Made by a program: the position numbers and the translations under genes
Origin: Flavobacteriaceae bacterium GF1
Lineage (GTDB): Bacteria; Bacteroidota; Bacteroidia; Flavobacteriales; Flavobacteriaceae
NCBI GenBank assembly: GCA_009797885.1
Contig: WNKP01000001.1
Span: 372,001-436,000 of the forward strand
Direction: 5' to 3'
Length of the DNA: 64,000 nucleotides
The notes under the pieces: generated by a model
Told to the model about the DNA's origin: nothing
Databases searched by the model: none
What the model saw: the letters and a program-made list of their open reading frames with translations, nothing else
Part shown: piece by piece, positions 1 to 64,000 of the stretch
Numbering within the stretch: the stretch's first letter is position 1
How the letters are laid out: each line of letters opens with the position of its first letter

Positions 1-604
1 AGGATGAAGGCCATTGGGAGAACGCTGGTGTGAACAATGATGCCCCTGGATTATTGATGGTACCGTGCCTTGGATCGGTAGCTACGGTAATGGGAATTCC
101 CAATCGCGTACGCTCCGCCATTTTTTGAATGGTATTGGCATATTTGGCCATGGATTCCGCATCCAAGGAAGCCAGAATATTAAAGCTGTTCATTTTCTTC
201 CTGGCAATCATTTCAGAATTGGAGGGCAGGGCAAAGGACATCATGAGCACCAAGGGGTCGGTACTTAACACCGGGGTTTCCATAGGTTCCCCCTTAGGTG
301 TGGTTCCTATCATGGTCACAAACATGGTACCTGCCTTTTCTTCAAGGGTCATTTGATCGACCAAATCGTTGACGCGCGCTTCAATGGGTGCAGTGGGATT
401 TTCATAAACGTCCAATTTTCCGTTCTTGTTCAAATCCCTAAAACGGATTCCTTTTTCATTCAAAACTGCAGCTTCCCCACCCAAGAGTTTCATGTTCTTA
501 TTGGAAGCACTCTTCTTGGTAAAATAGAAGATTCCAGCGCCAACTACAATAATCGAAAGCACGGCAATGAGGATATATTTCAGAACTTTTAGAAGCTTCT
601 TCAT
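1..604 (-). CDS. Glycoside hydrolase family 3 beta-glucosidase-like protein (N-terminal part, runs off left edge)
   Basis: Read on the minus strand from an ATG at 604; 201 codons are visible and the frame stays open to base 1. Residues about 5-28 are a single hydrophobic segment, so the enzyme is probably anchored in a membrane and faces the periplasm. Residues 57-68 (DLNKNGKLDVYE) look like a calcium-binding EF-hand-like loop. They are followed by the GH3 entry motif RVNDLVDQMTLEEKAG (77-92) and by TRLGIPITVATDPRHG, which matches the GIPxxxxxDxxHG stretch of GH3 enzymes. The nucleophile Asp and C-terminal domain lie outside the window. Known family role: exo-hydrolysis of beta-glucosides or xylosides; the substrate here is unknown. 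It diverges from the NrtR-type regulator at 682 and probably is its target. Confidence 0.9.
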   Translation of the reverse strand, partial: MKKLLKVLKYILIAVLSIIVVGAGIFYFTKKSASNKNMKLLGGEAAVLNEKGIRFRDLNKNGKLDVYENPTAPIEARVNDLVDQMTLEEKAGTMFVTMIGTTPKGEPMETPVLSTDPLVLMMSFALPSNSEMIARKKMNSFNILASLDAESMAKYANTIQKMAERTRLGIPITVATDPRHGTINNPGASLFTPAFSQWPSS

Positions 605-611
605 TTTTTAT

Positions 612-628
612 TGTGTTAATTTGACACA
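612..628. promoter_or_regulatory. Operator-like palindrome 1 (TGTGT-N7-ACACA)
   Basis: TGTGT, 7 bases, ACACA. The right half overlaps a possible -7 element for the minus-strand GH3 gene: on the minus strand TATTTTTG occupies 634-627, matching TAnnTTTG. A regulator bound here would block that promoter. Same architecture as the site at 652-668, with centres 40 bp apart. Binding by the neighbouring NrtR-type protein is inference. Confidence 0.55.
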
Positions 629-651
629 AAAATACAAAACCAATGTGGTAT

Positions 652-668
652 TGTGTAAAAAAGACACA
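652..668. promoter_or_regulatory. Operator-like palindrome 2 (TGTGT-N7-ACACA)
   Basis: Second copy of TGTGT-N7-ACACA, 14 bp before the GTG start of the regulator at 682. The spacer differs from copy 1 (AAAAAAG against TAATTTG) while both 5-bp arms are identical. This is what two sites for one dimeric regulator would look like; autoregulation is likely. Confidence 0.5.
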
Positions 669-681
669 TTAAATTTTTGCT

Positions 682-1476
682 GTGGACCCGGAAATCGATC
701 TTTTACATCATATCAAGTCATTTGAAGCGCAACTCGAGGACTACCTCCCGGGAAATTCCATAGATTGCGTCATCCTGGGCTATGAAAGCCAACAACTAAA
801 GGTGCTATTGCTTAAATGGAAAAATGACGGTGTTTGGACCTTACCGGGCGGTTTTATCAAAAAAACAGAACATTTGGATGATGCGGCACAACGCGTACTC
901 CAGGAACGTACCGGTCTCAGTTCCGTTTTTGTAAAGCAATTTTACACCTTTGGGAGCAGCGTCCGAAACAAAAATCCACAAATTTCGAAACCGCTGTACC
1001 ATTTAAAAAAGATGGAAGAGCTAAGCCCCAATTTTTTAAAATGGATTACCAATAGATTCATCACCACCGGTTATTTTGCCCTTGTTGACATTAAAAGGAT
1101 ACACCCCCGGCCGGATGCATTTAGCGAGGTTTGTGAATGGAAATCCCTCAATGCATTGCCTCCTCTGATCTTAGATCACAAAGAAATTATCACCAAAGCC
1201 CTGGACCACCTAAAAACCCAGTTGAATTATTTGCCCATTGGTATTTCCTTATTGCCCAAGAAATTCACCATGCAGGATTTGCGAAAACTCTACGAGGCGA
1301 TTCTCGGCAAACCTTTGGAACGCAGCAATTTTCAGCGAAAACTCTTAAAGTTGGGTATTTTGATCCGCCATGAGAAACAAATGACGGGTGCCGCCAACAA
1401 AGCCCCATACCTTTATTCCTTTAGTGAAGAAAAGTACTATGAACTGATCAAAAATGGCATTGGTTTTTATAGTTGA
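682..1476 (+). CDS. NrtR-type transcriptional regulator (degenerate Nudix domain + winged helix)
   Basis: 264 aa from a GTG codon; an in-frame TAA at 670-672 and no ATG make GTG the only ordinary start. Residues about 25-165 form a Nudix fold. The Nudix box is degraded: the REUxEE core reads RVLQER, so two of three metal-binding glutamates are lost and catalysis is unlikely. Residues about 185-260 form the winged helix typical of NrtR regulators (SNFQRKLLKLGIL). In Bacteroidota this family includes repressors of sugar-use genes that sense sugars or ADP-ribose-like ligands. The divergent GH3 gene and the two matching palindromes between them point to local control of a glycoside-use gene. The effector is unknown. 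Confidence 0.85.
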   Translation: MDPEIDLLHHIKSFEAQLEDYLPGNSIDCVILGYESQQLKVLLLKWKNDGVWTLPGGFIKKTEHLDDAAQRVLQERTGLSSVFVKQFYTFGSSVRNKNPQISKPLYHLKKMEELSPNFLKWITNRFITTGYFALVDIKRIHPRPDAFSEVCEWKSLNALPPLILDHKEIITKALDHLKTQLNYLPIGISLLPKKFTMQDLRKLYEAILGKPLERSNFQRKLLKLGILIRHEKQMTGAANKAPYLYSFSEEKYYELIKNGIGFYS

Positions 1477-1584
1477 CCCCTAAATTTTGGTCTTCCTGGC
1501 CTAAAAACTGATGGGATTTCCCGGCAAATCGGTTATTCCCATTCCGATCTTGCTCCCCAACTTTTGGAGAGCAACGGCATACCC

Positions 1585-1614
1585 TTGGGCTATGGCTTTT
1601 AATCCTTACTTTTG
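1585..1614 (+). promoter_or_regulatory. Bacteroidota-type promoter for the TonB receptor
   Basis: TTG at 1585-1587, 19-base spacer, TACTTTTG at 1607-1614: a good match to the TTG / TAnnTTTG consensus used by the Bacteroidota primary sigma factor. The ATG is at 1623, so the leader would be only a few bases long. Confidence 0.55.
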
Positions 1615-1622
1615 GCCCTGCT

Positions 1623-3698
1623 ATGAAAGCCCCCTTCTTCTTCATAATTCTTTTGACCTGTTTTCTGACTTTTTCTCAAAGTCAACAATTGGATTCCATC
1701 AATACATTGGATGAAGTGACCCTGATTGAGGAATTCATTACCAAAAAGGCTGTGGGCATTACGGAATCGTCCAGTTTGGGGGTGGCGGATTTAGAGCAGT
1801 TCAGTCCCATTGATTTTGCAGGGGGATTAAACCAAATTTCTGGATTGTATGTGCTTTCCGGTGCCCTGAACACCAACCGCATTACCATTCGTGGTGTTGG
1901 CGCAAGAACCCCTTTTGGCACGGATAAGCTTCGTCTTTACTTCAACGGGATTCCAGTAACCAATGGCACAGGGGTTTCCACCATTGAAGCCTATGATTTT
2001 GAAAACATGGGTCGTATTGAAGTGGTCAAAGGCCCAAAAGGGACCGCTTTGGGGGCCAATCTGGGGGGTGCCATTGTTTTAAATACCAAACCTCCCCAAG
2101 TAGGAAGGACCTTTTTAGGAAATAGCTTCACTTTTGGTTCCTTTACTACCCTAAAGAACAATTTGGCCTTTCGCCATTCCGAAAAAAACTTCAACATCAA
2201 TTTTAGTTACAATCATCTGCAAACTGATGGGTTTCGACAAAACAACAGCTTTGAACGTGATGGTTTTTTGCTCACCTCATCCGCACGATTGAATGATAAG
2301 GGGAAAATGGATTTTTTAATCAACCATATCGATTATACAGCCGGTATTCCCAGTTCCATCAATGAAACCGATTTTAGGGAAAACCCGAGGCGTGCGGCAG
2401 CCAACTGGCTTGCCGCCAGGGGGTTTGAAGATAATAGGTATACCTTGGCGGGCATCTCTTATGGCCATCGGTTCAATCAAAAGCTAAGGACCACCAATAG
2501 TATTTTTTACACCTATTTGGACCATTTTGAGCCCAGGCCCTTCAACATCCTGGATGAGTTTACCCATGGTTTTGGATTCCGATCGGTAACGGAGGGAAAA
2601 TTGTTCAAAGGCGATTTCACCATTGGTGGCGAACTGTACAGGGATGAGTACAACTGGCAGACTTTTGTAAATGAGTTTCGGGATAATGATGGCAATGGAA
2701 GTCTGCAGGGGGAACGGCTTAGTGAAAACAAGGAATTCCGTTCCCAATTGAACCTTTTTGGAGGATATACCTTTCCTATTGCCAACAATCTGCAGGCACA
2801 AGTGGGCCTTAATTTCAACAAAACGGATTATGATTTCAGGGATTTGTTCAACTCCGGTGAAGAAAACACTTCTGCCCAACGGGATTTTGACCCGATTCTA
2901 TTACCAAGTTTTGGTTTGGTCTACGAGGTGGACTATGGTCGGTTCTTTGCCAATGCAAGTAGGGGGTTTTCCAATCCTGGCCTGGAAGAAACCTTAACTC
3001 CGGATGGCGTTATCAATCCAACCATAGAACAGGAAAAGGGATGGAGCTATGAACTTGGAAGTGTTCTTACGCTATGGAACAAAAAACTGAATTTGGGAAT
3101 TTCCCTGTACCAGATGGATATTACGGATCTGTTGGTTGCGGAGCGGATTGATGAAGACTTATTTATAGGACGAAATGCCGGTGAGACCAAACATCAAGGC
3201 ATTGAATTGGATGCTTCCTACAGCGGTAACCTTGCCCAAAATTGGTACGTAATCCCACGAATCAGCTACAGCTATAGCAACCATACGTTTGTGGATTTTT
3301 TGGATGGGGACAATGACTTTTCGGGGAATAACCTGGCCGGTGTACCGAGACATCGGATCAATTCCGGTATCACCGTCAGAAATGCCAGTGGCATTGTATT
3401 TAACCTTACCCACCAATTTGTGGATGAAATCCCTTTAACCGATGCCAATACCCTTTTTAGCGAATCCTTTAATGTCTTCAATGCCCAACTCCGTTATCGT
3501 ACCCAGGTCTTGGATAAATTCCATATTGGATTGAATGCTGGCGTAAACAACCTTTTCAACACCAACTTTGCCCAGTCCGTTTTGGTGAACGCCGTCGGTT
3601 TTGGTGGCAACCAACCACGATTTTTCTTCCCAGGAAACGGAATCAACTACTTTGCCGGGGTCCAATTGCAATATCGTTTCAGGAATTCGATTGATTAA
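1623..3698 (+). CDS. TonB-dependent outer-membrane receptor
   Basis: 691 aa with a signal peptide (residues 1-20, cleavage near SQSQQ). A plug domain follows at about 35-150, containing the typical stretches ITIRGVGAR, LYFNGIPV, IEVVKGPKG and LGGAIVLNT. The rest is a beta-barrel ending in an aromatic-rich strand (GVQLQYRFRNSID). There is no N-terminal carboxypeptidase-like domain and no SusD partner, so it resembles small-ligand or siderophore receptors rather than SusC. It is the first gene of a same-strand run: 66 bp to the kinase/phospholyase fusion, 58 bp to the phosphatase-like lipoprotein, then an overlap with the VOC gene. Its ligand may therefore be the compound that the fusion enzyme breaks down; this is inference. 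Confidence 0.93.
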   Translation: MKAPFFFIILLTCFLTFSQSQQLDSINTLDEVTLIEEFITKKAVGITESSSLGVADLEQFSPIDFAGGLNQISGLYVLSGALNTNRITIRGVGARTPFGTDKLRLYFNGIPVTNGTGVSTIEAYDFENMGRIEVVKGPKGTALGANLGGAIVLNTKPPQVGRTFLGNSFTFGSFTTLKNNLAFRHSEKNFNINFSYNHLQTDGFRQNNSFERDGFLLTSSARLNDKGKMDFLINHIDYTAGIPSSINETDFRENPRRAAANWLAARGFEDNRYTLAGISYGHRFNQKLRTTNSIFYTYLDHFEPRPFNILDEFTHGFGFRSVTEGKLFKGDFTIGGELYRDEYNWQTFVNEFRDNDGNGSLQGERLSENKEFRSQLNLFGGYTFPIANNLQAQVGLNFNKTDYDFRDLFNSGEENTSAQRDFDPILLPSFGLVYEVDYGRFFANASRGFSNPGLEETLTPDGVINPTIEQEKGWSYELGSVLTLWNKKLNLGISLYQMDITDLLVAERIDEDLFIGRNAGETKHQGIELDASYSGNLAQNWYVIPRISYSYSNHTFVDFLDGDNDFSGNNLAGVPRHRINSGITVRNASGIVFNLTHQFVDEIPLTDANTLFSESFNVFNAQLRYRTQVLDKFHIGLNAGVNNLFNTNFAQSVLVNAVGFGGNQPRFFFPGNGINYFAGVQLQYRFRNSID

Positions 3699-3764
3699 GC
3701 CAGCTGAACACCTTAATTTTAACCTACTACACCAAAACTCAAAAGCAGTAGGATATACCTAAGA

Positions 3765-6047
3765 ATGGAATTTAAGATCATTACAGCGATTCTTCAAGAG
3801 GAGTTCGGGCTAAAGGAGGTCACGGTAAAACCGTTATACGGTTACGACAACAAAAACTATTTGGTGCGCTCTTCCCAAGGGAAGTGTATTTTCAAAACCT
3901 ATTCCAACTATAAAGGCCTTTTGGAAGTTCTTGAAGCCGAAAATCAATTGCTACTTCACCTCCAATCCAAAGGATTTCAAGAAGTTCCCAAACCTATTCC
4001 CTTTGTGGATGGTACCTTCCTAAAAGTTTTAACGATTGGGGAACAGTCCAATCCCTGCCGGTTATTGACCTTTGTTGAAGGTACTTTTATGGGGGATGCC
4101 CCCCTTAATTCCGATATCATTTGTGCTTTGGGACATTATGCGGGCCAATTGGACAGGGCTTTATTGGATTTTGACCATGTGGCACTCCGGGCCCGGACAT
4201 GGGAATGGGATTTGCAATCCGTTCAGCTCAATAAGAAGTATTTGACTGCCATTGCTTCCCCCAAAAAGCGCAATTTGGTTTCCTACTTTTTTCAGCAATA
4301 TGAATATCAGGTATTGCCCCTACTGCCCCAACTTCGGAAGGCGACCATCCATAATGACTTAAACGAATGGAATATCCTTGTTCAGGGAAACAACGTCCTT
4401 GGCGTTATTGATTTTGGGGATTGTACCCATTCACAACTCATCAATGAGGTAGCCATTATGGCAACCTATGTTTTCTATACCAGCAAAGAACCGCTACAGT
4501 GGGCCGAACCCTTATTGGGGTCCTATCATAGCGTACTGCCTTTGGAGGAAAAGGAGATTTCCGTGCTCTACTACCTTATTGCCATGCGTTTATGTACCAG
4601 CGTTTGCAATTCTGCCCACGCTGCCGCAAATGATCCCAACAACACCTATGCTTCGGTCAGTGAGGAAAAAGCCTGGATCCTGTTGTACAAATGGCTTGAA
4701 ATTGGTGCAGTAAAGGCCGAAAACTCCTTCCGGAAGGCAGTTGGACTGCCCAAAAAAGATACACCCTCCACTGCACATGCCCTGGACGGTCGAAAAAAAC
4801 ACCTGAGCGCTATTCTTTCCATTAGCTACAAAAAGCCCATTCTTATGCAGCGAGCTGCATTCCAATACATGTTTGACCATGAGGGAAATTCGTTCTTGGA
4901 TGCTTACAACAATATTCCCCATGTGGGGCATCAACATCCTATGGTCGTAGAAGCTGGACAACGTCAAATGGGCAAATTGAATACCAACACCAGGTACCTG
5001 TATGACCTATTGCCAGCCTATGCGGAACGTTTACTGGCCAAGTTCCCCAAATCCCTGAACAAGGTATTTTTGGTGAACTCGGGCAGCGCAGCCAGTGATT
5101 TGGCCATTCGGTTGGCAAAAGCCCATACAGGGTTTCAAGACCTTTTGGTGATGGAACATGGGTATCATGGGAATACCCAAATAGGTATCAATATCAGTGA
5201 TTATAAATTCAATCATCCCAAGGGTCAGGGGCAATCGTCCCATATCCATAAAACCATTTTACCGGATACCTATCGCGGACAATACCATAAAAACGATGGA
5301 ACCGCGGGAAAGGCCTATGCACATGAGGCGATCCGTAACCTTAAAAGCCTTTCGCAACCCTTGGCCGTGTTTATCTCGGAACCCGTTGTGGGTTGTGGTG
5401 GTCAGGTCCCTTTGGCAAAGGGTTATTTAAAGCCCCTCTACAGCACCATTCGAGAACAAGGAGGTGTTTGTATCAGCGATGAGGTGCAAACCGGATTTGG
5501 CAGGTTGGGGGACGTTTTTTGGGGTTTTGAACAGCAGGATGTGGTCCCGGATATTGTGGTATTGGGGAAACCCATGGGCAACGGACACCCCATAGGGGCC
5601 GTAGTGACCACAGCGGAAATTGCTGCCTCTTTTGAAAAAGGGGTTGAATTTTTTAGCTCCTTTGGCGGTAATCCGGTTTCCTGTGCCATCGGCATGGCCG
5701 TTTTAGAAGTTATGGAACAGGAAAAACTACAGGAAAATGCCTTGGAAGTGGGCAACCATTATATGAAGCTGTTAAAAGAGTTGGGAAAGGAACACGCCTG
5801 TATTGGTGATGTACGGGGATCGGGGCTTTTTATCGGTATGGATATGGTCCGGGAAGGTTCCAAGGAAGCCCATACCGCCTTGGCACAACATCTAAAAAAT
5901 GCCCTCCGGGAGCAGTATATCCTGGTGAGTACCGACGGTCCCTATGACAACGTCATTAAAAGCAAACCCCCCTTGTGCTTTACCAAAGCCAATGCGGAAA
6001 AAGTAGTGGACCATATTCGGGGGATTTTAAAAGGATATAAAGCTTAG
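3765..6047 (+). CDS. Fusion of hydroxylysine-kinase-like (APH fold) and class III aminotransferase-like phospholyase
   Basis: 760 aa. Residues 1 to about 315 are an APH-fold kinase with catalytic loop [12 protein letters not shown] (D198, N203; Gly of HGD replaced by Asn) and metal site VIDFGD (D216). From memory, it follows human hydroxylysine kinase along its length ([28 protein letters not shown]). Residues about 340-760 are a PLP fold-type I domain with the Schiff-base lysine in [13 protein letters not shown] (K602), plus [25 protein letters not shown] and [10 protein letters not shown], features of the phosphoethanolamine / 5-phosphohydroxylysine phospholyases. Known chemistry: the kinase phosphorylates an amino alcohol, then the lyase removes ammonia and phosphate to give an aldehyde. 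One chain could do both steps. Substrate (hydroxylysine, ethanolamine or other) is not decided by sequence. Cytoplasmic. Confidence 0.88.
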
Positions 6048-6105
6048 CAGAATCCCGATCATTTCATATTTTTAAGGTTCGACAACCCAATAAATAACAT
6101 TTTTA

Positions 6106-7569
6106 ATGAAAAAAATCACCTTGCTATGCTTGATAGCCAGCATAGTGCTTTCCTGTAAAAACGATTCCAATAAGCCCAAAAGTGAAGCTCCAGAACCCAA
6201 AGGAGTGGAAAATGTTGCCTATAAATGGGGAGAGATGGCTTTGGAAGCCACGGCTTTGGACACGGAACGATTTAACCCCAGACCTACAATCACCTCTCGT
6301 TATTTAGGACTCATATTTACGGCTGTTTTTGATGCTTGGTCCCGTTTTGACGATAAAGCAACCCCTGTTTATCTGAATGGTGTGGAACGCAGGCCATTGG
6401 ACGAAATGACCTTAAAAAACAAGGAAATTGCCATTAGTTATGCTGCACTGCGAACCATGAACGAGTATTACTATACGGACAGCGCATTATTTGAAAAATT
6501 CATGAAAGAGGAACTGGGGTTAAACCCCATGGATACGTCAATGGACCCTACTACTCCGGTCGGAATAGGAAATCTTGCCGCCAAAGCGGTCATTGAAGCG
6601 CGCAAAGGGGATGGCGCCAACCAATATGGGGAAGAGGAAGGTTCCAATGGGGAGGCCTATTTCAATTATGTGGGTTATGAGCCTGTAAATTCCGCAGATA
6701 AAAACGTGGACATCAACCGTTGGCAGCCCAAGTATTTTTCAGATGGACAAGGCGGCAAGTTCGCCCCTGGATGCCTTACCCCCTTTTGGGACAAAGTGAA
6801 GCCCATTGCCTTAAAATCCGGGGACCAATTTAGACCCGGACCACCCCCTTTGGTCGGTTCGGAACAATTGAAAAACGAAGTCGCGGAAGTAGTGGAATTA
6901 CAGGCCAAGTTGACCGATGAGGAAAAAGCTTTGGTGGAGTTTATGCGAGATGGTCCAAAATCCGTTCAACAAGCAGGGCATTGGTTAAAATTTGCCCAGG
7001 ACGTTTCCCGAAGGGACAATCATGTCCTGGACCAGGATGTAAAGATGTATTTCTACAACCAGGTCGTCGCAATGGATGCCTTTATTGCTTCCTGGGATTC
7101 AAAAATGTTTTATGATTACGCCAGGCCCTATGCCCTTGTGCATGAATATTATGGGGGCAAGACCATCACCGGTTGGGGCGGGCCCGGAAAGGGAATGATC
7201 GAAATGGACGGTAACCAATGGCGGCCGTATTCCCCGGATGTCTTTCTATGTCCTCCTTTTCCCAGTTATACATCGGGCCATAGTACCATTAGTGGAGGCT
7301 GCGGGGAGGCGCTAAAACTATGGACGGGCAGTGATGAATTTGGTGAAGAAGTAGAATTGGTTGCCGGTGCCCTCACACATCCAAACCATCCGGGGGATAC
7401 CGTAACCTTAAAATTCCCAACTTTTACTAAAACCGCCGAAATGGCAGGAATATCCAGGGTTATGGGAGGTTACCATGTCCAGGCCGATAATGTTGCTGGA
7501 TTGCAACTGGGGCGTGATGTTGCCCATGAGGTCTGGAAATTTTATCAGAAACATATTGGCGATGAGTAA
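6106..7569 (+). CDS. PAP2 / vanadium haloperoxidase-type lipoprotein
   Basis: 487 aa lipoprotein: hydrophobic signal, lipobox ending at C17 (SIVLSCKND). The three active-site blocks of the acid phosphatase / vanadium haloperoxidase superfamily are present near the C-terminus. They are K333 and R340-P341 (KMFYDYARP), S390-G391-H392 (PSYTSGHST), and R451, H457, D461 (RVMGGYHVQAD). Known family members either hydrolyse phosphoesters or, with bound vanadate, oxidise halides; the residues alone do not separate the two. It sits 58 bp after the kinase/phospholyase fusion and overlaps the VOC gene by 8 bases, so it is probably co-transcribed. A periplasmic phosphatase that releases the amino alcohol for uptake would fit, as inference. 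Confidence 0.86.
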   Translation: MKKITLLCLIASIVLSCKNDSNKPKSEAPEPKGVENVAYKWGEMALEATALDTERFNPRPTITSRYLGLIFTAVFDAWSRFDDKATPVYLNGVERRPLDEMTLKNKEIAISYAALRTMNEYYYTDSALFEKFMKEELGLNPMDTSMDPTTPVGIGNLAAKAVIEARKGDGANQYGEEEGSNGEAYFNYVGYEPVNSADKNVDINRWQPKYFSDGQGGKFAPGCLTPFWDKVKPIALKSGDQFRPGPPPLVGSEQLKNEVAEVVELQAKLTDEEKALVEFMRDGPKSVQQAGHWLKFAQDVSRRDNHVLDQDVKMYFYNQVVAMDAFIASWDSKMFYDYARPYALVHEYYGGKTITGWGGPGKGMIEMDGNQWRPYSPDVFLCPPFPSYTSGHSTISGGCGEALKLWTGSDEFGEEVELVAGALTHPNHPGDTVTLKFPTFTKTAEMAGISRVMGGYHVQADNVAGLQLGRDVAHEVWKFYQKHIGDE

Positions 7570-7909
7570 AAACACCCCTATCAACTATGTGGAGTTTAAG
7601 GCCAAAAACCTTGAAGAAATCAAAAGCTTTTATGGGGAAGCCTTTGGTTGGAAATTCACGGATTATGGCCCAACCTATACCGCTTTTTCAGAAAGTGGCG
7701 TGGAAGGTGGTTTTGAATTGAGCAAAGAACCTATTGTAAACGGGGCACTTGTGGTGTTGCACCATGACAATCTGGAAGCCATTAAAGAAAAAGTGATGGG
7801 TTTGGGCGCTGAAATCGCTGTGGACATCTTCTCGTTTCCTGGGGGTAGACGTTTTCATTTTCTGGACCCCTCTGGAAATGAGTTGGCCATTTGGACCGAA
7901 ATCCAATGA
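7562..7909 (+). CDS. VOC (glyoxalase/bleomycin-resistance) superfamily protein
   Basis: 115 aa from the ATG at 7562, which overlaps the end of the upstream gene by 8 bases. An in-frame ATG further upstream (7475) lies inside that gene and gives an unrelated N-terminus. Recognisable VOC pieces: NYVEFKAKNLEEIKSFYGEAFGW at the start (first beta-alpha-beta module), then GGFEL, and the closing FHFLDPSGNELAIW. The family binds a divalent metal and acts on small molecules; the substrate cannot be told. The overlap suggests translation coupled to the PAP2-type gene. Confidence 0.85.
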   Translation: MSKNTPINYVEFKAKNLEEIKSFYGEAFGWKFTDYGPTYTAFSESGVEGGFELSKEPIVNGALVVLHHDNLEAIKEKVMGLGAEIAVDIFSFPGGRRFHFLDPSGNELAIWTEIQ

Positions 7910-7927
7910 GAATTCGTCTATTCGCGT

Positions 7928-8042
7928 GTCCCGAATGAAACTTCGGGATGTATCGAGAATACGAATTTTAGGCAAAAACCGCGTTCTCGATACGTTTTCT
8001 TGACTTCGACCACACTCAGTTCGACAAAAAAACCCGAACTGA
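7928..8042. repeat. Palindromic intergenic repeat, copy A
   Basis: Nested inverted repeats: TCCCGAA/TTCGGGA (7929-7935, 7942-7948), GTATCGAGAA/TTCTCGATAC (7950-7959, 7984-7993) and TCAGTTCG/CGAACTGA (8017-8024, 8035-8042). The inner TATCGA arms, their roughly 22-base gap and the outer CACTCAGTTCGAC 18 bases further on match the element at 48921-49059. Non-coding and between convergent genes. I take it as a member of a dispersed repeat family common in flavobacteria; its function is unknown. Confidence 0.6.
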
Positions 8043-8089
8043 CGGTTTTTGTAATTTTCAAGACTCCATACATTACATTCGAAAAATAA

Positions 8090-8118
8090 AAAAGCGTCCG
8101 CCTAAGGCGGACGCTTTT
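8090..8118. terminator. Bidirectional intrinsic terminator
   Basis: Perfect 13-bp stem: AAAAGCGTCCGCC at 8090-8102 pairs with GGCGGACGCTTTT at 8106-8118 around a TAA loop. The A and T ends give a U-tract in both directions. It separates the convergent VOC gene (ends 7909) and katG (ends 8149). Confidence 0.88.
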
Positions 8119-8148
8119 ACATTCTCTAATCCATAGCAAAGATTAGTT

Positions 8149-10344
<2,196 letters not shown>

Positions 10345-10511
10345 TTATCCGGTTCTAAAAGTAGTGCTAGCGGTGCTAAAATTACTAAAGAACTTATCTA
10401 TTTGTGTTATGCAATCATTACTATTGGCTATGATTCATGCAAAGAACCATTGGTTTTGACTATTTTACCCCTTTGATCCATATTCATACATTTTAATGCA
10501 TTTGAAATCCA

Positions 10512-11999
10512 ATGAAAAAATACATCCCAATACTTGTCCTTTTATCCATTATCAAACTCTTGATCCAATGGTTTGGAAATCGCAACTATGGCTTTCATCG
10601 TGATGAATTGCTCCACTTATCGGTCAGTGAGCATTTGGATTGGGGATTTATGGAATTTCCACCATTGATTGGGGCAATCGGAAAACTGTCCTACCTCTTA
10701 TTCGATTATTCCCTCTTGGGGGTTCGACTTTTTCCAACACTTGCCGGGGTGGGCATTCTCATCATATGTTGTCTTTTAGCAAAAGAATTTGGTGGTAAAT
10801 CCACAGCCATCTTCCTTGCCGGGATATGTATTCTGGCCTTTCTTCCTTTTTATCGAAACCACACCTTATTTCAACCTGTTGCTTTTGACCAATTGTTTTG
10901 GACGCTGGGGTTTTACTTTGTTGTAAAATACATGAACTCCCAAGATAAAAAGTACCTTCTTCTTTTAGGAATGGCCCTTGGTTTGGGGTTACTGACAAAA
11001 TACACCATTTTGGTCTGGGCCTTTGGACTATGTATCGGCTTCATTTTTTATCAAAAAGGAAACCTTTTCAAAAACAAATGGCTTTACATTTCAGCACTGA
11101 TTTCATTCCTGATCTTCCTGCCCAATGTGATTTGGCAAGCACAAAACAATTTTCCCCTTTTAAAGCACTTGCAAGCCTTAAGTGACAATCAACTCGAAGA
11201 AATTAGCCCGATGGCATTTGGTTTGGAACAGTTAAACTTTCCGTTTACCTTAATGGTAAGCCTTTTTGGTGTGGTCGCTTTTTTTATGGATAAAAACCTA
11301 AAGAAATACCGAACTATTGGCGTAGCCACCCTAATCATCTTCTGTACCCTATGGCTACTCAAGTCCAAAGCGTATTATGTATTTGCCATTTATCCGGTTC
11401 TCTTTGCCGGGGGAGCGGTCAAAATAGAATCGTTGCTGGCAAAGAAACCTTTGCTTACCTATGTCGTGGCCGTTGTTGTGCTGTTGCCCTCAGTATATTT
11501 TATTCCGGAAGCAACACCCATTTTGCCCATAGAGGACTATGTAACCTATGCCGGACTTGAAGAAAAAAATGGAAGGATTGAGTTGAAAGGGGATTACGCC
11601 GATATGTTCGGCTGGGAAGAACAGGTGAAATTGGTGGATAGTGTTTATCAATCCTTACCCAGTAAAGAAAAAAGCAACTGCGTACTATGGGCGGAAAATT
11701 ATGGTGAGGCAGGGGCCCTTAAAATCTTGGGCAAAAAATACAATCTCCCCAATCCCATAAGTAGGCATGGGAGTTTTTGGAGTTGGGGACCCGGCAATAC
11801 AAAAGCAGCCGTTTGGATCAGTATTGGCAATGAAAAGTCCTCCGTGGAACATGTTTTTGAAGAAATTGAACTGGTCAAAGTGATAACGCACAAATATGCT
11901 ATTGGTGAGGAAAACGGAATCCCGTTGTACATCTGCAGAAAACCCAAGGTTGCCATTGAAAAATGGTGGAAAGATTATGAAGCGCATATATTTGATTAA
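10512..11999 (+). CDS. Glycosyltransferase family 39 (ArnT/PMT-like) membrane protein
   Basis: 495 aa with about ten membrane segments in the first 340 residues. The first periplasmic loop carries the acidic HRDELLHLSVSEHLDWGFMEFPP motif region; the Asp-Glu pair is the hallmark of lipid-phosphate-dependent GT39-type transferases. The C-terminal 150 residues form a soluble, probably periplasmic domain. Family members move a sugar from a polyprenyl-phosphate donor to lipid A, protein or another glycan. Donor and acceptor are unknown here. It is monocistronic as far as seen, diverging from katG. Confidence 0.82.
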   Translation: MKKYIPILVLLSIIKLLIQWFGNRNYGFHRDELLHLSVSEHLDWGFMEFPPLIGAIGKLSYLLFDYSLLGVRLFPTLAGVGILIICCLLAKEFGGKSTAIFLAGICILAFLPFYRNHTLFQPVAFDQLFWTLGFYFVVKYMNSQDKKYLLLLGMALGLGLLTKYTILVWAFGLCIGFIFYQKGNLFKNKWLYISALISFLIFLPNVIWQAQNNFPLLKHLQALSDNQLEEISPMAFGLEQLNFPFTLMVSLFGVVAFFMDKNLKKYRTIGVATLIIFCTLWLLKSKAYYVFAIYPVLFAGGAVKIESLLAKKPLLTYVVAVVVLLPSVYFIPEATPILPIEDYVTYAGLEEKNGRIELKGDYADMFGWEEQVKLVDSVYQSLPSKEKSNCVLWAENYGEAGALKILGKKYNLPNPISRHGSFWSWGPGNTKAAVWISIGNEKSSVEHVFEEIELVKVITHKYAIGEENGIPLYICRKPKVAIEKWWKDYEAHIFD

Positions 12000-12095
12000 A
12001 ATGAAAAACGACCAATAAATAGTGCACAGGATACCACATCCTAAGGTTGGCTATTATACATACAGAAATCATTATGCATCACTAAAGCATCTATT

Positions 12096-13160
12096 ATGGC
12101 ATTAAAAGTAAGGGAATGGTTAATTATAATATTGGCATTTATTGTCGTCCTGTATATGTACTCCCTTTTCTCCTATTTCGGAGTTGAAAACTATATTAAG
12201 GATAGTGCGATAAAGGATTACTTTGATTCCAACATTTGGCACCTGGAGGTGATTCTTTCAGGAGTGCTGTTGGGCATTCTTTTTATATTGATCGATCAAT
12301 TGACGGAAAAGAAAATCTTTAGAAGAAAGAGCTTTGGGTTCAATATTATTTTAAAAAGCACTTTATATCTCGTTGCCTTGGCCATGGTCAGTGTGCTCAT
12401 ATACCAGCTATTTTCTTTTTTTGAATTGGTGACGGAAGAGCAGTTGACCCTCCTACTAAGTCTGGTGTCCCCCGGATTCCTCTTGTCCTGCCTAGTCTAC
12501 TATGCCTCCTTTGTCCTTTTGATGAATTTTATTCTTTACATCAACAAGAAACTTGGGCCGGGTTCGTTAATCGACCTTTTAACGGGGAAATACTACCACC
12601 CAAAAAACGAAGAATTGATCTTTCTTTTTATAGATCTTATAGGCTCTACCACTTTGGCCGAAAAGTTGGGGCATAAAAAATACAGTACCTTCCTCAAGGA
12701 ATGTGTTCATGAGCTAACCCCAATTATACAGAAATACAATGCACGGGTCTATCAATATGTTGGGGATGAGGTAGTGCTCTTTTGGGGAAAGAAGGAAGGA
12801 CTTCATCAACAAAATTGCCTTAATGCATTTTTCGAATTCATTGCCAATCTAAAACAGCATGAAAACTATTTTAAGTCCAAATATGGAGAAATCCCCAGAT
12901 TTAAAGCTGGAATGGATTCGGGAGTGGTGACCGCAACCGAAATTGGGGATATTAAACGCGAAATTGCTTTCCATGGCGATGTCCTAAATACTGCTGCACG
13001 TCTGGAGAAAAAGTGCAATGAGTTCAGGGAGAAATTGATCGTAACCCAAAATGTGGCCAATCAAATGCAACCCAATGATACCTATACCTTCAAATTCTTA
13101 AGTGACCTGCCTTTACAAGGTAAAACAGAACGTATTAAATTTTATTCCGTAGTATCATAA
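12096..13160 (+). CDS. Membrane-bound class III adenylate/guanylate cyclase
   Basis: 354 aa. Four hydrophobic segments (about 8-29, 46-67, 83-110, 118-148) form a membrane domain. A class III cyclase homology domain follows from about 163. The two metal-binding aspartates are present as FIDLIGSTT (D170) and YVGDEVVLF (D214), and the transition-state part reads HGDVLNTAARLE with the expected Asn and Arg. It should therefore be active and make a cyclic nucleotide in the cytoplasm. The choice of ATP or GTP is unclear. A Crp-like protein is encoded at 33322, but there is no evidence that they are linked. Confidence 0.9.
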   Translation: MALKVREWLIIILAFIVVLYMYSLFSYFGVENYIKDSAIKDYFDSNIWHLEVILSGVLLGILFILIDQLTEKKIFRRKSFGFNIILKSTLYLVALAMVSVLIYQLFSFFELVTEEQLTLLLSLVSPGFLLSCLVYYASFVLLMNFILYINKKLGPGSLIDLLTGKYYHPKNEELIFLFIDLIGSTTLAEKLGHKKYSTFLKECVHELTPIIQKYNARVYQYVGDEVVLFWGKKEGLHQQNCLNAFFEFIANLKQHENYFKSKYGEIPRFKAGMDSGVVTATEIGDIKREIAFHGDVLNTAARLEKKCNEFREKLIVTQNVANQMQPNDTYTFKFLSDLPLQGKTERIKFYSVVS

Positions 13161-13282
13161 CTTCAGGGCAAGGTAACCAAAAGGGCGGCATTTGCACTTT
13201 CCTCACCACTTCCTTAGTTCCAGTTACCCCTTAAAACTGTAACAATACCGCCCAATTGTAATCCTTAGGAAAAACAATACCA

Positions 13283-14725
13283 ATGCGATTAGGTTTTACC
13301 ATATTAGTGACCTTCCTTTTTATCTCATGCCAACAGGAACAACCAAAACCAGAGGGGATCAATGGCACTTGGGAATCCCTTGGTTCGGGCTGGGTGCTCC
13401 AAATTAAGGATAGTACCGAATATGCGCTTTATGATGTTACTGCCATTTCATGCCTCCCCAATCGCAAAGCCGACCTTTCTGAAATCATGGACGGCCTTCT
13501 TTTAAAAAACGACACCCTCTCTTTACGGAAAGGGGTGATCACCTATCGGTTTACAAGAACCCATGCCATCCCCAAATTATGCACGGAAACCTTATCCCAC
13601 AGCAGGCAAAATGATCCATTGTACAACTTTGAGGTTTTTGCGGAAACGGTTAAAGCACATTATGCCTTTATGGAGTTGAACCGTATTGATTGGGCTTCAC
13701 TTTATCTGGACCAAAAAGGGAAATTAGAGGCCAATCCTACCGAGATAACCCTCTATAATGTGCTGGATGATACCTTGGACAAACTCAATGACAACCATGC
13801 GTACCTGGAAGCAACGGATGAATTATATGCGACTTTGGAAGAGGAAGAGGAAGAGGAAGAGGACGAAGAGGGTGAGGAAGAAGCCAAAGGAGATGATCTG
13901 GCCGAATATGGTGATTTGCAGATTGCCGGAATGGTCAAAGATCATTTTCTGCAAGAGGAACTGACAAAGGATTCCAAGCTGATCCAATGGGGAAAGCTCA
14001 CGGATGACATCGGTTATATTCAGGTAATGACCATGTGGCTCCATGCAGATTTGAATGTTCCACAGGACCTGATCGAAAAGAATGGCTATCTGGATGCCTA
14101 CGTAAAGACCTTTTCACAAATGTATGAGGGGGATTACATCAAAAAAGAGGCCGAAGCCGTTCGGACCATTATGGCCAATGCGATGAAGGATCTGTCCACG
14201 ATGGAAAGTATTGTAATCGATGTACGATTTAACGGTGGTGGGCAAGATGCCGTCAGTTTTGAAATTTTGAATCGGTTCACCAAAGGGAAACTGCATATTG
14301 CCAATCAAAAACTGCATTTTGGAAAGGATTTTTCACCTGTGCTGCCTTTATACCTAAAAGGCACATTAAAAGCCTTTACCAAGCCCGTTTTTGTATTGAC
14401 TTCTCCCCAAACCGGGAGCGCTGCCGAAGCCTTTTCCATTGCCACCATGGCCATGCCCCATATCAAACGAATTGGATCGGCCACCCAAGGGGCCCTATCA
14501 ACGGCCCTGGAGAAAACATTGCCCAACGGATGGGCTTTTTCCATTTCCAACGAGGTCTATATGGATACCCAAGGAAATGTTTATGAAAACAAAGGGGTTC
14601 CCGTGGATTATGAACTTGATTATCCCAGGGAACGGCAGCCTTTTTTTAGGGCTGTGGCCGATGATTTGGAAAAGGACAAACAAGACATTTTAAATGCTGT
14701 AAAAGTATTGTCCAACCAGGAGTGA
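13283..14725 (+). CDS. S41-family (C-terminal processing-like) peptidase lipoprotein
   Basis: 480 aa. The signal peptide ends in a lipobox (FLFISCQQE), so it is lipid-anchored outside the cytoplasm. The S41 core lies in the second half: SIVIDVRFNGGGQD, then PVFVLTSPQTGSAAEAFS, where the Ser of TGSAAEA (about residue 379) is the expected nucleophile, then GVPVDYELDYPRE near the end. No PDZ domain is obvious. Residues about 187-200 are an almost pure Glu/Asp run encoded by GAAGAG repeats, in a linker before the catalytic core. Role unknown; family members cleave C-terminal or unfolded substrates. The next gene, a beta-lactamase-like hydrolase, is 129 bp away. Confidence 0.87.
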   Translation: MRLGFTILVTFLFISCQQEQPKPEGINGTWESLGSGWVLQIKDSTEYALYDVTAISCLPNRKADLSEIMDGLLLKNDTLSLRKGVITYRFTRTHAIPKLCTETLSHSRQNDPLYNFEVFAETVKAHYAFMELNRIDWASLYLDQKGKLEANPTEITLYNVLDDTLDKLNDNHAYLEATDELYATLEEEEEEEEDEEGEEEAKGDDLAEYGDLQIAGMVKDHFLQEELTKDSKLIQWGKLTDDIGYIQVMTMWLHADLNVPQDLIEKNGYLDAYVKTFSQMYEGDYIKKEAEAVRTIMANAMKDLSTMESIVIDVRFNGGGQDAVSFEILNRFTKGKLHIANQKLHFGKDFSPVLPLYLKGTLKAFTKPVFVLTSPQTGSAAEAFSIATMAMPHIKRIGSATQGALSTALEKTLPNGWAFSISNEVYMDTQGNVYENKGVPVDYELDYPRERQPFFRAVADDLEKDKQDILNAVKVLSNQE

Positions 14726-14854
14726 ACCATTTCTTTTGGTGGAACCCATCACGTATTGCAACGAAAACCCAGGGCAGTTTCTTCTTTTTTCCCATCTGCT
14801 GTAACGGAAGGGCATCCCAATCGTCAGAAGGCTATCAACCAAAAAAACTGTACG

Positions 14855-15898
14855 ATGAAATCCATTATAGGCCTAATCCTTGTTTTAGCCATTGTATTCC
14901 ATTCCCAAGCCCAAACCAGGAAAACTGTCCAACCCCCAAGCACTGAAACCGTTACTACTTGGTTGATGGAACAAAACGTGCCGGCCATGGCCATTGGCAC
15001 CATTGAAGGCGGCAAATTGAACCCTTTTATCACTGCCGGAAAAAATGCGATGGAAAATCCCATTTCACCAAACACGGTTTTTGACGTGGCATCCCTGACC
15101 AAAACCATAACCACTTTGTTGACCCTAAAGCTCGTTGAGACCAATTCCTGGGATTTGGACATGCCTTTAAGTACCTACTGGGTCGACCCTGATGTGGTGG
15201 ACAATCCTTTTCACAAAAAACTGACAACAAGGCATGTTTTGGCCCATAGAAGTGGGTTTAAAAATTGGAGGTGGATGAATGATAACAAAAAACTTGATTT
15301 CGACTTTGAACCGGGAACCAAATTTCAATATTCCGGGGAAGGTTTCGAGTACCTTAGAAGGGCTTTGGAAAAGAAATTCGATAGGTCATTTGAGGCCCTG
15401 GCGGATTCCTTGGTCTTTACCGCCAATACAATGACAAGTAGCTATTTGGTCTGGAACAAAAACCTAGAGCCTGCCAATTTCGCCGGAACCCATAACAAAG
15501 AAGGGACTCCGTATACCTATGAAAAGTCGACCGAAGCCAATGCAGCAGACAATTTATTGACGACCATCACTGATTTTAGCACCCTTGGTGTGAACATTAT
15601 CAATAAAAACTATTTGGATGACATCACCTATAACGAAATGATCGGTCAACAGTCCCTAGTCAAAGAGGGTATAGCCTTTAGCCTTGGATGGATAGTTTTC
15701 AATGACCTACCTAACAATGAATATGCGCTTTTTAACGCTGGAAGTGATACCGGTGTAAATGCACTGATTGTTCTTCTCCCCGTATCCAAACGAGGATTGA
15801 TAGTGATGACCAATGGAGATAACGGAAGGGCACTTGCCATGAAATCCATAGCTTACATTTTGGGCAACACGGGAAAGGAAATCTTAAGTAGATTTTAA
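14855..15898 (+). CDS. Class C beta-lactamase-family serine hydrolase
   Basis: 347 aa from the ATG at 14855. An upstream in-frame TTG at 14756 would add 33 residues before an otherwise normal signal peptide (MKSIIGLILVLAIVFHSQAQ), so I prefer the internal ATG. Active-site pieces: S80 and K83 in ASLTK (the SxxK motif) and Y159-S160 in QYSGEGF (the YxN-like motif, with Gly instead of Asn). A third KTG-like box would be NAGSDTG. The protein is exported to the periplasm. The family covers esterases, D-aminopeptidases and penicillin-binding proteins as well as lactamases, so resistance should not be inferred. Confidence 0.85.
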   Translation: MKSIIGLILVLAIVFHSQAQTRKTVQPPSTETVTTWLMEQNVPAMAIGTIEGGKLNPFITAGKNAMENPISPNTVFDVASLTKTITTLLTLKLVETNSWDLDMPLSTYWVDPDVVDNPFHKKLTTRHVLAHRSGFKNWRWMNDNKKLDFDFEPGTKFQYSGEGFEYLRRALEKKFDRSFEALADSLVFTANTMTSSYLVWNKNLEPANFAGTHNKEGTPYTYEKSTEANAADNLLTTITDFSTLGVNIINKNYLDDITYNEMIGQQSLVKEGIAFSLGWIVFNDLPNNEYALFNAGSDTGVNALIVLLPVSKRGLIVMTNGDNGRALAMKSIAYILGNTGKEILSRF

Positions 15899-15931
15899 GC
15901 CTCAATCCAAAGCATCGTCGATTGTTACGTA

Positions 15932-16936
15932 CTAGACCATTCTGGAAAGGACAATCAACCCCAGCCCAGCGATGAAAAGCAAAAACATAAGGGCGATAAG
16001 GATGTTTGTTCCTTTAGGGGCTTCCTTAAATTCCTTCCAAACAAAAACGCCCCAAGCTGCAGCTACCATGGTGGCGCCTTGTCCCAAGCCATAGGAAATG
16101 GCAAAACCGGCTTTTTCCGAGGCTATCATACTCAATGACATTCCAATGCCCCAAATGATACCACCCAGAATCCCAATGACATGTAGTTTTGGCGTTCCCA
16201 ATTTAACGTAGTCCGTATAGCTTACGCTACTACCTTCAATAGGTTTGTACATAAACCAGCTGTTCCATAGAAAGTTGGAGGCAAAAATCCCAAGGGCAAA
16301 TACGAATACCGCACTATAGGGTGTGAAAAGTCCTGCTTCGGGGTTTACAAAATCCGTGGACACCGAGGCCGCTACAAACCGAAAGAAAAAGCCCATCAAT
16401 ATCCCTCCGGCAATGGAGAGCAACAACCCTTTTACAATAGAAGCATTCTTCTGGTTTGGTAAACGGCGATAAATAATGGCATCAAAAACAATTGCGGTCA
16501 CGACCAAAGCCACCCCCAAAAACAATAATAAAGGATCTCCAATGGGATTGGCCATATAATTGACCAACACGCCCAATACCAAAGCAATACCAATACCCAC
16601 CGGAAATGCCACCGCCATGCCGGCAATTGAAATGGCCGCAACGATCAATAAGTTGGCAATATTAAAAACCACTCCTCCAATAAATGCGGATACATAGGAA
16701 TCCCGACTTCCCTGCCCCAAATCCTCCAAAAAACCTCTTCCAAATTCACCATGGCTCCCCAAGGTCAGTCCAAATAGTAAGGTCAAAAGGACAATCCCGA
16801 TGACGTAGTCCCAGTAAAAAAGGGGAAATGCCCAGGATTTGGAGGCCATTTTTTGGGTATTGGCCCAAGAACCCCAACAGAGCATGGTAACCACACAAAG
16901 TACAACGGCCAAGGCATAACTTGCTGGTATAAACAT
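15932..16936 (-). CDS. GRP/RhaT-like sugar permease, probably for ribose
   Basis: 334 aa with about ten membrane helices. The N-terminus (LCVVTMLCWGSWANTQK) and the glycine-rich paired helices resemble the glucose/ribose porter (GRP) and rhamnose (RhaT) families of the drug/metabolite transporter superfamily. Its ATG lies 2 bases from the end of rbsK on the same strand, so the two form an operon behind the LacI-type operator. Transport of ribose into the cytoplasm is inferred from this context. Confidence 0.8.
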   Translation of the reverse strand: MFIPASYALAVVLCVVTMLCWGSWANTQKMASKSWAFPLFYWDYVIGIVLLTLLFGLTLGSHGEFGRGFLEDLGQGSRDSYVSAFIGGVVFNIANLLIVAAISIAGMAVAFPVGIGIALVLGVLVNYMANPIGDPLLLFLGVALVVTAIVFDAIIYRRLPNQKNASIVKGLLLSIAGGILMGFFFRFVAASVSTDFVNPEAGLFTPYSAVFVFALGIFASNFLWNSWFMYKPIEGSSVSYTDYVKLGTPKLHVIGILGGIIWGIGMSLSMIASEKAGFAISYGLGQGATMVAAAWGVFVWKEFKEAPKGTNILIALMFLLFIAGLGLIVLSRMV

Positions 16937-16938
16937 AA

Positions 16939-17862
16939 TTATTTGGTTTTAGTCGGTTTTTCAATGGCTTCCCTGGTGGGTGCGGAAGTTTGGGCCCCCA
17001 AGATTCCCACGGCATAAGCTGCGGCCCGATTTGCAAATTCAATAGCGGATTTTAACCCCTTCCCTTCAGAAAGGGCGACCACCAATGCCCCATTAAAAGT
17101 ATCCCCTGCAGCCGTGGTGTCCACTACTTTTACTTTTTGGGCGGGCACAAGTTCATCCAATTCGTCCGAAAGGACATAGGCCCCTTGGCTCCCCATGGTA
17201 ATGATGACAATATCCACCCCTTTTTGGTGTAAAACCAATGCTGCTGCCCTGGCCGAAGCTTTGTTGGTGACTTTTACGCCACTGAGCAATTCCGCCTCAG
17301 TCTCATTAGGTGTTATCATATATAGGGATGCCAATAATGCATCGGACAACGGTTGTGCAGGTGCAGGATTCAAAACCAGTTTCAATTGATGTTCCCTGGC
17401 GAGCTGTCCTAAATATTCCACAGTCTCCAATGGGGTTTCCAACTGGGTCAAAACAAAAGCACTTTCCCGTAATTCGGCAAGGGCAGGTTGGATATGGGTT
17501 TTGCGCAACGTACCATTGGCGCCCAATGCAACGGAAATCGAATTTTCCCCATTTTCATCAACCATGATCAAGGCAACACCAGATGCCACTTTTTCGTCTT
17601 TGGTAATAAATCGGGTATCTATTCCATATCGTTCAAACCCCTCCACGGCTTGTTTTCCAAAGAGGTCATTTCCTACCCGGGCAACAAAAATTACCTTTCC
17701 CCCGAGGCGTGCTGCGGCTACGGCCTGATTTGCACCCTTTCCTCCGGGATTCATGGAAAATTCCCCTCCAAGGACCGTTTCCCCAGGAATTGGCAAATGA
17801 CTGGATTTCAATACCATATCAGTATTACTGCTACCCAATACCACAATTTTTTGCTGCTCCAT
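16939..17862 (-). CDS. rbsK: Ribokinase
   Basis: 307 aa from the ATG at 17862. A longer frame starting with TTG at 17910 would begin inside the operator palindrome and is unlikely. PfkB-family signatures: the N-terminal SSNTDMVL and GGKGANQAVAAARLG (substrate loop), and the C-terminal VVDTTAAGDTFNGALVVAL with the catalytic Asp in the anion-hole motif GAGD-like AAGD. It phosphorylates D-ribose to ribose 5-phosphate in the cytoplasm. It is divergent from the LacI-type regulator and nucleoside hydrolase operon, and forms a two-gene operon with the permease. Confidence 0.92.
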   Translation of the reverse strand: MEQQKIVVLGSSNTDMVLKSSHLPIPGETVLGGEFSMNPGGKGANQAVAAARLGGKVIFVARVGNDLFGKQAVEGFERYGIDTRFITKDEKVASGVALIMVDENGENSISVALGANGTLRKTHIQPALAELRESAFVLTQLETPLETVEYLGQLAREHQLKLVLNPAPAQPLSDALLASLYMITPNETEAELLSGVKVTNKASARAAALVLHQKGVDIVIITMGSQGAYVLSDELDELVPAQKVKVVDTTAAGDTFNGALVVALSEGKGLKSAIEFANRAAAYAVGILGAQTSAPTREAIEKPTKTK

Positions 17863-17890
17863 TTTACTATTTCGAAATAAATATCTAGTT

Positions 17891-17910
17891 TTGCACAATC
17901 GATTGTGCAA
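17891..17910. promoter_or_regulatory. Perfect 20-bp LacI-type operator
   Basis: TTGCACAATC followed directly by its exact reverse complement, with the central CG step typical of LacI/GalR operators. It sits between divergent rbsK (start 17862) and the lacI-family gene (start 17975), 29 bp and 65 bp from the two starts. One site could govern both arms. The palindrome also makes both flanking reading frames appear to start with the same residues from TTG, which is an artefact. Confidence 0.88.
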
Positions 17911-17974
17911 TTTAAGTATTTACATTGAAACCACCAAGTTTTCTTTAAACGGCCCAGTCAAAAAACTGCAACCC

Positions 17975-18976
17975 ATGACCATTAAGGAGCTCGCCCAAGA
18001 ATTGGATATGTCCACCACAACGGTGTCCCGTGTACTAACCGGGCAGGAGAAAAAATATCGCATCAGCGAGAAAACTGCCCAACGTGTTCGGGAAATGGCA
18101 TCCCAACTGGACTTTGCCCCAAACCTAATTGCACGCAACCTTCGTCTGCAAAGGACAAACACCATTGGATTGATCATTCCCGACATCAGCAACCCATTTT
18201 TTGCCAATTTGGCGCGAACGGTAGAGGAAGAATTGCGCAAACGGAATAAAATGGTATTGTTATGCGATACCAAAGACGATTTAACCACGGAGAAAGAATC
18301 CGTGGAATTGTTGTTGGCCCGAAAAGTTGATGGGCTCTTGGTGGCCCCCATTGGGGAAAAATGGGAACATCTGCGAAAGAACGTCAATGTTCCACTAGTG
18401 CTCATCGACCGTTATTTTGAGAACCACAACTTTCCCTATGTGACCACCGACAACTATTACGGAGCCTATGAAGCCACTTCCCATCTTATTTTAAAAGGCC
18501 ACCAAAACATCGCCTGCATTCAAGGGCTCGTTCATACCTCACCCAATCAAAGTAGGATCCGCGGCTTTCAAAAGGCATTGGAGGATTATGGTATCGATAG
18601 TACGGCAGCATCCATTTTAGGCGACGATTATAGCGTGGAAAATGGATATGTATCCACCAAGACATTGCTTCAAGAAGAAGAAATACCCACCGCCATTTTT
18701 GCCCTTAACAATCAAATAGCACTGGGCGCCATGAAAGCCATTACTGAAGCAGGGCTTCAAATTCCAGAGGATATTTCACTGCTCTCCTTTGACGAGCAAT
18801 ATTATTTTGAATTATTATCCCCTCCCCTTTCCTCAGTAAAACAACCCATGCAGGCCATTGGCAAAACCGCCGTTGAAACCCTGTTTGAACTTTTGGATGA
18901 TAAAAAAGCAACATTCCATAAACTAAAGCCTGTCCTTATTGAAAGGGCTTCGGTGAAAAACATTTCCAAGCTATGA
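17975..18976 (+). CDS. LacI-family transcriptional regulator of the ribose/nucleoside locus
   Basis: 333 aa from the ATG at 17975. The helix-turn-helix is at residues 1-25 (TIKELAQELDMSTTTVSRVL), followed by the hinge with NLIARNLRLQRTNTIGLIIPDISNPFF. The periplasmic-binding-protein-like sensor domain is residues 60-330 and ends with the usual SVKQPMQAIGKTAVETL. The likely ligand is ribose or a nucleoside-derived sugar, judged only from its neighbours. It begins the rightward operon; its last codons overlap the next gene by 4 bases (ATGA). Confidence 0.93.
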   Translation: MTIKELAQELDMSTTTVSRVLTGQEKKYRISEKTAQRVREMASQLDFAPNLIARNLRLQRTNTIGLIIPDISNPFFANLARTVEEELRKRNKMVLLCDTKDDLTTEKESVELLLARKVDGLLVAPIGEKWEHLRKNVNVPLVLIDRYFENHNFPYVTTDNYYGAYEATSHLILKGHQNIACIQGLVHTSPNQSRIRGFQKALEDYGIDSTAASILGDDYSVENGYVSTKTLLQEEEIPTAIFALNNQIALGAMKAITEAGLQIPEDISLLSFDEQYYFELLSPPLSSVKQPMQAIGKTAVETLFELLDDKKATFHKLKPVLIERASVKNISKL

Positions 18977-20973
18977 AACCATTCATTCCAATCCTCATTT
19001 CATTGCTTGTCGTCAACTTCACTTTTGCCCAGGAATTTACCTATGTTCCATTGGACAGCACCAAACAAAAATGGGGGGATTGGGACGAGCCCGAGTGGTT
19101 GCGCTATTTTGGCCTTGATGCCGGTGATGTATCCAATGATGGGTTATTGGATGTTGTTTCGGGCAGGTATGTCTATCACCAACCCCAGGATGGCAGTAGC
19201 CAACCCTGGACGCGTATTGTTCTTGATGATAACGTCGATGGCATCTTTATCATGGATGTTGATGGTGACGCCTATGCGGATATTATAGCCCAGGCACTGC
19301 CCAACCTCTACTGGTATGAAGCAATTGACCCTAAGGGAACACGATACCTTCGACGCAAAATTGCCGAAGTGCCCGCAACCTCACATGTAAACAGTCAAGG
19401 ATTCGAAAAAGCCCAGATCATTCCCGGGGGGAAGGAAGAACTGCTGATTGCCGGAGATGGCAATGTCTACCTGATTCCTATTCCAGAAAGTCCCCTTATC
19501 GAAAAATGGCCTACCCATTTGATCGGAAGCAATACTTCTGACGAGGGCATTGGAGTAGGCGATATTGACGGGGACGGGGACATGGATATTGCTTGTGGCA
19601 GACGTCCCGAGGGAGAAGGGGAACCCAAAATTTTGGTTTGGTTTGAAAACGAGGGCAAACACCATATTCCCTGGAAGGACCATTTTGTTGCAGAAACAGC
19701 GCATCCAATCGATCGGATAAAAGTTGGGGATTTGAACGCCGATGGTGTGGTTGAAATCATAGTTGCCGAAGAACGTTATCCGGGTTTGGAACCCGATAGT
19801 AAGGTGCTATGGTTTTCAAGAAGTACTTCCGACGATGTCTGGCACCCAAATACCCTGACCACCCAGTATTCCAGCAACAATTTGCAACTAATGGATATGG
19901 ACGGTGATGGCGATTTGGATATCCTTACTGCAGAGCATAAGGGCAAGCAACTGGAACTCCAACTTTGGTCCAATGACGGAGCGGGAACTTTTTCAAAAAC
20001 CGTATTGGATACCGGTAAGGAAAACCATTTGGGCGCCAAACCTTTTGATATGGACAATGATGGGGATCTGGATATCCTGGGATCGGCATGGGACAATTAC
20101 AGATGGATGCACCTTTGGATAAACCCTACCAAAAAGCCGGAAAAACGCCCTTCAGAACAAAAGTTACCTCCTTCCCCAAAAAAGGATAGTATCATCACTA
20201 CATACCAGGGCAAGGACCACTATGTTATCCAAACCAAAGGGGTTACCTACTATTATGACATTGCTGGGGGAGGATTTTCACGAATGATCGATCCCTATGG
20301 CAACGACTGGATTGCCTTTAAGCAACTTACTTCGGATTATCCACAGGGTGCTGCCGGGACATTTCGGGGACTGCCCAATCTGGTCTATAAAGGCCAGGAC
20401 AATGGTGCTGGTCATCCAGGCTTTGATCAATGTCATTCGTGGTTTGAAGATGGAATGCTCTACTCAGAATCCAAAAGCAAGCTGTGGAAGTGGCGTTGGA
20501 CGTTCCATGATACTTATGCGGAATTGGAGGTTTTGAAGACGGACCCTGACCGTAAGTATTGGTTTTTGTATGAAGGCACCCCTGGCGGCAAATTCAATCC
20601 AACAGGCTATTATTTCGGTTCCAACAGTGCTGGTCCATCAACAGAAATCCCGGATTTTTATAAGGACAAAGCACAATTTCAACCTTTACGGTGGACCTAC
20701 GTGGGGCTCAAAAACCTGGATATCACTTTTTTTATGCTTCACAACGCCCCTGATCTGGAAAAAGGGCTTCTTTCCTACCTGGGCAATAGTAAAGAGGGTA
20801 TGGATAGCAAGGATGGTATGACGGTTTTCGGTTTCGGGCGCGATGAAGAAACCAATCCATTGCTCTCTGGAAGGAATAAATTCATTATCGGCCTATATCC
20901 AAAAGAAATCAAGGACAAAAACCAGCATGAAGCCTTCTCCAAGTATTTGAACACAACCTTTATTGATAACTAA
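18973..20973 (+). CDS. Exported FG-GAP/VCBS repeat protein with unassigned C-terminal domain
   Basis: 666 aa. The signal peptide is residues 1-19 (TFAQ cleavage). From about 45 to 385 there are several FG-GAP/VCBS blades with calcium-type loops such as DVDGDAYADI, DIDGDGDMDI, DMDGDGDLDI and DMDNDGDLDI, giving a beta-propeller. A Pro/Lys-rich linker (about 390-405) leads to residues 410-666, a beta-rich, Trp/Tyr-rich region (YYYDIAGGGFSRMIDPYG, GLPNLVYKGQDNGAGHPGF) that I cannot assign. Carbohydrate binding is only a guess. It overlaps the lacI-type gene by 4 bases and is followed immediately by a second VCBS protein and two nucleoside hydrolases, so it belongs to the nucleoside locus. Confidence 0.85.
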   Translation: MKPFIPILISLLVVNFTFAQEFTYVPLDSTKQKWGDWDEPEWLRYFGLDAGDVSNDGLLDVVSGRYVYHQPQDGSSQPWTRIVLDDNVDGIFIMDVDGDAYADIIAQALPNLYWYEAIDPKGTRYLRRKIAEVPATSHVNSQGFEKAQIIPGGKEELLIAGDGNVYLIPIPESPLIEKWPTHLIGSNTSDEGIGVGDIDGDGDMDIACGRRPEGEGEPKILVWFENEGKHHIPWKDHFVAETAHPIDRIKVGDLNADGVVEIIVAEERYPGLEPDSKVLWFSRSTSDDVWHPNTLTTQYSSNNLQLMDMDGDGDLDILTAEHKGKQLELQLWSNDGAGTFSKTVLDTGKENHLGAKPFDMDNDGDLDILGSAWDNYRWMHLWINPTKKPEKRPSEQKLPPSPKKDSIITTYQGKDHYVIQTKGVTYYYDIAGGGFSRMIDPYGNDWIAFKQLTSDYPQGAAGTFRGLPNLVYKGQDNGAGHPGFDQCHSWFEDGMLYSESKSKLWKWRWTFHDTYAELEVLKTDPDRKYWFLYEGTPGGKFNPTGYYFGSNSAGPSTEIPDFYKDKAQFQPLRWTYVGLKNLDITFFMLHNAPDLEKGLLSYLGNSKEGMDSKDGMTVFGFGRDEETNPLLSGRNKFIIGLYPKEIKDKNQHEAFSKYLNTTFIDN

Positions 20974-22194
20974 ATGATGAGAACGACACTACAACTACTT
21001 ATTCCTGCACTTGTTTTAAGCGGAATAGGATGTAAGGAACCAAAGAAGACGCCCATTGATCTTGAAGCCAAGGAATCCAAAATCTTGGCCTTTAGGCAAA
21101 CCACCATTGCAGACTCGTTAACTTTTCTCTGGGCCCATGACCCCGTTGACCTCACAGGGGACGGTATCGCCGATCTACTTTTTATAGATAATAATGGATA
21201 CGGGGGAAAACTGGGATATTATCAGGGCCAAAAGGAGGAAGGACTTTGGACAAAAATCCTAATCGATATTCCGGAAGAACTCGCCATGGGGGATATTGAA
21301 GCCGCAGACATGGACAATGATGGGGATATTGATATTGTAGCGGCCCACCACAGTGGGGAATGGGAGGCAGCCAATGAGCCGTCGACACTATTTTGGTACG
21401 AAAACCCAAATTGGAAAGCCCATCCCATTGGGGAAGCCCCCAATTTTATCAAAGATGTGAGCATTGCGGATTTTAATGCTGATGGTAAAATGGACGTTGT
21501 CGTTTTATGTTTTGAAGTCAGCACCTTGCGCGTCTTTCAACAAAACGGTGCCGATGATTGGGAGTTGGTCCAAGAATATAAAAATTATGGAAACCTCCAT
21601 GAAGGAATGGACATTGGGGATGTCAATGGCGATGGCTTCATGGATATTGTGGCCGGGGCACATCTGTTCCATAGTCCGGGAAAGGATTTAAAATCTCCCT
21701 GGAAAGCAGAAAACATTGATGGGAAATGGAATGACCAAACCGGGGATTGGTCCAGAAACGGAACAAAAATTTTCCTGAGGGATTTGGATGGGGATACGAA
21801 AAGTGAAGTCTTTGTCAGTCATTCCGAGCGTGCCGGTTTTCCACTTTCCTACTATAAAAACAGTAATGGGCTGTGGAAGGAAATCATAATTGCCGATAGT
21901 ATCCCGGCCTGCCATACCCTTCAGGTCTTTGACTTTGATCTGGACGGTGATTTTGATGTATTGGCAGGGGTAAACAAATCCAGGGCGCAAGGACTGGGGT
22001 ACGACACTTTTCCCATTACCATTTTCCTATCCAATGAAAACCATTCCCAATGGGAAACCCTGGTGATTTCCGAGGAAGGCATCTATAACGGCCAAGTGGT
22101 GGATTACGATAACGATGGTGATATGGACATCTTTAGGTACCAAACCCATGATGCCGTTACCTACCAACTGTTTGAAAACACCCTAAACAATTGA
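20974..22194 (+). CDS. FG-GAP/VCBS repeat lipoprotein
   Basis: 406 aa lipoprotein (LVLSGIGCKEP lipobox). It starts directly after the stop codon of the previous gene. Most of the protein is FG-GAP/VCBS repeats with loops DLTGDGIADL, DMDNDGDIDI, DFNADGKMDV, DVNGDGFMDI, DFDLDGDFDV and DYDNDGDMDI. These predict a calcium-stabilised seven-blade propeller on the cell surface or in the periplasm. There is no catalytic motif. It is probably a binding or scaffold partner of the neighbouring exported proteins; the ligand is unknown. Confidence 0.87.
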   Translation: MMRTTLQLLIPALVLSGIGCKEPKKTPIDLEAKESKILAFRQTTIADSLTFLWAHDPVDLTGDGIADLLFIDNNGYGGKLGYYQGQKEEGLWTKILIDIPEELAMGDIEAADMDNDGDIDIVAAHHSGEWEAANEPSTLFWYENPNWKAHPIGEAPNFIKDVSIADFNADGKMDVVVLCFEVSTLRVFQQNGADDWELVQEYKNYGNLHEGMDIGDVNGDGFMDIVAGAHLFHSPGKDLKSPWKAENIDGKWNDQTGDWSRNGTKIFLRDLDGDTKSEVFVSHSERAGFPLSYYKNSNGLWKEIIIADSIPACHTLQVFDFDLDGDFDVLAGVNKSRAQGLGYDTFPITIFLSNENHSQWETLVISEEGIYNGQVVDYDNDGDMDIFRYQTHDAVTYQLFENTLNN

Positions 22195-22196
22195 CC

Positions 22197-23204
22197 ATGG
22201 AAAAACAGCGCACCTCTTCCCTATGGTTTTTAACTGGACTGTTTTTGGCATTTGCGTTTTATTCGTCCGCTCAAACCAAGATCATTTTTGATACGGATTT
22301 TGGGGGGGATGCAGACGATTTAGGGGCTTTGGCCATGCTTAACCATTTTCAGAACAAAGATGAAATCGATTTGTTGGCCGTCATGTGTTGGAGCACGGAA
22401 AAATATGCGGTCAGTGCCGTAGATGCCGTAAACACCTTTTATGGCAATCCAAACATTCCCATTGGGCGAAGGGCGGAAGATCCCCAGATTACCCATTGGA
22501 ACCACACCAAAGTGCTGGCCGATAACCTGGCGCACGACACTTCTTATCAAAACGCCACAGAAACTACAGCACTGTATCGAAAGCTCCTTGCGGAATCCAG
22601 GGACCAAAGCATCACCCTGGTTACCGTAGGTCCGCTATTGAATATCAAAAGACTTATTGATTCCAAGGCAGATAGCCATTCATCCCTTAGCGGTCTGGAC
22701 TTGATGTACACCAAAATCAAAGAGATGGTCATCATGGGTGGGCAATTCCCCACCGGGGAACGCAGGGAGTGGAATTTTGATGGAAACATGCTCGGTGTTA
22801 CCAAAGATATCCTGGGCAAACTTGGGGATATTCCGATTACCTTTTTGGGTTATGAATTGGGTGTGGACTTAAAAACCGGGGAAGTGTTCAATGATCTCCC
22901 CAAAGACAGTCCATTGTATCTCGGTTTTTATCATTTTAGCAAGTATGCCCCCTGGTTGAACCATCAATTCCAGGGAAAAATCTACGACAACTCCACCTAT
23001 GACCAAACCGCAGTGCTTTATGCGGTTAGGGATGGGGTTGGTGCGTACTGGACCCGAAGTGAAGGGGGAATATGTATCCCAGACGATGAAGGGCGTAATA
23101 CCTGGCAACCTTCCCCTACTTCAAAACACTCCTACCTGGTACTGAACTGGCCCAGGGAAAAAATGGAAATCGAAATCGAAAAATTTATGTTGGGCAAATT
23201 CTAA
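22197..23204 (+). CDS. Exported nucleoside hydrolase (IUNH family), copy 1
   Basis: 335 aa from the ATG at 22197; an in-frame TTG at 22191 overlaps the previous gene's stop and is less likely. Signal peptide residues 1-25 (AFYSSAQT). The calcium/ribose-binding Asp cluster is FDTDFGGDADDLGALAML, the DTDxGxDxDD form of the family, and VTVGPLLNI matches the second conserved block. It splits ribonucleosides into base and ribose, here outside the cytoplasm. Taken with rbsK and the permease on the other arm of the operator, it would feed ribose into the cell. Confidence 0.88.
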   Translation: MEKQRTSSLWFLTGLFLAFAFYSSAQTKIIFDTDFGGDADDLGALAMLNHFQNKDEIDLLAVMCWSTEKYAVSAVDAVNTFYGNPNIPIGRRAEDPQITHWNHTKVLADNLAHDTSYQNATETTALYRKLLAESRDQSITLVTVGPLLNIKRLIDSKADSHSSLSGLDLMYTKIKEMVIMGGQFPTGERREWNFDGNMLGVTKDILGKLGDIPITFLGYELGVDLKTGEVFNDLPKDSPLYLGFYHFSKYAPWLNHQFQGKIYDNSTYDQTAVLYAVRDGVGAYWTRSEGGICIPDDEGRNTWQPSPTSKHSYLVLNWPREKMEIEIEKFMLGKF

Positions 23205-23207
23205 ATC

Positions 23208-24518
23208 ATGAAAACAATCCATCTACTCATCATTTTGCTGGTATTCTCGACAAACGCACAGAAAAAAGTAATTCTTGATACGGACCCCTCCTTTGATCCT
23301 GACGATGTGGGTTGCATGGCCATGTTACAGACCATGGCCACTAAGGGCGAATGTGATATTTTGGCCATCATCAATTCTACCAATCAAAAAGAATCTGCGC
23401 TTTGTATCAGTGCCATCAACCAATTTTACAATCGGCCTGGAATTCCTGTCGGAGATTATAAAGGCTACGCTGAAAAGATCAATGCCACAGCAAAAACCTA
23501 TGACTATCACATTTCCAAAGACTACCCGAGACCCCACGAAAAATGGGAGGACATAATTGATGGTGTACAACTGTATCGGGAGATATTGGAAAGTGCCCAG
23601 GACACAAGCATTACCGTTATCATAGTGGGGACCATGCACAATTTTTACGGGCTTCTCAAATCCGGAGCTGATGAAATTAGTGCCAAAACCGGAAAACAAT
23701 TGGTTGCTGAGAAGGTGGCCCTGGTGTCGACCATGGGAGGAAACTTTCTCGACAACAAAGGATATGACCGCACCAATTGGGGTGGTTCGGAACACCTATG
23801 TTCCTATACGGACTGGTCGTGCTTAAATGCGGAGCGCAATTTGATGTGCCGTTATGTCATCGAGAATTGCCCTGCTCCCTTTATGGCATCCGGTTGGGAA
23901 AATGGCAACGGGGACTATTTTAATGCGAACAATGGCAATGTTATGACCGGACAAGGTTTAAAGGAACTCCCTGAAAATCATATTGCACGGGTAAGTTATG
24001 AGAAGCATTTCGAATATCGAGGAGGAGCTGAAAGCATCACAAGGCATAGCAATGACCAAATTGCATTGCACTACGCCATTCGTGGGGAAGGGGAAAATTA
24101 CAAAGCGTTTGCCCATGGTCAAATTACCTTGACCGAAAAAGGGGAATGTTCCTGGGACGATACCGTTGATAGAAAGCAAGGGCATATCCAAAAAAAGCGG
24201 GAAGACGAACTGATTGCACAGGAAATTGAAGCCTTAATGATGGGTGATGTACCTCAACTGGATAAGACCCCTCCAACCCCTCCAAAAAATATCGTATTGA
24301 TGAAAAGTAAGGGACAAAAAACATTGGTTTGGGAAGCATCCGAAGATCCGGACAAAGGGAGCTGGGTAGTTGCCTATAACATTTATAGGGATGGCGAATT
24401 TGTTCATCAGGCTTACGGAACCAAATATATTTTGAAAGATAGCGGTGGCAACTATGAAATTAGGGCGGTAAATGCCAGTGGAACCCTGAGTTCCTCTGCA
24501 TCCTATCAAGTGAACTAA
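23208..24518 (+). CDS. Exported nucleoside hydrolase-like protein with C-terminal Fn3-like extension, copy 2
   Basis: 436 aa, 3 bases after copy 1. Short signal peptide (LLVFSTNAQ). The Asp cluster reads LDTDPSFDPDDVGCMAML, so the Gly of DTDPG is Ser and the spacing resembles copy 1. Residues about 345-436 add a fibronectin-III-like beta domain (TPPTPPKNIVLMKSKGQKTL, then AYNIYRDGEFV), absent in copy 1 and usual for exported Bacteroidota enzymes. The two copies are clearly diverged and may differ in base preference. Last gene of the rightward operon. Confidence 0.85.
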   Translation: MKTIHLLIILLVFSTNAQKKVILDTDPSFDPDDVGCMAMLQTMATKGECDILAIINSTNQKESALCISAINQFYNRPGIPVGDYKGYAEKINATAKTYDYHISKDYPRPHEKWEDIIDGVQLYREILESAQDTSITVIIVGTMHNFYGLLKSGADEISAKTGKQLVAEKVALVSTMGGNFLDNKGYDRTNWGGSEHLCSYTDWSCLNAERNLMCRYVIENCPAPFMASGWENGNGDYFNANNGNVMTGQGLKELPENHIARVSYEKHFEYRGGAESITRHSNDQIALHYAIRGEGENYKAFAHGQITLTEKGECSWDDTVDRKQGHIQKKREDELIAQEIEALMMGDVPQLDKTPPTPPKNIVLMKSKGQKTLVWEASEDPDKGSWVVAYNIYRDGEFVHQAYGTKYILKDSGGNYEIRAVNASGTLSSSASYQVN

Positions 24519-24700
24519 GCCCGTATCCCATCAACAAGAACCGATATTAATAAGACGATTTTAAACTCGGAAATTAGCATTCGGGCATAAGGATATGGCG
24601 GTGGTTTTTTCATATGAGGACGGAAAATTTCATAGGTTCTATCCCATGCTCCCTTTACGTATGGGCTGTAAAAGTCTCCCGCCTATTAAAACGCCACTTT

Positions 24701-25582
24701 TTAAAGCACCTTTTTTATCCCCCAGAAATCACTTCGGAATTTTGTAGGCGTAGATCCTTTGATCCTTTTAAAGGTTCGGTTAAAATTGGCAATACTATGG
24801 AAACCGCAGGCATAGGCCACGGTAGAAATGCTGTCGTCACGTTCGATTAGCTGTCGGCAGGCATTGCCAATCCTAACATCATTAAGGTATTCCACAAAAG
24901 TTTTCCCCGTGTGTTTCTTGATAAACCTATTAAAGGAAACCGGGGTCATATTTGAAAAATCCGATAATTCCTTTAGTGTCAGTTTCCGGCTGTAGTTTTT
25001 TTCAATAAAAATATAGACTTTATCAAGTTTTTCATTATCCCGGCCATTTTCGAATTTTGCCATTGCCGTTGACAACAATACTTGATTTCTGGAAATGGCC
25101 AGGTCATATAATATGGACAACAATTCCGTAAAATAATCGAACCCGTCCAGTTTGGTAACATTGAGAAGTCGGGATTCAACATTTTGTATGGCCCGGCCGG
25201 AAAACACGATTCCCCTTCTCGATTTCTCCAACATCTTTTTAATGGGCCTCATAATACCGCGCATCAGCAAATTTTCAGGAAGCAACGTATTCTGGAACTG
25301 TACCGTAATCTCATGTATTTGTTTTGCTGAACAATTGTGTTGTTCCCAACAATGTTCCAAATTTGAACCGATCAGGACCAAATCCTTATTCCCAATTTCA
25401 GAAATGCTGTTTCCAACAACCCTTCTAAGACCCGCCCCATTTGAAATGTAGTTCAATTCAAATTCCGGATGGTAATGCAGGGGAAAATCAAATTTTTCCT
25501 TGGTCCTATCAAAAACCAAAAAACTGTCATGGGACCCCATTTGAATTATTTCCCGATGTGCCTCATTAGAAATTTTAGTCAT
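24701..25582 (-). CDS. AraC-family transcriptional regulator, likely of the mannan genes
   Basis: 293 aa. Residues about 25-110 form a cupin-type sensor (FPLHYHPEFELNYISNG, LVLIGSNLEHCW). Residues about 190-290 have the double helix-turn-helix of AraC proteins (LTLKELSDFSNMTPVSFNRF and ISTVAYACGFHSIANFNRTF), followed by KGSTPTKFR. It is divergent from the GH26 mannanase gene across 175 bp of AT-rich DNA, so it probably activates the mannan operon. It converges on the nucleoside operon; the 182 bp between them hold no clear terminator. Confidence 0.92.
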   Translation of the reverse strand: MTKISNEAHREIIQMGSHDSFLVFDRTKEKFDFPLHYHPEFELNYISNGAGLRRVVGNSISEIGNKDLVLIGSNLEHCWEQHNCSAKQIHEITVQFQNTLLPENLLMRGIMRPIKKMLEKSRRGIVFSGRAIQNVESRLLNVTKLDGFDYFTELLSILYDLAISRNQVLLSTAMAKFENGRDNEKLDKVYIFIEKNYSRKLTLKELSDFSNMTPVSFNRFIKKHTGKTFVEYLNDVRIGNACRQLIERDDSISTVAYACGFHSIANFNRTFKRIKGSTPTKFRSDFWGIKKVL

Positions 25583-25685
25583 ATACTACTATTTGTATGC
25601 CATCTTGATAATATATGCGCATTAATGTATAATAATATAGATTATTTTTGAATCTTAGTTTTACTTCAAAAAAAATTCAATTTTT

Positions 25686-25712
25686 ATGCATATCCATCAA
25701 TATCATGCAAAT
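25686..25712 (+). promoter_or_regulatory. Possible AraC-type direct repeat ahead of the mannan operon
   Basis: ATGCATAT at 25686-25693 and ATGCAAAT at 25705-25712, starts 19 bp apart, with a related palindromic ATGCGCAT at 25615-25622. Direct repeats about two helical turns apart suit AraC-family activators. A TATTTTTG at 25643-25650 looks like a -7 element but lacks a TTG at the right distance. Confidence 0.3.
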
Positions 25713-25757
25713 ATACTTTACATATTTTAAAACAATGCTAATTTCTTTTTTCTAAAA

Positions 25758-26888
25758 ATGGAAGCAAAACTCTTAAATGCAAATAAAAATGTATATTTTC
25801 TACTAATTGTTTGTTTTTTTATGTCTTGTAAAAGTTCTTTTGAAGTTTCTTCCAGGGAATTATCCCTTTCCGACAAGCAGGCTGACAACTCCACAAAACT
25901 TCTGATGGCCCGAATTCAGGAAATCCCAAAAATGGGTTATGCCTTTGGACACCAAGATGCAACGGCCTATGGCATGGGCTGGAAAAATGACGGGTCCATC
26001 TACAAAAGTGATGTGGCAGAAGTTTCCGGTGATTTTCCCGGTATTTATGGATTTGAAATTGGACATATTGAACTGGGTCATCAACAGAATCTCGATTCCG
26101 TCAATTTCGATCTAATGACCAAACTCATTCAAAAAGCCCATAAAACAGGCGGGATTGTTACCATTAGCTGGCATCCCAATAATCCCGTGACCAAAAAATC
26201 GGCCTGGGATCCCTCCCCGGCAGTTTCGGAAATTCTGGAAGGTGGCATCCTACACCCAAAATACCAAGCTTGGATTGCCCGGGTGGCCGACTTTATGAAC
26301 GGTCTCAAGACCAAAAAAGGAAAGCCCATCCCCATTGTGTTTCGGCCTTTTCACGAAATGAACGGCTCCTGGTTTTGGTGGGGGCATGGCAATTGTACCC
26401 CAGAAGAATTTCAATTACTTTGGCAACAGACCTATGCGCTATTGACCAACACCTACAAGGTTCACAACCTTCTGTACTGCTATTCCAGTGATGCAGTAAA
26501 AAATAGGGAAGAATACCTAAGGTTCTATCCCGGCGATGCCTACGTGGATATTTTGGGAATGGACCTCTATCACAAGGAATCAACCGCAGCCTATGAGGAA
26601 TTGTTGCAGGAAAACCTATCCCTTTTGGCAACAATCGGTAAGGAAAAGGGCAAACCCTATGCCATGACGGAAGGCGGGTTGAACAGGGTCACTGTTGAAA
26701 ACTGGTGGACAGACGTTCTCGATAAGAACATTGCGGACAAAGGGATTGCCTGGGCCCTGTTTTGGCGAAACGCCTGGCCCAACCACTATTTTGGGCCCTT
26801 TAAGGGGCAAAAAAGCAGTGAAAATTTCAAAAAGTTCAAAGCGTTGGACCATGTGCTCTTTTTATCCGAAGTCAAAAAAATACGTTGA
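25758..26888 (+). CDS. GH26 endo-beta-1,4-mannanase lipoprotein
   Basis: 376 aa with lipobox ending at C24 (CFFMSCKSS), so lipid-anchored and acting outside the cytoplasm. GH26 landmarks: GHQDATAYGMGW near the start, TISWHPNNP, the acid/base E200 in VFRPFHEMNGSWFWW, and the nucleophile E305 in AMTEGGLNR. Length fits a single catalytic domain. The enzyme cuts mannan or glucomannan to mannobiose-size products. It opens an operon (35 bp to the symporter) whose order matches the mannobiose pathway known from Bacteroides fragilis. Confidence 0.94.
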   Translation: MEAKLLNANKNVYFLLIVCFFMSCKSSFEVSSRELSLSDKQADNSTKLLMARIQEIPKMGYAFGHQDATAYGMGWKNDGSIYKSDVAEVSGDFPGIYGFEIGHIELGHQQNLDSVNFDLMTKLIQKAHKTGGIVTISWHPNNPVTKKSAWDPSPAVSEILEGGILHPKYQAWIARVADFMNGLKTKKGKPIPIVFRPFHEMNGSWFWWGHGNCTPEEFQLLWQQTYALLTNTYKVHNLLYCYSSDAVKNREEYLRFYPGDAYVDILGMDLYHKESTAAYEELLQENLSLLATIGKEKGKPYAMTEGGLNRVTVENWWTDVLDKNIADKGIAWALFWRNAWPNHYFGPFKGQKSSENFKKFKALDHVLFLSEVKKIR

Positions 26889-26923
26889 CCAATACGACAA
26901 CAACCCTACTTAAAACCTGACCA

Positions 26924-28315
26924 ATGGAAAAACTTCGATTACAAGAAAAAATGGGTTATGGATTGGGCGATTTTGCCTCTTCCATGTATTGGAAAATGTT
27001 CAGCGTATACCTGCTTTTCTTCTATACGGACGTTTTTGGCATCTCCGCTGCAGTCGTGGGGACCATGTTCCTGATCACCAGGGTTTTTGATGGCCTCAAT
27101 GATCCCCTTATGGGTATTTTGGCGGATAGGACCACCACCAAATGGGGAAAATTCAGGCCCTACTTATTATGGATGGCCATTCCTTTTGGCATTTTTGGGA
27201 TATTGCTGTTTACCACCCCGAATCTGGATGTTTCTGGGAAAATCATCTACGCCTATGTTATTTATTGTTCCATGATGATCGTGTATACCGCCGTCAATGT
27301 TCCCTATGCCTCATTATTGGGCGTGATGACCTCCGATCTAAAGGATAGGACATCATTGGCCTCCTTTCGATTCATCTTTGCTTTTGCCGGAAGTATTTTG
27401 GTGTTGGCCACCGCGGAACCTTTGGTGGAGTTCTTTGGGAAAGGGGGCGACCTGGGCAATCCGCAAAAAGGATGGCAATCCACCATGGCCATTTACAGCG
27501 TGTTGGCCGTCATCCTTTTTTATGGAACGTTTCGGTTGACCAAAGAACGTATCCAACCTCCAAAAGAACAAAAAACATCGCTTAAAAACGATTTAGGGGA
27601 CCTTGCGAAAAACAGGCCATGGTTCATTCTTTTGGGTGCGGGAATCTGTACCCTGATCTTCAATTCCATTAGGGACGGCTCCACCATCTATTATTTCAAG
27701 TATTACTTTGAGACACAGGATGCCCTTCAATTGCCCTTGCTCAATGTTCCGCTGACCTTTAGCACCCTTTATTTGGTGTTGGGGCAAGCGGCCAACATTG
27801 TGGGGGTGGTCATGGCAAAACCGGTTTCCGATAAAATTGGCAAAAAGCGCACCTTTATTATGGCCATGGCAACGGCAACCCTGCTCAGTATCATCTTTTA
27901 CTTTTTTAAGGCAGAACATGTGGTTTTGATTTTTGTATTCCAATTTCTCATCAGCATTTGTGCCGGTATCATCTTTCCCTTGCTGTGGTCCATGTATGCC
28001 GATATTGCGGATTACTCCGAATGGAAAACAGGACGACGTGCCACAGGATTGGTTTTCTCCTCTTCCTCCATGTCACAGAAAATGGGCTGGACCTTGGGGG
28101 GCGCTTTGACCGGGTGGATTTTGGCCTTCTATGGCTTTGAAGCCAATATGGAACAGACCGAAGCCGCCAAAACTGGTATTCGTATGATGATGAGCATCCT
28201 ACCTGCCATTGGAGCATTCTTATCGGCGGCCATTCTTATCTTTTACCAATTGGACGATACCTTTATGCAAAAAATAAACCAAGAACTCACCAAAAGGCGA
28301 GGGGAAAAAATATAA
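26924..28315 (+). CDS. GPH-family sugar:cation symporter, likely for mannobiose
   Basis: 463 aa with twelve predicted membrane helices. The N-terminus (EKMGYGLGDFASSMYWKMF) and the motif RVFDGLNDPLMGILADRT, followed by KWGKFRPYLLW, are those of the glycoside-pentoside-hexuronide family. It sits between the mannanase and GH130 genes (12 bp before the latter), as in the B. fragilis mannobiose cluster, so mannobiose import through the inner membrane is the best inference. There is no SusC/SusD pair for outer-membrane uptake in this locus. Confidence 0.92.
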   Translation: MEKLRLQEKMGYGLGDFASSMYWKMFSVYLLFFYTDVFGISAAVVGTMFLITRVFDGLNDPLMGILADRTTTKWGKFRPYLLWMAIPFGIFGILLFTTPNLDVSGKIIYAYVIYCSMMIVYTAVNVPYASLLGVMTSDLKDRTSLASFRFIFAFAGSILVLATAEPLVEFFGKGGDLGNPQKGWQSTMAIYSVLAVILFYGTFRLTKERIQPPKEQKTSLKNDLGDLAKNRPWFILLGAGICTLIFNSIRDGSTIYYFKYYFETQDALQLPLLNVPLTFSTLYLVLGQAANIVGVVMAKPVSDKIGKKRTFIMAMATATLLSIIFYFFKAEHVVLIFVFQFLISICAGIIFPLLWSMYADIADYSEWKTGRRATGLVFSSSSMSQKMGWTLGGALTGWILAFYGFEANMEQTEAAKTGIRMMMSILPAIGAFLSAAILIFYQLDDTFMQKINQELTKRRGEKI

Positions 28316-28327
28316 CCACCTAATCGT

Positions 28328-29506
28328 ATGGATAAGTCAAAACACCAAACCATTATAGATCATTTGTATACCAATTATAAGGCCCTCATTCAGCGAAAAA
28401 ATGTGGCCATTCCCCATCCTTCAAACATTTTCACCAAATACCAATATCCCATATTGACCGCTGCCCATACGCCCTTACATTGGCGTTACGATCTAAATCC
28501 AGAAACCAATCCCCTGGTCCTGGAACGTATAGGGGTCAATGCGGCCTTCAACGCCGGAGCGATCAAATGGAACGGCAACTACGTTTTGGTGGTTCGCATG
28601 GAAGGAAAAGATCGGAAGTCCTTTTTTGCCTTTGCCGAAAGTAAAAATGGTATCGATAATTTCAACTTCTGGGATGCCCCTTTGGTGTTGCCACAAACCG
28701 ATGAACCTGATGTCAACGTCTACGACATGCGGTTGACCAAGCACGAGGATGGTTATGTGTACGGCATTTTCTGTACCGAACGCAAAGACCCGTCCGTACC
28801 GGCTTCCGATACCTCATCCGCTTTGGCCAATGCCGGGATCATTCGCTCCAGGGACCTGGTGAATTGGGAACGATTACCCGACCTGATCTCAGGTTCAAAC
28901 CAACAGCGTAATGTAACCCTTCATGAAGAATTTGTGAACGGCCGTTATGCCGTCTATACCCGGCCCCAGGATGGATTTATTGATACAGGCGCGGGTGGTG
29001 GTATTGGTCTGGGGTACATCAAAAATATGGAGCATCCCAAGGTGGAAGATGAGGTCATTATCAATCCCAAGGTCTATCACACCATCTATGAACTGAAGAA
29101 CGGTCAGGGACCTTCCCCGATCAAAACCAGGGAAGGTTGGTTGCATTTGGCCCATGGTGTTCGCAATACCGCGGCGGGATTGCGCTATGTACTCTATCTT
29201 TTTATGACCGCCCTGGACGATATTGAAAAAGTAATCCATCAACCAGGAGGCTATTTTATGGCTCCCGACGATGCCGAAATTATTGGCGATGTCGGCAATG
29301 TCCTGTTTTGCAATGGCTGGATTGCCGATGAAAATGGTGACGTATACATTTACTATGCCTCATCGGATACCCGAATGCACGTGGCCACGACGAACATCGA
29401 TACCTTGGTCGATTATTGTAAAAACACGCCCGAGGACAAATTGACTTCGGGAGGTTCCGTTGCGACCATTAGGACACTGATTGAAAACAACAAAGGGAAA
29501 TACTAG
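28328..29506 (+). CDS. GH130 4-O-beta-D-mannosyl-D-glucose phosphorylase
   Basis: 392 aa, no signal peptide, cytoplasmic. Typical GH130 subfamily 1 sequence: NIFTKYQYPILTAAHTPLHWRYDLN, RIGVNAAFNAGAI, and the catalytic D133 in VNVYDMRLTKHEDG. It uses phosphate to split mannosyl-beta-1,4-glucose into mannose 1-phosphate and glucose. The epimerase that makes its substrate from mannobiose follows 5 bases later. Man-1-P would then need a phosphomannomutase, which is not in this window. Confidence 0.94.
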   Translation: MDKSKHQTIIDHLYTNYKALIQRKNVAIPHPSNIFTKYQYPILTAAHTPLHWRYDLNPETNPLVLERIGVNAAFNAGAIKWNGNYVLVVRMEGKDRKSFFAFAESKNGIDNFNFWDAPLVLPQTDEPDVNVYDMRLTKHEDGYVYGIFCTERKDPSVPASDTSSALANAGIIRSRDLVNWERLPDLISGSNQQRNVTLHEEFVNGRYAVYTRPQDGFIDTGAGGGIGLGYIKNMEHPKVEDEVIINPKVYHTIYELKNGQGPSPIKTREGWLHLAHGVRNTAAGLRYVLYLFMTALDDIEKVIHQPGGYFMAPDDAEIIGDVGNVLFCNGWIADENGDVYIYYASSDTRMHVATTNIDTLVDYCKNTPEDKLTSGGSVATIRTLIENNKGKY

Positions 29507-29511
29507 GGGCC

Positions 29512-30702
29512 ATGGCCAATCAACCACCCATCGATTTTAAGGAAAGCCTGCAAAATGAACTCACCAACATTCTTGGGTATTGGCAGCAACATACCGTGGA
29601 CCACACCAACGGCGGTTTTTATGGACGAATTGACCACCAAAATACCGTAGATACCACCTATCCCAAGGCGATTATCCTAAACACCCGAATCCTATGGACA
29701 TTCGCACGTGCGAACAATTTCTACCAGGATGATCGGTATGCCAGGGAGTGCGACCGCGCCTTTGACTATTTATGGACCCACTTTAGGGATGTCACCCATG
29801 GCGGGGTTTTTTGGGAGGTTGATTTTTTGGGGAAACCCACCAATAAACGTAAGCAGCTCTACGCCCAGGCCTTTTGCATTTATGCGCTATCCGAATATTA
29901 CAAATACGCGAAGAAAGGGGAGGCCCTTCAATGGGCGATGGAGCTATATCAACATATTGAGGAAAAGGCCTATGACGAAGCATTTGGCGGCTATTATGAG
30001 GCTTTTGGCCAACAATGGGAACCCATTGAAGATGTACGCCTGAGTGAAAAGGACGAAAATTCCCCCAAAACCACCAACACCCACTTGCATATTCTGGAAG
30101 CCTATACCACCCTTTATGAAGTCACCCAAAATGCAGCAATCAAAAAATCCTTGGAACGATTACTACAACTATTTCAAGATAATTTGTTTGGTGAGGATGG
30201 GCATTTACAATTGTTTTTCTCCAGGGACTGGGCGGTACAATCCACCGAAATTTCCTTTGGGCATGATATTGAGGCCGTTTGGTTGCTTATCCATGGGGCT
30301 CGGACAATCGGAACCAAGGAATACCGCACAAGCTTTGAGCAATTGGGCATAGCCGTCACCAACACCTTTTTGGAAAAGGCTTTGGACAGTGATTTTGGGG
30401 TGTTGAATGCACAAGATCGTTTGACCCAAAAGATGGACGCGGACCGTCATTGGTGGCCACAGATTGAAGCGATGGTGGGACTCATCTACATTTGGAAGAT
30501 TACAGGAGAGGCCACTTATCTTGACCATGTCCTAAAGATTTGGGGCTTTACCCAAAACCATATCATTGACCACAAACAAGGTGAATGGTTTTTTAGGGTG
30601 GATGCCCATGGCCATCCCTATACCGAAGAAAATAAGGTCGGCCCGTGGAAATGCCCTTATCATAATGGTCGGGGACTGATGGAAATCCTGGAAATCCTTT
30701 AA
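29512..30702 (+). CDS. Mannobiose (cellobiose) 2-epimerase, AGE superfamily
   Basis: 396 aa, cytoplasmic (alpha/alpha)6 barrel. All expected catalytic and binding residues of cellobiose 2-epimerases are seen: R59 (ILNTRI), H251, E254 and W257 (GHDIEAVW), W315 and E319 (HWWPQIEAM), and H384 (PYHNGRG). It converts the reducing-end mannose of mannobiose into glucose, producing mannosyl-glucose for the GH130 phosphorylase. Last gene of the mannan operon; a weak AAAGC/GCTTT hairpin follows at 30708-30721. Confidence 0.94.
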   Translation: MANQPPIDFKESLQNELTNILGYWQQHTVDHTNGGFYGRIDHQNTVDTTYPKAIILNTRILWTFARANNFYQDDRYARECDRAFDYLWTHFRDVTHGGVFWEVDFLGKPTNKRKQLYAQAFCIYALSEYYKYAKKGEALQWAMELYQHIEEKAYDEAFGGYYEAFGQQWEPIEDVRLSEKDENSPKTTNTHLHILEAYTTLYEVTQNAAIKKSLERLLQLFQDNLFGEDGHLQLFFSRDWAVQSTEISFGHDIEAVWLLIHGARTIGTKEYRTSFEQLGIAVTNTFLEKALDSDFGVLNAQDRLTQKMDADRHWWPQIEAMVGLIYIWKITGEATYLDHVLKIWGFTQNHIIDHKQGEWFFRVDAHGHPYTEENKVGPWKCPYHNGRGLMEILEIL

Positions 30703-30780
30703 CTTTAAAAGCATGTGCTTTCGGTTATCTTAATTTTGCATCTTTACGCTATTTTTCAATGTAATGGGAAGTACTGACAG

Positions 30781-31539
30781 ATGATAAAACTCTTTCGAAG
30801 CATACGATTCAACGTATTGGAGAACAATAGGATTGGAACCTATTTAAAATACGCTGTAGGCGAAATTGTGCTGGTGGTCATTGGAATTCTATTGGCCCTT
30901 CAAATCAACAACTGGAGCGAAGCGCGAAAACGGAAAGTCGAGGAAAAAGAGTTATTGAACGCCCTAATCGAGGACTTTTCCCAAAATAAACTTAGAATAG
31001 AGCATACGATTGACAAAGAAACCGATGTGGTTAAAATGAGTACCTCGCTGATTAAAGCAATGCAATCCAATAGAACGGACATCCCTCTGGATTCCATTCG
31101 GTTTTGGGTGGCTTCTGGGGCCAAATCATGGTGGAAAACGGAATTTGTAACAGGCACCTATGATGCCATGATAAGCTCTGGCAAAATAGAAATTTTGGAA
31201 AGCGATGACCTAAAAAGGGTACTTTCCCAGTTTTCCGCGGATATTGATTCAGGATTCGAGGATCACTATGAATCCATGAATTATTTAATAGCCATGAACA
31301 AAATATCGGCGGATATCACCCCAGCCCTAATCCATGATTCCCAAAGTAAAGAATTGGGGGTAGTGGTTACCAATGATGATTTTGATGTATCGGTAAAAAA
31401 GCTTTTGGAAAACGATACCTATCTTGGGTTACTCATATCAAAAACATGGCTCGAAACCCTTAGAATTGATTATCAGCAAAAATTGAAGGCATATATCAAT
31501 GAAATCATTTCAATATGTCGCTCAGAATCCGCTAAATAA
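30781..31539 (+). CDS. DUF6090 family membrane protein
   Basis: 252 aa. The N-terminal signature MIKLFRSIRFNVLENNRIGTYLKYAVGEIVLVVIGILLALQINNW is that of DUF6090: one membrane helix (about 26-44) followed by a helical, probably coiled-coil domain. Such genes are very common and often multicopy in Flavobacteriaceae; their function is unknown. A TAATTTTG -7-like element lies at 30731-30738 without a clear -33. The frame after the stop stays open to 31644 (see next entry). Confidence 0.88.
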   Translation: MIKLFRSIRFNVLENNRIGTYLKYAVGEIVLVVIGILLALQINNWSEARKRKVEEKELLNALIEDFSQNKLRIEHTIDKETDVVKMSTSLIKAMQSNRTDIPLDSIRFWVASGAKSWWKTEFVTGTYDAMISSGKIEILESDDLKRVLSQFSADIDSGFEDHYESMNYLIAMNKISADITPALIHDSQSKELGVVVTNDDFDVSVKKLLENDTYLGLLISKTWLETLRIDYQQKLKAYINEIISICRSESAK

Positions 31540-31644
31540 AGAGGACCCTATGCTCTTGACAAGGACCATTTGAAAAATAAAAAACCACCATTAGGGGCTG
31601 ATGGCAATCCTGAAGCTGCTGTTGTAACCGATAAGAAAGTTTAA
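31540..31644 (+). pseudogene. Coding-like relic directly after DUF6090
   Basis: In the same frame as the DUF6090 gene, past its TAA, 34 sense codons run to a TAA at 31642. The translation ends LGADGNPEAAVVTDKKV and has a protein-like composition. It has no start codon of its own. It may be the tail of a lost gene or a former extension; it could also be chance. It lies at the edge of the AT-rich insert. Confidence 0.25.
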
Positions 31645-31703
31645 AACAGAACAGTTTTTGGTATCAAGACAGATAATGGAAATATGATCAATGATTACAT
31701 ACA

Positions 31704-32975
31704 ATGATAATGTACAAGCAAAAAAGTATAAAAAAAACATCACTTTATATTATAGTCGTTTTATCCTTATTTGTTTCGTGTACAGAAACGAGTAGGAAAA
31801 ATATAAATCCTAAAAGCAAAGATGAAGAGATAAAAAGTTTACTGGATTTTTTCATTAATAACGCTTATCAGTCAGAATTGGGTACATATTACTCTGAAGT
31901 TAATAATACAGGTGAAGTAGTATCAGGTAAAGTTTTTAATGTTGCCTTAAGTAGACTGATTTATGGATTATCATACTCAAGCATTATAGATTCCTCCAAT
32001 CTAAAGAAAGCTCAAGAGGCTGCAAACTTTCAAATGGATAAACTAATTGCCAAAGATTCGCTAGGCCCCTATTTTGTTTCTTTTTTTGACTTGAGGACAA
32101 ATATGCCAGATAGTTCTTTAAACCTGGATATATGGCAGCAAGCTTATGGACTTTGTGGTTTATCAGAATTATACAGAAATAGCCCTAATGAAGATTTGTT
32201 ATCTCGGATTCATCAGTTCCATGATAGCTTTCTGAAAAGATTCTACGATGATAAAAACGGTGGGGTTTTTGGCAATTATGAAAAAAACGAAAAAGTTGAA
32301 GGTAGTAAAACCTTGCAATCCCTTATATATCCTATTACTGCCTATATGGAAAATCTATGGTCTGCAGATACTGCCAACAGATATAAATATGAACCCTATT
32401 TAAAAGAGAATATTCGTATTGCCTTCGAAAAAGGGTGGAACAAAGATTTAGGTTGGGTAAACACTAAATTTGACGACAACTGGAATCCTTGCCAGGATTT
32501 ATCACCTGATTCTACCTGCTTTAATGTCACCCCAGGACATAATTTCCAATTTGCATCTGTACTCCTGAGAGCAAGACATTGGGACTTTTTGACAAAAGAA
32601 GAACAAATGCAATATCGAAAACTTGGAATGGATATTTTAATCACAACTTTAAATAAATCCATCTTCCCTGTAAATGATTTGTCCCAAGGCTTTTATAGTG
32701 AAGTAAATCGGGTAACCAATGAGGTTATGGACAAAAGAAAAACCTGGTGGCAACATTGTGAGGCATTAATAGCGCTTTCCTTAACCGATGACAAGTTTGA
32801 AGTAAAATCGGAAAACTTGAAGAAATTCTATTTTAATACTTTTCCTGACCGAAACAATGGAGGTGAATTCTTTTTTGTAGATGAGAATAATATCCCACAA
32901 ATTGATGAATTAAAAGGCAGTATTGGTAAGTCCGCATACCATACAATTGAGATGATTAGATTTTTAGAAAAGTAA
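31704..32975 (+). CDS. Exported AGE-superfamily (epimerase-like) lipoprotein
   Basis: 423 aa lipoprotein with lipobox at C26 (SLFVSCTET). The body is a helical repeat barrel like N-acylglucosamine/cellobiose 2-epimerases. H279 (PGHNFQF) aligns with H251 of the enzyme at 29512, W349 and E353 (WWQHCEAL) with W315 and E319, and H413 (SAYHTIEM) with H384. The catalytic E254 and W257 positions are Q282 and S285 here, so activity may be altered. AGE enzymes are usually cytoplasmic; an exported one is unusual. The DNA is much richer in A+T than its neighbours, suggesting transfer. It may act on mannan-derived sugars, by position only. Confidence 0.72.
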   Translation: MIMYKQKSIKKTSLYIIVVLSLFVSCTETSRKNINPKSKDEEIKSLLDFFINNAYQSELGTYYSEVNNTGEVVSGKVFNVALSRLIYGLSYSSIIDSSNLKKAQEAANFQMDKLIAKDSLGPYFVSFFDLRTNMPDSSLNLDIWQQAYGLCGLSELYRNSPNEDLLSRIHQFHDSFLKRFYDDKNGGVFGNYEKNEKVEGSKTLQSLIYPITAYMENLWSADTANRYKYEPYLKENIRIAFEKGWNKDLGWVNTKFDDNWNPCQDLSPDSTCFNVTPGHNFQFASVLLRARHWDFLTKEEQMQYRKLGMDILITTLNKSIFPVNDLSQGFYSEVNRVTNEVMDKRKTWWQHCEALIALSLTDDKFEVKSENLKKFYFNTFPDRNNGGEFFFVDENNIPQIDELKGSIGKSAYHTIEMIRFLEK

Positions 32976-32986
32976 AGTCTGATTAC

Positions 32987-33199
32987 GTGAAGCCTTTGAA
33001 ATACTTGACTCAGTTCCTTAACATTATTGGGATAGTGATTGCACTTGGTTTAATCTTTATTAAATCGGATTGGATTATTGCCATTACATATTTTATGTTT
33101 CGCCTAATCTCACATGTTTATTTCAAAGTGAAAAGTGAAGAAGAACTTAGTCCCTTGAGCAGTAAGTTTCTGAAAATGGAAAAAATGCTTAAGAAGTAA
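32987..33199 (+). CDS. Small membrane protein of unknown function
   Basis: 70 aa from GTG at 32987, 11 bases after the AGE-like lipoprotein and with the same AT-rich composition. Two hydrophobic segments (about 8-25 and 29-47) are followed by a charged tail (KVKSEEEL, KMEKMLKK). I do not recognise the family. Co-transcription with the lipoprotein is likely from the spacing. Confidence 0.6.
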   Translation: MKPLKYLTQFLNIIGIVIALGLIFIKSDWIIAITYFMFRLISHVYFKVKSEEELSPLSSKFLKMEKMLKK

Positions 33200-33321
33200 A
33201 ACTACACACAACAAGAGCCATTGATTTACCCACCCAACGAGTCGGTAAATAGCCCCTTTTCGTTAACTTCAAGCGGATAAACGACTGGATTTGCTATCCT
33301 GCGACACCTAATTCTATTGGT

Positions 33322-33798
33322 TTGAAGGAAATAAAAGTCAAAAAAGGGGAAATTCTACAACGTAGTGGTGAGTTGCACACCAAGGTTTACCATGTTAAAT
33401 CCGGTTTACTCCGAAGCTATTCCATTGACAAAAATGGCCGGGAAAACATTTTCATGTTTGCGCCGGAAAATTGGGTTATTGCGGACACCAATGATCCCAA
33501 AATTCCATCGGTTTTGTTTATTGACGCCCTCGAAGATTCCATTGTTACCGTTTTACCCAAAGACTTGAAAAGGGAAAAAGAAAATATTGCAGCGTTGACC
33601 AAAAGACTCCATGTGCTTCAAAATAGGATCCTAATGCTCATCAGTTCAAATGCAATTGAACGGTATGAACATTTTGTACATACCTACCCCAGTATTGTCC
33701 AACGAGTGCCCCAACGGATGATCGCCTCATATCTTGGTGTCACCCCGGAAACATTAAGCGCGGCAAAAAACAAACGGCATAAGGAGAGAAATACCTGA
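33322..33798 (+). CDS. Crp/Fnr-type regulator, short N-terminus
   Basis: 158 aa if the TTG at 33322 is the start; the nearest upstream in-frame stop is at 33250 and there is no ATG. The cyclic-nucleotide-binding fold is evident (KKGEILQRSGELHTKVYHVKSGLLRSY) and the C-terminal helix-turn-helix reads PQRMIASYLGVTPETLSAAK. Bacteroidota relatives are usually about 190 aa, so roughly 25-30 residues of the leading helix are missing; either the start is non-standard or the gene is slightly truncated. No cAMP-binding Arg/Ser pair is evident. Target unknown; the palindrome at 33826 may be a site. Confidence 0.75.
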   Translation: MKEIKVKKGEILQRSGELHTKVYHVKSGLLRSYSIDKNGRENIFMFAPENWVIADTNDPKIPSVLFIDALEDSIVTVLPKDLKREKENIAALTKRLHVLQNRILMLISSNAIERYEHFVHTYPSIVQRVPQRMIASYLGVTPETLSAAKNKRHKERNT

Positions 33799-33825
33799 TT
33801 TCTTATGAAATCATAATGCATGGTA

Positions 33826-33841
33826 TTTATGGGCCCATAAA
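33826..33841. promoter_or_regulatory. Perfect 16-bp palindrome
   Basis: TTTATGGG followed by its exact reverse complement, between the Crp-like gene and the membrane protein at 33886. It is too compact for a stable RNA hairpin and better suited to a dimeric DNA-binding protein. Not assigned. Confidence 0.35.
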
Positions 33842-33885
33842 CTTTGTGCCCAATAGTCAATGCATAACGAAATCACGTTTGGATC

Positions 33886-34341
33886 ATGAAAACAACCAGC
33901 ATTCTTTTAAAAATATCGGCCGTCCTATGGTTTATCTGGGGGGCCGTACACATTTTTGCAGGGGTTATGACGGACAAGTTTATCCTAAGTGGGGATATTG
34001 CCGGAGCAATTGGCGGTATCGCCGATAAGGTCGATCCCAGTGTACTACAACTAAATTACCCGGATGCCGCCGGAGCGGTAATTGGTCAACACGGGTTTAA
34101 TCTTCTTTGGATTGGACTCACCACCCTCATCTGTTGCTTTTATGTTTGGAAAGGAAGTAAAAATGCCATCTTTTTGGCAGCCTTGGTCGGTGGATTGGCG
34201 GATTTGGGCTATTTTCTTTTTATGGATTTGGGAGGATACGTGCATTTTGTGCCGGGAACGGTGATGACCCTGGTTTCAGGTTCGGCCATCATTTTAAGCT
34301 TTATTGCCCATTTCAAAACAGCAGGTTTGAAAGAGGAATAA
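33886..34341 (+). CDS. Four-helix membrane protein, function unknown
   Basis: 151 aa with four hydrophobic segments (about 7-28, 64-88, 94-112, 119-143) and a GQHGFNLLWIG stretch between the first two. Such small proteins are widespread in Bacteroidota and annotated only as hypothetical or integral membrane proteins. It follows the Crp-like regulator by 87 bp, so it may be its target. No enzyme motif is visible. Confidence 0.7.
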   Translation: MKTTSILLKISAVLWFIWGAVHIFAGVMTDKFILSGDIAGAIGGIADKVDPSVLQLNYPDAAGAVIGQHGFNLLWIGLTTLICCFYVWKGSKNAIFLAALVGGLADLGYFLFMDLGGYVHFVPGTVMTLVSGSAIILSFIAHFKTAGLKEE

Positions 34342-34440
34342 AAACGGTGTATTTTAACTGCGATTATTAGCCTTGACACACCCAGGGAGCATACACCAAT
34401 GCGGGGTAGCTGTCAAAGGCAGGACTAAAATGCACGATAC

Positions 34441-34740
34441 GTGGACGGCAAAATCAACTATACCTTTGTAACCAAAATGTGGCAACACGCTCCACCAGGA
34501 GGTTGGTATTTTGTCTCCCTCCCTAAAACAATATCCAAAGAAATCCGGGAGCATTTAAAATGGCAGGAAGAAGGTTGGGGAAGAATGAAGGCGATTGCAC
34601 AAATCGCGGGACTCCAATGGGACACCGCCATTTGGTTCGATACCAAAATGGGGACCTACTTACTCCCCATTAAGGCCGAAATTAGGGCAAAATCGAATCT
34701 TGAAATCCACAGGGAATTTGAAATGGCCATTTGGGTCTGA
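34441..34740 (+). CDS. DUF1905 domain protein
   Basis: 99 aa from GTG at 34441. The whole length matches the DUF1905 pattern: an opening strand, then APPGGWYFVSLPKTISKEIRE, GWGRMKAIAQIAG, and a terminal TYLLPIKAEIRAKSNLE. DUF1905 proteins are small beta-barrels of unknown function, often linked to YdeI-like domains; none is attached here. It converges on glyS, 37 bp apart. Confidence 0.8.
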   Translation: MDGKINYTFVTKMWQHAPPGGWYFVSLPKTISKEIREHLKWQEEGWGRMKAIAQIAGLQWDTAIWFDTKMGTYLLPIKAEIRAKSNLEIHREFEMAIWV

Positions 34741-34777
34741 AAAAAATACTCCAAATGCGCTTAGGGGAAAGCTTAGG

Positions 34778-36319
34778 TCAAATCCGCTGCAACCACTCCT
34801 TCATTTCCACTTCCTTGGCAATAATCCCTTTGATCGCCGAGATAGCGACCCGTTGCTGTTCCATGGTATCGCGATGGCGAATGGTCACGGTATCATCTTC
34901 CAACGTTTGGTGGTCCACGGTAATGCAGAAGGGTGTTCCCGCTGCATCCTGACGGCGGTAACGACGCCCAACGGCATCCTTTTCGTCATAGGCTATAGTA
35001 AAGTCCCATTTTAGGTCGTCGACCAATTTTTGGGCCACCTCCGGAAGGCCATCACGCTTTAATAAGGGTAAAATGGCAGCCTTGGTCGGGGCCAATACCG
35101 CCGGCAATTTCAATACGGTCCGAGTGGTATTGTTTTCCAATTCCTCTTCCTGTAACGAATTGGAGAACACGGCCAAGAACATACGATCCAAACCTATGGA
35201 CGTTTCCAACACATAGGGCACATAGTTCTTGTTTTCCTCCGGGTCAAAATACTGGAGTTTTTTGCCGGAGTATTTTTCATGGTTGGCCAAATCAAAGTCC
35301 GTACGGGAGTGGATGCCTTCCAATTCCTTGAAACCAAAAGGGAACTTAAATTCAATATCGGCCGCCGCATCCGCGTAATGCGCTAATTTCTCATGGTCAT
35401 GGAAGCGGTAGTTATCAGCGCCCATGCCCAAAGAAAGGTGCCACTTCATTCGCTTTTCCTTCCAGGTTTCGTACCATTCCTTTTGGGTGCCGGGTTTGAT
35501 GAAGTATTGCATCTCCATCTGTTCAAACTCGCGCATGCGGAAAATAAATTGGCGAGCCACAATTTCATTTCGAAAAGCTTTTCCCGTTTGGGCAATTCCA
35601 AAGGGAATCTTCATACGACCGGTTTTCTGCACGTTCAAAAAGTTCACAAAAATCCCCTGGGCCGTTTCTGGACGTAGGTATAAATCCATGGCACTATCGG
35701 CGGTGGAGCCCAATTTGGTGCCGAACATCAAATTGAACTGCTTCACATCCGTCCAGTTTTTGGAACCCGAAAGCGGACAGACAATCCCCAATTCTTCAAT
35801 TAAGGCTTTTACATCGGCCAAATCCTCATTTTCCAAGGATTTCCCAAGTCGTTTTAAAATGTTCCCTGCTTTTTCCTGATAGCCCAAAACACGTGGGTTG
35901 GTCGCAAGGAACTGCTCCTTATCAAAGGCATCCCCAAAACGTTTGGCCGCTTTGGTGACTTCCTTATCGATTTTGGCCTCAATTTTGGCGACATGGTCCT
36001 CCACCAAAACATCGGCCCGGTATCTTTTTTTGGAATCCTTGTTGTCTATCAAGGGGTCGTTAAAGGCATCTACGTGACCTGAAGCCTTCCAGGTGGTGGG
36101 ATGCATAAAAATAGCGGCATCGATCCCAACGATGTTGTCATTGAGCTGCACCATGGCCTGCCACCAATATTCCCGGATGTTCTTTTTGAGCTCTGCCCCA
36201 TTTTGACCGTAATCATAAACAGCACTCAGACCATCATAAATTTCACTGGATTGGAATATATAGCCATACTCCTTTGCATGGGAGATGACCTTTTTAAAAA
36301 TGTCTTCGTGATTTGCCAT
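34778..36319 (-). CDS. glyS: Glycine--tRNA ligase (dimeric, eukaryote/archaea-like type)
   Basis: 513 aa single-chain class II synthetase. It has class II motif 2 (FRNEIVARQFIFRMREFEQMEMQYF) and motif 3 (GLDRMFLAVF), and the anticodon-binding domain at the C-terminus (APTKAAILPLLKRDG onward). The N-terminal YIFQSSEIYDGLSAVYDYGQNGAELKKN is characteristic. Length fits the alpha2 form found in Bacteroidota, not the alpha2beta2 GlyQ/GlyS form. It charges tRNA-Gly in the cytoplasm. Nearby on the minus strand is a TACTTTTG element just before the ATG. Confidence 0.96.
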   Translation of the reverse strand: MANHEDIFKKVISHAKEYGYIFQSSEIYDGLSAVYDYGQNGAELKKNIREYWWQAMVQLNDNIVGIDAAIFMHPTTWKASGHVDAFNDPLIDNKDSKKRYRADVLVEDHVAKIEAKIDKEVTKAAKRFGDAFDKEQFLATNPRVLGYQEKAGNILKRLGKSLENEDLADVKALIEELGIVCPLSGSKNWTDVKQFNLMFGTKLGSTADSAMDLYLRPETAQGIFVNFLNVQKTGRMKIPFGIAQTGKAFRNEIVARQFIFRMREFEQMEMQYFIKPGTQKEWYETWKEKRMKWHLSLGMGADNYRFHDHEKLAHYADAAADIEFKFPFGFKELEGIHSRTDFDLANHEKYSGKKLQYFDPEENKNYVPYVLETSIGLDRMFLAVFSNSLQEEELENNTTRTVLKLPAVLAPTKAAILPLLKRDGLPEVAQKLVDDLKWDFTIAYDEKDAVGRRYRRQDAAGTPFCITVDHQTLEDDTVTIRHRDTMEQQRVAISAIKGIIAKEVEMKEWLQRI

Positions 36320-36324
36320 AGGGG

Positions 36325-36332
36325 CAAAAGTA
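36325..36332 (-). promoter_or_regulatory. Possible -7 element for glyS
   Basis: On the minus strand TACTTTTG (36332-36325) fits TAnnTTTG and ends 6 bases before the ATG at 36319. No TTG is found 17-23 bases upstream. If used, the mRNA would be almost leaderless, as predicted for the TonB receptor at 1623. Confidence 0.3.
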
Positions 36333-36452
36333 AAACAATAGGGTAAATCTAAAAACGAAAAAAATCAGGAGCTTAAAATTGTGGTTTCCACACACCACCA
36401 CTACACTGTTACTTTGTTCTTTGAAAGGCGGCCCCAGTGTCTAGGGAACCTC

Positions 36453-37349
36453 TTATTTCAACTGAAATTCGGAAGAGGAAAGGAGTCGTTGGTCCTCAAA
36501 AATGTTGAGGGTATAGATTCCTGGTTCAAGCGACCCTTCGGGCACGGTAATGGCATCACAAAAACTGACCTCTTTTCCCAAATAGACCACCTCAACCCTT
36601 TTGCTGTAGGTATTCCCCCCAACCGAAACCACATTGGCATTATCTTCAATCACGGCCATATCCGGATTCAGGAACTGAAGGTAAATGACCTTTATTTCGT
36701 TGATCTCATTTGGATTGCCCTGTATGGTGGCACATCCCCGTAGTTTTTCAATGACATCCGCTTTGTTCGTCTTTAAAGGCCTCCCGGCGCGAAGTCGAAA
36801 ACCACTTCCTTCGGAGTTCTCCATTTTGAGATAGCTCTTTATCTTGAGTTCCTTGGCCAATTCCTGGTTCTTTTGCCTGGCCAGGGCCTCTGCCTGGGCC
36901 AATGTACTGGTCTTACCACGCAGTTCCTCAATCTGCCTAAGGGTACGTTCATATTTCTGGGTCAACAGGGAGTTATTGTAGCGAAGAAAATTATTCTTCA
37001 ATTTTAAACTGTCAAATCTGGCTTCCAAGACCCGCAATGCCTTTCGGTCCTCTTTTAGCTTTATAACGTTAAAGTTCAATTGCCCAACGGAATCCAATAA
37101 TTGCTGTATCCGAAATTTTGAGGTCTGTAGTTCAATATCATTGACCTCATTCAATCCAGAGAGTCGGTCCACCTCTGCCTTCATCAAGGTCAAATCCTTC
37201 ACCAAAAGCTTTTTTTCATCCTCCAGATATCCCAACTCGTTTTGGGACTGTGCATAGCTATAATAAAACGCAATAAGGATTGCAATAATTACCGCCACCA
37301 ATGCCGCAAGTATAATCTTATAATTGAAAGTGGTATCTTGGGATTCCAT
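36453..37349 (-). CDS. Membrane-anchored coiled-coil protein, function unknown
   Basis: 298 aa. One membrane helix (about 10-31) is followed by a long heptad-rich coiled coil (about 36-165) and a C-terminal beta-rich domain (about 180-298; VEVVYLGKEVSF, LEPGIYTLNIFEDQ). It is a type II topology protein facing the periplasm. I know this architecture only from uncharacterised flavobacterial proteins; a role in the cell envelope is a guess. It diverges from the comF-like gene with only 38 bp between starts. Confidence 0.75.
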   Translation of the reverse strand: MESQDTTFNYKIILAALVAVIIAILIAFYYSYAQSQNELGYLEDEKKLLVKDLTLMKAEVDRLSGLNEVNDIELQTSKFRIQQLLDSVGQLNFNVIKLKEDRKALRVLEARFDSLKLKNNFLRYNNSLLTQKYERTLRQIEELRGKTSTLAQAEALARQKNQELAKELKIKSYLKMENSEGSGFRLRAGRPLKTNKADVIEKLRGCATIQGNPNEINEIKVIYLQFLNPDMAVIEDNANVVSVGGNTYSKRVEVVYLGKEVSFCDAITVPEGSLEPGIYTLNIFEDQRLLSSSEFQLK

Positions 37350-37387
37350 CAGATAAGTGGCTGATTTTGCAGGTATAAGATTTGTTC

Positions 37388-38083
37388 ATGAACTGGCCGT
37401 CAAAGATAATAAACGATATTAACTCCATCCTATTGCCACCAGTGTGTTTTGGATGTAATGTACAATTATCCAGAGGAGAGTACCTCCTGTGCACCGTTTG
37501 TCGACATGATTTACCGATGACCGGTCACAATTTTACCGAAGAAAATGCCGTAGACCGCATATTTTATGGCCGTGTGCCCATTGAGAAGGCGGCTTCCTTC
37601 CTTTTCTTTTCGAAGCACGGAATCGTTAAAAATCTACTGCATTATTTGAAGTACAAAAATCAATATGAAGTGGGTGATCTTATCGGAAATTGGTTTGGAT
37701 TCCAAATTGCCGGGGAAAAAGACCTGCAGATCGATGCCGTGATTCCGGTACCCCTCCATCCCAAAAAGCTGAAAAAACGCGGTTATAACCAAGTAGAACT
37801 GTTTGGAAAAAAAATGGCCTCCCATTTGAATGCCCAGTATAGGGATACGGTTTTGATCAAGACCCAAAATACCAAAACGCAGACCAAAAAGTCCCGTCTG
37901 GCCCGTTGGAAAAACAATCAGGACCTTTTTGTGCTGAAGAACGCAAAGGGGCTTGAACACAAAAAGCTTTTATTGGTGGATGATGTCATTACCACCGGGG
38001 CAACCATAGAGGCCTGTGCCACCACCTTACTTCAAATTTCCAATGTACAACTGTACGTGGCCACCATGGCCGTTGTTCCTTAA
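37388..38083 (+). CDS. ComF family phosphoribosyltransferase-like protein
   Basis: 231 aa from the ATG at 37388, preferred over a TTG two codons upstream. An N-terminal C4 zinc finger (CFGCNVQLSRGEYLLCTVC) precedes a type I phosphoribosyltransferase fold with IPVPLHPKKLKKRGYNQ and the PRPP loop LLVDDVITTGATIEAC. ComF/GntX proteins are linked to DNA uptake in competent bacteria, and their reaction is unclear. No other competence gene is nearby. Confidence 0.9.
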   Translation: MNWPSKIINDINSILLPPVCFGCNVQLSRGEYLLCTVCRHDLPMTGHNFTEENAVDRIFYGRVPIEKAASFLFFSKHGIVKNLLHYLKYKNQYEVGDLIGNWFGFQIAGEKDLQIDAVIPVPLHPKKLKKRGYNQVELFGKKMASHLNAQYRDTVLIKTQNTKTQTKKSRLARWKNNQDLFVLKNAKGLEHKKLLLVDDVITTGATIEACATTLLQISNVQLYVATMAVVP

Positions 38084-38141
38084 CAGAACTTAACGTTGAG
38101 ATTGTTTCAAAAATCGTTTCTTTGCCCCACAATTGGATTCT

Positions 38142-39761
38142 ATGCAATTGGCAAAGCGGATTTTGAGTATTGTTTTCCTGGGTCTCTCACTTACGGCATT
38201 TTGGCAGTGCGCAAGACGGGGAAACCCAACCGGAGGGCCCAAAGATATAGACCCCCCCGTGCTACTGAGGGCGGAGCCCGAAAATCTTTCCATCAACTTT
38301 GATTCGCAAAAGATCAGATTGTATTTTGATGAATACATTAAATTACAAGATGTTCAAAATCAGCTAATTGTATCCCCTCCCTTAAAAAACATCCCGGAAA
38401 TCAAACCCTTGGGGGGAGCCAGTAAATTTATTGAGATCACCCTTAAGGATACCCTAAGGGAAAACACTACCTATACCATTAATTTTGGTCAGAGCATCGT
38501 GGATAATAATGAAGGCAATCCCAACAGCTTTCTCACCTATGTTTTCTCTACTGGGGAGGTCATTGATTCCCTTTCCCTTTCCGGGGTGGTAAAGGATGCT
38601 TTTGATAGAAATCCAGATGAGTTCGTAAGTGTGATGCTGTATGAAATTGACAGTATTTACAACGACTCCACCATTTACAAATATCCTCCCAATTATCTGG
38701 CCAATACCGGGGACAGTCTTCCTTTCTTTCAGCTGAGGAACCTAAAGGCCGGAACGTACAAAATTTTTGGGGTCAAAGATGAAGGCAGAAACAATGTTTT
38801 TGATCAAAGGGGAGATAAGATTGCCTTTCTCAATGATACCATTACCCTGCCCACGGACACATTGCTCCTATTGAATCTTTTTAAGGAAGTACCGGATTAT
38901 GCTGCGTCCGTACCTAGTTATGTAGCCAAAAACAGAATTATTTTTGGGTATAGTGGAAATAGTGACAGCATGCGGATAAGACCACTTACTCCATTACCGG
39001 ACTCCGTAAGAACCATTATTAAAAAGGAAAAGGACAAAGACACCTTAAATTATTGGTTGACGCCTACGGATATTGATTCCATTGTTTTTACAGTTTCCAA
39101 TGAACTGTATAAAGTTCTCGACACCTTTACTGTAAAAACCCGAAAATTGCCCCTGGATAGTCTAAAGCTGAGCCCAAGCCATGGAGGTAAGATCAATTTT
39201 GAGGAGCAGTTTCATATTAATGCAAATACACCCTTGGCTTTGGTGGATAGTACCAAGATTGCCATTATGGACAGGGATTCCCTTTCAATTCCCTTTAAAA
39301 CGCGTTTGGACACCCTGGAAAATCGAGTGGATGTGGACTTTGAGCTTTTGGAGGAACAACAGTATGCCCTTACTTTTTTACCTGGAGCCATAGCGGACTT
39401 CTTTGGCATGGAAAACGATACGCTGCAAGTGAGGCTTGCCACTGAAAAACGAACGGATTTCGGAAATATGGTACTTACCGTTAGCGGCAATATCCGTTAT
39501 CCCATTGTGGTACAATTGACGGATGATCGCGGGGAAATTAAACGCGAACAGATTGGAACTGAACCAAAACCATTTCAGTTCAACACCCTTGAGCCGGGAA
39601 AGTATGGGATTCGGGTCATTTTTGATGATAACGGCAACGGTAAATGGGACACTGGAAACTATCTAAAACGAATACAACCGGAACGGATAAGTTACTACCC
39701 TGATATTATTGATGTCCGCGCCAATTGGGAGATGGAGCAGACCTTTCTCATAACAAACTGA
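38142..39761 (+). CDS. Big_5 / Ig-like domain lipoprotein
   Basis: 539 aa from the ATG at 38142 (an in-frame TTG lies 9 bases before). Lipobox at C23 (LTAFWQCARRG). Residues about 35-135 form a Bacteroidota Ig-like domain (DIDPPVLLRAEPENLSINF, then YFDEYIKLQDV and TYTINFGQSIVD). The remainder is a series of beta-sandwich-like segments ending with LEPGKYGIRVIFDDNGNGKWDTGNY. Conserved in flavobacteria without known function; probably on the outer membrane. Its stop overlaps the end of the convergent amidase by 14 bases. Confidence 0.82.
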   Translation: MQLAKRILSIVFLGLSLTAFWQCARRGNPTGGPKDIDPPVLLRAEPENLSINFDSQKIRLYFDEYIKLQDVQNQLIVSPPLKNIPEIKPLGGASKFIEITLKDTLRENTTYTINFGQSIVDNNEGNPNSFLTYVFSTGEVIDSLSLSGVVKDAFDRNPDEFVSVMLYEIDSIYNDSTIYKYPPNYLANTGDSLPFFQLRNLKAGTYKIFGVKDEGRNNVFDQRGDKIAFLNDTITLPTDTLLLLNLFKEVPDYAASVPSYVAKNRIIFGYSGNSDSMRIRPLTPLPDSVRTIIKKEKDKDTLNYWLTPTDIDSIVFTVSNELYKVLDTFTVKTRKLPLDSLKLSPSHGGKINFEEQFHINANTPLALVDSTKIAIMDRDSLSIPFKTRLDTLENRVDVDFELLEEQQYALTFLPGAIADFFGMENDTLQVRLATEKRTDFGNMVLTVSGNIRYPIVVQLTDDRGEIKREQIGTEPKPFQFNTLEPGKYGIRVIFDDNGNGKWDTGNYLKRIQPERISYYPDIIDVRANWEMEQTFLITN

Positions 39762-40518
39762 ATTCATCCCGGTCTTCCAAAAACCGTAGTTTATTGCGGT
39801 AGGTATCAATGTGCTCCTTGGTTAAGGTGGCATATAGGATTTCTTCTTTTTCCGAATAGGCCAAGGGGTTCCCCAGGACATCGTAAACCGCCGAATGTCC
39901 GGAATATTCATGTCCCGAGCTATCCTTTCCAATACGATTTACCCCAATACAATAAGCCATATTTTCAATGGCCCTGGCCTTTAATAAGGTATCCCAGGCG
40001 CTTATCCGGGGTTTGGGCCAATTCGCCACGTAAATAAGCGCATCATATCCCTCTACATTTCTGGCCCAAACCGGAAACCGGAGGTCGTAACAGATCATTG
40101 GGCAAATCGTGAAGCCCCTATATTCCAAAATTACTTTGGAGGTCCCTGGGTGATACACTTTATCCTCCCCGGCTAAAGTAAACGTATGCTTTTTGTCATA
40201 GGTTGACATTCCCTCCGGGGCTACAAACCATAATCTGTTGTAAAACTTACCTTCTTCCGAGTCCACGATACTTCCCACGATTGCAGCATCCTTTTTCCTG
40301 GCCCATTCCTGCATCCACGCAATGGTCTTGGATTTTTCTTCAAAAAGGACATTTTGGGGATTCATGGTAAAACCCGTGGTGAACATCTCTGGTAAAATGA
40401 TGACATCCACAGCATCCGAAATGGAATCAATTCTTTCCGAGAAGAGCGCTCGATTCGCTTCAGGGTTTTCCCAAATGAGATGGGATTGGATGAGTGCTAC
40501 CGTAAGTTCCTTTGCCAT
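39748..40518 (-). CDS. Nitrilase-superfamily amidohydrolase (omega-amidase-like)
   Basis: 256 aa with the complete Glu-Lys-Cys triad: E44 in ILPEMFTTGF, K109 in YDKKHTF and C143 in MICYDLRFPVW. The FTTGF and GEDKVYHPG stretches resemble omega-amidases (Nit2/YafV), which hydrolyse alpha-ketoglutaramate and related omega-amides in the cytoplasm. It is followed on the same strand upstream by Nudix and ankyrin genes with 1-base gaps or overlaps, so a three-gene operon is likely (41622 to 39748). Confidence 0.9.
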   Translation of the reverse strand: MAKELTVALIQSHLIWENPEANRALFSERIDSISDAVDVIILPEMFTTGFTMNPQNVLFEEKSKTIAWMQEWARKKDAAIVGSIVDSEEGKFYNRLWFVAPEGMSTYDKKHTFTLAGEDKVYHPGTSKVILEYRGFTICPMICYDLRFPVWARNVEGYDALIYVANWPKPRISAWDTLLKARAIENMAYCIGVNRIGKDSSGHEYSGHSAVYDVLGNPLAYSEKEEILYATLTKEHIDTYRNKLRFLEDRDEFSLL

Positions 40519-40519
40519 A

Positions 40520-41143
40520 TCAATCAGAATACACCTCTTTTACATTCTCTTTGACCATTTGAAATAAATGCCTCAATTGGTTTTCCAGGATACGTTCTTC
40601 CGAGAGCGGAGGAAGGTTGTCCAAAGAAAACCATCCTACCCCCTGCATATCAAATCCTGCTTTTAATTCCCCTCCGTTTATCCGGCACAGGAACATGAGT
40701 TTGTAGATGTAATACGGTTCTGGAGGATGTTTGTGGCGTTGTTTATCGTAAACGGCCAACAATCTGACAATTTCGGTATCCAATCCTGTTTCTTCCTTAA
40801 TCTCCTTTACCGCCACTTCTGTTGGTGTATTGCCTACATCTGCCCACCCGCCGGGGATGGTCCACTTGCTATCCACACTTTCCTGGGCCATAAGTATCTC
40901 GTCCCTTTCATTAAGGACAAATCCCCGTACATCTACTTTTGGGGTCGGATAATCCAATTGCGGAAGAAAAAAGCTGTCGAGTTTTGTGAAGGGCTCGCGG
41001 GAAAGATGGGCCATCAATTTTAACCCTATTTCCCGTAATTCCTCATAGCGTTCCTTGTCATACGCATCCCCTGCGTAGACCAAGCCTGTTTCTGCTATGG
41101 CCTTTATTCTTTTAACCACATCCAATTGCTCCTTTGCATCCAT
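40520..41143 (-). CDS. Nudix hydrolase with N-terminal helical domain
   Basis: 207 aa. Residues 1-60 match the helical N-domain seen before some Nudix domains (LDVVKRIKAIAETGLVYAGDAYDKERYEELREI). The Nudix box is GGWADVGNTPTEVAVKEIKEETGL: the metal-binding core KEIKEE is kept, while the first Glu is Asn. Related enzymes hydrolyse ADP-ribose or nucleoside diphosphate derivatives. Its ATG overlaps the ankyrin gene's stop by 1 base. Confidence 0.9.
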   Translation of the reverse strand: MDAKEQLDVVKRIKAIAETGLVYAGDAYDKERYEELREIGLKLMAHLSREPFTKLDSFFLPQLDYPTPKVDVRGFVLNERDEILMAQESVDSKWTIPGGWADVGNTPTEVAVKEIKEETGLDTEIVRLLAVYDKQRHKHPPEPYYIYKLMFLCRINGGELKAGFDMQGVGWFSLDNLPPLSEERILENQLRHLFQMVKENVKEVYSD

Positions 41144-41622
41144 TACTTATAGCGTTCCAAAAGTTCAATCATTTCCTGGGCTTCCTGCATCCTTGCATTA
41201 TCCAATGCAGAATTGCCCCGGGCATCCGTCGCCTTTGTATCTGCGCCATGTTCCAAAAGGATTTTGGCAATTCCAATCTTATTGAAGGTGGCGGCATAAA
41301 TTAAGCAGGTGGCCCCCATACTGTTTACATGGTTCACATTGGCCCCCGCTTTTACCAGCAAGGAAGCAATTTCTTCATATCCCTTAAAACAGACCCCCAT
41401 TAAAGCGGTATTTCCGGATCCATCTTGGGCATCCACTTTGGCACCACTTTCCAGAAGGTATTTTGCGATTTCCAAATGTCCATAATAAGTGGTCAGTAAT
41501 AATGGGGTTGAGCCTCTTTCATCCGTACTGTTGATCCAATCCGGGTTATGCTTTAAAACGGTTTGGACCCCTTCTAAATTTCCGTTGCGGATGTCCTTAA
41601 AAAAGTCTGTTTTTGATGTCAT
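41143..41622 (-). CDS. Ankyrin-repeat protein
   Basis: 159 aa from the ATG at 41622. Four ankyrin repeats are visible with the usual GxTPLL, A-x-x-G-x-x-E-I-A and LL-x-x-G-A patterns: RGSTPLLLTTYYGHLEIAKY, GSGNTALMGVCFKGYEEIAS, MGATCLIYAATFNKIGIAKI and ARGNSALDNARMQEAQEMIE. A protein-binding scaffold with no signal peptide, so cytoplasmic. The partner is unknown; co-translation with the Nudix gene is suggested by the 1-base overlap. Confidence 0.9.
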   Translation of the reverse strand: MTSKTDFFKDIRNGNLEGVQTVLKHNPDWINSTDERGSTPLLLTTYYGHLEIAKYLLESGAKVDAQDGSGNTALMGVCFKGYEEIASLLVKAGANVNHVNSMGATCLIYAATFNKIGIAKILLEHGADTKATDARGNSALDNARMQEAQEMIELLERYK

Positions 41623-41631
41623 ATCCAATTT

Positions 41632-42990
41632 TCAATTTCTAGACCCTGGGGAAAAATCTTCAGGAGCATTTTGTGGTTGGTTCAGTGTTCCTGCTCTTCC
41701 CGAGTCATTAAAAATAGTCCATTCCAAAAAAGTATAGGTTGGATTTCCCGTTGAAATTTCAGGATTCCTAACCGCTCTACCATCCTCAAACTCATGATTG
41801 GTGCCGGAACCGTCCTCACCTACCACCCCAAAGACATCGATCACGGTTCCAAAAGGATCCACCAGTTCCAGGTTATCATCCCCATTGGAATCTGCCGGAC
41901 TATTGGTGCCAACCCCTAAATCCGGTGGAAAGCCATAGACCGTTTCAAAGGCCGTGGCGTTGGGGGAAATGACCAAAGTACTTTCCGCATCAATCACCCA
42001 TCCTGTAAGGTCGATCGTGGAACTGATATCGGTATTGGCATTGGTATATCTACGAATGGACCAACCGTTCAAATCCAAAGGCATGTCGGCCGAATTGTAC
42101 AGTTCTAAAAATCGGGCATCGGCATTGTTGTTGGGGTCTGCCAATTCTGAAAAGAAAAGTGCATTGGAGGTAAACTCAGTAATTAATGCTGCACATCGTT
42201 CATTACCGAAGTCAATATCGGCCTTATCCCTAATGGCCAAAAAATAATCGTCATTCTCCCTCAAAAGTACCCCTGTTATGGAGCCTTTACCTTGGGGGAG
42301 GGGTTCCGCCTGAAAATCCGAAAATCCACTGTTCAACAAGGTCAATCCATGATCGGAGCAGTCAATAAGATGACGTTCCGTCCCTTCTCCCTTTACAGCG
42401 AAGATACTGTCCAATTCCTCCTCGACCACCTCCATATCCCGAAATCGTACCAGGGTATTGGTCATTGTAGCATTTAACTCGGAAATGGCAACCTCCCATG
42501 GAACGATATCCGCAAAAGCATCACAGGAAACGAAAATATGTTCGGGGACCATTAAGGAAGGTAACCGGCCCACCGAAGTTGTTCCAAACGCAGCAAAGGT
42601 CCCTCCCAACTTAAAAACATCCTTACTTTGGCCCAGGTACAATCCTTTTAATTTGATGAGAATCCTACTACCTTCCGGAAACAGCAAGCAATTGTCCCGA
42701 ACATCAATTTCAATTTGAAAACCTTCCGAAGGATTAATCGGACTATCCTGAAAGTGCAACACACTAAAAAAGTTCTTGGCCCTGTCCGAAGAAACCACAT
42801 ATCCTTCAATCACCCAATCCTCTTGGATTTGTACTATTTCCCCTTGGTAGAGGGATTTCACTTCGGAAAAAGTAACATTTGCCGCAATATCCGAGGTGCA
42901 GTTACTTTCAGCAGGTTCAAATTCATTGGTATTGACACAGGAGGAGAGCAAAACACAGGTGCCTATGGAAAGAGAGCGTATTTTTATCAT
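41632..42990 (-). CDS. DUF5689 and lamin-tail domain lipoprotein
   Basis: 452 aa lipoprotein (VLLSSCVNT lipobox). Residues about 35-255 match DUF5689 (VTFSEVKSLYQGEIVQIQED, IEGYVVSSDRAKNFF). Residues about 265-400 are a lamin-tail domain (FTSNALFFSELADPNNNADARFLELYN, DLNGWSIRRYT, SPADSNGDDNLELVDPFG). The combination is common in flavobacterial surface proteins, sometimes with nuclease domains, none of which is present here. The 9-base gap to the ankyrin gene suggests co-transcription. Confidence 0.85.
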   Translation of the reverse strand: MIKIRSLSIGTCVLLSSCVNTNEFEPAESNCTSDIAANVTFSEVKSLYQGEIVQIQEDWVIEGYVVSSDRAKNFFSVLHFQDSPINPSEGFQIEIDVRDNCLLFPEGSRILIKLKGLYLGQSKDVFKLGGTFAAFGTTSVGRLPSLMVPEHIFVSCDAFADIVPWEVAISELNATMTNTLVRFRDMEVVEEELDSIFAVKGEGTERHLIDCSDHGLTLLNSGFSDFQAEPLPQGKGSITGVLLRENDDYFLAIRDKADIDFGNERCAALITEFTSNALFFSELADPNNNADARFLELYNSADMPLDLNGWSIRRYTNANTDISSTIDLTGWVIDAESTLVISPNATAFETVYGFPPDLGVGTNSPADSNGDDNLELVDPFGTVIDVFGVVGEDGSGTNHEFEDGRAVRNPEISTGNPTYTFLEWTIFNDSGRAGTLNQPQNAPEDFSPGSRN

Positions 42991-43022
42991 AAAATGGTAG
43001 GTTGGTATGCTTAATTATAAAG

Positions 43023-43182
43023 GAACTCATTTGAACTTTTTGGAATGAGGCGAAAATTAGGGATTTTGTGGCCAGTTGAAGGCTTTTTTGAGTTGCATAG
43101 CTGGGCTACGGAAGGAAAAAAAGACGAAAAATGGATACAAAAGGACAATTTTTTAGCCATTTGAAAAAGTTTAAATGAGTTC
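43023..43182. mobile_element. MITE-like palindromic element with 25-bp terminal inverted repeats
   Basis: The left end (43023-43047) and the reverse complement of the right end (43158-43182) agree at 22 of 25 bases: both begin GAACTCATTT, then G or A, then AACTTTTT, then GG or CA, then AATG. Weaker symmetry continues inward (AAAA.TT, TTTTGT..CC, CTTTTTT), so the whole 160 bp could fold on itself. It carries no open reading frame. The right end covers the second base of the stop codon of the gene at 43181. No target duplication is obvious. Confidence 0.55.
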
Positions 43183-44143
43183 AATGTATGCTTTTAAAAA
43201 AATTCAATATCCTTTCTTCGGCATAGCTAATATTCCTTCTACCCCAAAAACCAACATGACCTCCAAATTCGGGAACCTCCAGGAAAAGGCTGGGATTGTC
43301 CTTGGCTTCTTTGTACGGATAACAGGCCTCCCCCAAAAAGGAGTCGTCCTTGGCATTTATAATCAAACTAGGTGTGGTAATTTTAGGTAGGAATTGCTTG
43401 GAACTGCATTGGGCATAATAATCCAAGGCATTTGCAAACCCATGGGCAGGGGCAGTATAGGCATCATCAAAATCCTTAAGGGTACTGATTTTGTTAATGG
43501 CGCCCTCTGAAATCTTTGTTGGAAACAGTTGTTGCTTTGTGCGAAGTTTGGCCAATAAATGCTTCTTGAAACGCGCAGAATACAAAACGTTCTTTGATCG
43601 CAATAGTTGGTCACAGGCATCTTTTAAGTCACAAGGGACCGAAACCGCTACCGCTGCCATTATTTCTTTAGGTATGGGATTCCCTTCCCCGAGGTATTTT
43701 AAGGCGAGGTTGCCGCCAAGACTGAACCCCAGAAGGTATATTTTGGTGTAATCCTTGGTATTCAAAATATGGCCTATTACCGCCATTAAATCTTTGGTTG
43801 CCCCAGAATGGTAGGAACGGTACAAACGGTTGGGCTGACCACTGCACCCCCTAAAGTTAACGGCACAGGTATCAAAATTGTTTTGGGTGAGTTTTTTGGC
43901 ACTACCCGTAATGTAATGTCGTTGCGCGTCACCTTCCAGACCATGGAGCAGGATAGCCACCTTTTCCGTGGGCTGGATGGACTCACTCCAGTCCAAATCC
44001 AGGAAATCACCATCCTGAAGTTCCAAGCGTTCCCTTTTTTGGATAACACCATGGACTTTCCTTATGGCCCCAGCATAAATTGTGGAAAAGTGTCCGTTTC
44101 TAAAAAGAAACGGAGGTCGATAATTGGAGGGAACCAGTGGCAT
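43181..44143 (-). CDS. YheT-like alpha/beta hydrolase
   Basis: 320 aa. The sequence follows the YheT/ABHD1-3 family: NGHFSTIYAGAIRK at the start, ILLHGLEGDAQRHYI (oxyanion region), VNFRGCSGQPNR, the nucleophile S141 in LLGFSLGGNLALKYLGE, and the catalytic His in FGGHVGFW near the end, with the Asp in AKDDSFLG. A cytoplasmic carboxylesterase of unknown substrate. Its stop codon abuts the palindromic element at 43023-43182, which may have supplied the last base context. Confidence 0.9.
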   Translation of the reverse strand: MPLVPSNYRPPFLFRNGHFSTIYAGAIRKVHGVIQKRERLELQDGDFLDLDWSESIQPTEKVAILLHGLEGDAQRHYITGSAKKLTQNNFDTCAVNFRGCSGQPNRLYRSYHSGATKDLMAVIGHILNTKDYTKIYLLGFSLGGNLALKYLGEGNPIPKEIMAAVAVSVPCDLKDACDQLLRSKNVLYSARFKKHLLAKLRTKQQLFPTKISEGAINKISTLKDFDDAYTAPAHGFANALDYYAQCSSKQFLPKITTPSLIINAKDDSFLGEACYPYKEAKDNPSLFLEVPEFGGHVGFWGRRNISYAEERILNFFKSIH

Positions 44144-44179
44144 TTCCCTAAGATATAAAAAGCTTGATTTATCAGGACA

Positions 44180-45154
44180 TTACTTTGGGAAAATCTCCAA
44201 AAGCTTGTGCTGTTCCTCTACGGCCTCTTTAAATTCCAACTTCAATTTATCGGTTAATTCGGCAATGGAAAGGGTCTCCTCAATTAGTGCGGATCCCTGT
44301 CCTGCAGACCAAATGGTCTTCCAGGCTTTGTGCTCCGTGTCCAGTTCCTTTCCAAAATCGACTTTTTGATCTTTTTTCAGATCTTCAGCGGACAACCCGG
44401 CCGCTTCCAGACTCTTGGACAAAAAGTTGGCATGTACTCCAGAAATTGCGGCAGTGTAGGTTACATCACTTGCTCCGGCATCAATGATCATCTGCTGGTA
44501 GGCCTCAGGGGCCTTACTTTCCTTTACATTGATGAACCGGGTTCCCATATAGGCCAAATCCGCACCCATTTGCATGGCTGAGGCAATGTCCCGCCCAGTA
44601 CTGATACAGCCGGAAAGGATGATGGTCTTATCAAAGAATTGTTTGGTTTCGGCCACCAGGGTCATTGGATTTATGGTTCCGGCATGACCCCCAGCTCCTG
44701 CGGCCACCAAAATCAGGCCATCCACTCCAGCCCCGGCAGCTTTCTGTGCGTGGCGTTTTTTAATCACGTCATGAAACACCAATCCGCCATAACTATGGAT
44801 GGCATCCACCACCATTTGAACGGCACCCAAAGAAGTGATGACCAGGGGAACCTGATGTTTCACGCACAATCTTACATCCGTTTCCACCCTGGGATTCGTG
44901 GGGTGCACAATAATATTGACCCCAAAAGGTGCTGCCTTTTTGCCGGTTTCCCGCTCCCAATTGGCCAACTCCGTTTTTATTTCAACCAACCATTCCTCAA
45001 AACCCTCACTGGTTCTTTGGTTCAAAGCGGGAAAGGTGCCCACTATTCCATTCTTGCAACATTCGATGACCAGCTTTGGACCGGATATCAAAAACATGGG
45101 GGCGGCAATTGCAGGAAGGGAAAGTGTATTTATAAAGTCGGCTTTTTGATTCAT
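44180..45154 (-). CDS. Nitronate monooxygenase (NPD-like, FMN)
   Basis: 324 aa from the ATG at 45154; a TTG start at 45181 would only add nine residues. TIM-barrel FMN enzyme: LPAIAAPMFLISG at the start, then GTFPALNQRT, the phosphate-binding GADGLILV-like stretch GVDGLILVAAGAGGHAG (catalytic His region) and DLAYMGTRF. It oxidises alkyl nitronates such as propionate 3-nitronate. It diverges from the thioesterase gene across 99 bp that hold a palindrome and a promoter. Confidence 0.9.
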   Translation of the reverse strand: MNQKADFINTLSLPAIAAPMFLISGPKLVIECCKNGIVGTFPALNQRTSEGFEEWLVEIKTELANWERETGKKAAPFGVNIIVHPTNPRVETDVRLCVKHQVPLVITSLGAVQMVVDAIHSYGGLVFHDVIKKRHAQKAAGAGVDGLILVAAGAGGHAGTINPMTLVAETKQFFDKTIILSGCISTGRDIASAMQMGADLAYMGTRFINVKESKAPEAYQQMIIDAGASDVTYTAAISGVHANFLSKSLEAAGLSAEDLKKDQKVDFGKELDTEHKAWKTIWSAGQGSALIEETLSIAELTDKLKLEFKEAVEEQHKLLEIFPK

Positions 45155-45187
45155 GGTCTTGTATTTAAATGATCTGGACAACTATTT

Positions 45188-45220
45188 TTGATGACTTACA
45201 CCAAAACTAGCGTATTTTTG
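45188..45220 (+). promoter_or_regulatory. Promoter for the thioesterase gene
   Basis: TTG at 45188-45190, a 22-base spacer and TATTTTTG at 45213-45220 fit the Bacteroidota consensus. The palindrome at 45228-45241 lies just downstream, at about the transcription start. Confidence 0.5.
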
Positions 45221-45227
45221 TCAATTG

Positions 45228-45241
45228 TTATGCATGCATAA
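45228..45241. promoter_or_regulatory. Perfect 14-bp palindrome downstream of a promoter
   Basis: TTATGCA followed by its reverse complement, 7 bases after the -7 element and 13 bases before the ATG at 45254. Placement suits a repressor site covering the transcription start. No regulator gene is adjacent. Confidence 0.4.
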
Positions 45242-45253
45242 TATTTTTAGCCT

Positions 45254-45727
45254 ATGTTTTTTAAGGAAATTGAGATTCGATGGAGTGATATGGACGCGAA
45301 CAGGCATTTGGCCAATTCCGCTTATTTGGATTTTGGCAGCCATACCCGGGTCGACTTCTTGGCCAGTGTGGGTTTTGACCAAAAATATATGGCATCCCAT
45401 CAAATTGGTCCCGTTGTTTTCTACGAACACATCTATTATTTCAAGGAGGTCTTTCCTGGTAAGCCCATAAAGGTTTCCCTGGGCCTAAAGGGATTAAGTG
45501 GGGATGGAAAGTTTTTTGAATTTCATCACGACTTCTATGATGCCAACGGAAAAAACTTTGCCCATACGGAACTCATGGGGGGTTGGATGGATTTAAAGAC
45601 TCGAAAACTAACGGACCTACCAAAGGAAATCCTTGCACGATTTAATGCAATCCCAAAAGACACCGATTTTAGGGTCTTGACCAAGGCTGATACCCGAAAG
45701 TTTGCCAAAAGGCCTGTGGACCTATAA
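45254..45727 (+). CDS. Acyl-CoA thioesterase (hot-dog fold)
   Basis: 157 aa. The N-terminal EIRWSDMDANRHLANSAYLDF carries the Asp and His/Asn pattern of 4-hydroxybenzoyl-CoA thioesterase-type hot-dog enzymes (usual form DxDxxGHVNN). FYEHIYYFKEVFPG and the central strands complete the fold. It probably hydrolyses acyl-CoA esters; the acyl group is unknown. Confidence 0.88.
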   Translation: MFFKEIEIRWSDMDANRHLANSAYLDFGSHTRVDFLASVGFDQKYMASHQIGPVVFYEHIYYFKEVFPGKPIKVSLGLKGLSGDGKFFEFHHDFYDANGKNFAHTELMGGWMDLKTRKLTDLPKEILARFNAIPKDTDFRVLTKADTRKFAKRPVDL

Positions 45728-45769
45728 GTTGTTTGTCGAATCCCCTATCTTTAAGGAAACCATTTTTCA

Positions 45770-46987
45770 ATGGCCCGTTCCGGAACAGCAGATTTGACCT
45801 TGCATGGTGGCCATGTACCACCCTGGCTCTTCAATAGAATGAAGGGGCTCGCCCTTCCCATGGTAGAAGCCATTATCCATGAACATGGGAAAGAAGGCTT
45901 TATAGAGCGTTTGGCCCATCCTTTCTGGTTCCAAAGTTTTGGTACGGTCATTGGTATGGACTGGAACTCTTCCGGTGTTACCACTACGGTTTTAAATGTT
46001 TTGAAACAGGTTATTGCCCCGGTTTCACAGCAACTGGGTATCTATGTCTGTGGGGGCAAGGGAAAACATTCCTTAAAAACCCCACAGGAACTTATCCAAG
46101 TAGGGATGAAGACCGGCCTGGATGGCAACGAACTGGCGCGGAACAGTAAGCTCAGTGCCAAAGTGGACAACACCGCCCTACAGGATGGATATCAATTGTA
46201 CATCCACAATTTTTTGGTAACGGATACGGGAGCGTGGACCGTAGTACAACAGGGGATGAATCCAAAAAATGGTAAGGCCAGGCGCTATCATTGGCATTCT
46301 GGTTCCATGACCAATTTTGTGCGGGAACCCCATACCGCCGTTTGTGGTGAACACCACGGAAATATCCTGAATCTTGTCCATAAAGAAGCCGAGGTGACCC
46401 AAAATGCCATCCTGGAAATATCAAAGGAACATCCGGACAAAATCATCAAAGAACTTCCCCATTTGATCGTCCCTGGGTATCACAATATCAAGGCCAAGGA
46501 TGTTGACCTGAAACGATTGGGAAGTGTCCTCTGGTTGGCCCAGGAAAATGAAACCCAACAATTTGAGGAACTTTTATTGCTAAAGGGCCTTGGACCAAGA
46601 ACATTACAATCCCTTACCCTGGTGAGCGAAGTCATCCATGGTACACCTTCATGTTTTGCAGATCCGGCCCGATTTGCCTTTGCCCATGGTGGTAAGGATG
46701 CTACCCCTTTTCCCGTACCGACCAAAGTGTATGATGAGGTCATCATGACCATGAAAACCGCGGTGGACAAGGCCAAAATTGGTAGAACGGATAAATTAAA
46801 GGCAATTCAGAAACTCACCGAAATGGCACAAAGGGCAGAAAAGCATTTTGTCCCCAATCAAAATTTTGATGCCTTGGTCAAAAAAGAAAATGAAGCATCC
46901 CACACCTATAGGGGACGGAGTGTTTTTGGTTATGCCAAACCTCCCAAGGGTAAGCAATTGAATTTATTTGAGGATTTTAACGATTAA
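45770..46987 (+). CDS. DUF763 family protein
   Basis: 405 aa. Family hallmarks from the first residue: MARSGTADLTLHGGHVPPWL, then MGKLAL-like MKGLALPMVEAI, HPFWFQSFGTVIGMDWNSSG and VCGGKGKHSLKTP. The region about 265-295 (ELLLLKGLGPRTLQSLTLV) resembles a helix-hairpin-helix DNA-binding element, and the protein ends in a basic tail (KPPKGKQLNLFEDF). DUF763 is found mainly in archaea and scattered bacteria and has no established function; nucleic-acid binding or cleavage is my inference. It stands alone and converges on the EamA gene with a 4-base overlap. Confidence 0.88.
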   Translation: MARSGTADLTLHGGHVPPWLFNRMKGLALPMVEAIIHEHGKEGFIERLAHPFWFQSFGTVIGMDWNSSGVTTTVLNVLKQVIAPVSQQLGIYVCGGKGKHSLKTPQELIQVGMKTGLDGNELARNSKLSAKVDNTALQDGYQLYIHNFLVTDTGAWTVVQQGMNPKNGKARRYHWHSGSMTNFVREPHTAVCGEHHGNILNLVHKEAEVTQNAILEISKEHPDKIIKELPHLIVPGYHNIKAKDVDLKRLGSVLWLAQENETQQFEELLLLKGLGPRTLQSLTLVSEVIHGTPSCFADPARFAFAHGGKDATPFPVPTKVYDEVIMTMKTAVDKAKIGRTDKLKAIQKLTEMAQRAEKHFVPNQNFDALVKKENEASHTYRGRSVFGYAKPPKGKQLNLFEDFND

Positions 46988-47877
46988 GGCCTTGCCCTAA
47001 CCTTCCTACTTGCCAAATACACCCCCAGTAAAACCAGGGAAGCAGCCAAAATTTTTACTAAGGTCAGCGTATCCTTTCCTGTTAGCAACGCAAAAAGAAT
47101 TCCGAAAAGTGGTTGCACATAGATGAAAGCCCCGATGGTACTTGCCCTTAACTCGGTCATGGCAAAAATGTTGAACAAATAGGTGCAGAAAGTTGTCCCT
47201 ACAACGACAAAGGCAATCACGCCATAGGCCCAAAGCGGCATGGTAGCCCATTCAATCTCCAGAAAATCGCTGAAAGTGACGGGGAAATTAATGATAACCG
47301 CAATGGTGAACAGCCAACGCATTAAGGTAAAGGGATGGTATTTTTCCACCAGTTTTTTGGCTACGATCAAATAGCCCGCATAGGCCAGCGAATTAAGAAT
47401 AAATAGGCTGTTTCCCAAAGGGATATTAGGGGCATCCTTCCGTATTTCCGCACCAAAAAGGACAAGCATAAGGGCCCCTATAAATCCAAGGGCAATACCA
47501 AACCCCTTGTTTTTTGTAATCCGTTCTTCCAAAAACACGGCACTGAGGACGACCACGATAATGGGACTAATGGTAATGAGCACTGCACTGTTTATGGGCG
47601 TGGACAGTTCCAAACCTTTAAAAAAGGAGAGCATATTGATGACCATGCCCAATAATGCGGCGACAACCATTCGCAACCAATCCTTATGCGCTATCCTTTC
47701 CTTGGGACCCAAAAAGGAAATCCCCCAAAAAAGGATGGCAGCGCCTACCACGCGCAGAAAAATAAAGGCAAATGGGGTAACATAAGTGGGCATTACCCCT
47801 TTTGCGATGGTATGGTTAATACCGTAAATTATAGTGGCCCCAATGGCGGCCAAAAAGGCAAGGTTGCGTTTGCTCAT
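46984..47877 (-). CDS. EamA/DMT-family transporter
   Basis: 297 aa with ten membrane helices made of two EamA repeats. The first is at about 5-140 (ATIIYGINHTIAKGVMPTYVTPF) and the second at about 152-290, including YVQPLFGILFALLTGKDTLT. Exporter of metabolites or drugs in the inner membrane; substrate unknown. Its ATG overlaps the upstream ArsC-like gene by 4 bases, so the two are co-translated. Confidence 0.9.
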   Translation of the reverse strand: MSKRNLAFLAAIGATIIYGINHTIAKGVMPTYVTPFAFIFLRVVGAAILFWGISFLGPKERIAHKDWLRMVVAALLGMVINMLSFFKGLELSTPINSAVLITISPIIVVVLSAVFLEERITKNKGFGIALGFIGALMLVLFGAEIRKDAPNIPLGNSLFILNSLAYAGYLIVAKKLVEKYHPFTLMRWLFTIAVIINFPVTFSDFLEIEWATMPLWAYGVIAFVVVGTTFCTYLFNIFAMTELRASTIGAFIYVQPLFGILFALLTGKDTLTLVKILAASLVLLGVYLASRKVRARP

Positions 47878-48227
47878 CCGTGCAAGGCGGCCTTGGCACC
47901 TTCAACCTGTTTTTTGGCATTGCCAATAAAGATTTGGTCATCCACCACGACCACAGGACGCTTTAAAAAGGTGTAGTGTTCCAAAATGAGGTTTTTATAA
48001 TCGTCCTCCCCCAATTCCTGATTGTTCAAACCACGTTGACGAAACAACATCGCGCGTCTGCTGAACAGGGATTCATAGGAGTCCGTCAATGCCCTCATTT
48101 CCTCCAGCTCTTCCGGGCTTACTCCTTTTGACTTGATTTCCCTCACCTCAACCCCATCCAAAGGTTGAAGTTCCGCCAAAATCTTTTGGCAGGTTTTACA
48201 GCTCTCCAAGTGGAATATCTTTTTCAT
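47874..48227 (-). CDS. ArsC/Spx-family thioredoxin-fold protein
   Basis: 117 aa. A thioredoxin fold with C10 and C13 in the CKTCQKIL motif, followed by the ArsC-type arrangement: KSKGVSPEELEEMRAL, then LFSRRAMLFRQ, and the closing FLKRPVVVVDDQIFIGNAKKQVE. It could be a glutaredoxin-linked arsenate reductase or a regulatory Spx-like protein; without arsenic genes nearby the former is not established. Confidence 0.87.
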   Translation of the reverse strand: MKKIFHLESCKTCQKILAELQPLDGVEVREIKSKGVSPEELEEMRALTDSYESLFSRRAMLFRQRGLNNQELGEDDYKNLILEHYTFLKRPVVVVDDQIFIGNAKKQVEGAKAALHG

Positions 48228-48257
48228 ACGTTTGATTTTCTATTAAAATTTGATTTC

Positions 48258-48860
48258 CTATTCGTAAATGCGGATGATGTTACCATTGTCCTTTCCCAGT
48301 ACACTCCTCACGTAACCGTTGACCACCTTGGTCATTGAAACTGGATTGTGCCCTGGAAAATAATCCTTGTATTTTTCATAGGCATCCTCGACCATACCGG
48401 CCGAAACCGCATTCAAGCGCAACCCATTGACCAATTCCAAAGATGCCGCTTTTACAAAGCTATGAATTGCCCCGTTTACCATAGCTGCACTTGCCGTTTT
48501 TTCAACAGGGTCATCTGCTAGAATTCCCGTGGTCAAGGTTATGGAACCATTGGGGTTTAGATACGATTGACCGATTCTGGTAAGATTTACCTGCCCCATG
48601 AGTTTACTTTTGAATCCGATATAATAATCCTCTTCACTGAGTGTTCGGAAGGTAGCCCATTTTGCTTCTCCCGCAATACAGATCATGGCATCCACGGTAC
48701 CGGTCTGGGCAAACATGTTTTCAATTGAGGCACTGGATTCCACATCCACGGAAACATCACCCTTTGTCCTTCCGGCAACAATAACCGTATGGTCCGTTCT
48801 AAAATGGGCGGCAACTTTTCTTCCTATGGTCCCATTTCCCCCTACTATCAGTATTTTCAT
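48258..48860 (-). CDS. Short-chain dehydrogenase/reductase
   Basis: 200 aa from the ATG at 48860; a longer frame from 48902 adds 14 residues before the Rossmann strand and is less likely. NAD(P)-binding MKILIVGGNGTIGRKVA opens the protein. It is a short SDR with a weak active site: no YxxxK is evident, and IHSFVKAASLEL stands at that place. Typical of the atypical SDR group with unknown substrate. The ArsC-like gene follows after 30 bp. Confidence 0.8.
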   Translation of the reverse strand: MKILIVGGNGTIGRKVAAHFRTDHTVIVAGRTKGDVSVDVESSASIENMFAQTGTVDAMICIAGEAKWATFRTLSEEDYYIGFKSKLMGQVNLTRIGQSYLNPNGSITLTTGILADDPVEKTASAAMVNGAIHSFVKAASLELVNGLRLNAVSAGMVEDAYEKYKDYFPGHNPVSMTKVVNGYVRSVLGKDNGNIIRIYE

Positions 48861-48920
48861 TTCGTTCTTCTCTAAGTATAACTTAACATGAGTCGACATC
48901 ATTTTTTATCAACCAAAATC

Positions 48921-49059
48921 CGTCAAATTGAGTGGTTTTTCGTAATGGAATGAAGAAAAATTGTATCGAAATTAGGATTTTGCAAGAAAATTACTTGTTT
49001 TCGATACATTTTTGCTATCGCAAAAACACTCAAAATGACGTAATTTTCTTGTATCGAGT
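48921..49059. repeat. Palindromic intergenic repeat, copy B
   Basis: CGTCAAATTGAGTG (48921-48934) is matched by CACTCAAAATGACG (49027-49040) on the other strand at 12 of 14 bases. Inside are TGTATCGAAA/TTTCGATACA (48962-48971, 48999-49008) and the hairpin TTTTTGC-TATC-GCAAAAA (49009-49026). A 12-base pair CAAGAAAATTAC/GTAATTTTCTTG (48983-48994, 49040-49051) overlaps, and a third TGTATCGA follows. Order and spacing of the TATCGA and CACTCA elements match copy A at 7928-8042. Non-coding. Confidence 0.6.
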
Positions 49060-49078
49060 TCACGTTAACTTCGATTTT

Positions 49079-49774
49079 TCAACGCATGGCAAAATCCACG
49101 GCTGCCTTGGAGTGAAGCATTGTGGTATCAAAAGTGGGAATGGCGACCTCCGCTCCCGGAATCAGAATGGGCAATTCCGTACATCCCAGGATAACACCTT
49201 CGGCACCTTCTTTTTTTAGGTTCCCAATGATTTCCAAACACCGTTCCTTGGCCTCATTTGTAAATACGCCCTTGACCAGCTGGCCATAAATCAAGTCCTG
49301 TAAATAGACCCTTTCTTCCGGGGAAGGAACAAGCACCTCTAAATTGAAATCCTCGGTCAGGATTTTGGTATAAAAATCCTTCTCCATGGTGAATTGGGTT
49401 CCCAAAAGTCCCACTTTTTTAAGTTTCCTTTCGCTAATGGCAGCACCTGTAGCGGTGGCAATGTGCAAAAATGGCACTGAAATGGCCCGATTGATGTATT
49501 CCGCCACAAGATGTATGGTGTTGGTCCCCAAAATAACCACATCCGATCCTGCGGTTTCAAGTCGTTTGGCCTCTTTAGCCATTAATTGGCCTATGGCATC
49601 CCAATCGCCTTCAAAAGAGAGTCTCTCAATCCCTGAAAAGTCAACGGAACTCATTAAAATCCTTGCCGAGTGCGAACCGCCAAGTCTTTCTGCCACAATT
49701 TGGTTCAGGTATTCATAATAGAATTTGGAGGATTGCCAACTCATTCCTCCAATCAATCCAATGGTTTTCATCAT
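49079..49774 (-). CDS. Aspartate/glutamate racemase-family protein
   Basis: 231 aa. GLIGGMSWQSSKFYYEYLN at the start and the two catalytic loops VVILGTNTIHLVAEY and VILGCTELPILIPG. The first loop has Thr where classical aspartate racemases have Cys; the second keeps the Cys. The Thr/Cys pair is the one described for E. coli YgeA-type broad-specificity racemases, so it may act preferentially on one amino-acid hand. Cytoplasmic. A short open frame (49778-49906) ends 3 bases before it. Confidence 0.88.
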   Translation of the reverse strand: MMKTIGLIGGMSWQSSKFYYEYLNQIVAERLGGSHSARILMSSVDFSGIERLSFEGDWDAIGQLMAKEAKRLETAGSDVVILGTNTIHLVAEYINRAISVPFLHIATATGAAISERKLKKVGLLGTQFTMEKDFYTKILTEDFNLEVLVPSPEERVYLQDLIYGQLVKGVFTNEAKERCLEIIGNLKKEGAEGVILGCTELPILIPGAEVAIPTFDTTMLHSKAAVDFAMR

Positions 49775-49777
49775 CGT

Positions 49778-49906
49778 TTATTTGGTTTTTGATAGTTCTC
49801 CCGCTCCTTCAATTCTAATTCGTTGCAACCACTTTGTCAATCGGGATGTCCTATTTCCCTCCCTATCGGTTTTTACAGCTGCCCTACACGCAATGCTACA
49901 ATCCAT
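49778..49906 (-). CDS. Possible 42-aa basic small protein
   Basis: Minus-strand frame from ATG at 49906 to TAA at 49778, ending 3 bases before the racemase start. The predicted peptide begins MDCSIACRAAVKTDREGN and is rich in Arg and Lys. Tight spacing suggests coupled translation, but I recognise no family and the frame may be chance. Confidence 0.28.
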   Translation of the reverse strand: MDCSIACRAAVKTDREGNRTSRLTKWLQRIRIEGAGELSKTK

Positions 49907-49965
49907 AGTATTTGTTTTAATATTTATAATTCGCAAAATCTAGATATGTTCGGGTCAAAAAAAAA

Positions 49966-50268
49966 TTAAAGTTCCTTTTTTAAGGTTTCCAAATAGTCTC
50001 GTATCACTTCTTCATTTCTTCGATAATAGGTCCACTTCCCATGCCTTGTGGGAATTACCAAATTGGCGTTTTGCATCGCGTTTAAATAGGTTGAAATCGT
50101 AGACTGGGACAATCCCGTTTTATCTTGGATAAACCCTACGCATACGCCATCATCAAAATGGTCAATGTCTTGGTGGGGAGGGAAATTTCCTTCCGGATCC
50201 TTGAGCCATTTAAGGATTTGAACCCGGGTCTTATTGGACAATATTTTACTTATTTCAACTATATTCAC
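49966..50268 (-). CDS. ArsR-like winged-helix regulator
   Basis: 100 aa. A helix-turn-helix and wing in ArsR order: ISKILSNKTRVQILKWLKDP, then the recognition helix GLSQSTISTYLNAMQNANLV, and the wing RHGKWTYYRR. Cys/His residues in the middle (PPHQDIDHFDDGVCV) could bind metal, without a known motif. It is divergent from the DinB-like gene, and a matching palindrome (50295-50314) lies between them. Confidence 0.88.
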   Translation of the reverse strand: MNIVEISKILSNKTRVQILKWLKDPEGNFPPHQDIDHFDDGVCVGFIQDKTGLSQSTISTYLNAMQNANLVIPTRHGKWTYYRRNEEVIRDYLETLKKEL

Positions 50269-50294
50269 TTTGCGAAGATAAACAATATATTTAT

Positions 50295-50314
50295 ATATCT
50301 AGAAAATTAGATAT
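50295..50314. promoter_or_regulatory. Operator-like inverted repeat between the ArsR-like and DinB-like genes
   Basis: ATATCTA (50295-50301), 6 bases, TAGATAT (50308-50314). It lies between the divergent starts at 50268 and 50317. The shared ATATCTAGA sequence appears again, reversed, as TCTAGATAT at 49940-49948 ahead of the racemase gene. Confidence 0.55.
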
Positions 50315-50316
50315 GA

Positions 50317-50790
50317 ATGTCTCAAGCCATGGAGCAACTCTTTACGATTACTCGACAGAATAGAAAAATCCTATATCGGTATTTGATGGATACTCCAGCG
50401 GAGTTACTCCATAAAATCCCCAAAGGATTCAACAACAACATCTGGTGGAACATTGCCCATGTAGTGGTCACCCAACAAAAACTGGTCTATGGGCTCAGTG
50501 GACTACCCTTGATTGTCTCACCGGTATTGGTTTCCAAATATCAAAAGGGAACCTTTCCCTCTGGTGTACCCAGCGAAATGGAACTTGCTGAAATACGGAC
50601 GGCGCTTTTTAGACTGCCCGAAAAGACCGTTGAAGATTACCAAAGTGGGACCTTTCTAAATTTTAATTCCTACATGACCACTCCAAAGGTGGAACTCAAC
50701 TCCGTTGAGGACGCCATTGCCTTCAATGTTTTTCATGAGGGATTGCACCTTGGGAATATCTTAGCATTGAGCCGAGCGGTAAAAGTGTAA
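50317..50790 (+). CDS. DinB-family metalloenzyme-like protein
   Basis: 157 aa four-helix bundle of the DinB/YfiT type. Three histidines at the expected metal-binding places: WNIAHVVVTQQ, and HEGLHLGNIL near the C-terminus. Family members are thiol-dependent transferases or of unknown function. It starts 3 bases after the operator-like repeat shared with the ArsR-like gene, so it is probably its regulated partner. Confidence 0.87.
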   Translation: MSQAMEQLFTITRQNRKILYRYLMDTPAELLHKIPKGFNNNIWWNIAHVVVTQQKLVYGLSGLPLIVSPVLVSKYQKGTFPSGVPSEMELAEIRTALFRLPEKTVEDYQSGTFLNFNSYMTTPKVELNSVEDAIAFNVFHEGLHLGNILALSRAVKV

Positions 50791-50795
50791 TTTTG
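50767..50795 (+). promoter_or_regulatory. Promoter for the cystathionine synthase/lyase gene
   Basis: TTG at 50767-50769, 18-base spacer, TAATTTTG at 50788-50795, overlapping the stop codon of the DinB-like gene. The ATG is at 50821. Good match to the consensus. Confidence 0.55.
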
Positions 50796-50820
50796 CAGCC
50801 AACTTTCGAACAAAGGTTCC

Positions 50821-51975
50821 ATGAACGATAAAGATTTAAAATTCAATAGCAAAACCATTCACGGTGGCCAGCAACCCGATGCTGCCTATGGTGCCGTAAT
50901 GCCACCCATCTATCAAACCTCCACTTATGCGCAGTCCACACCGGGAGCACATAAGGGTTTTGAATATTCCAGAAGTGCCAATCCCACGCGTACCGCCCTG
51001 GAAAATTCATTGGCCAGTATTGAGAACGGGGCATATGGTCTGGCATTCGCAAGTGGGCTATCGGCAATTGATGCCATAATTAAATTGTTGGAGCCAGGGG
51101 ATGAGGTGATATCCACAAATGATCTCTATGGTGGAAGTTACCGTCTGTTCTTGAAGGTGTATGAAAAGCTGGGCATCTCCTTCCATTTTATTGGGATGCA
51201 AAGTGTGGATACGATTGCTGAGAAGATTACCGACAAAACCAAATTGATATGGGTGGAAACCCCTACCAATCCCATGATGAACATCATCGATATCAAATCC
51301 ATTGCGGATCTCGCCAAGGAAAAGGGGTTGCTGCTGGCCGTGGACAATACCTTTGCCACACCTTACTTGCAGCGACCACTGGATCTGGGAGCTGATATTG
51401 TGATGCATTCCGCTACCAAATACCTGGGCGGGCATAGCGATGTAGTGGTTGGTGCCTTGGTGGTCAAGGATAAGGAATTGGCAGAAAAGCTCTATTTCAT
51501 ACAAAATGCCAGCGGTGCCGTTTGTGGGCCAATGGACAGTTTTTTAACCCTTCGTGGTATCAAAACCCTGCATGTACGAATGCAGCGGCACTGTGAAAAT
51601 GGGAAAGCCATTGCCGAGTATCTCAGGAAACATCCCAAAATCGAAAAAGTATACTGGCCAGGATTTGAGGATCATCCCAATTACGCTATTGCCAAGGCAC
51701 AAATGGATGACTTTGGCGGGATGATTTCATTTATTCCAAAAGGAGGTTCGTTCGAAGATGCTGTAAAGATTGTTGAAAACCTACGGGTGTTTACCCTTGC
51801 AGAATCCTTGGGAGGGGTGGAGAGTTTGGCCGGCCACCCGGCGAGTATGACCCACGCCAGTATTCCAAAGGAAGAACGCGAAAAAAGTGGCGTAGTGGAT
51901 TCCCTTATTCGATTGAGCGTTGGCATAGAGGCCATTGAGGACCTCATTACCGACCTGGAACAGGCCATAGGTTAA
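50821..51975 (+). CDS. Cystathionine gamma-synthase/lyase family PLP enzyme
   Basis: 384 aa, cytoplasmic. Conserved blocks: FNSKTIHGGQQPDAAYGAVMPPIYQTSTY at the start, YSRSANPTR, and the PLP lysine in MHSATKYLGGHSD, then SLGGVESLAGHPASMTHASIP and RLSVGIEAIEDLI at the end. This is the Cys/Met-metabolism PLP family; the sequence does not separate gamma-synthase (MetB) from gamma- or beta-lyase. The glutamate-dehydrogenase gene that follows has its own promoter. Confidence 0.9.
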   Translation: MNDKDLKFNSKTIHGGQQPDAAYGAVMPPIYQTSTYAQSTPGAHKGFEYSRSANPTRTALENSLASIENGAYGLAFASGLSAIDAIIKLLEPGDEVISTNDLYGGSYRLFLKVYEKLGISFHFIGMQSVDTIAEKITDKTKLIWVETPTNPMMNIIDIKSIADLAKEKGLLLAVDNTFATPYLQRPLDLGADIVMHSATKYLGGHSDVVVGALVVKDKELAEKLYFIQNASGAVCGPMDSFLTLRGIKTLHVRMQRHCENGKAIAEYLRKHPKIEKVYWPGFEDHPNYAIAKAQMDDFGGMISFIPKGGSFEDAVKIVENLRVFTLAESLGGVESLAGHPASMTHASIPKEEREKSGVVDSLIRLSVGIEAIEDLITDLEQAIG

Positions 51976-51976
51976 G

Positions 51977-51999
51977 AAAATTGAAAAATTTTCAATTTT
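51977..51999 (+). terminator. AT-rich hairpin after the cystathionine enzyme gene
   Basis: AAAATTGAAAA followed by TTTTCAATTTT around a single central A, two bases after the stop codon, ending in a T run. Weak in G+C, so termination strength is uncertain. Confidence 0.45.
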
Positions 52000-52032
52000 T
52001 GGGCTTCATATTATATAGTTGACATATTTTTG
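51999..52032 (+). promoter_or_regulatory. Promoter for gdhA
   Basis: TTG at 51999-52001, 23-base spacer, TATTTTTG at 52025-52032. The ATG of gdhA is at 52104, leaving a leader of about 68 bases. Confidence 0.45.
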
Positions 52033-52103
52033 CCCCCATATTCCTAATTCAATAAAAATGACCCTAATAAGAAGGTCATAATTAACAATTTACCAATCCT
52101 TAT

Positions 52104-53447
52104 ATGGAAGCAAAGATTAAAGCATTTATGGATGAGGTGAAGGCCCGAAATGGTCATGAGCCAGAATTTATTCAAGCGGTCCAAGAAGTGGCCGAAACCG
52201 TTATACCTTATATTGTAACGAAGGACATTTACCACGGCAAAAACATTTTGCTTAGAATGGTGGAGCCCGAACGATTGATTTCATTTCGGGTGGCCTGGGT
52301 AGATGACAAGGGCGAAATCCATGTAAACCGTGGATACCGAATCCAGATGAACTCGGCCATTGGGCCTTACAAAGGTGGGCTCCGTTTCCATCCAACGGTA
52401 AATGCCAGTGTATTGAAGTTTTTGGCATTTGAACAGGTATTCAAAAACAGCCTCACCACCTTGCCCATGGGGGGTGGTAAAGGAGGTTCGGATTTTGATC
52501 CCAAAGGAAAATCCGATGATGAGGTCATGCGCTTTTGCCACGCTTTTATGAGCGAACTCAGCAAACACATTGGGCCCTATACGGACGTTCCTGCCGGGGA
52601 TATTGGCGTGGGCGCCCGGGAAATCGGTTTCCTGTTTGGCAAGTACAAAAAAATCAAGAACGAGTTCACTGGTGTTTTGACCGGCAAGGGATTGTCCTGG
52701 GGGGGCTCACTCATTCGACCAGAGGCCACAGGCTATGGTACGGTCTATTTTGCGGATAGCATGCTCCGGACCAAGAACGATTCCTTTGAAGGAAAAAATG
52801 TGATTATCTCCGGTTCCGGTAACGTTGCACAATATGCTGCAGAAAAAGTAATGCATTTGGGCGGCAAAGTGCTGACACTTTCCGACTCTGGAGGTTATAT
52901 TTATGATAAAGACGGTATTGACGAAGGGAAACTGGCCTGGATTATGGATCTGAAGAACAATCGTCGCGGACGTATCTCCGAATACGTTGACCAATACCCC
53001 AATGCCGAGTACCACAAGGGGAAAACACCATGGGAAGTGCCGTGTGATGTTGCCCTTCCCTGTGCCACACAAAACGAACTTGGTGGTGATGATGCTAAAA
53101 CATTGATCAAAAATGGATGCATTGCTGTTGCCGAGGGGGCCAATATGCCTTCGACACCAGAGGCCATCCATGCCTTCCATGAGGCCAAAATATTGTTCGC
53201 GCCTGGGAAAGCCTCCAATGCGGGGGGTGTCGCCACTTCCGGTTTGGAAATGTCCCAGAATTCCCTGCGGATCAGTTGGACAAGGGCTGAGGTGGATGAC
53301 CGCTTAAAAGGCATTATGAACGATATCCATAACTCTTGCATTGAGTATGGGACAGAAGAAGGCGGGTATTGTAACTATGTCAAAGGTGCCAATATTGCTG
53401 GTTTCGTAAAAGTGGCCGATGCCATGCTTGCACAGGGGGTAATTTAA
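52104..53447 (+). CDS. gdhA: Glutamate dehydrogenase, hexameric, probably NADP-specific
   Basis: 447 aa, the usual length for the NADP-type hexameric enzyme. LTTLPMGGGKGGSDFDPKGKSD contains the catalytic lysines; TDVPAGDIGVGAREIG and the Rossmann motif VIISGSGNVAQYAAEK follow. It makes glutamate from 2-oxoglutarate and ammonia in the cytoplasm. A DNA fold-back with a T run follows the stop. Between two unrelated genes; no regulator adjacent. Confidence 0.96.
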   Translation: MEAKIKAFMDEVKARNGHEPEFIQAVQEVAETVIPYIVTKDIYHGKNILLRMVEPERLISFRVAWVDDKGEIHVNRGYRIQMNSAIGPYKGGLRFHPTVNASVLKFLAFEQVFKNSLTTLPMGGGKGGSDFDPKGKSDDEVMRFCHAFMSELSKHIGPYTDVPAGDIGVGAREIGFLFGKYKKIKNEFTGVLTGKGLSWGGSLIRPEATGYGTVYFADSMLRTKNDSFEGKNVIISGSGNVAQYAAEKVMHLGGKVLTLSDSGGYIYDKDGIDEGKLAWIMDLKNNRRGRISEYVDQYPNAEYHKGKTPWEVPCDVALPCATQNELGGDDAKTLIKNGCIAVAEGANMPSTPEAIHAFHEAKILFAPGKASNAGGVATSGLEMSQNSLRISWTRAEVDDRLKGIMNDIHNSCIEYGTEEGGYCNYVKGANIAGFVKVADAMLAQGVI

Positions 53448-53470
53448 TCCCTAAGTTAACCCTATCACAA

Positions 53471-53500
53471 GGCCCGATAGCCGATTAAAGGTATCGGGTC
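53471..53500 (+). terminator. Intrinsic terminator after gdhA
   Basis: GGCCCGATA (53471-53479) pairs with TATCGGGTC (53492-53500), one G-T pair included, around a 12-base loop and is followed by TTTATATTT. A TATATTTG -7-like box for recO overlaps the T run (53503-53510). Confidence 0.5.
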
Positions 53501-53514
53501 TTTATATTTGGGAT

Positions 53515-54234
53515 ATGCAAGTAACCACCAAGGCCATTGTCCTTTCTTCACTAAAATATGGCGATACCAGTCTTATAGTGAAAGTCTTTACCGCCTCCGA
53601 TGGCCTTAAGTCCTATCTTTTAAAAGGCGTGCTTACCTCCAAAAAAGGAAAATTAAGACCCGCATTGTTCCAACCCTTGACACAACTGGAACTGGTGGCG
53701 AACCACCGCAACAAGGGAAGCTTGGAAAGTATTCGTGAGGCCAAATTGGCCCATTCCTACAAAACCCTCCATTCCGAAATTGTAAAAAATGGCATTGTAC
53801 TTTTCCTTAGTGAGTTTTTGACAATATGTATTCAGGAAGAGGAAAAGGATGAAGGCCTTTTTAACTATTTGGAATATGCTTTCATTTGGTTGGACGAAAA
53901 CAAAAAAGTAGCCAATTACCCTATTCTCTTTATGGTACACCTGACCAATTATTTGGGGTTTTATCCAGATATGGAGAATACACATTTCCCGTATTTTGAC
54001 CTTCAAGAAGGTTGTTTTACCAATACCCCCTCCTTGAACCCAATGATGGATGGGATGGCGTTGGATGGTTTTCGCCAATTTTTAGGCATAAATTTTGATG
54101 GTATTATTGCTATAAAGCTGACCAAAAAAACACGCCAAGAATTATTGAAAAAAGTGCTCTTATATTTTGAGTTACATTTGCAGGGATTCAGAAGTCCGAG
54201 GTCCTTGGCGGTATTAAATGCTGTGTTCGATTGA
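53515..54234 (+). CDS. recO: DNA repair protein RecO
   Basis: 239 aa. The N-terminal OB-fold (TKAIVLSSLKYGDTSLIVKVFTASDGLKSYLLKGV) and the helical domain (PALFQPLTQLELVANHRNKG, then the C-terminal SPRSLAVLNAVFD) fit the Bacteroidota RecO. It helps load RecA on gapped DNA in the RecFOR pathway. A zinc-binding Cys cluster is absent. The TonB-receptor gene begins 2 bases after its stop. Confidence 0.93.
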   Translation: MQVTTKAIVLSSLKYGDTSLIVKVFTASDGLKSYLLKGVLTSKKGKLRPALFQPLTQLELVANHRNKGSLESIREAKLAHSYKTLHSEIVKNGIVLFLSEFLTICIQEEEKDEGLFNYLEYAFIWLDENKKVANYPILFMVHLTNYLGFYPDMENTHFPYFDLQEGCFTNTPSLNPMMDGMALDGFRQFLGINFDGIIAIKLTKKTRQELLKKVLLYFELHLQGFRSPRSLAVLNAVFD

Positions 54235-54235
54235 T

Positions 54236-56647
54236 ATGCGAAGTGGAATTATTCCTCTTTTCCTCTTAATGGTTTTCCAAGTTACCGCACAACAGGTAAC
54301 CTTGTTGGATGCGGACTCTGGTTCACCTATTGTAAATGCCGCCCTGTACAATGCGGACAAATCACGTACGGCGATTTCGGATTTTGATGGTCGTGCAGAT
54401 ATCTCCCAATTTGACCGACACGAGAAAATTACCATTAAACACATAAGCTATCAACCCTTTACGGCAACCAAGGCGCAAATCATAAAAAGGGGCGAGCGCA
54501 TTTACATGGAATTGAGTCCGGAGCAGTTACAAGAGGTGGTAATGTCGGTATCCAGATGGGAACAGCAACTTAAGGACATTCCACAAAAAATTGCCAATAT
54601 CAATGCGCAGAGCATCGCATTTACCAATCCGCAGACTTCCGCCGATCTATTGCAGAACAGTGGTCAGGTCTTTGTCCAAAAAAGTCAATTGGGAGGCGGC
54701 AGTCCCATGATACGTGGATTCGCGACCAATAGGGTATTGCTTTCCGTAGATGGGGTCCGTATGAACAATGCCATTTTTAGGGGAGGCAATGTACAGAATG
54801 TCATTTCCATAGATCCTTTTACCGTAAAAAATACCGAAGTGATTTTTGGGCCCGGTTCCGTTATCTATGGAAGTGATGCCATAGGCGGGGTAATGAACTT
54901 TTTCACCAAGGACCCTCGCTTTTCCTATACGGATAGTCTGGCTTTTTCCGGAAGCGCCTTCTATAGATTTGCTTCCGCCAATACGGAAAATACCGCTCAC
55001 GTGGATTTTAATCTGGGCCACCGGACCTGGGCATCGTACACCAGTGTGTCCTACAACAATTTTGGCGACCTAAGAATGGGTTCCCATGGTCCTGAATCCT
55101 ATTTGCGAAACAATAGGGTCGTCCAAAGGAATGGAACTGACGTATTGATCGAAAACGGGGATCCCCTGGTACAGACCCCATCCGGCTATGACCAAATCAA
55201 TCTCCTTCAAAAATTTGAATTTAAACCAAATACGGACTGGGACTATAAATTCGGGTTGTATTATTCGGAAACTTCGGACTATTCCAGGTTCGATAGGCTC
55301 ATTCGCCCCAGCAGGGATGGTGAAGGTCTCCGTTCAGCGGAGTGGTTCTATGGCCCCCAGAAATGGTTTATGGGAAATGCACAGATTGTTCAAAAAGGTA
55401 AAAACCGGTTCTATTCCGGTGCAAAGTTGACCGCAGCCTACCAGTTTTTTGAAGAAAGCAGGAACGAAAGGAATTTCCAGAACCCTACGCGGTTTACCAC
55501 AAGGGAAAAGGTGGATGCCCTATCGGTAAACCTGGATTTTGAAAACAAAACAATTGGCGGGTTACGGCTGTATTACGGTTTGGAATATTTATTTAATAAG
55601 GTCAATTCCAAAGGAAATCAAACAAATATTGAAACCGAGGAAATCCAACCTGCACCATCCAGGTACCCGGATGGTTCCACATGGCAGACCTTTGCTGGAT
55701 ATATGAATGGCGAATACGGTATAAAACCCAATTTTACCATACTCTCCGGATTGCGTTATAGTCAGGTTTGGGTAGACGCCCAATTTGATGACACTTTTTT
55801 CCCTTTCCCGTTTACAGAGGCCGATTTAATAACGGGTGCTTTGACCGGAAGCTTGGGTTTTAGCTGGTTTCCCACACAGAACTTACAACTTACCTTGAAT
55901 GGTTCCACGGGGTTTAGGGCACCCAATATTGATGATATTGGAAAGATTTTTGACTCCGAGCCTGGTTCGGTGGTCGTGCCCAATCCAGACCTGGTGCCCG
56001 AATACGCCTATAATATTGATTTAGGGATTCGAAAAAACTTTGAAGACAAAATTGTGGTCAGGGCAGCAGCCTATTATACCTATTTGGTCGATGCCCTGGT
56101 ACGACGGGATTATACCCTCAACGGAGCACGGGAAATCATGTTCAATGGGGAAATGAGCAATGTACAGGCCATACAAAATGCAGCCAACGCCTATATCTAT
56201 GGTTTTGAATTTGGGGTTGAAGCCTTTATGGGAAAGCGTTGGTCATTTTTGGGCAACCTCACCCTTACCGAAGGTGTTGAAGAAGACGATAGTGGTGAGG
56301 AATCCGCAGCACGCCACGCAGCACCAACCTTTGCCGATGCCCATATTATATGGAAAAACGAAAAATTCAAAGCAGATTTCTTCCTGAACTACAATGGCGA
56401 AATCCCTTTTGATGACCTGGCCATTTCCGAAAGGAACAAAGATTTTATTTACGAAAGTGATGCCAATGGAAATCCCTTCTCCCCATCGTGGTACACCTTA
56501 AATTTTAGGTCCAGCTATAAAATTTCCAATCAATGGAATGCCAATTTTTCATTGGAAAACATTACGGACCAACGGTACAGACCCTATTCTTCCGGCATAG
56601 TGGCCCCAGGGTTTAATACTATTTTGGGATTGGGCTATAAATTCTAA
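54236..56647 (+). CDS. TonB-dependent receptor with carboxypeptidase-like N-domain
   Basis: 803 aa from the ATG at 54236, which directly follows the recO stop; an ATG at 54218 overlaps recO. Signal peptide (MVFQVTAQ), a CarboxypepD_reg-like domain (about 20-105), and a plug with SGQVFVQKSQLGGGSPMIRGF, LLSVDGVRMNNAIF and GSDAIGGVMNF. The beta-barrel ends in GLGYKF. The plug resembles haem/haemoglobin- or siderophore-type receptors. The recO neighbour is common in flavobacteria and does not tell the ligand. Confidence 0.92.
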   Translation: MRSGIIPLFLLMVFQVTAQQVTLLDADSGSPIVNAALYNADKSRTAISDFDGRADISQFDRHEKITIKHISYQPFTATKAQIIKRGERIYMELSPEQLQEVVMSVSRWEQQLKDIPQKIANINAQSIAFTNPQTSADLLQNSGQVFVQKSQLGGGSPMIRGFATNRVLLSVDGVRMNNAIFRGGNVQNVISIDPFTVKNTEVIFGPGSVIYGSDAIGGVMNFFTKDPRFSYTDSLAFSGSAFYRFASANTENTAHVDFNLGHRTWASYTSVSYNNFGDLRMGSHGPESYLRNNRVVQRNGTDVLIENGDPLVQTPSGYDQINLLQKFEFKPNTDWDYKFGLYYSETSDYSRFDRLIRPSRDGEGLRSAEWFYGPQKWFMGNAQIVQKGKNRFYSGAKLTAAYQFFEESRNERNFQNPTRFTTREKVDALSVNLDFENKTIGGLRLYYGLEYLFNKVNSKGNQTNIETEEIQPAPSRYPDGSTWQTFAGYMNGEYGIKPNFTILSGLRYSQVWVDAQFDDTFFPFPFTEADLITGALTGSLGFSWFPTQNLQLTLNGSTGFRAPNIDDIGKIFDSEPGSVVVPNPDLVPEYAYNIDLGIRKNFEDKIVVRAAAYYTYLVDALVRRDYTLNGAREIMFNGEMSNVQAIQNAANAYIYGFEFGVEAFMGKRWSFLGNLTLTEGVEEDDSGEESAARHAAPTFADAHIIWKNEKFKADFFLNYNGEIPFDDLAISERNKDFIYESDANGNPFSPSWYTLNFRSSYKISNQWNANFSLENITDQRYRPYSSGIVAPGFNTILGLGYKF

Positions 56648-56921
56648 AGCACCCCCTCCCTGTCATTTTCAATTTTTACCTGTTTCTTCCATCGTATTTC
56701 CAATCTTGTAATACAACGGCATCCCCCAAAACCAGCACCGCAACAATTGTTTTCCTTATTGCGGGAAAGTATTGGTGATATGCTTCAAAAAAAGGACGGG
56801 GCAAACCAGGTGCCGGTATACCTTATGAACTTAGGGGTAAGCCTTTTACCTGCATAAAAAGGTGGGGTTTGCCACTAAATGATTAATTTTGCAGACTTTA
56901 ATTTCTGACACGAGAAATCCT
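56648..56921. other. Intergenic region ahead of ileS, with a coding-like relic
   Basis: 274 bp. The plus-strand frame ending in TAA at 56855-56857 reads protein-like for its last 35 or so codons (QLFSLLRESIGDMLQKK, then VPVYLMNLGVSLLPA), with no convincing start; it may be a gene remnant. A TAATTTTG at 56884-56891 is a likely -7 element of ileS. No T-box or riboswitch is recognised. Confidence 0.35.
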
Positions 56922-59900
56922 ATGAAGTTTGCGGAATACAAAGGGTTGGACCTCCCCGGGATAGGAAATGGCATACGCTCCTTTTGGAAGGAGAATAACA
57001 TCTTTGAAAAAAGTGTTACCTCCAGGGAGGGCAAAGAAGGATATGTGTTTTATGAAGGGCCTCCTTCCGCAAACGGAATGCCGGGCATTCACCACGTAAT
57101 GGCACGTACCATTAAAGATATCTTTCCCAGGTACAAAACCATGAAAGGTTTTCAGGTAAAACGCAAGGCGGGTTGGGATACCCATGGCCTGCCCATTGAA
57201 CTTGGTGTGGAAAAAGAGCTCGGTATTACCAAAGAGGATATTGGCAAAAAAATATCCGTTGAAGAATACAACGAGGCTTGTAGAAAAGCGGTAATGCGGT
57301 ATACGGATGTATGGAATGAAATGACCGAAATGGTAGGGTATTGGGTAGATATGGATGACCCCTACATTACCTATAAATCCAAATATATGGAGTCTGTTTG
57401 GTGGCTCCTGAAACAGATTTATGACAAAGGGTTGATTTACAAAGGCTATACCATACAGCCCTATTCGCCAAAAGCGGGTACGGGTTTAAGTTCACACGAG
57501 CTGAACCAACCGGGCACCTACCAGGATGTTACGGATACTACCGTTACCGCACAGTTTAAGGCCAAGAAAGCTACGCTACCGGAAGCCTTAAAAGATATTG
57601 ATGGCGATGTGTACTTTTTGGCCTGGACAACCACCCCGTGGACACTTCCCTCCAATACGGCACTGACGGTTGGACCGAAGATTGATTATGTGCTGGTCAA
57701 AACCTTTAACCAATACACATTTGAACCAATCCATGTGGTTTTGGCAAAAGCCCTGGTAAACAAACAATTTTCCGGAAAGTATTATGAGACCGTTGAGGAA
57801 GGGGATTTCTTAAATTTCAAATCTGGGGACAAGAAGATTCCATTCCAAATCATATCCGAAACCAAAGGGGCCGATTTATTGGACATACACTACGAACAAT
57901 TGATCGATTATGCCCAACCGTATGAAAATCCGGAAAATGCATTCCGTGTGATTCCAGGGGATTTTGTGACCACGGAAGATGGTACCGGTATTGTCCATAC
58001 CGCCCCAACCTTTGGTGCGGACGATGCCCTTGCTGCCAGACAAGCAAACCCACCCGTACCCCCAATGTTGGTTTTGGATGCAAATAACAATCCTGTGCCA
58101 TTGGTTGACCTCCAGGGTAGATTTCGGCCGGAACTCAGGGAGTTTGGGGGCAAATACGTCAAAAATGAATATTATGACGATGGTGAAGCTCCTGAAAAGT
58201 CCGTCGATGTTGAAATTGCCATTAAACTAAAAATAGAGAACAAGGCCTTCAAAGTAGAAAAGTACCTACACAGCTATCCCAACTGTTGGCGTACGGACAA
58301 ACCTATATTATACTATCCATTGGATTCCTGGTTCATTAAAGTGACCGACATCCGAGAACGGATGTTCGAACTTAACCAAAGTATCAACTGGAAGCCTAAG
58401 TCCACCGGTGAAGGCCGGTTTGGAAATTGGTTGTCCAATGCCAACGACTGGAACCTTTCCCGTTCCCGCTATTGGGGTATTCCCTTGCCGATATGGAGAA
58501 CCGAGGATGGTAAGGAAGAAAAAATCGTGGGCTCCGTTGAGGAACTTAAAAATGAAATGGCCAAATCCGTGGAACTGGGTTTCATGGAAGAAGACATTTT
58601 TGCCGACTTTGTGGTGGGTGATATGAGTGAGGCCAATTACGATACCATAGATCTGCACAAGAATATTGTGGACCAAATTGTTTTGGTCTCCCCTTCCGGG
58701 AAGCCCATGAAAAGGGAGTCCGATCTTATTGATGTCTGGTTCGATAGTGGTTCCATGCCCTATGCACAATGGCATTACCCCTTTGAAAACAATCACCTTA
58801 TCGATAATGGCGACGCCTTTCCTGCCAATTTCATAGCAGAAGGGGTGGACCAGACAAGAGGGTGGTTCTATACCTTACATGCCATTGCCACCATGGTGTT
58901 CGATTCCGTAGCCTATAAAAACGTAGTCTCCAATGGGCTGGTCTTGGACAAGGAGGGCAAAAAAATGTCCAAACGCCTGGGCAATGCAGTAAATCCTTTT
59001 GAGGCACTCCCGGAACATGGTGCAGATGCCATACGTTGGTATATGATTTCCAACGCCAATCCCTGGGATAACCTCAAATTTGACATGGATGGTGTTATGG
59101 AGGTAAAACGAAAGTTCTTCGGCACCCTTTACAACACCTATTCCTTCTTTTCCCTTTATGCGAATATTGATGGTTTTACCTATTCCGAAAAGGAAATCCC
59201 GCTACGTGACAGGCCAGAATTGGATCAATGGATTTTATCGGAACTCAATACGCTCATCCAACTTGTGGACGGTGCCTATGCGGACTATGAACCTACAAAG
59301 GCCGCACGTGCCATTTCTGACTTTGTCCAGGAAAACCTATCCAATTGGTATGTGCGTTTGAGCAGAAGACGTTTTTGGAAGGGCGATTACCAGCATGATA
59401 AAGTTTCGGCCTATCAGACCTTATATACCTGTTTGGCAACAACTTCCAAATTAATAGCGCCCATTGCCCCTTTCTTTGGGGAGCGTTTATATCTGGATTT
59501 GGATAAGGTAGCACAAAAAGATGGTTTTGAAAGTGTGCATTTGTCCACCTTCCCTTCCCATGACCCCAGTATGGTGAACCAAAAGTTGGAGCGAAAGATG
59601 CAGACGGCACAAAAGATATCCTCTTTGGTGTTGTCCATAAGGCAAAAAGAGAAAATAAAGGTGAGGCAACCTTTAAAAAAGGTGATGGTTCCCATATTGA
59701 ACCAATCCCAAAGGGAAGAAATCGAAGCGGTTGTAGATCTAATTCGTTCCGAAGTAAACGTGAAGGAAGTGGAACTTATGGAAGACGCTTCGGAAATCCT
59801 GGTAAAGAAAATTAAACCGAATTTCAAGGTTTTGGGGCCAAAATTCGGTAAGGAAATGAAGCAAATTGCCGCCGCTGTCAATCAATTGGAACAGTCAGCT

Positions 59901-60323
59901 ATCCAGAAAATTGAACAAGAAGGCAAAATAATGCTCCAACTGGAAAATAAAAGTATTAATTTACAGTTGTCCGATGTAGAGATTACCTCCCAGGATATTG
60001 AGGGGTGGCTGGTGGCCAGCTCTGGACCTTTGACCGTGGCTCTCGATGTAACCATTGATGATGAGCTAAAAAGAGAAGGTATTGCCAGGGAATTGGTGAA
60101 CCGCATCCAAAATTTAAGAAAGGAATCCGGTTTGGAGGTAACGGACAAAATTGATCTGAAAATCTTAAAGGACGGACAGGTGGAAAAGGCTATTGAAAGC
60201 AACGCGGATTATCTGAAAAGTGAAACGCTTACCGAAGTCCTAAACCTTGAAGAGCAATTGGATGAAGGCATTGAAGTTGCCTTTGATGAAGTACAAACAA
60301 AATTATTCATTCAAAAACATTGA
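56922..60323 (+). CDS. ileS: Isoleucine--tRNA ligase
   Basis: 1133 aa from the ATG at 56922; a frame from a TTG at 56889 would add 11 residues and is unlikely. The ATP-binding site is PPSANGMPGIHHVMAR (HIGH-like HxxH form) and GKKMSKRLGNAVNP carries the KMSKS signature at about residue 680. The editing (CP1) domain is in between, and the C-terminal anticodon domain includes WYVRLSRRRFW. The length is typical of Bacteroidota and of the longer, eukaryote-like IleS type. The DksA-like gene follows after 3 bases, so an operon to lspA is likely. Confidence 0.96.
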   Translation: MKFAEYKGLDLPGIGNGIRSFWKENNIFEKSVTSREGKEGYVFYEGPPSANGMPGIHHVMARTIKDIFPRYKTMKGFQVKRKAGWDTHGLPIELGVEKELGITKEDIGKKISVEEYNEACRKAVMRYTDVWNEMTEMVGYWVDMDDPYITYKSKYMESVWWLLKQIYDKGLIYKGYTIQPYSPKAGTGLSSHELNQPGTYQDVTDTTVTAQFKAKKATLPEALKDIDGDVYFLAWTTTPWTLPSNTALTVGPKIDYVLVKTFNQYTFEPIHVVLAKALVNKQFSGKYYETVEEGDFLNFKSGDKKIPFQIISETKGADLLDIHYEQLIDYAQPYENPENAFRVIPGDFVTTEDGTGIVHTAPTFGADDALAARQANPPVPPMLVLDANNNPVPLVDLQGRFRPELREFGGKYVKNEYYDDGEAPEKSVDVEIAIKLKIENKAFKVEKYLHSYPNCWRTDKPILYYPLDSWFIKVTDIRERMFELNQSINWKPKSTGEGRFGNWLSNANDWNLSRSRYWGIPLPIWRTEDGKEEKIVGSVEELKNEMAKSVELGFMEEDIFADFVVGDMSEANYDTIDLHKNIVDQIVLVSPSGKPMKRESDLIDVWFDSGSMPYAQWHYPFENNHLIDNGDAFPANFIAEGVDQTRGWFYTLHAIATMVFDSVAYKNVVSNGLVLDKEGKKMSKRLGNAVNPFEALPEHGADAIRWYMISNANPWDNLKFDMDGVMEVKRKFFGTLYNTYSFFSLYANIDGFTYSEKEIPLRDRPELDQWILSELNTLIQLVDGAYADYEPTKAARAISDFVQENLSNWYVRLSRRRFWKGDYQHDKVSAYQTLYTCLATTSKLIAPIAPFFGERLYLDLDKVAQKDGFESVHLSTFPSHDPSMVNQKLERKMQTAQKISSLVLSIRQKEKIKVRQPLKKVMVPILNQSQREEIEAVVDLIRSEVNVKEVELMEDASEILVKKIKPNFKVLGPKFGKEMKQIAAAVNQLEQSAIQKIEQEGKIMLQLENKSINLQLSDVEITSQDIEGWLVASSGPLTVALDVTIDDELKREGIARELVNRIQNLRKESGLEVTDKIDLKILKDGQVEKAIESNADYLKSETLTEVLNLEEQLDEGIEVAFDEVQTKLFIQKH

Positions 60324-60326
60324 AAC

Positions 60327-60710
60327 ATGGCGCAGGATACAAAAGTGAGATATTCTGATAAGGATTTAGCAGAATTCAAAGAGCTCATAGAAGCCAAAAT
60401 AGAAAAAGCACAAAAACACCTGGAACTGCTCAAAAGTTCCTATATGAACGATGGCAATAATGGTACGGATGATACTGCCCCTACCTTTAAAGCCTTTGAG
60501 GAAGGTTCAGAAACTATGAGCAAGGAAGCCAATACCCAGTTGGCCATACGTCAGGAAAAGTTTATTCGCGACTTAAAAAATGCCCTGCTTAGAATAGAAA
60601 ACAAGACCTATGGTATATGCAGGGTAACCGGTAAACTCATCAACAAAGAGCGTTTAAAACTGGTTCCACATGCTACCTTGAGCATAGAGGCGAAAAATAT
60701 GCAAAAATAA
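60327..60710 (+). CDS. TraR/DksA-like protein without a complete zinc finger
   Basis: 127 aa. The N-terminal coiled coil (ELIEAKIEKAQKHLELLKSSYM) and the C-terminal globular part match flavobacterial DksA/TraR proteins. Only one Cys of the four-Cys zinc finger remains (YGICRVTGKLINKERL), so the fold must be held without the usual zinc ion. DksA proteins enter the RNA-polymerase secondary channel; the coiled-coil tip DxxDxA motif is not recognisable here. Located between ileS and the exported protein before lspA, an order common in flavobacteria. Confidence 0.9.
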   Translation: MAQDTKVRYSDKDLAEFKELIEAKIEKAQKHLELLKSSYMNDGNNGTDDTAPTFKAFEEGSETMSKEANTQLAIRQEKFIRDLKNALLRIENKTYGICRVTGKLINKERLKLVPHATLSIEAKNMQK

Positions 60711-60736
60711 TGGTGCCTTTCTAGGTCTGGTATGCA

Positions 60737-61363
60737 ATGGCGAGACCCATTTTAGTCCTGTCCTTAATTTTGACCGCCAATTTTGGAGTTGCACAAAAAT
60801 TGGTGGAAAAGACCATATTGAGCCCTAAGACCACATCGGTCCTAATACATGGGGAAAACTGCTTTAAAATAGATTTGGCCACCCATACGGGCAACCAACT
60901 AGAGGTAGAAGCTACAATGGAAGGGGAGTATGCAAAGGATTTGGCCATTAAATTGGAGCAGAATGGTGACAATATCCAAATTAGCACTGATTTTCTGCCG
61001 AGCTTCAACAGACCCAATGATAAGCTAAGTGCGCATAAGGTCATCTCCATTGCTTTAAAAATCAGTATTCCCGAATATGTAAAAACGGATGTTTTTGGAA
61101 CCCACACCAATGTCTTCGCCATGGGTAACTATCGCAGCTTGAATATTACTTTGGCCGATGGGAACTGTAGATTGGGAAGTATCACCGAAAACGTAAACGT
61201 AAAAACCCAAAAAGGGGAGATTTTAGTGGGTAGCGCCAAAGGTTCCGTAACCGCGGAAAGTAAATACGGAAAAGTCTTTATGGGAAATGTCCCCCATGGT
61301 TATGAAGTCTTTACACTCTATTCCGTGGAAGGGGATATTCGGATAAATAGCCCCAGTGGATGA
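60737..61363 (+). CDS. Exported DUF4097-like beta-helix protein
   Basis: 208 aa with signal peptide (LTANFGVAQK). The body is strand-rich with repeated short turns (SLNITLADGNCRLGSITENVNVKTQKGEILVGSAKGSV), resembling the DUF4097/adhesin-like beta-helix fold. It is conserved between the DksA-like gene and lspA in related bacteria as far as I recall. Function unknown; no lipobox. Separated by 26 bp from the upstream gene and 33 bp from lspA. Confidence 0.65.
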   Translation: MARPILVLSLILTANFGVAQKLVEKTILSPKTTSVLIHGENCFKIDLATHTGNQLEVEATMEGEYAKDLAIKLEQNGDNIQISTDFLPSFNRPNDKLSAHKVISIALKISIPEYVKTDVFGTHTNVFAMGNYRSLNITLADGNCRLGSITENVNVKTQKGEILVGSAKGSVTAESKYGKVFMGNVPHGYEVFTLYSVEGDIRINSPSG

Positions 61364-61396
61364 AATCACTATTTTTGCCCCTATTAATTTTTGTAG

Positions 61397-62035
61397 ATGA
61401 ACCTTAAAAAGTCCTTATTGATCATTGTGGTCGTTTTGCTAATAGACCAAATCAGTAAAGTTTATATTAAAACCAACTTTGTTTTGGGTGAGTCCATTGA
61501 GGTGTTTTCATGGTTTAAAATCTTATTCATTGAAAATGAGGGTGCGGCCTGGGGCACAAAACTCAGTGATATTTTACCGGTCTCCGAGTCGACCGGCAAG
61601 CTATTTTTGACCATCTTCAGACTTTTTGCCATTGCAGGAATTGGGTATTGGTTATACGATATCATAAAGAAGCAATCCCCCAATGTGCTTATCCTGGCGG
61701 TTTCCTTAATCTTTGCCGGGGCCATGGGCAATATCATTGATTCGGTTTTCTACGGGACCATTTTCAATCACAGCAACCATCAAGTAGCGACCCTTTTTTC
61801 GGATGAACCCTACGGAAAGCTCTTCTACGGAAAAGTGGTGGATATGCTATATTTTCCTTTAATAGATACCACCTGGCCAGAGTGGGTCCCAAAAATAGGG
61901 GGCTCAAATTTTCGCTTTTTTGAACCCATTTTCAATATTGCGGATTCGGCCATAAGTGTTGGGGTCGGTATCCTGATCGTCTTTAACAAAAAGGCCTTTG
62001 GTAAAGAAAAAAGGGAAGTTCCTCAGAATTCATAA
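61397..62035 (+). CDS. lspA: Lipoprotein signal peptidase II
   Basis: 212 aa, four membrane helices. Catalytic aspartates in GNIIDSVFYGTIFN and IFNIADSAISVGVG, with ENEGAAWG as the upstream motif. It removes signal peptides from prolipoproteins, of which this window encodes many. An extended loop between the two catalytic blocks (about 130-165) is usual for Bacteroidota LspA. It overlaps the convergent cyclo-ligase by 13 bases at the ends. Confidence 0.95.
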   Translation: MNLKKSLLIIVVVLLIDQISKVYIKTNFVLGESIEVFSWFKILFIENEGAAWGTKLSDILPVSESTGKLFLTIFRLFAIAGIGYWLYDIIKKQSPNVLILAVSLIFAGAMGNIIDSVFYGTIFNHSNHQVATLFSDEPYGKLFYGKVVDMLYFPLIDTTWPEWVPKIGGSNFRFFEPIFNIADSAISVGVGILIVFNKKAFGKEKREVPQNS

Positions 62036-62583
62036 ATCCTATTGGGGGTAACACAGTACGTAAGCCTAACATCATTAGCGTTGCTATCCGTTATTTCTTC
62101 CACGGGCTCGTAAAAAGATACCCCAACTTTAATAAGGTCCTTGCGGCAATCCTTTAGAAACCTGTCATAATAGCCCCCACCGTAACCTACACGGTGTCCG
62201 TTCTTATCAAAGGCAAGCAAGGGTACAAAAACAACATCCAATTTATCTGGGGAAATCTCAATTCCCTCCTTTGGTTCAGGTATTCCCAAACCATTGCGCT
62301 CTATGATCGTATTATCCAGCAATAAATAATTCCTAAGAATTCCGTTGGGATATGTTTTGGGAACCACAATGGTCTTATCCTTCCCTTGGAGTATGGAAAG
62401 CAAAGGTTGGGTATCCAACTCCTTGTTCTTTGCAATGGACAAAAAAATATGGTAAAAAGTGTGGTGCCAAATGGGTAGGTGGAGCATCCGGTTGGCCATC
62501 TCCAGACTGGAACTGTAAATTGTACTTGGATCAAGTAGGTTTCTCTTGTTTCGGTAATCTAACCTAAGCGCTTTTTTGTACAT
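62023..62583 (-). CDS. 5-formyltetrahydrofolate cyclo-ligase
   Basis: 186 aa. The N-terminal KALRLDYRNKRNLL and the ATP-phosphate loop VGYGGGYYDRFLKDC, with VFVPLLAFDKNGHRVGYG, are the family signature. It uses ATP to turn 5-formyltetrahydrofolate into 5,10-methenyltetrahydrofolate in the cytoplasm. Convergent with lspA. Confidence 0.92.
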   Translation of the reverse strand: MYKKALRLDYRNKRNLLDPSTIYSSSLEMANRMLHLPIWHHTFYHIFLSIAKNKELDTQPLLSILQGKDKTIVVPKTYPNGILRNYLLLDNTIIERNGLGIPEPKEGIEISPDKLDVVFVPLLAFDKNGHRVGYGGGYYDRFLKDCRKDLIKVGVSFYEPVEEITDSNANDVRLTYCVTPNRIYEF

Positions 62584-62983
62584 CTACATTACGTAGATTT
62601 GATATGAATTTGGGAACCTTTTAAAAAATGGTTTTACTCCTTAGCGGAAACAGTAACATATATCTTGAAGAAGATCATCAAAATCAGATACATGCCCAGA
62701 ACTATCAAATAATTTTCCATGTCTTAACCTTAACTTTGTCTAAAAGTAACGAATTTTTCTTTCAAAATCCTGTGAAATGTTCTTTTTCACCGTTGAAATG
62801 CACTTTTTTATTAAAATTTTAACTCCCAAACTAAACTACTACAGGTAGACTTTACTTTTAGGTAATATTCAAGGGCCGTTTAAACAAAGTTTGCACCCTT
62901 TTAAGTCCATCAACTTTTTCACTTCCCCGTTGAAAAAAACATAGTAACTTCATATCCCAAATAAACCCAAGTTTTTTGCTTCC
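62584..62983. other. Intergenic region ahead of uvrC
   Basis: 400 bp, AT-rich, without a supported gene. Two related motifs, TTTTTCAC-CGTTGAAA (62783-62798) and TTTTTCAC-N6-GTTGAAAA (62915-62936), occur 132 bp apart; each can fold weakly. A 28-codon minus-strand frame at 62634-62720 is listed separately. No promoter of the usual type was found for uvrC. Confidence 0.5.
62634..62720 (-). CDS. Possible 28-aa single-helix membrane peptide
   Basis: ATG at 62720 to TAA at 62634. The peptide is almost entirely one hydrophobic segment (YLIVLGMYLILMIFFKIYV) with a short polar tail, as in many bacterial small membrane proteins. It lies 50 bp ahead of the cyclo-ligase gene on the same strand. No ribosome site is expected in Bacteroidota; the call rests on composition alone. 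Confidence 0.3.
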   Translation of the reverse strand: MENYLIVLGMYLILMIFFKIYVTVSAKE

Positions 62984-64000
62984 ATGCCCAAAGTACCCAT
63001 AGACGTACAATTAAGCTCATTGCCCAATAACCCTGGTGTCTATCAATTTTATGACACTGATGGGAAAGTCCTTTATGTGGGTAAGGCAAAGAACCTTAAA
63101 AAAAGGGTTTCTTCCTATTTCACCAAGAACCATGAATATGGAAAAACACGGGTGATGGTAAAAAAAATCGCCGTTATAAAACATATTGTGGTTGCAACGG
63201 AGTCGGATGCCCTTTTGTTGGAGAACAGCCTTATAAAAAAACACCAGCCCAGATACAATGTCTTACTTCGTGACGACAAAACCTATCCTTGGATATGTAT
63301 TAAAAATGAACGGTTCCCAAGAATCTTTCCCACCAGGAAAATAATAAAGGACGGTTCAGAATACTATGGCCCCTATACCAGTATGCGTACGGTGAGGACC
63401 CTTCTGGATTTGATTAAAAGCGTCTATCCACTACGGACCTGCAATTACGACCTCTCCCACGAAAAAATACAATCCGGTAAATACAAACGCTGTTTGGAAT
63501 ACCATTTGGGGAACTGCAAGGCCCCATGTGAAGGTTTACAGACCGCCGAGGATTACCATAGGCAAATGGACGATATCAGGGAAATCATTAAAGGGAATTT
63601 TAAAAGTTCACTGACCTATTTTAAACACCGAATGAAAGGCCATGCCATAGCCATGGAATTTGAAAAGGCGCAACGTATCAAAGAAAAGATTGAGGTCCTG
63701 GAGAATTATCAAGTAAAATCCACAATTGTGAATCCAAAAATCAATGATGTGGATGTTTTCAGCATTTTTTCGGACGAAACCCACGCCTATGTGAACTTCC
63801 TCCAAATTTCCCATGGTTCCATCATACGCTCCCACTCCATGGAAATCAAGAAAAAACTTGATGAGGAAAATGCGGAATTACTCCGGTTGGCCATCATTGA
63901 ACTCCGTCAACGTTTTTCCTCAAATTCCAAAATGATCTTCGTTCCCCATTTGGTGGAACTCGATGAAAGCATTAAGGTCACCGTACCCAAATTAGGGGAC
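62984..64000 (+). CDS. uvrC: Excinuclease ABC subunit C (N-terminal part, runs off right edge)
   Basis: 339 codons from ATG at 62984; the frame is open to base 64000. The GIY-YIG nuclease domain leads (SLPNNPGVYQFYDTDGKVLYVGKAKNLKKRV). The Cys-containing segment follows (LRTCNYDL, then RCLEYHLGNCKAPCEG), then the UVR motif region (IAMEFEKAQRIKEKIEVLENY). The C-terminal endonuclease half lies outside the window. It makes both incisions in nucleotide excision repair. Confidence 0.96.
   Translation, partial: MPKVPIDVQLSSLPNNPGVYQFYDTDGKVLYVGKAKNLKKRVSSYFTKNHEYGKTRVMVKKIAVIKHIVVATESDALLLENSLIKKHQPRYNVLLRDDKTYPWICIKNERFPRIFPTRKIIKDGSEYYGPYTSMRTVRTLLDLIKSVYPLRTCNYDLSHEKIQSGKYKRCLEYHLGNCKAPCEGLQTAEDYHRQMDDIREIIKGNFKSSLTYFKHRMKGHAIAMEFEKAQRIKEKIEVLENYQVKSTIVNPKINDVDVFSIFSDETHAYVNFLQISHGSIIRSHSMEIKKKLDEENAELLRLAIIELRQRFSSNSKMIFVPHLVELDESIKVTVPKLGD

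Follow-up and report, generated by a model that had tools for sequence, protein, structure and literature searches.

Gene organization of the locus

The window, namely the whole stretch of 64,000 nucleotides analyzed here (contig WNKP01000001.1 of Flavobacteriaceae bacterium GF1), carries the following genes and features around the fusion gene of interest.

682-1476, + strand: NUDIX plus NrtR/AraR-type winged-helix regulator, upstream neighbour of the receptor gene (Pfam)
1623-3698, + strand: TonB-dependent receptor (Pfam TonB_dep_Rec_b-barrel and Plug)
3765-6047, + strand: predicted fusion of an APH kinase and a class-III PLP phospholyase, 760 aa (Pfam, PDB relatives, AlphaFold)
3840-4529, + strand: APH kinase domain of the fusion, residues 26-255 (Pfam APH, 5.6e-22)
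4836-6026, + strand: class-III PLP domain of the fusion, residues 358-754 (Pfam Aminotran_3, 3.1e-73)
6106-7569, + strand: vanadium-haloperoxidase-type (VHPO) PAP2 protein (Pfam DUF6851, VCPO_2nd and PAP2)
7562-7909, + strand: VOC (glyoxalase-fold) protein, 115 aa (Pfam Glyoxalase)
8090-8118, scored on the - strand: strong hairpin between the VOC gene and the convergent katG
8149-10323, - strand: katG, convergent to the VOC gene

The first-pass annotation described the receptor, fusion, PAP2/VHPO and VOC genes as a tightly spaced row, and this arrangement was confirmed, with all four on the + strand: the receptor and fusion genes are separated by 66 bases, the fusion and VHPO genes by 58 bases, and the VOC gene, started at the ATG at 7562, overlaps the VHPO gene by 8 bases. 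The start listed for the VOC ORF (7475) falls within the VHPO gene, and the ATG at 7562 is the plausible start instead. As the spacing is tight, the four genes are likely cotranscribed. The hairpin lies 3' of the VOC gene and was assigned to katG on the - strand by the terminator scan; it may double as the end of the + strand operon. The NUDIX/NrtR-type regulator gene occupies the same position in four of the ten stretches compared (the window, L122, L123 and L125).

The third gene of the row had been regarded as encoding a PAP2/haloperoxidase-type lipoprotein. The haloperoxidase part of this assignment held, as K-x6-RP, SGH and SR-x5-H, which we take to be the vanadate-pocket motifs of haloperoxidases, are complete in all nine VHPO orthologues of the genus, and all 15 solved relatives (E <= 0.1) bear haloperoxidase or NapH names. 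The lipoprotein part did not fare as well: the N-terminus resembles a lipoprotein signal by eye, but the strict lipobox pattern gave no match.

Domains, residues and nearest relatives of the fusion

The presence of a kinase-like and a phospholyase-like domain in one chain, as previously annotated, was borne out by the Pfam matches, and the AlphaFold model is a single confident two-domain chain (mean pLDDT of 91.1 and pTM of 0.91). The homologue search retrieved 129 relatives, of which the best 80 were used as named loci and analyzed together with the window (81 loci in total). K44, D198, N203 and D216 of the kinase domain are present in all of the 81 aligned fusions and H196 in 75 of them; we presume that these five residues belong to the kinase catalytic motifs. 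Likewise, D572 and K602 of the PLP domain were found in 81 of 81. K602, presumably the Schiff-base lysine, sits in the motif GKPMGNGHP, and among the six class-III proteins found in the GF1 genome, GKPxGNGHP occurs in the fusion alone. The nearest solved relatives of the PLP domain in the PDB search are both phospholyases (6TOR with 411.9 bits and 5G4I with 311.1 bits), while the third-ranked entry for the fusion, a racemase, scored only 197.5 bits; Foldseek also placed 6TOR and 5G4I at the top. The kinase domain alone gave three weak matches in the PDB (a homoserine kinase and two amicoumacin kinases). Judged from the alignment, neither domain has lost its catalytic residues, and the reading of the fusion as a putative kinase followed by an eliminating enzyme is therefore well founded.

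One may still suspect that the fusion is simply a class-III aminotransferase of the ordinary sort whose kinase domain has degenerated, since the related genes on plasmids are annotated as aminotransferase and class III consists mostly of aminotransferases (PMC8154272). With four kinase residues invariant across the 81 fusions and a PLP domain far nearer to phospholyases than to any listed solved transaminase, we regard this reading as extremely unlikely.

Conservation of the neighbours in the genus and beyond

The first-pass annotation proposed a four-gene route of release, uptake, phosphorylation and elimination, and set the conservation of the four genes together as a test beforehand. In the genus sample of 11 genomes (five stretches of which are also named loci and were counted once: L123=L039, L124=L035, L125=L036, L126=L037 and L127=L099), the strict order of receptor, fusion, VHPO and VOC appeared in three, all close kin with fusions 93-100% identical; the order is thus largely not conserved. 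The fusion was detected in eight, a receptor orthologue (at least 54%) in nine and VHPO in nine of the 11 genomes. Six possess all three; in five of these, the genes adjoin one another or have only a GH97 gene in between, and in the sixth (G682) they are split by a contig end. Each of the three genes also occurs without the others. The receptor is found without the fusion in G164, G680 and G684, VHPO directly following the receptor in G164, which has no fusion at all. G687 and G679 possess the fusion without an orthologous receptor, and in the latter VHPO adjoins a GH97 gene on a contig other than that of the fusion.

Among the 81 loci, some of which are cut by contig ends, the receptor and VHPO are each found no more than two genes away from the fusion in five, all belonging to one cluster of near relatives, and beyond this cluster no examined named locus has receptor-, VHPO- or VOC-type neighbours within six genes. 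No universal partner gene of the fusion was found in the 81 loci; the largest common neighbour group covers 11 of them and mostly reflects eight Aquimarina loci. At least one same-strand neighbour lies within 150 bases of the fusion in 65 of the 81 loci, with varying partners, suggesting that the fusion elsewhere often forms part of an operon whose other members change.

These data bear on the possibility that the genes form one operon dedicated to an amino alcohol, which would be released by the PAP2/VHPO protein, taken up through the receptor, and then phosphorylated and cleaved by the fusion. The common strand, the short gaps and the five genus genomes with the genes contiguous or interrupted only by GH97 are consistent with it. 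On the other hand, the receptor-VHPO pair without the fusion, the unpaired receptors and fusions, the restriction to a single cluster and the haloperoxidase or NapH names of all solved VHPO relatives argue against it, and we consider such an operon quite unlikely. As the gene order is largely not conserved in the genus-mates, a dedicated four-gene pathway is not supported, albeit a lineage-specific functional link among the receptor, fusion and VHPO may exist. The four-gene set was not recognised in the titles and opening parts of abstracts among the matches listed in a literature search. Close spacing of four genes in one species can thus be misleading, as the genes reshuffle independently within its own genus.

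Identity of the receptor

At E <= 1e-5, the receptor has no solved relatives other than two E. coli YncD/PqqU entries (about 102 bits), raising the alternative that it imports PQQ, with no connection to amino alcohols, for PQQ-dependent dehydrogenases encoded near the slot. Genes for such dehydrogenases indeed lie shortly upstream in L124, L129 and L142, as well as in L127, which is without the receptor. The PqqU signature consists of Y/F/W99, R304 and R365 (PMC12124388); in a pairwise alignment with positions counted by hand, the aromatic residue at 99 is F, R365 is aligned with Q, and R304 falls in a gapped stretch with no aligned Arg. Furthermore, the receptor scored 150.6 bits against the NCBIfam PqqU model, of which the cut-off is 1200, and a search of the GF1 genome restricted to PF13360, a family other than the dehydrogenase family PF01011, returned a single match of 33.3 bits. 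Altogether, a PQQ importer is an unlikely identity for this receptor.

GH97 genes in the slot

A GH97 gene is adjacent to the fusion or one gene off in five loci. It lies between the receptor and the fusion in L125 and L038 and directly beside the fusion in L126; in two Eudoraea loci it is adjacent or one gene off on the opposite strand. In G685, the GH97 gene of the slot is the sole GH97 match. These positions would fit a slot for a glycosylated amino alcohol (e.g., glucosyl-galactosyl-hydroxylysine of animal collagen), in which GH97 trims the sugar, the receptor imports and the fusion degrades hydroxylysine, GH97 having been lost from the window. Nevertheless, G684 has GH97 together with the receptor and no fusion, GH97 and VHPO stand apart from the fusion in G679, the GH97 search of the GF1 genome gave no match, and no collagenase or beta-galactosidase was recognised among the slot genes scanned. 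No bacterial route of this kind appeared in the titles among the literature matches listed. We judge this reading highly improbable. It is likewise very unlikely that, in this Croceivirga-like lineage, the fusion was co-opted by a cassette for scavenging at the outer membrane (TonB receptor, GH97 glycosidase or haloperoxidase, and kinase-phospholyase), with a glycosylated amino alcohol (e.g., the collagen glucosyl-galactosyl-hydroxylysine of a marine animal host) as its substrate.

Distribution of the fused and split forms

In 79 of the 80 named loci, the match spans nearly the whole query, starting at 1-26 and ending at 748 or later, and L079 is truncated by a contig end; the fusion is thus not a chance feature. 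Matches were detected in 113 of 299 sampled genomes of the family (E <= 1e-60, own genome included) and in 51 of 395 genomes of the phylum (E <= 1e-80). By hand count, 38 of the 113 are full-length two-domain proteins (three of them with flagged internal stops), 67 have frames of roughly 1000 aa or longer, and eight are partial or other cases. Three of the 67 were scanned and have an APH-M23-Aminotran_3 architecture.

The plasmid search retrieved 381 matching records, 48 of which cover at least 80% of the query. In 33 of the best 40 records, a phosphotransferase and an aminotransferase lie under the match as two separate features. The two halves are directly adjacent in seven of the eight regions examined; a GntR regulator accompanies the pair, split or fused, in six, and ABC-transporter genes occur in four (H1, H13, H19 and H32; the sulfonate transporter of H22 was left out). 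No substrate-fixing gene was found in the eight regions. EutB had no match in the GF1 genome, a result that favours neither hydroxylysine nor ethanolamine.

Proposed function

From the two domains observed in one chain, their catalytic residues and their nearest relatives, we infer the reactions, their order and the substrate as follows. In the first step, the APH domain at the N-terminus would transfer phosphate from ATP to the hydroxyl group of a small amino alcohol, such as 5-hydroxylysine, ethanolamine or a similar compound. In the second, the PLP domain at the C-terminus would remove phosphate together with ammonia, yielding an aldehyde. The fusion would act with no need of the adjoining genes. 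Between the exonuclease III gene and katG, the genus would have a variable slot, usually with the TonB receptor first and with species-dependent cargo; the receptor, haloperoxidase and VOC genes would be lineage-local companions rather than obligate pathway steps. Thus, we propose with good confidence that the fusion is a bifunctional amino-alcohol kinase/ammoniophospholyase of a known kind, independent of its neighbours; as far as the genomic data indicate, it is probably a stand-alone catabolic enzyme placed within a variable slot. Fusions of this kind are found repeatedly in Bacteroidota, and the split relatives on plasmids are annotated merely as aminotransferase and phosphotransferase. 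If the function of one fusion were established, many annotations would be sharpened and the amino alcohol degraded by marine bacteria revealed.

Comparison with known enzymes and models

The first-pass annotation knew of no described system of this kind, which fails for the fusion itself: the type is already known, as there is an NCBIfam model covering both the kinase and the PLP part, and split pairs reside on plasmids. The fusion matched NF004799/PRK06148 and NF004800/PRK06149, which represent bacterial bi-/trifunctional APH plus class-III proteins, over the whole protein with 809.5 and 627 bits, below the curated cut-offs of 1128 and 973 bits, respectively. Its kinase part aligns to positions 10-347 and its PLP part to positions 584-1009 of PRK06148; it differs from this long form in having no central M23 domain, which the three scanned long relatives carry. 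Five of 14 control genomes also match the NCBIfam model below the cut-off, so that the E-value alone is not specific. The class-III PLP lyase acting on phosphonate (NCBIfam) belongs to the same enzyme class, but the fusion scored 191.6 bits against a cut-off of 525. The VHPO gene of the window matches vanadium-dependent haloperoxidases (9PTR and NapH1/NapH3) at 1.5e-58 to 3.3e-42.

The identification of hydroxylysine kinase in 2012 reportedly began from bacterial fusions of this type. The phospholyase A1RDF1 of Arthrobacter aurescens (5G4I) shares 38% identity with the PLP domain as well as the motif GKPMGNGHP, but is a stand-alone protein of 446 residues without a kinase domain. Human ETNPPL (6TOR), an ethanolamine-phosphate phospho-lyase, is 46% identical to the PLP domain and superposes with an rmsd of 1.8 A in the fold alignment. 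In humans, the kinase (HYKK, hydroxylysine kinase) and the lyase (ETNPPL) are separate proteins, unlike the fusion, in which a kinase domain and a phospholyase-like domain are joined in a single chain.

The gene row around the kinase/PLP fusion

The row of four genes that includes a kinase/PLP fusion, noticed in the first-pass annotation, was confirmed, with all four genes on the + strand and both Pfam domains in one chain. The features are as follows:

682-1476: NUDIX/winged-helix regulator, upstream of the receptor gene (Pfam)
1623-3698, +: TonB receptor (ORF listing)
3765-6047, +: fusion protein of 760 residues (ORF listing), with an APH domain (residues 26-255; Pfam) and an Aminotran_3 domain (residues 358-754; Pfam)
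6106-7569, +: PAP2/haloperoxidase-type protein, VHPO (ORF listing)
7562 (likely start)-7909, +: VOC protein (ORF listing and re-reading of the start)
8090-8118: strong hairpin, downstream of the VOC gene
downstream of the hairpin: katG, convergent

The VOC ORF as listed starts at 7475, within the preceding gene, and its true start is likely 7562. The gene at the left end of the window (2-604, - strand, cut) is the counterpart of a 652-residue GH3 glycoside hydrolase in another stretch (L122 14152-16110).

Enzymatic identity of the fusion

Among solved proteins, human ethanolamine-phosphate phospho-lyase matched the PLP domain best (411.9 bits), followed by Arthrobacter A1RDF1 (311.1 bits) and a racemase (197.5 bits). 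The AlphaFold model, whose input alignment took 45 of the 81 fusion sequences at hand, had a mean pLDDT of 91.1, and the top two Foldseek matches were the phospho-lyase (46% identity) and A1RDF1 (38%), the same pair as in the sequence search. In the alignment of 81 fusions (the window's and those of 80 named loci, the best 80 of 129 relatives), kinase residues K44, D198, N203, and D216 and PLP-domain residues D572 and K602 were kept in all, and H196 of the kinase in 75. Of the six class-III proteins detected in the window's genome, the fusion alone has GKPxGNGHP; a broader lysine motif had no site in three of the other five. Searched by itself, the kinase domain gave only weak matches to solved proteins (homoserine kinase and amicoumacin kinases; best 1.9e-06), so the substrate is not readable from it.

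Beyond the domain order, residues, and relatives observed directly, we infer from the two protein families that the fusion most likely acts by phosphorylation and subsequent elimination. The APH domain would phosphorylate the hydroxyl of an amino alcohol at the expense of ATP, and the PLP domain would then eliminate the phosphate with loss of ammonia, yielding an aldehyde. Hydroxylysine, ethanolamine, and other amino alcohols are all candidate substrates. No EutB match was detected in the window's genome, an absence that decides nothing between hydroxylysine and ethanolamine.

Gene order within the genus

The first-pass annotation proposed a four-gene amino-alcohol route. The four genes turned out not to be conserved together in relatives, as the strict order receptor-fusion-VHPO-VOC was found in only three of the 11 genus genomes searched (G000, the window's own, G681, and G683), with fusions at 93-100% identity to that of the window. 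The fusion was present in eight genomes, and a receptor orthologue (at least 54% identity) and VHPO in nine each; the best receptor match in G687 was 28%, elsewhere in the genome. Receptor, fusion, and VHPO co-occurred in six (G000, G681, G683, G686, G685, and G682). A hexapeptide acetyltransferase gene sits ahead of VOC in G686, while G685 has GH97 ahead of the fusion and DUF1349 behind VHPO. The order in G682 is GH97, fusion, VHPO, and DUF1349, with the receptor on a separate contig next to a GH97 fragment. Three genomes possess the receptor without the fusion: G164 (VHPO directly after the receptor, 76-base gap), G680 (receptor alone), and G684 (receptor, GH97, and DUF1349). The fusion occurs without such a receptor in G687 and G679, the latter carrying VHPO and GH97 side by side on a contig other than the fusion's. 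Altogether, the receptor was not commoner with the fusion (6/8 genomes) than in its absence (3/3).

The slot was flanked by exonuclease III and katG in seven of the 11 genomes (G681, G683, G686, G685, G684, G680, and G164, the last with two extra genes ahead of katG). The window was read on the katG side only, the slot of G682 is cut, and the stretches compared show exonuclease III only for G687 and neither flank for G679. Outside the 11 genomes, L038 carries receptor, GH97, fusion, acetyltransferase, and VOC before katG, and G201 carries receptor, a 283-residue gene (L129 7361-8212; no Pfam match), and fusion before katG. Since the genus-mates, L038, and G201 differ in gene content here, we regard the slot as holding variable cargo, with the receptor usually in first place and the fusion among the frequent inserts. 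GH97 adjoins the fusion or is one gene off in five loci, three of near relatives of the window and two of Eudoraea:

L125 6468-8582
L038 5856-7976
L126 10622-11653
L069 3947-6160
L073 5640-7802

GH97 matches numbered one in seven genus genomes, two in two, and none in two.

Neighbours beyond the genus

Across the window and the 80 named loci, some of them truncated by contig ends, receptor and VHPO were each no more than two genes away from the fusion in 5/81, and VOC no more than three genes away in 4/81. All such loci belong to one cluster of near relatives (labelled Croceivirga, Allomuricauda, or Flavobacteriaceae); no receptor-, VHPO-, or VOC-like protein was detected within six genes of the fusion in L040 to L114 (blastp, E <= 1e-5). 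A same-strand neighbour lay within 150 bases in 65/81 loci, with varying partner genes. With these neighbours restricted to near relatives in the loci compared and the genes occurring apart in genus-mates, a dedicated four-gene pathway is unsupported.

Putative roles of VHPO and the receptor

VHPO matched solved vanadium haloperoxidases (best 1.5e-58), and the vanadate-pocket motifs were kept in 9/9 genus orthologues. A possible phosphatase role in freeing amino alcohols therefore finds no support in these comparisons.

YncD/PqqU were the only solved relatives of the receptor at E <= 1e-5. The PqqU signature comprises an aromatic residue, R304, and R365 (PMC12124388). In a pairwise alignment, the receptor retains the aromatic residue, has Q at R365, and shows a gapped stretch at R304. 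On this pairwise comparison, a PQQ receptor appears unlikely. Genes for PQQ-dependent dehydrogenases lie close upstream of the slot in four stretches:

L124 15239-17452 (from the similarity of overlapping L151)
L127 12892-15060 (Pfam)
L129 966-3134 (Pfam)
L142 12713-13999 (Pfam)

Distribution of the fusion and comparison with known proteins

The fusion matched 113 of 299 sampled family genomes, the window's own included (E <= 1e-60). By hand count, 38 were full-length two-domain proteins (three, in G132, G044, and G270, flagged for internal stops), 67 had frames at least about 1000 residues long, and eight were partial or other; the three long frames scanned were all APH-M23-Aminotran_3. In the phylum sample, 51/395 genomes matched (E <= 1e-80). 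Among 381 matching plasmid records, 48 covered at least 80% of the query. The best 40 of the 381 comprised 33 with phosphotransferase and aminotransferase as separate features, three haloarchaeal ones with a single gene (two by name only), and four without usable annotation. The split genes were directly adjacent in seven of the eight plasmid regions opened; the eighth, haloarchaeal, bore a two-domain fusion.

In L136 (2087-14210), a haloarchaeal two-domain fusion is surrounded by genes for PotD-type transport, amidotransferase, and glutamine-synthetase-family proteins, which suggests a context of polyamine type. On a Comamonadaceae plasmid (L139 4859-8326), the split pair directly follows a histone-deacetylase-family gene, whose product could remove the acetyl group from an acetylated amine. 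Three MAG records under the names Alcanivoracaceae or Thalassobius (L071, L080, and L108) also hold fusions, with 50-56% identity to that of the window; these are probably binning errors.

Both parts of the window protein aligned with NCBIfam PRK06148, the kinase at model positions 10-347 and the PLP domain at 584-1009. The protein scored under the model's cut-off; 5/14 control genomes also matched, likewise under it. Veiga-da-Cunha and colleagues reportedly took such bacterial bi- and trifunctional proteins as the starting point of their 2012 study. From the alignment and the distribution over family, phylum, and plasmids, it follows that the fusion is a member of an already known kind. Thus, the first-pass reading as a kinase joined to a phospholyase is likely right, given the domain order, residues, and relatives, albeit for a known kind of protein.
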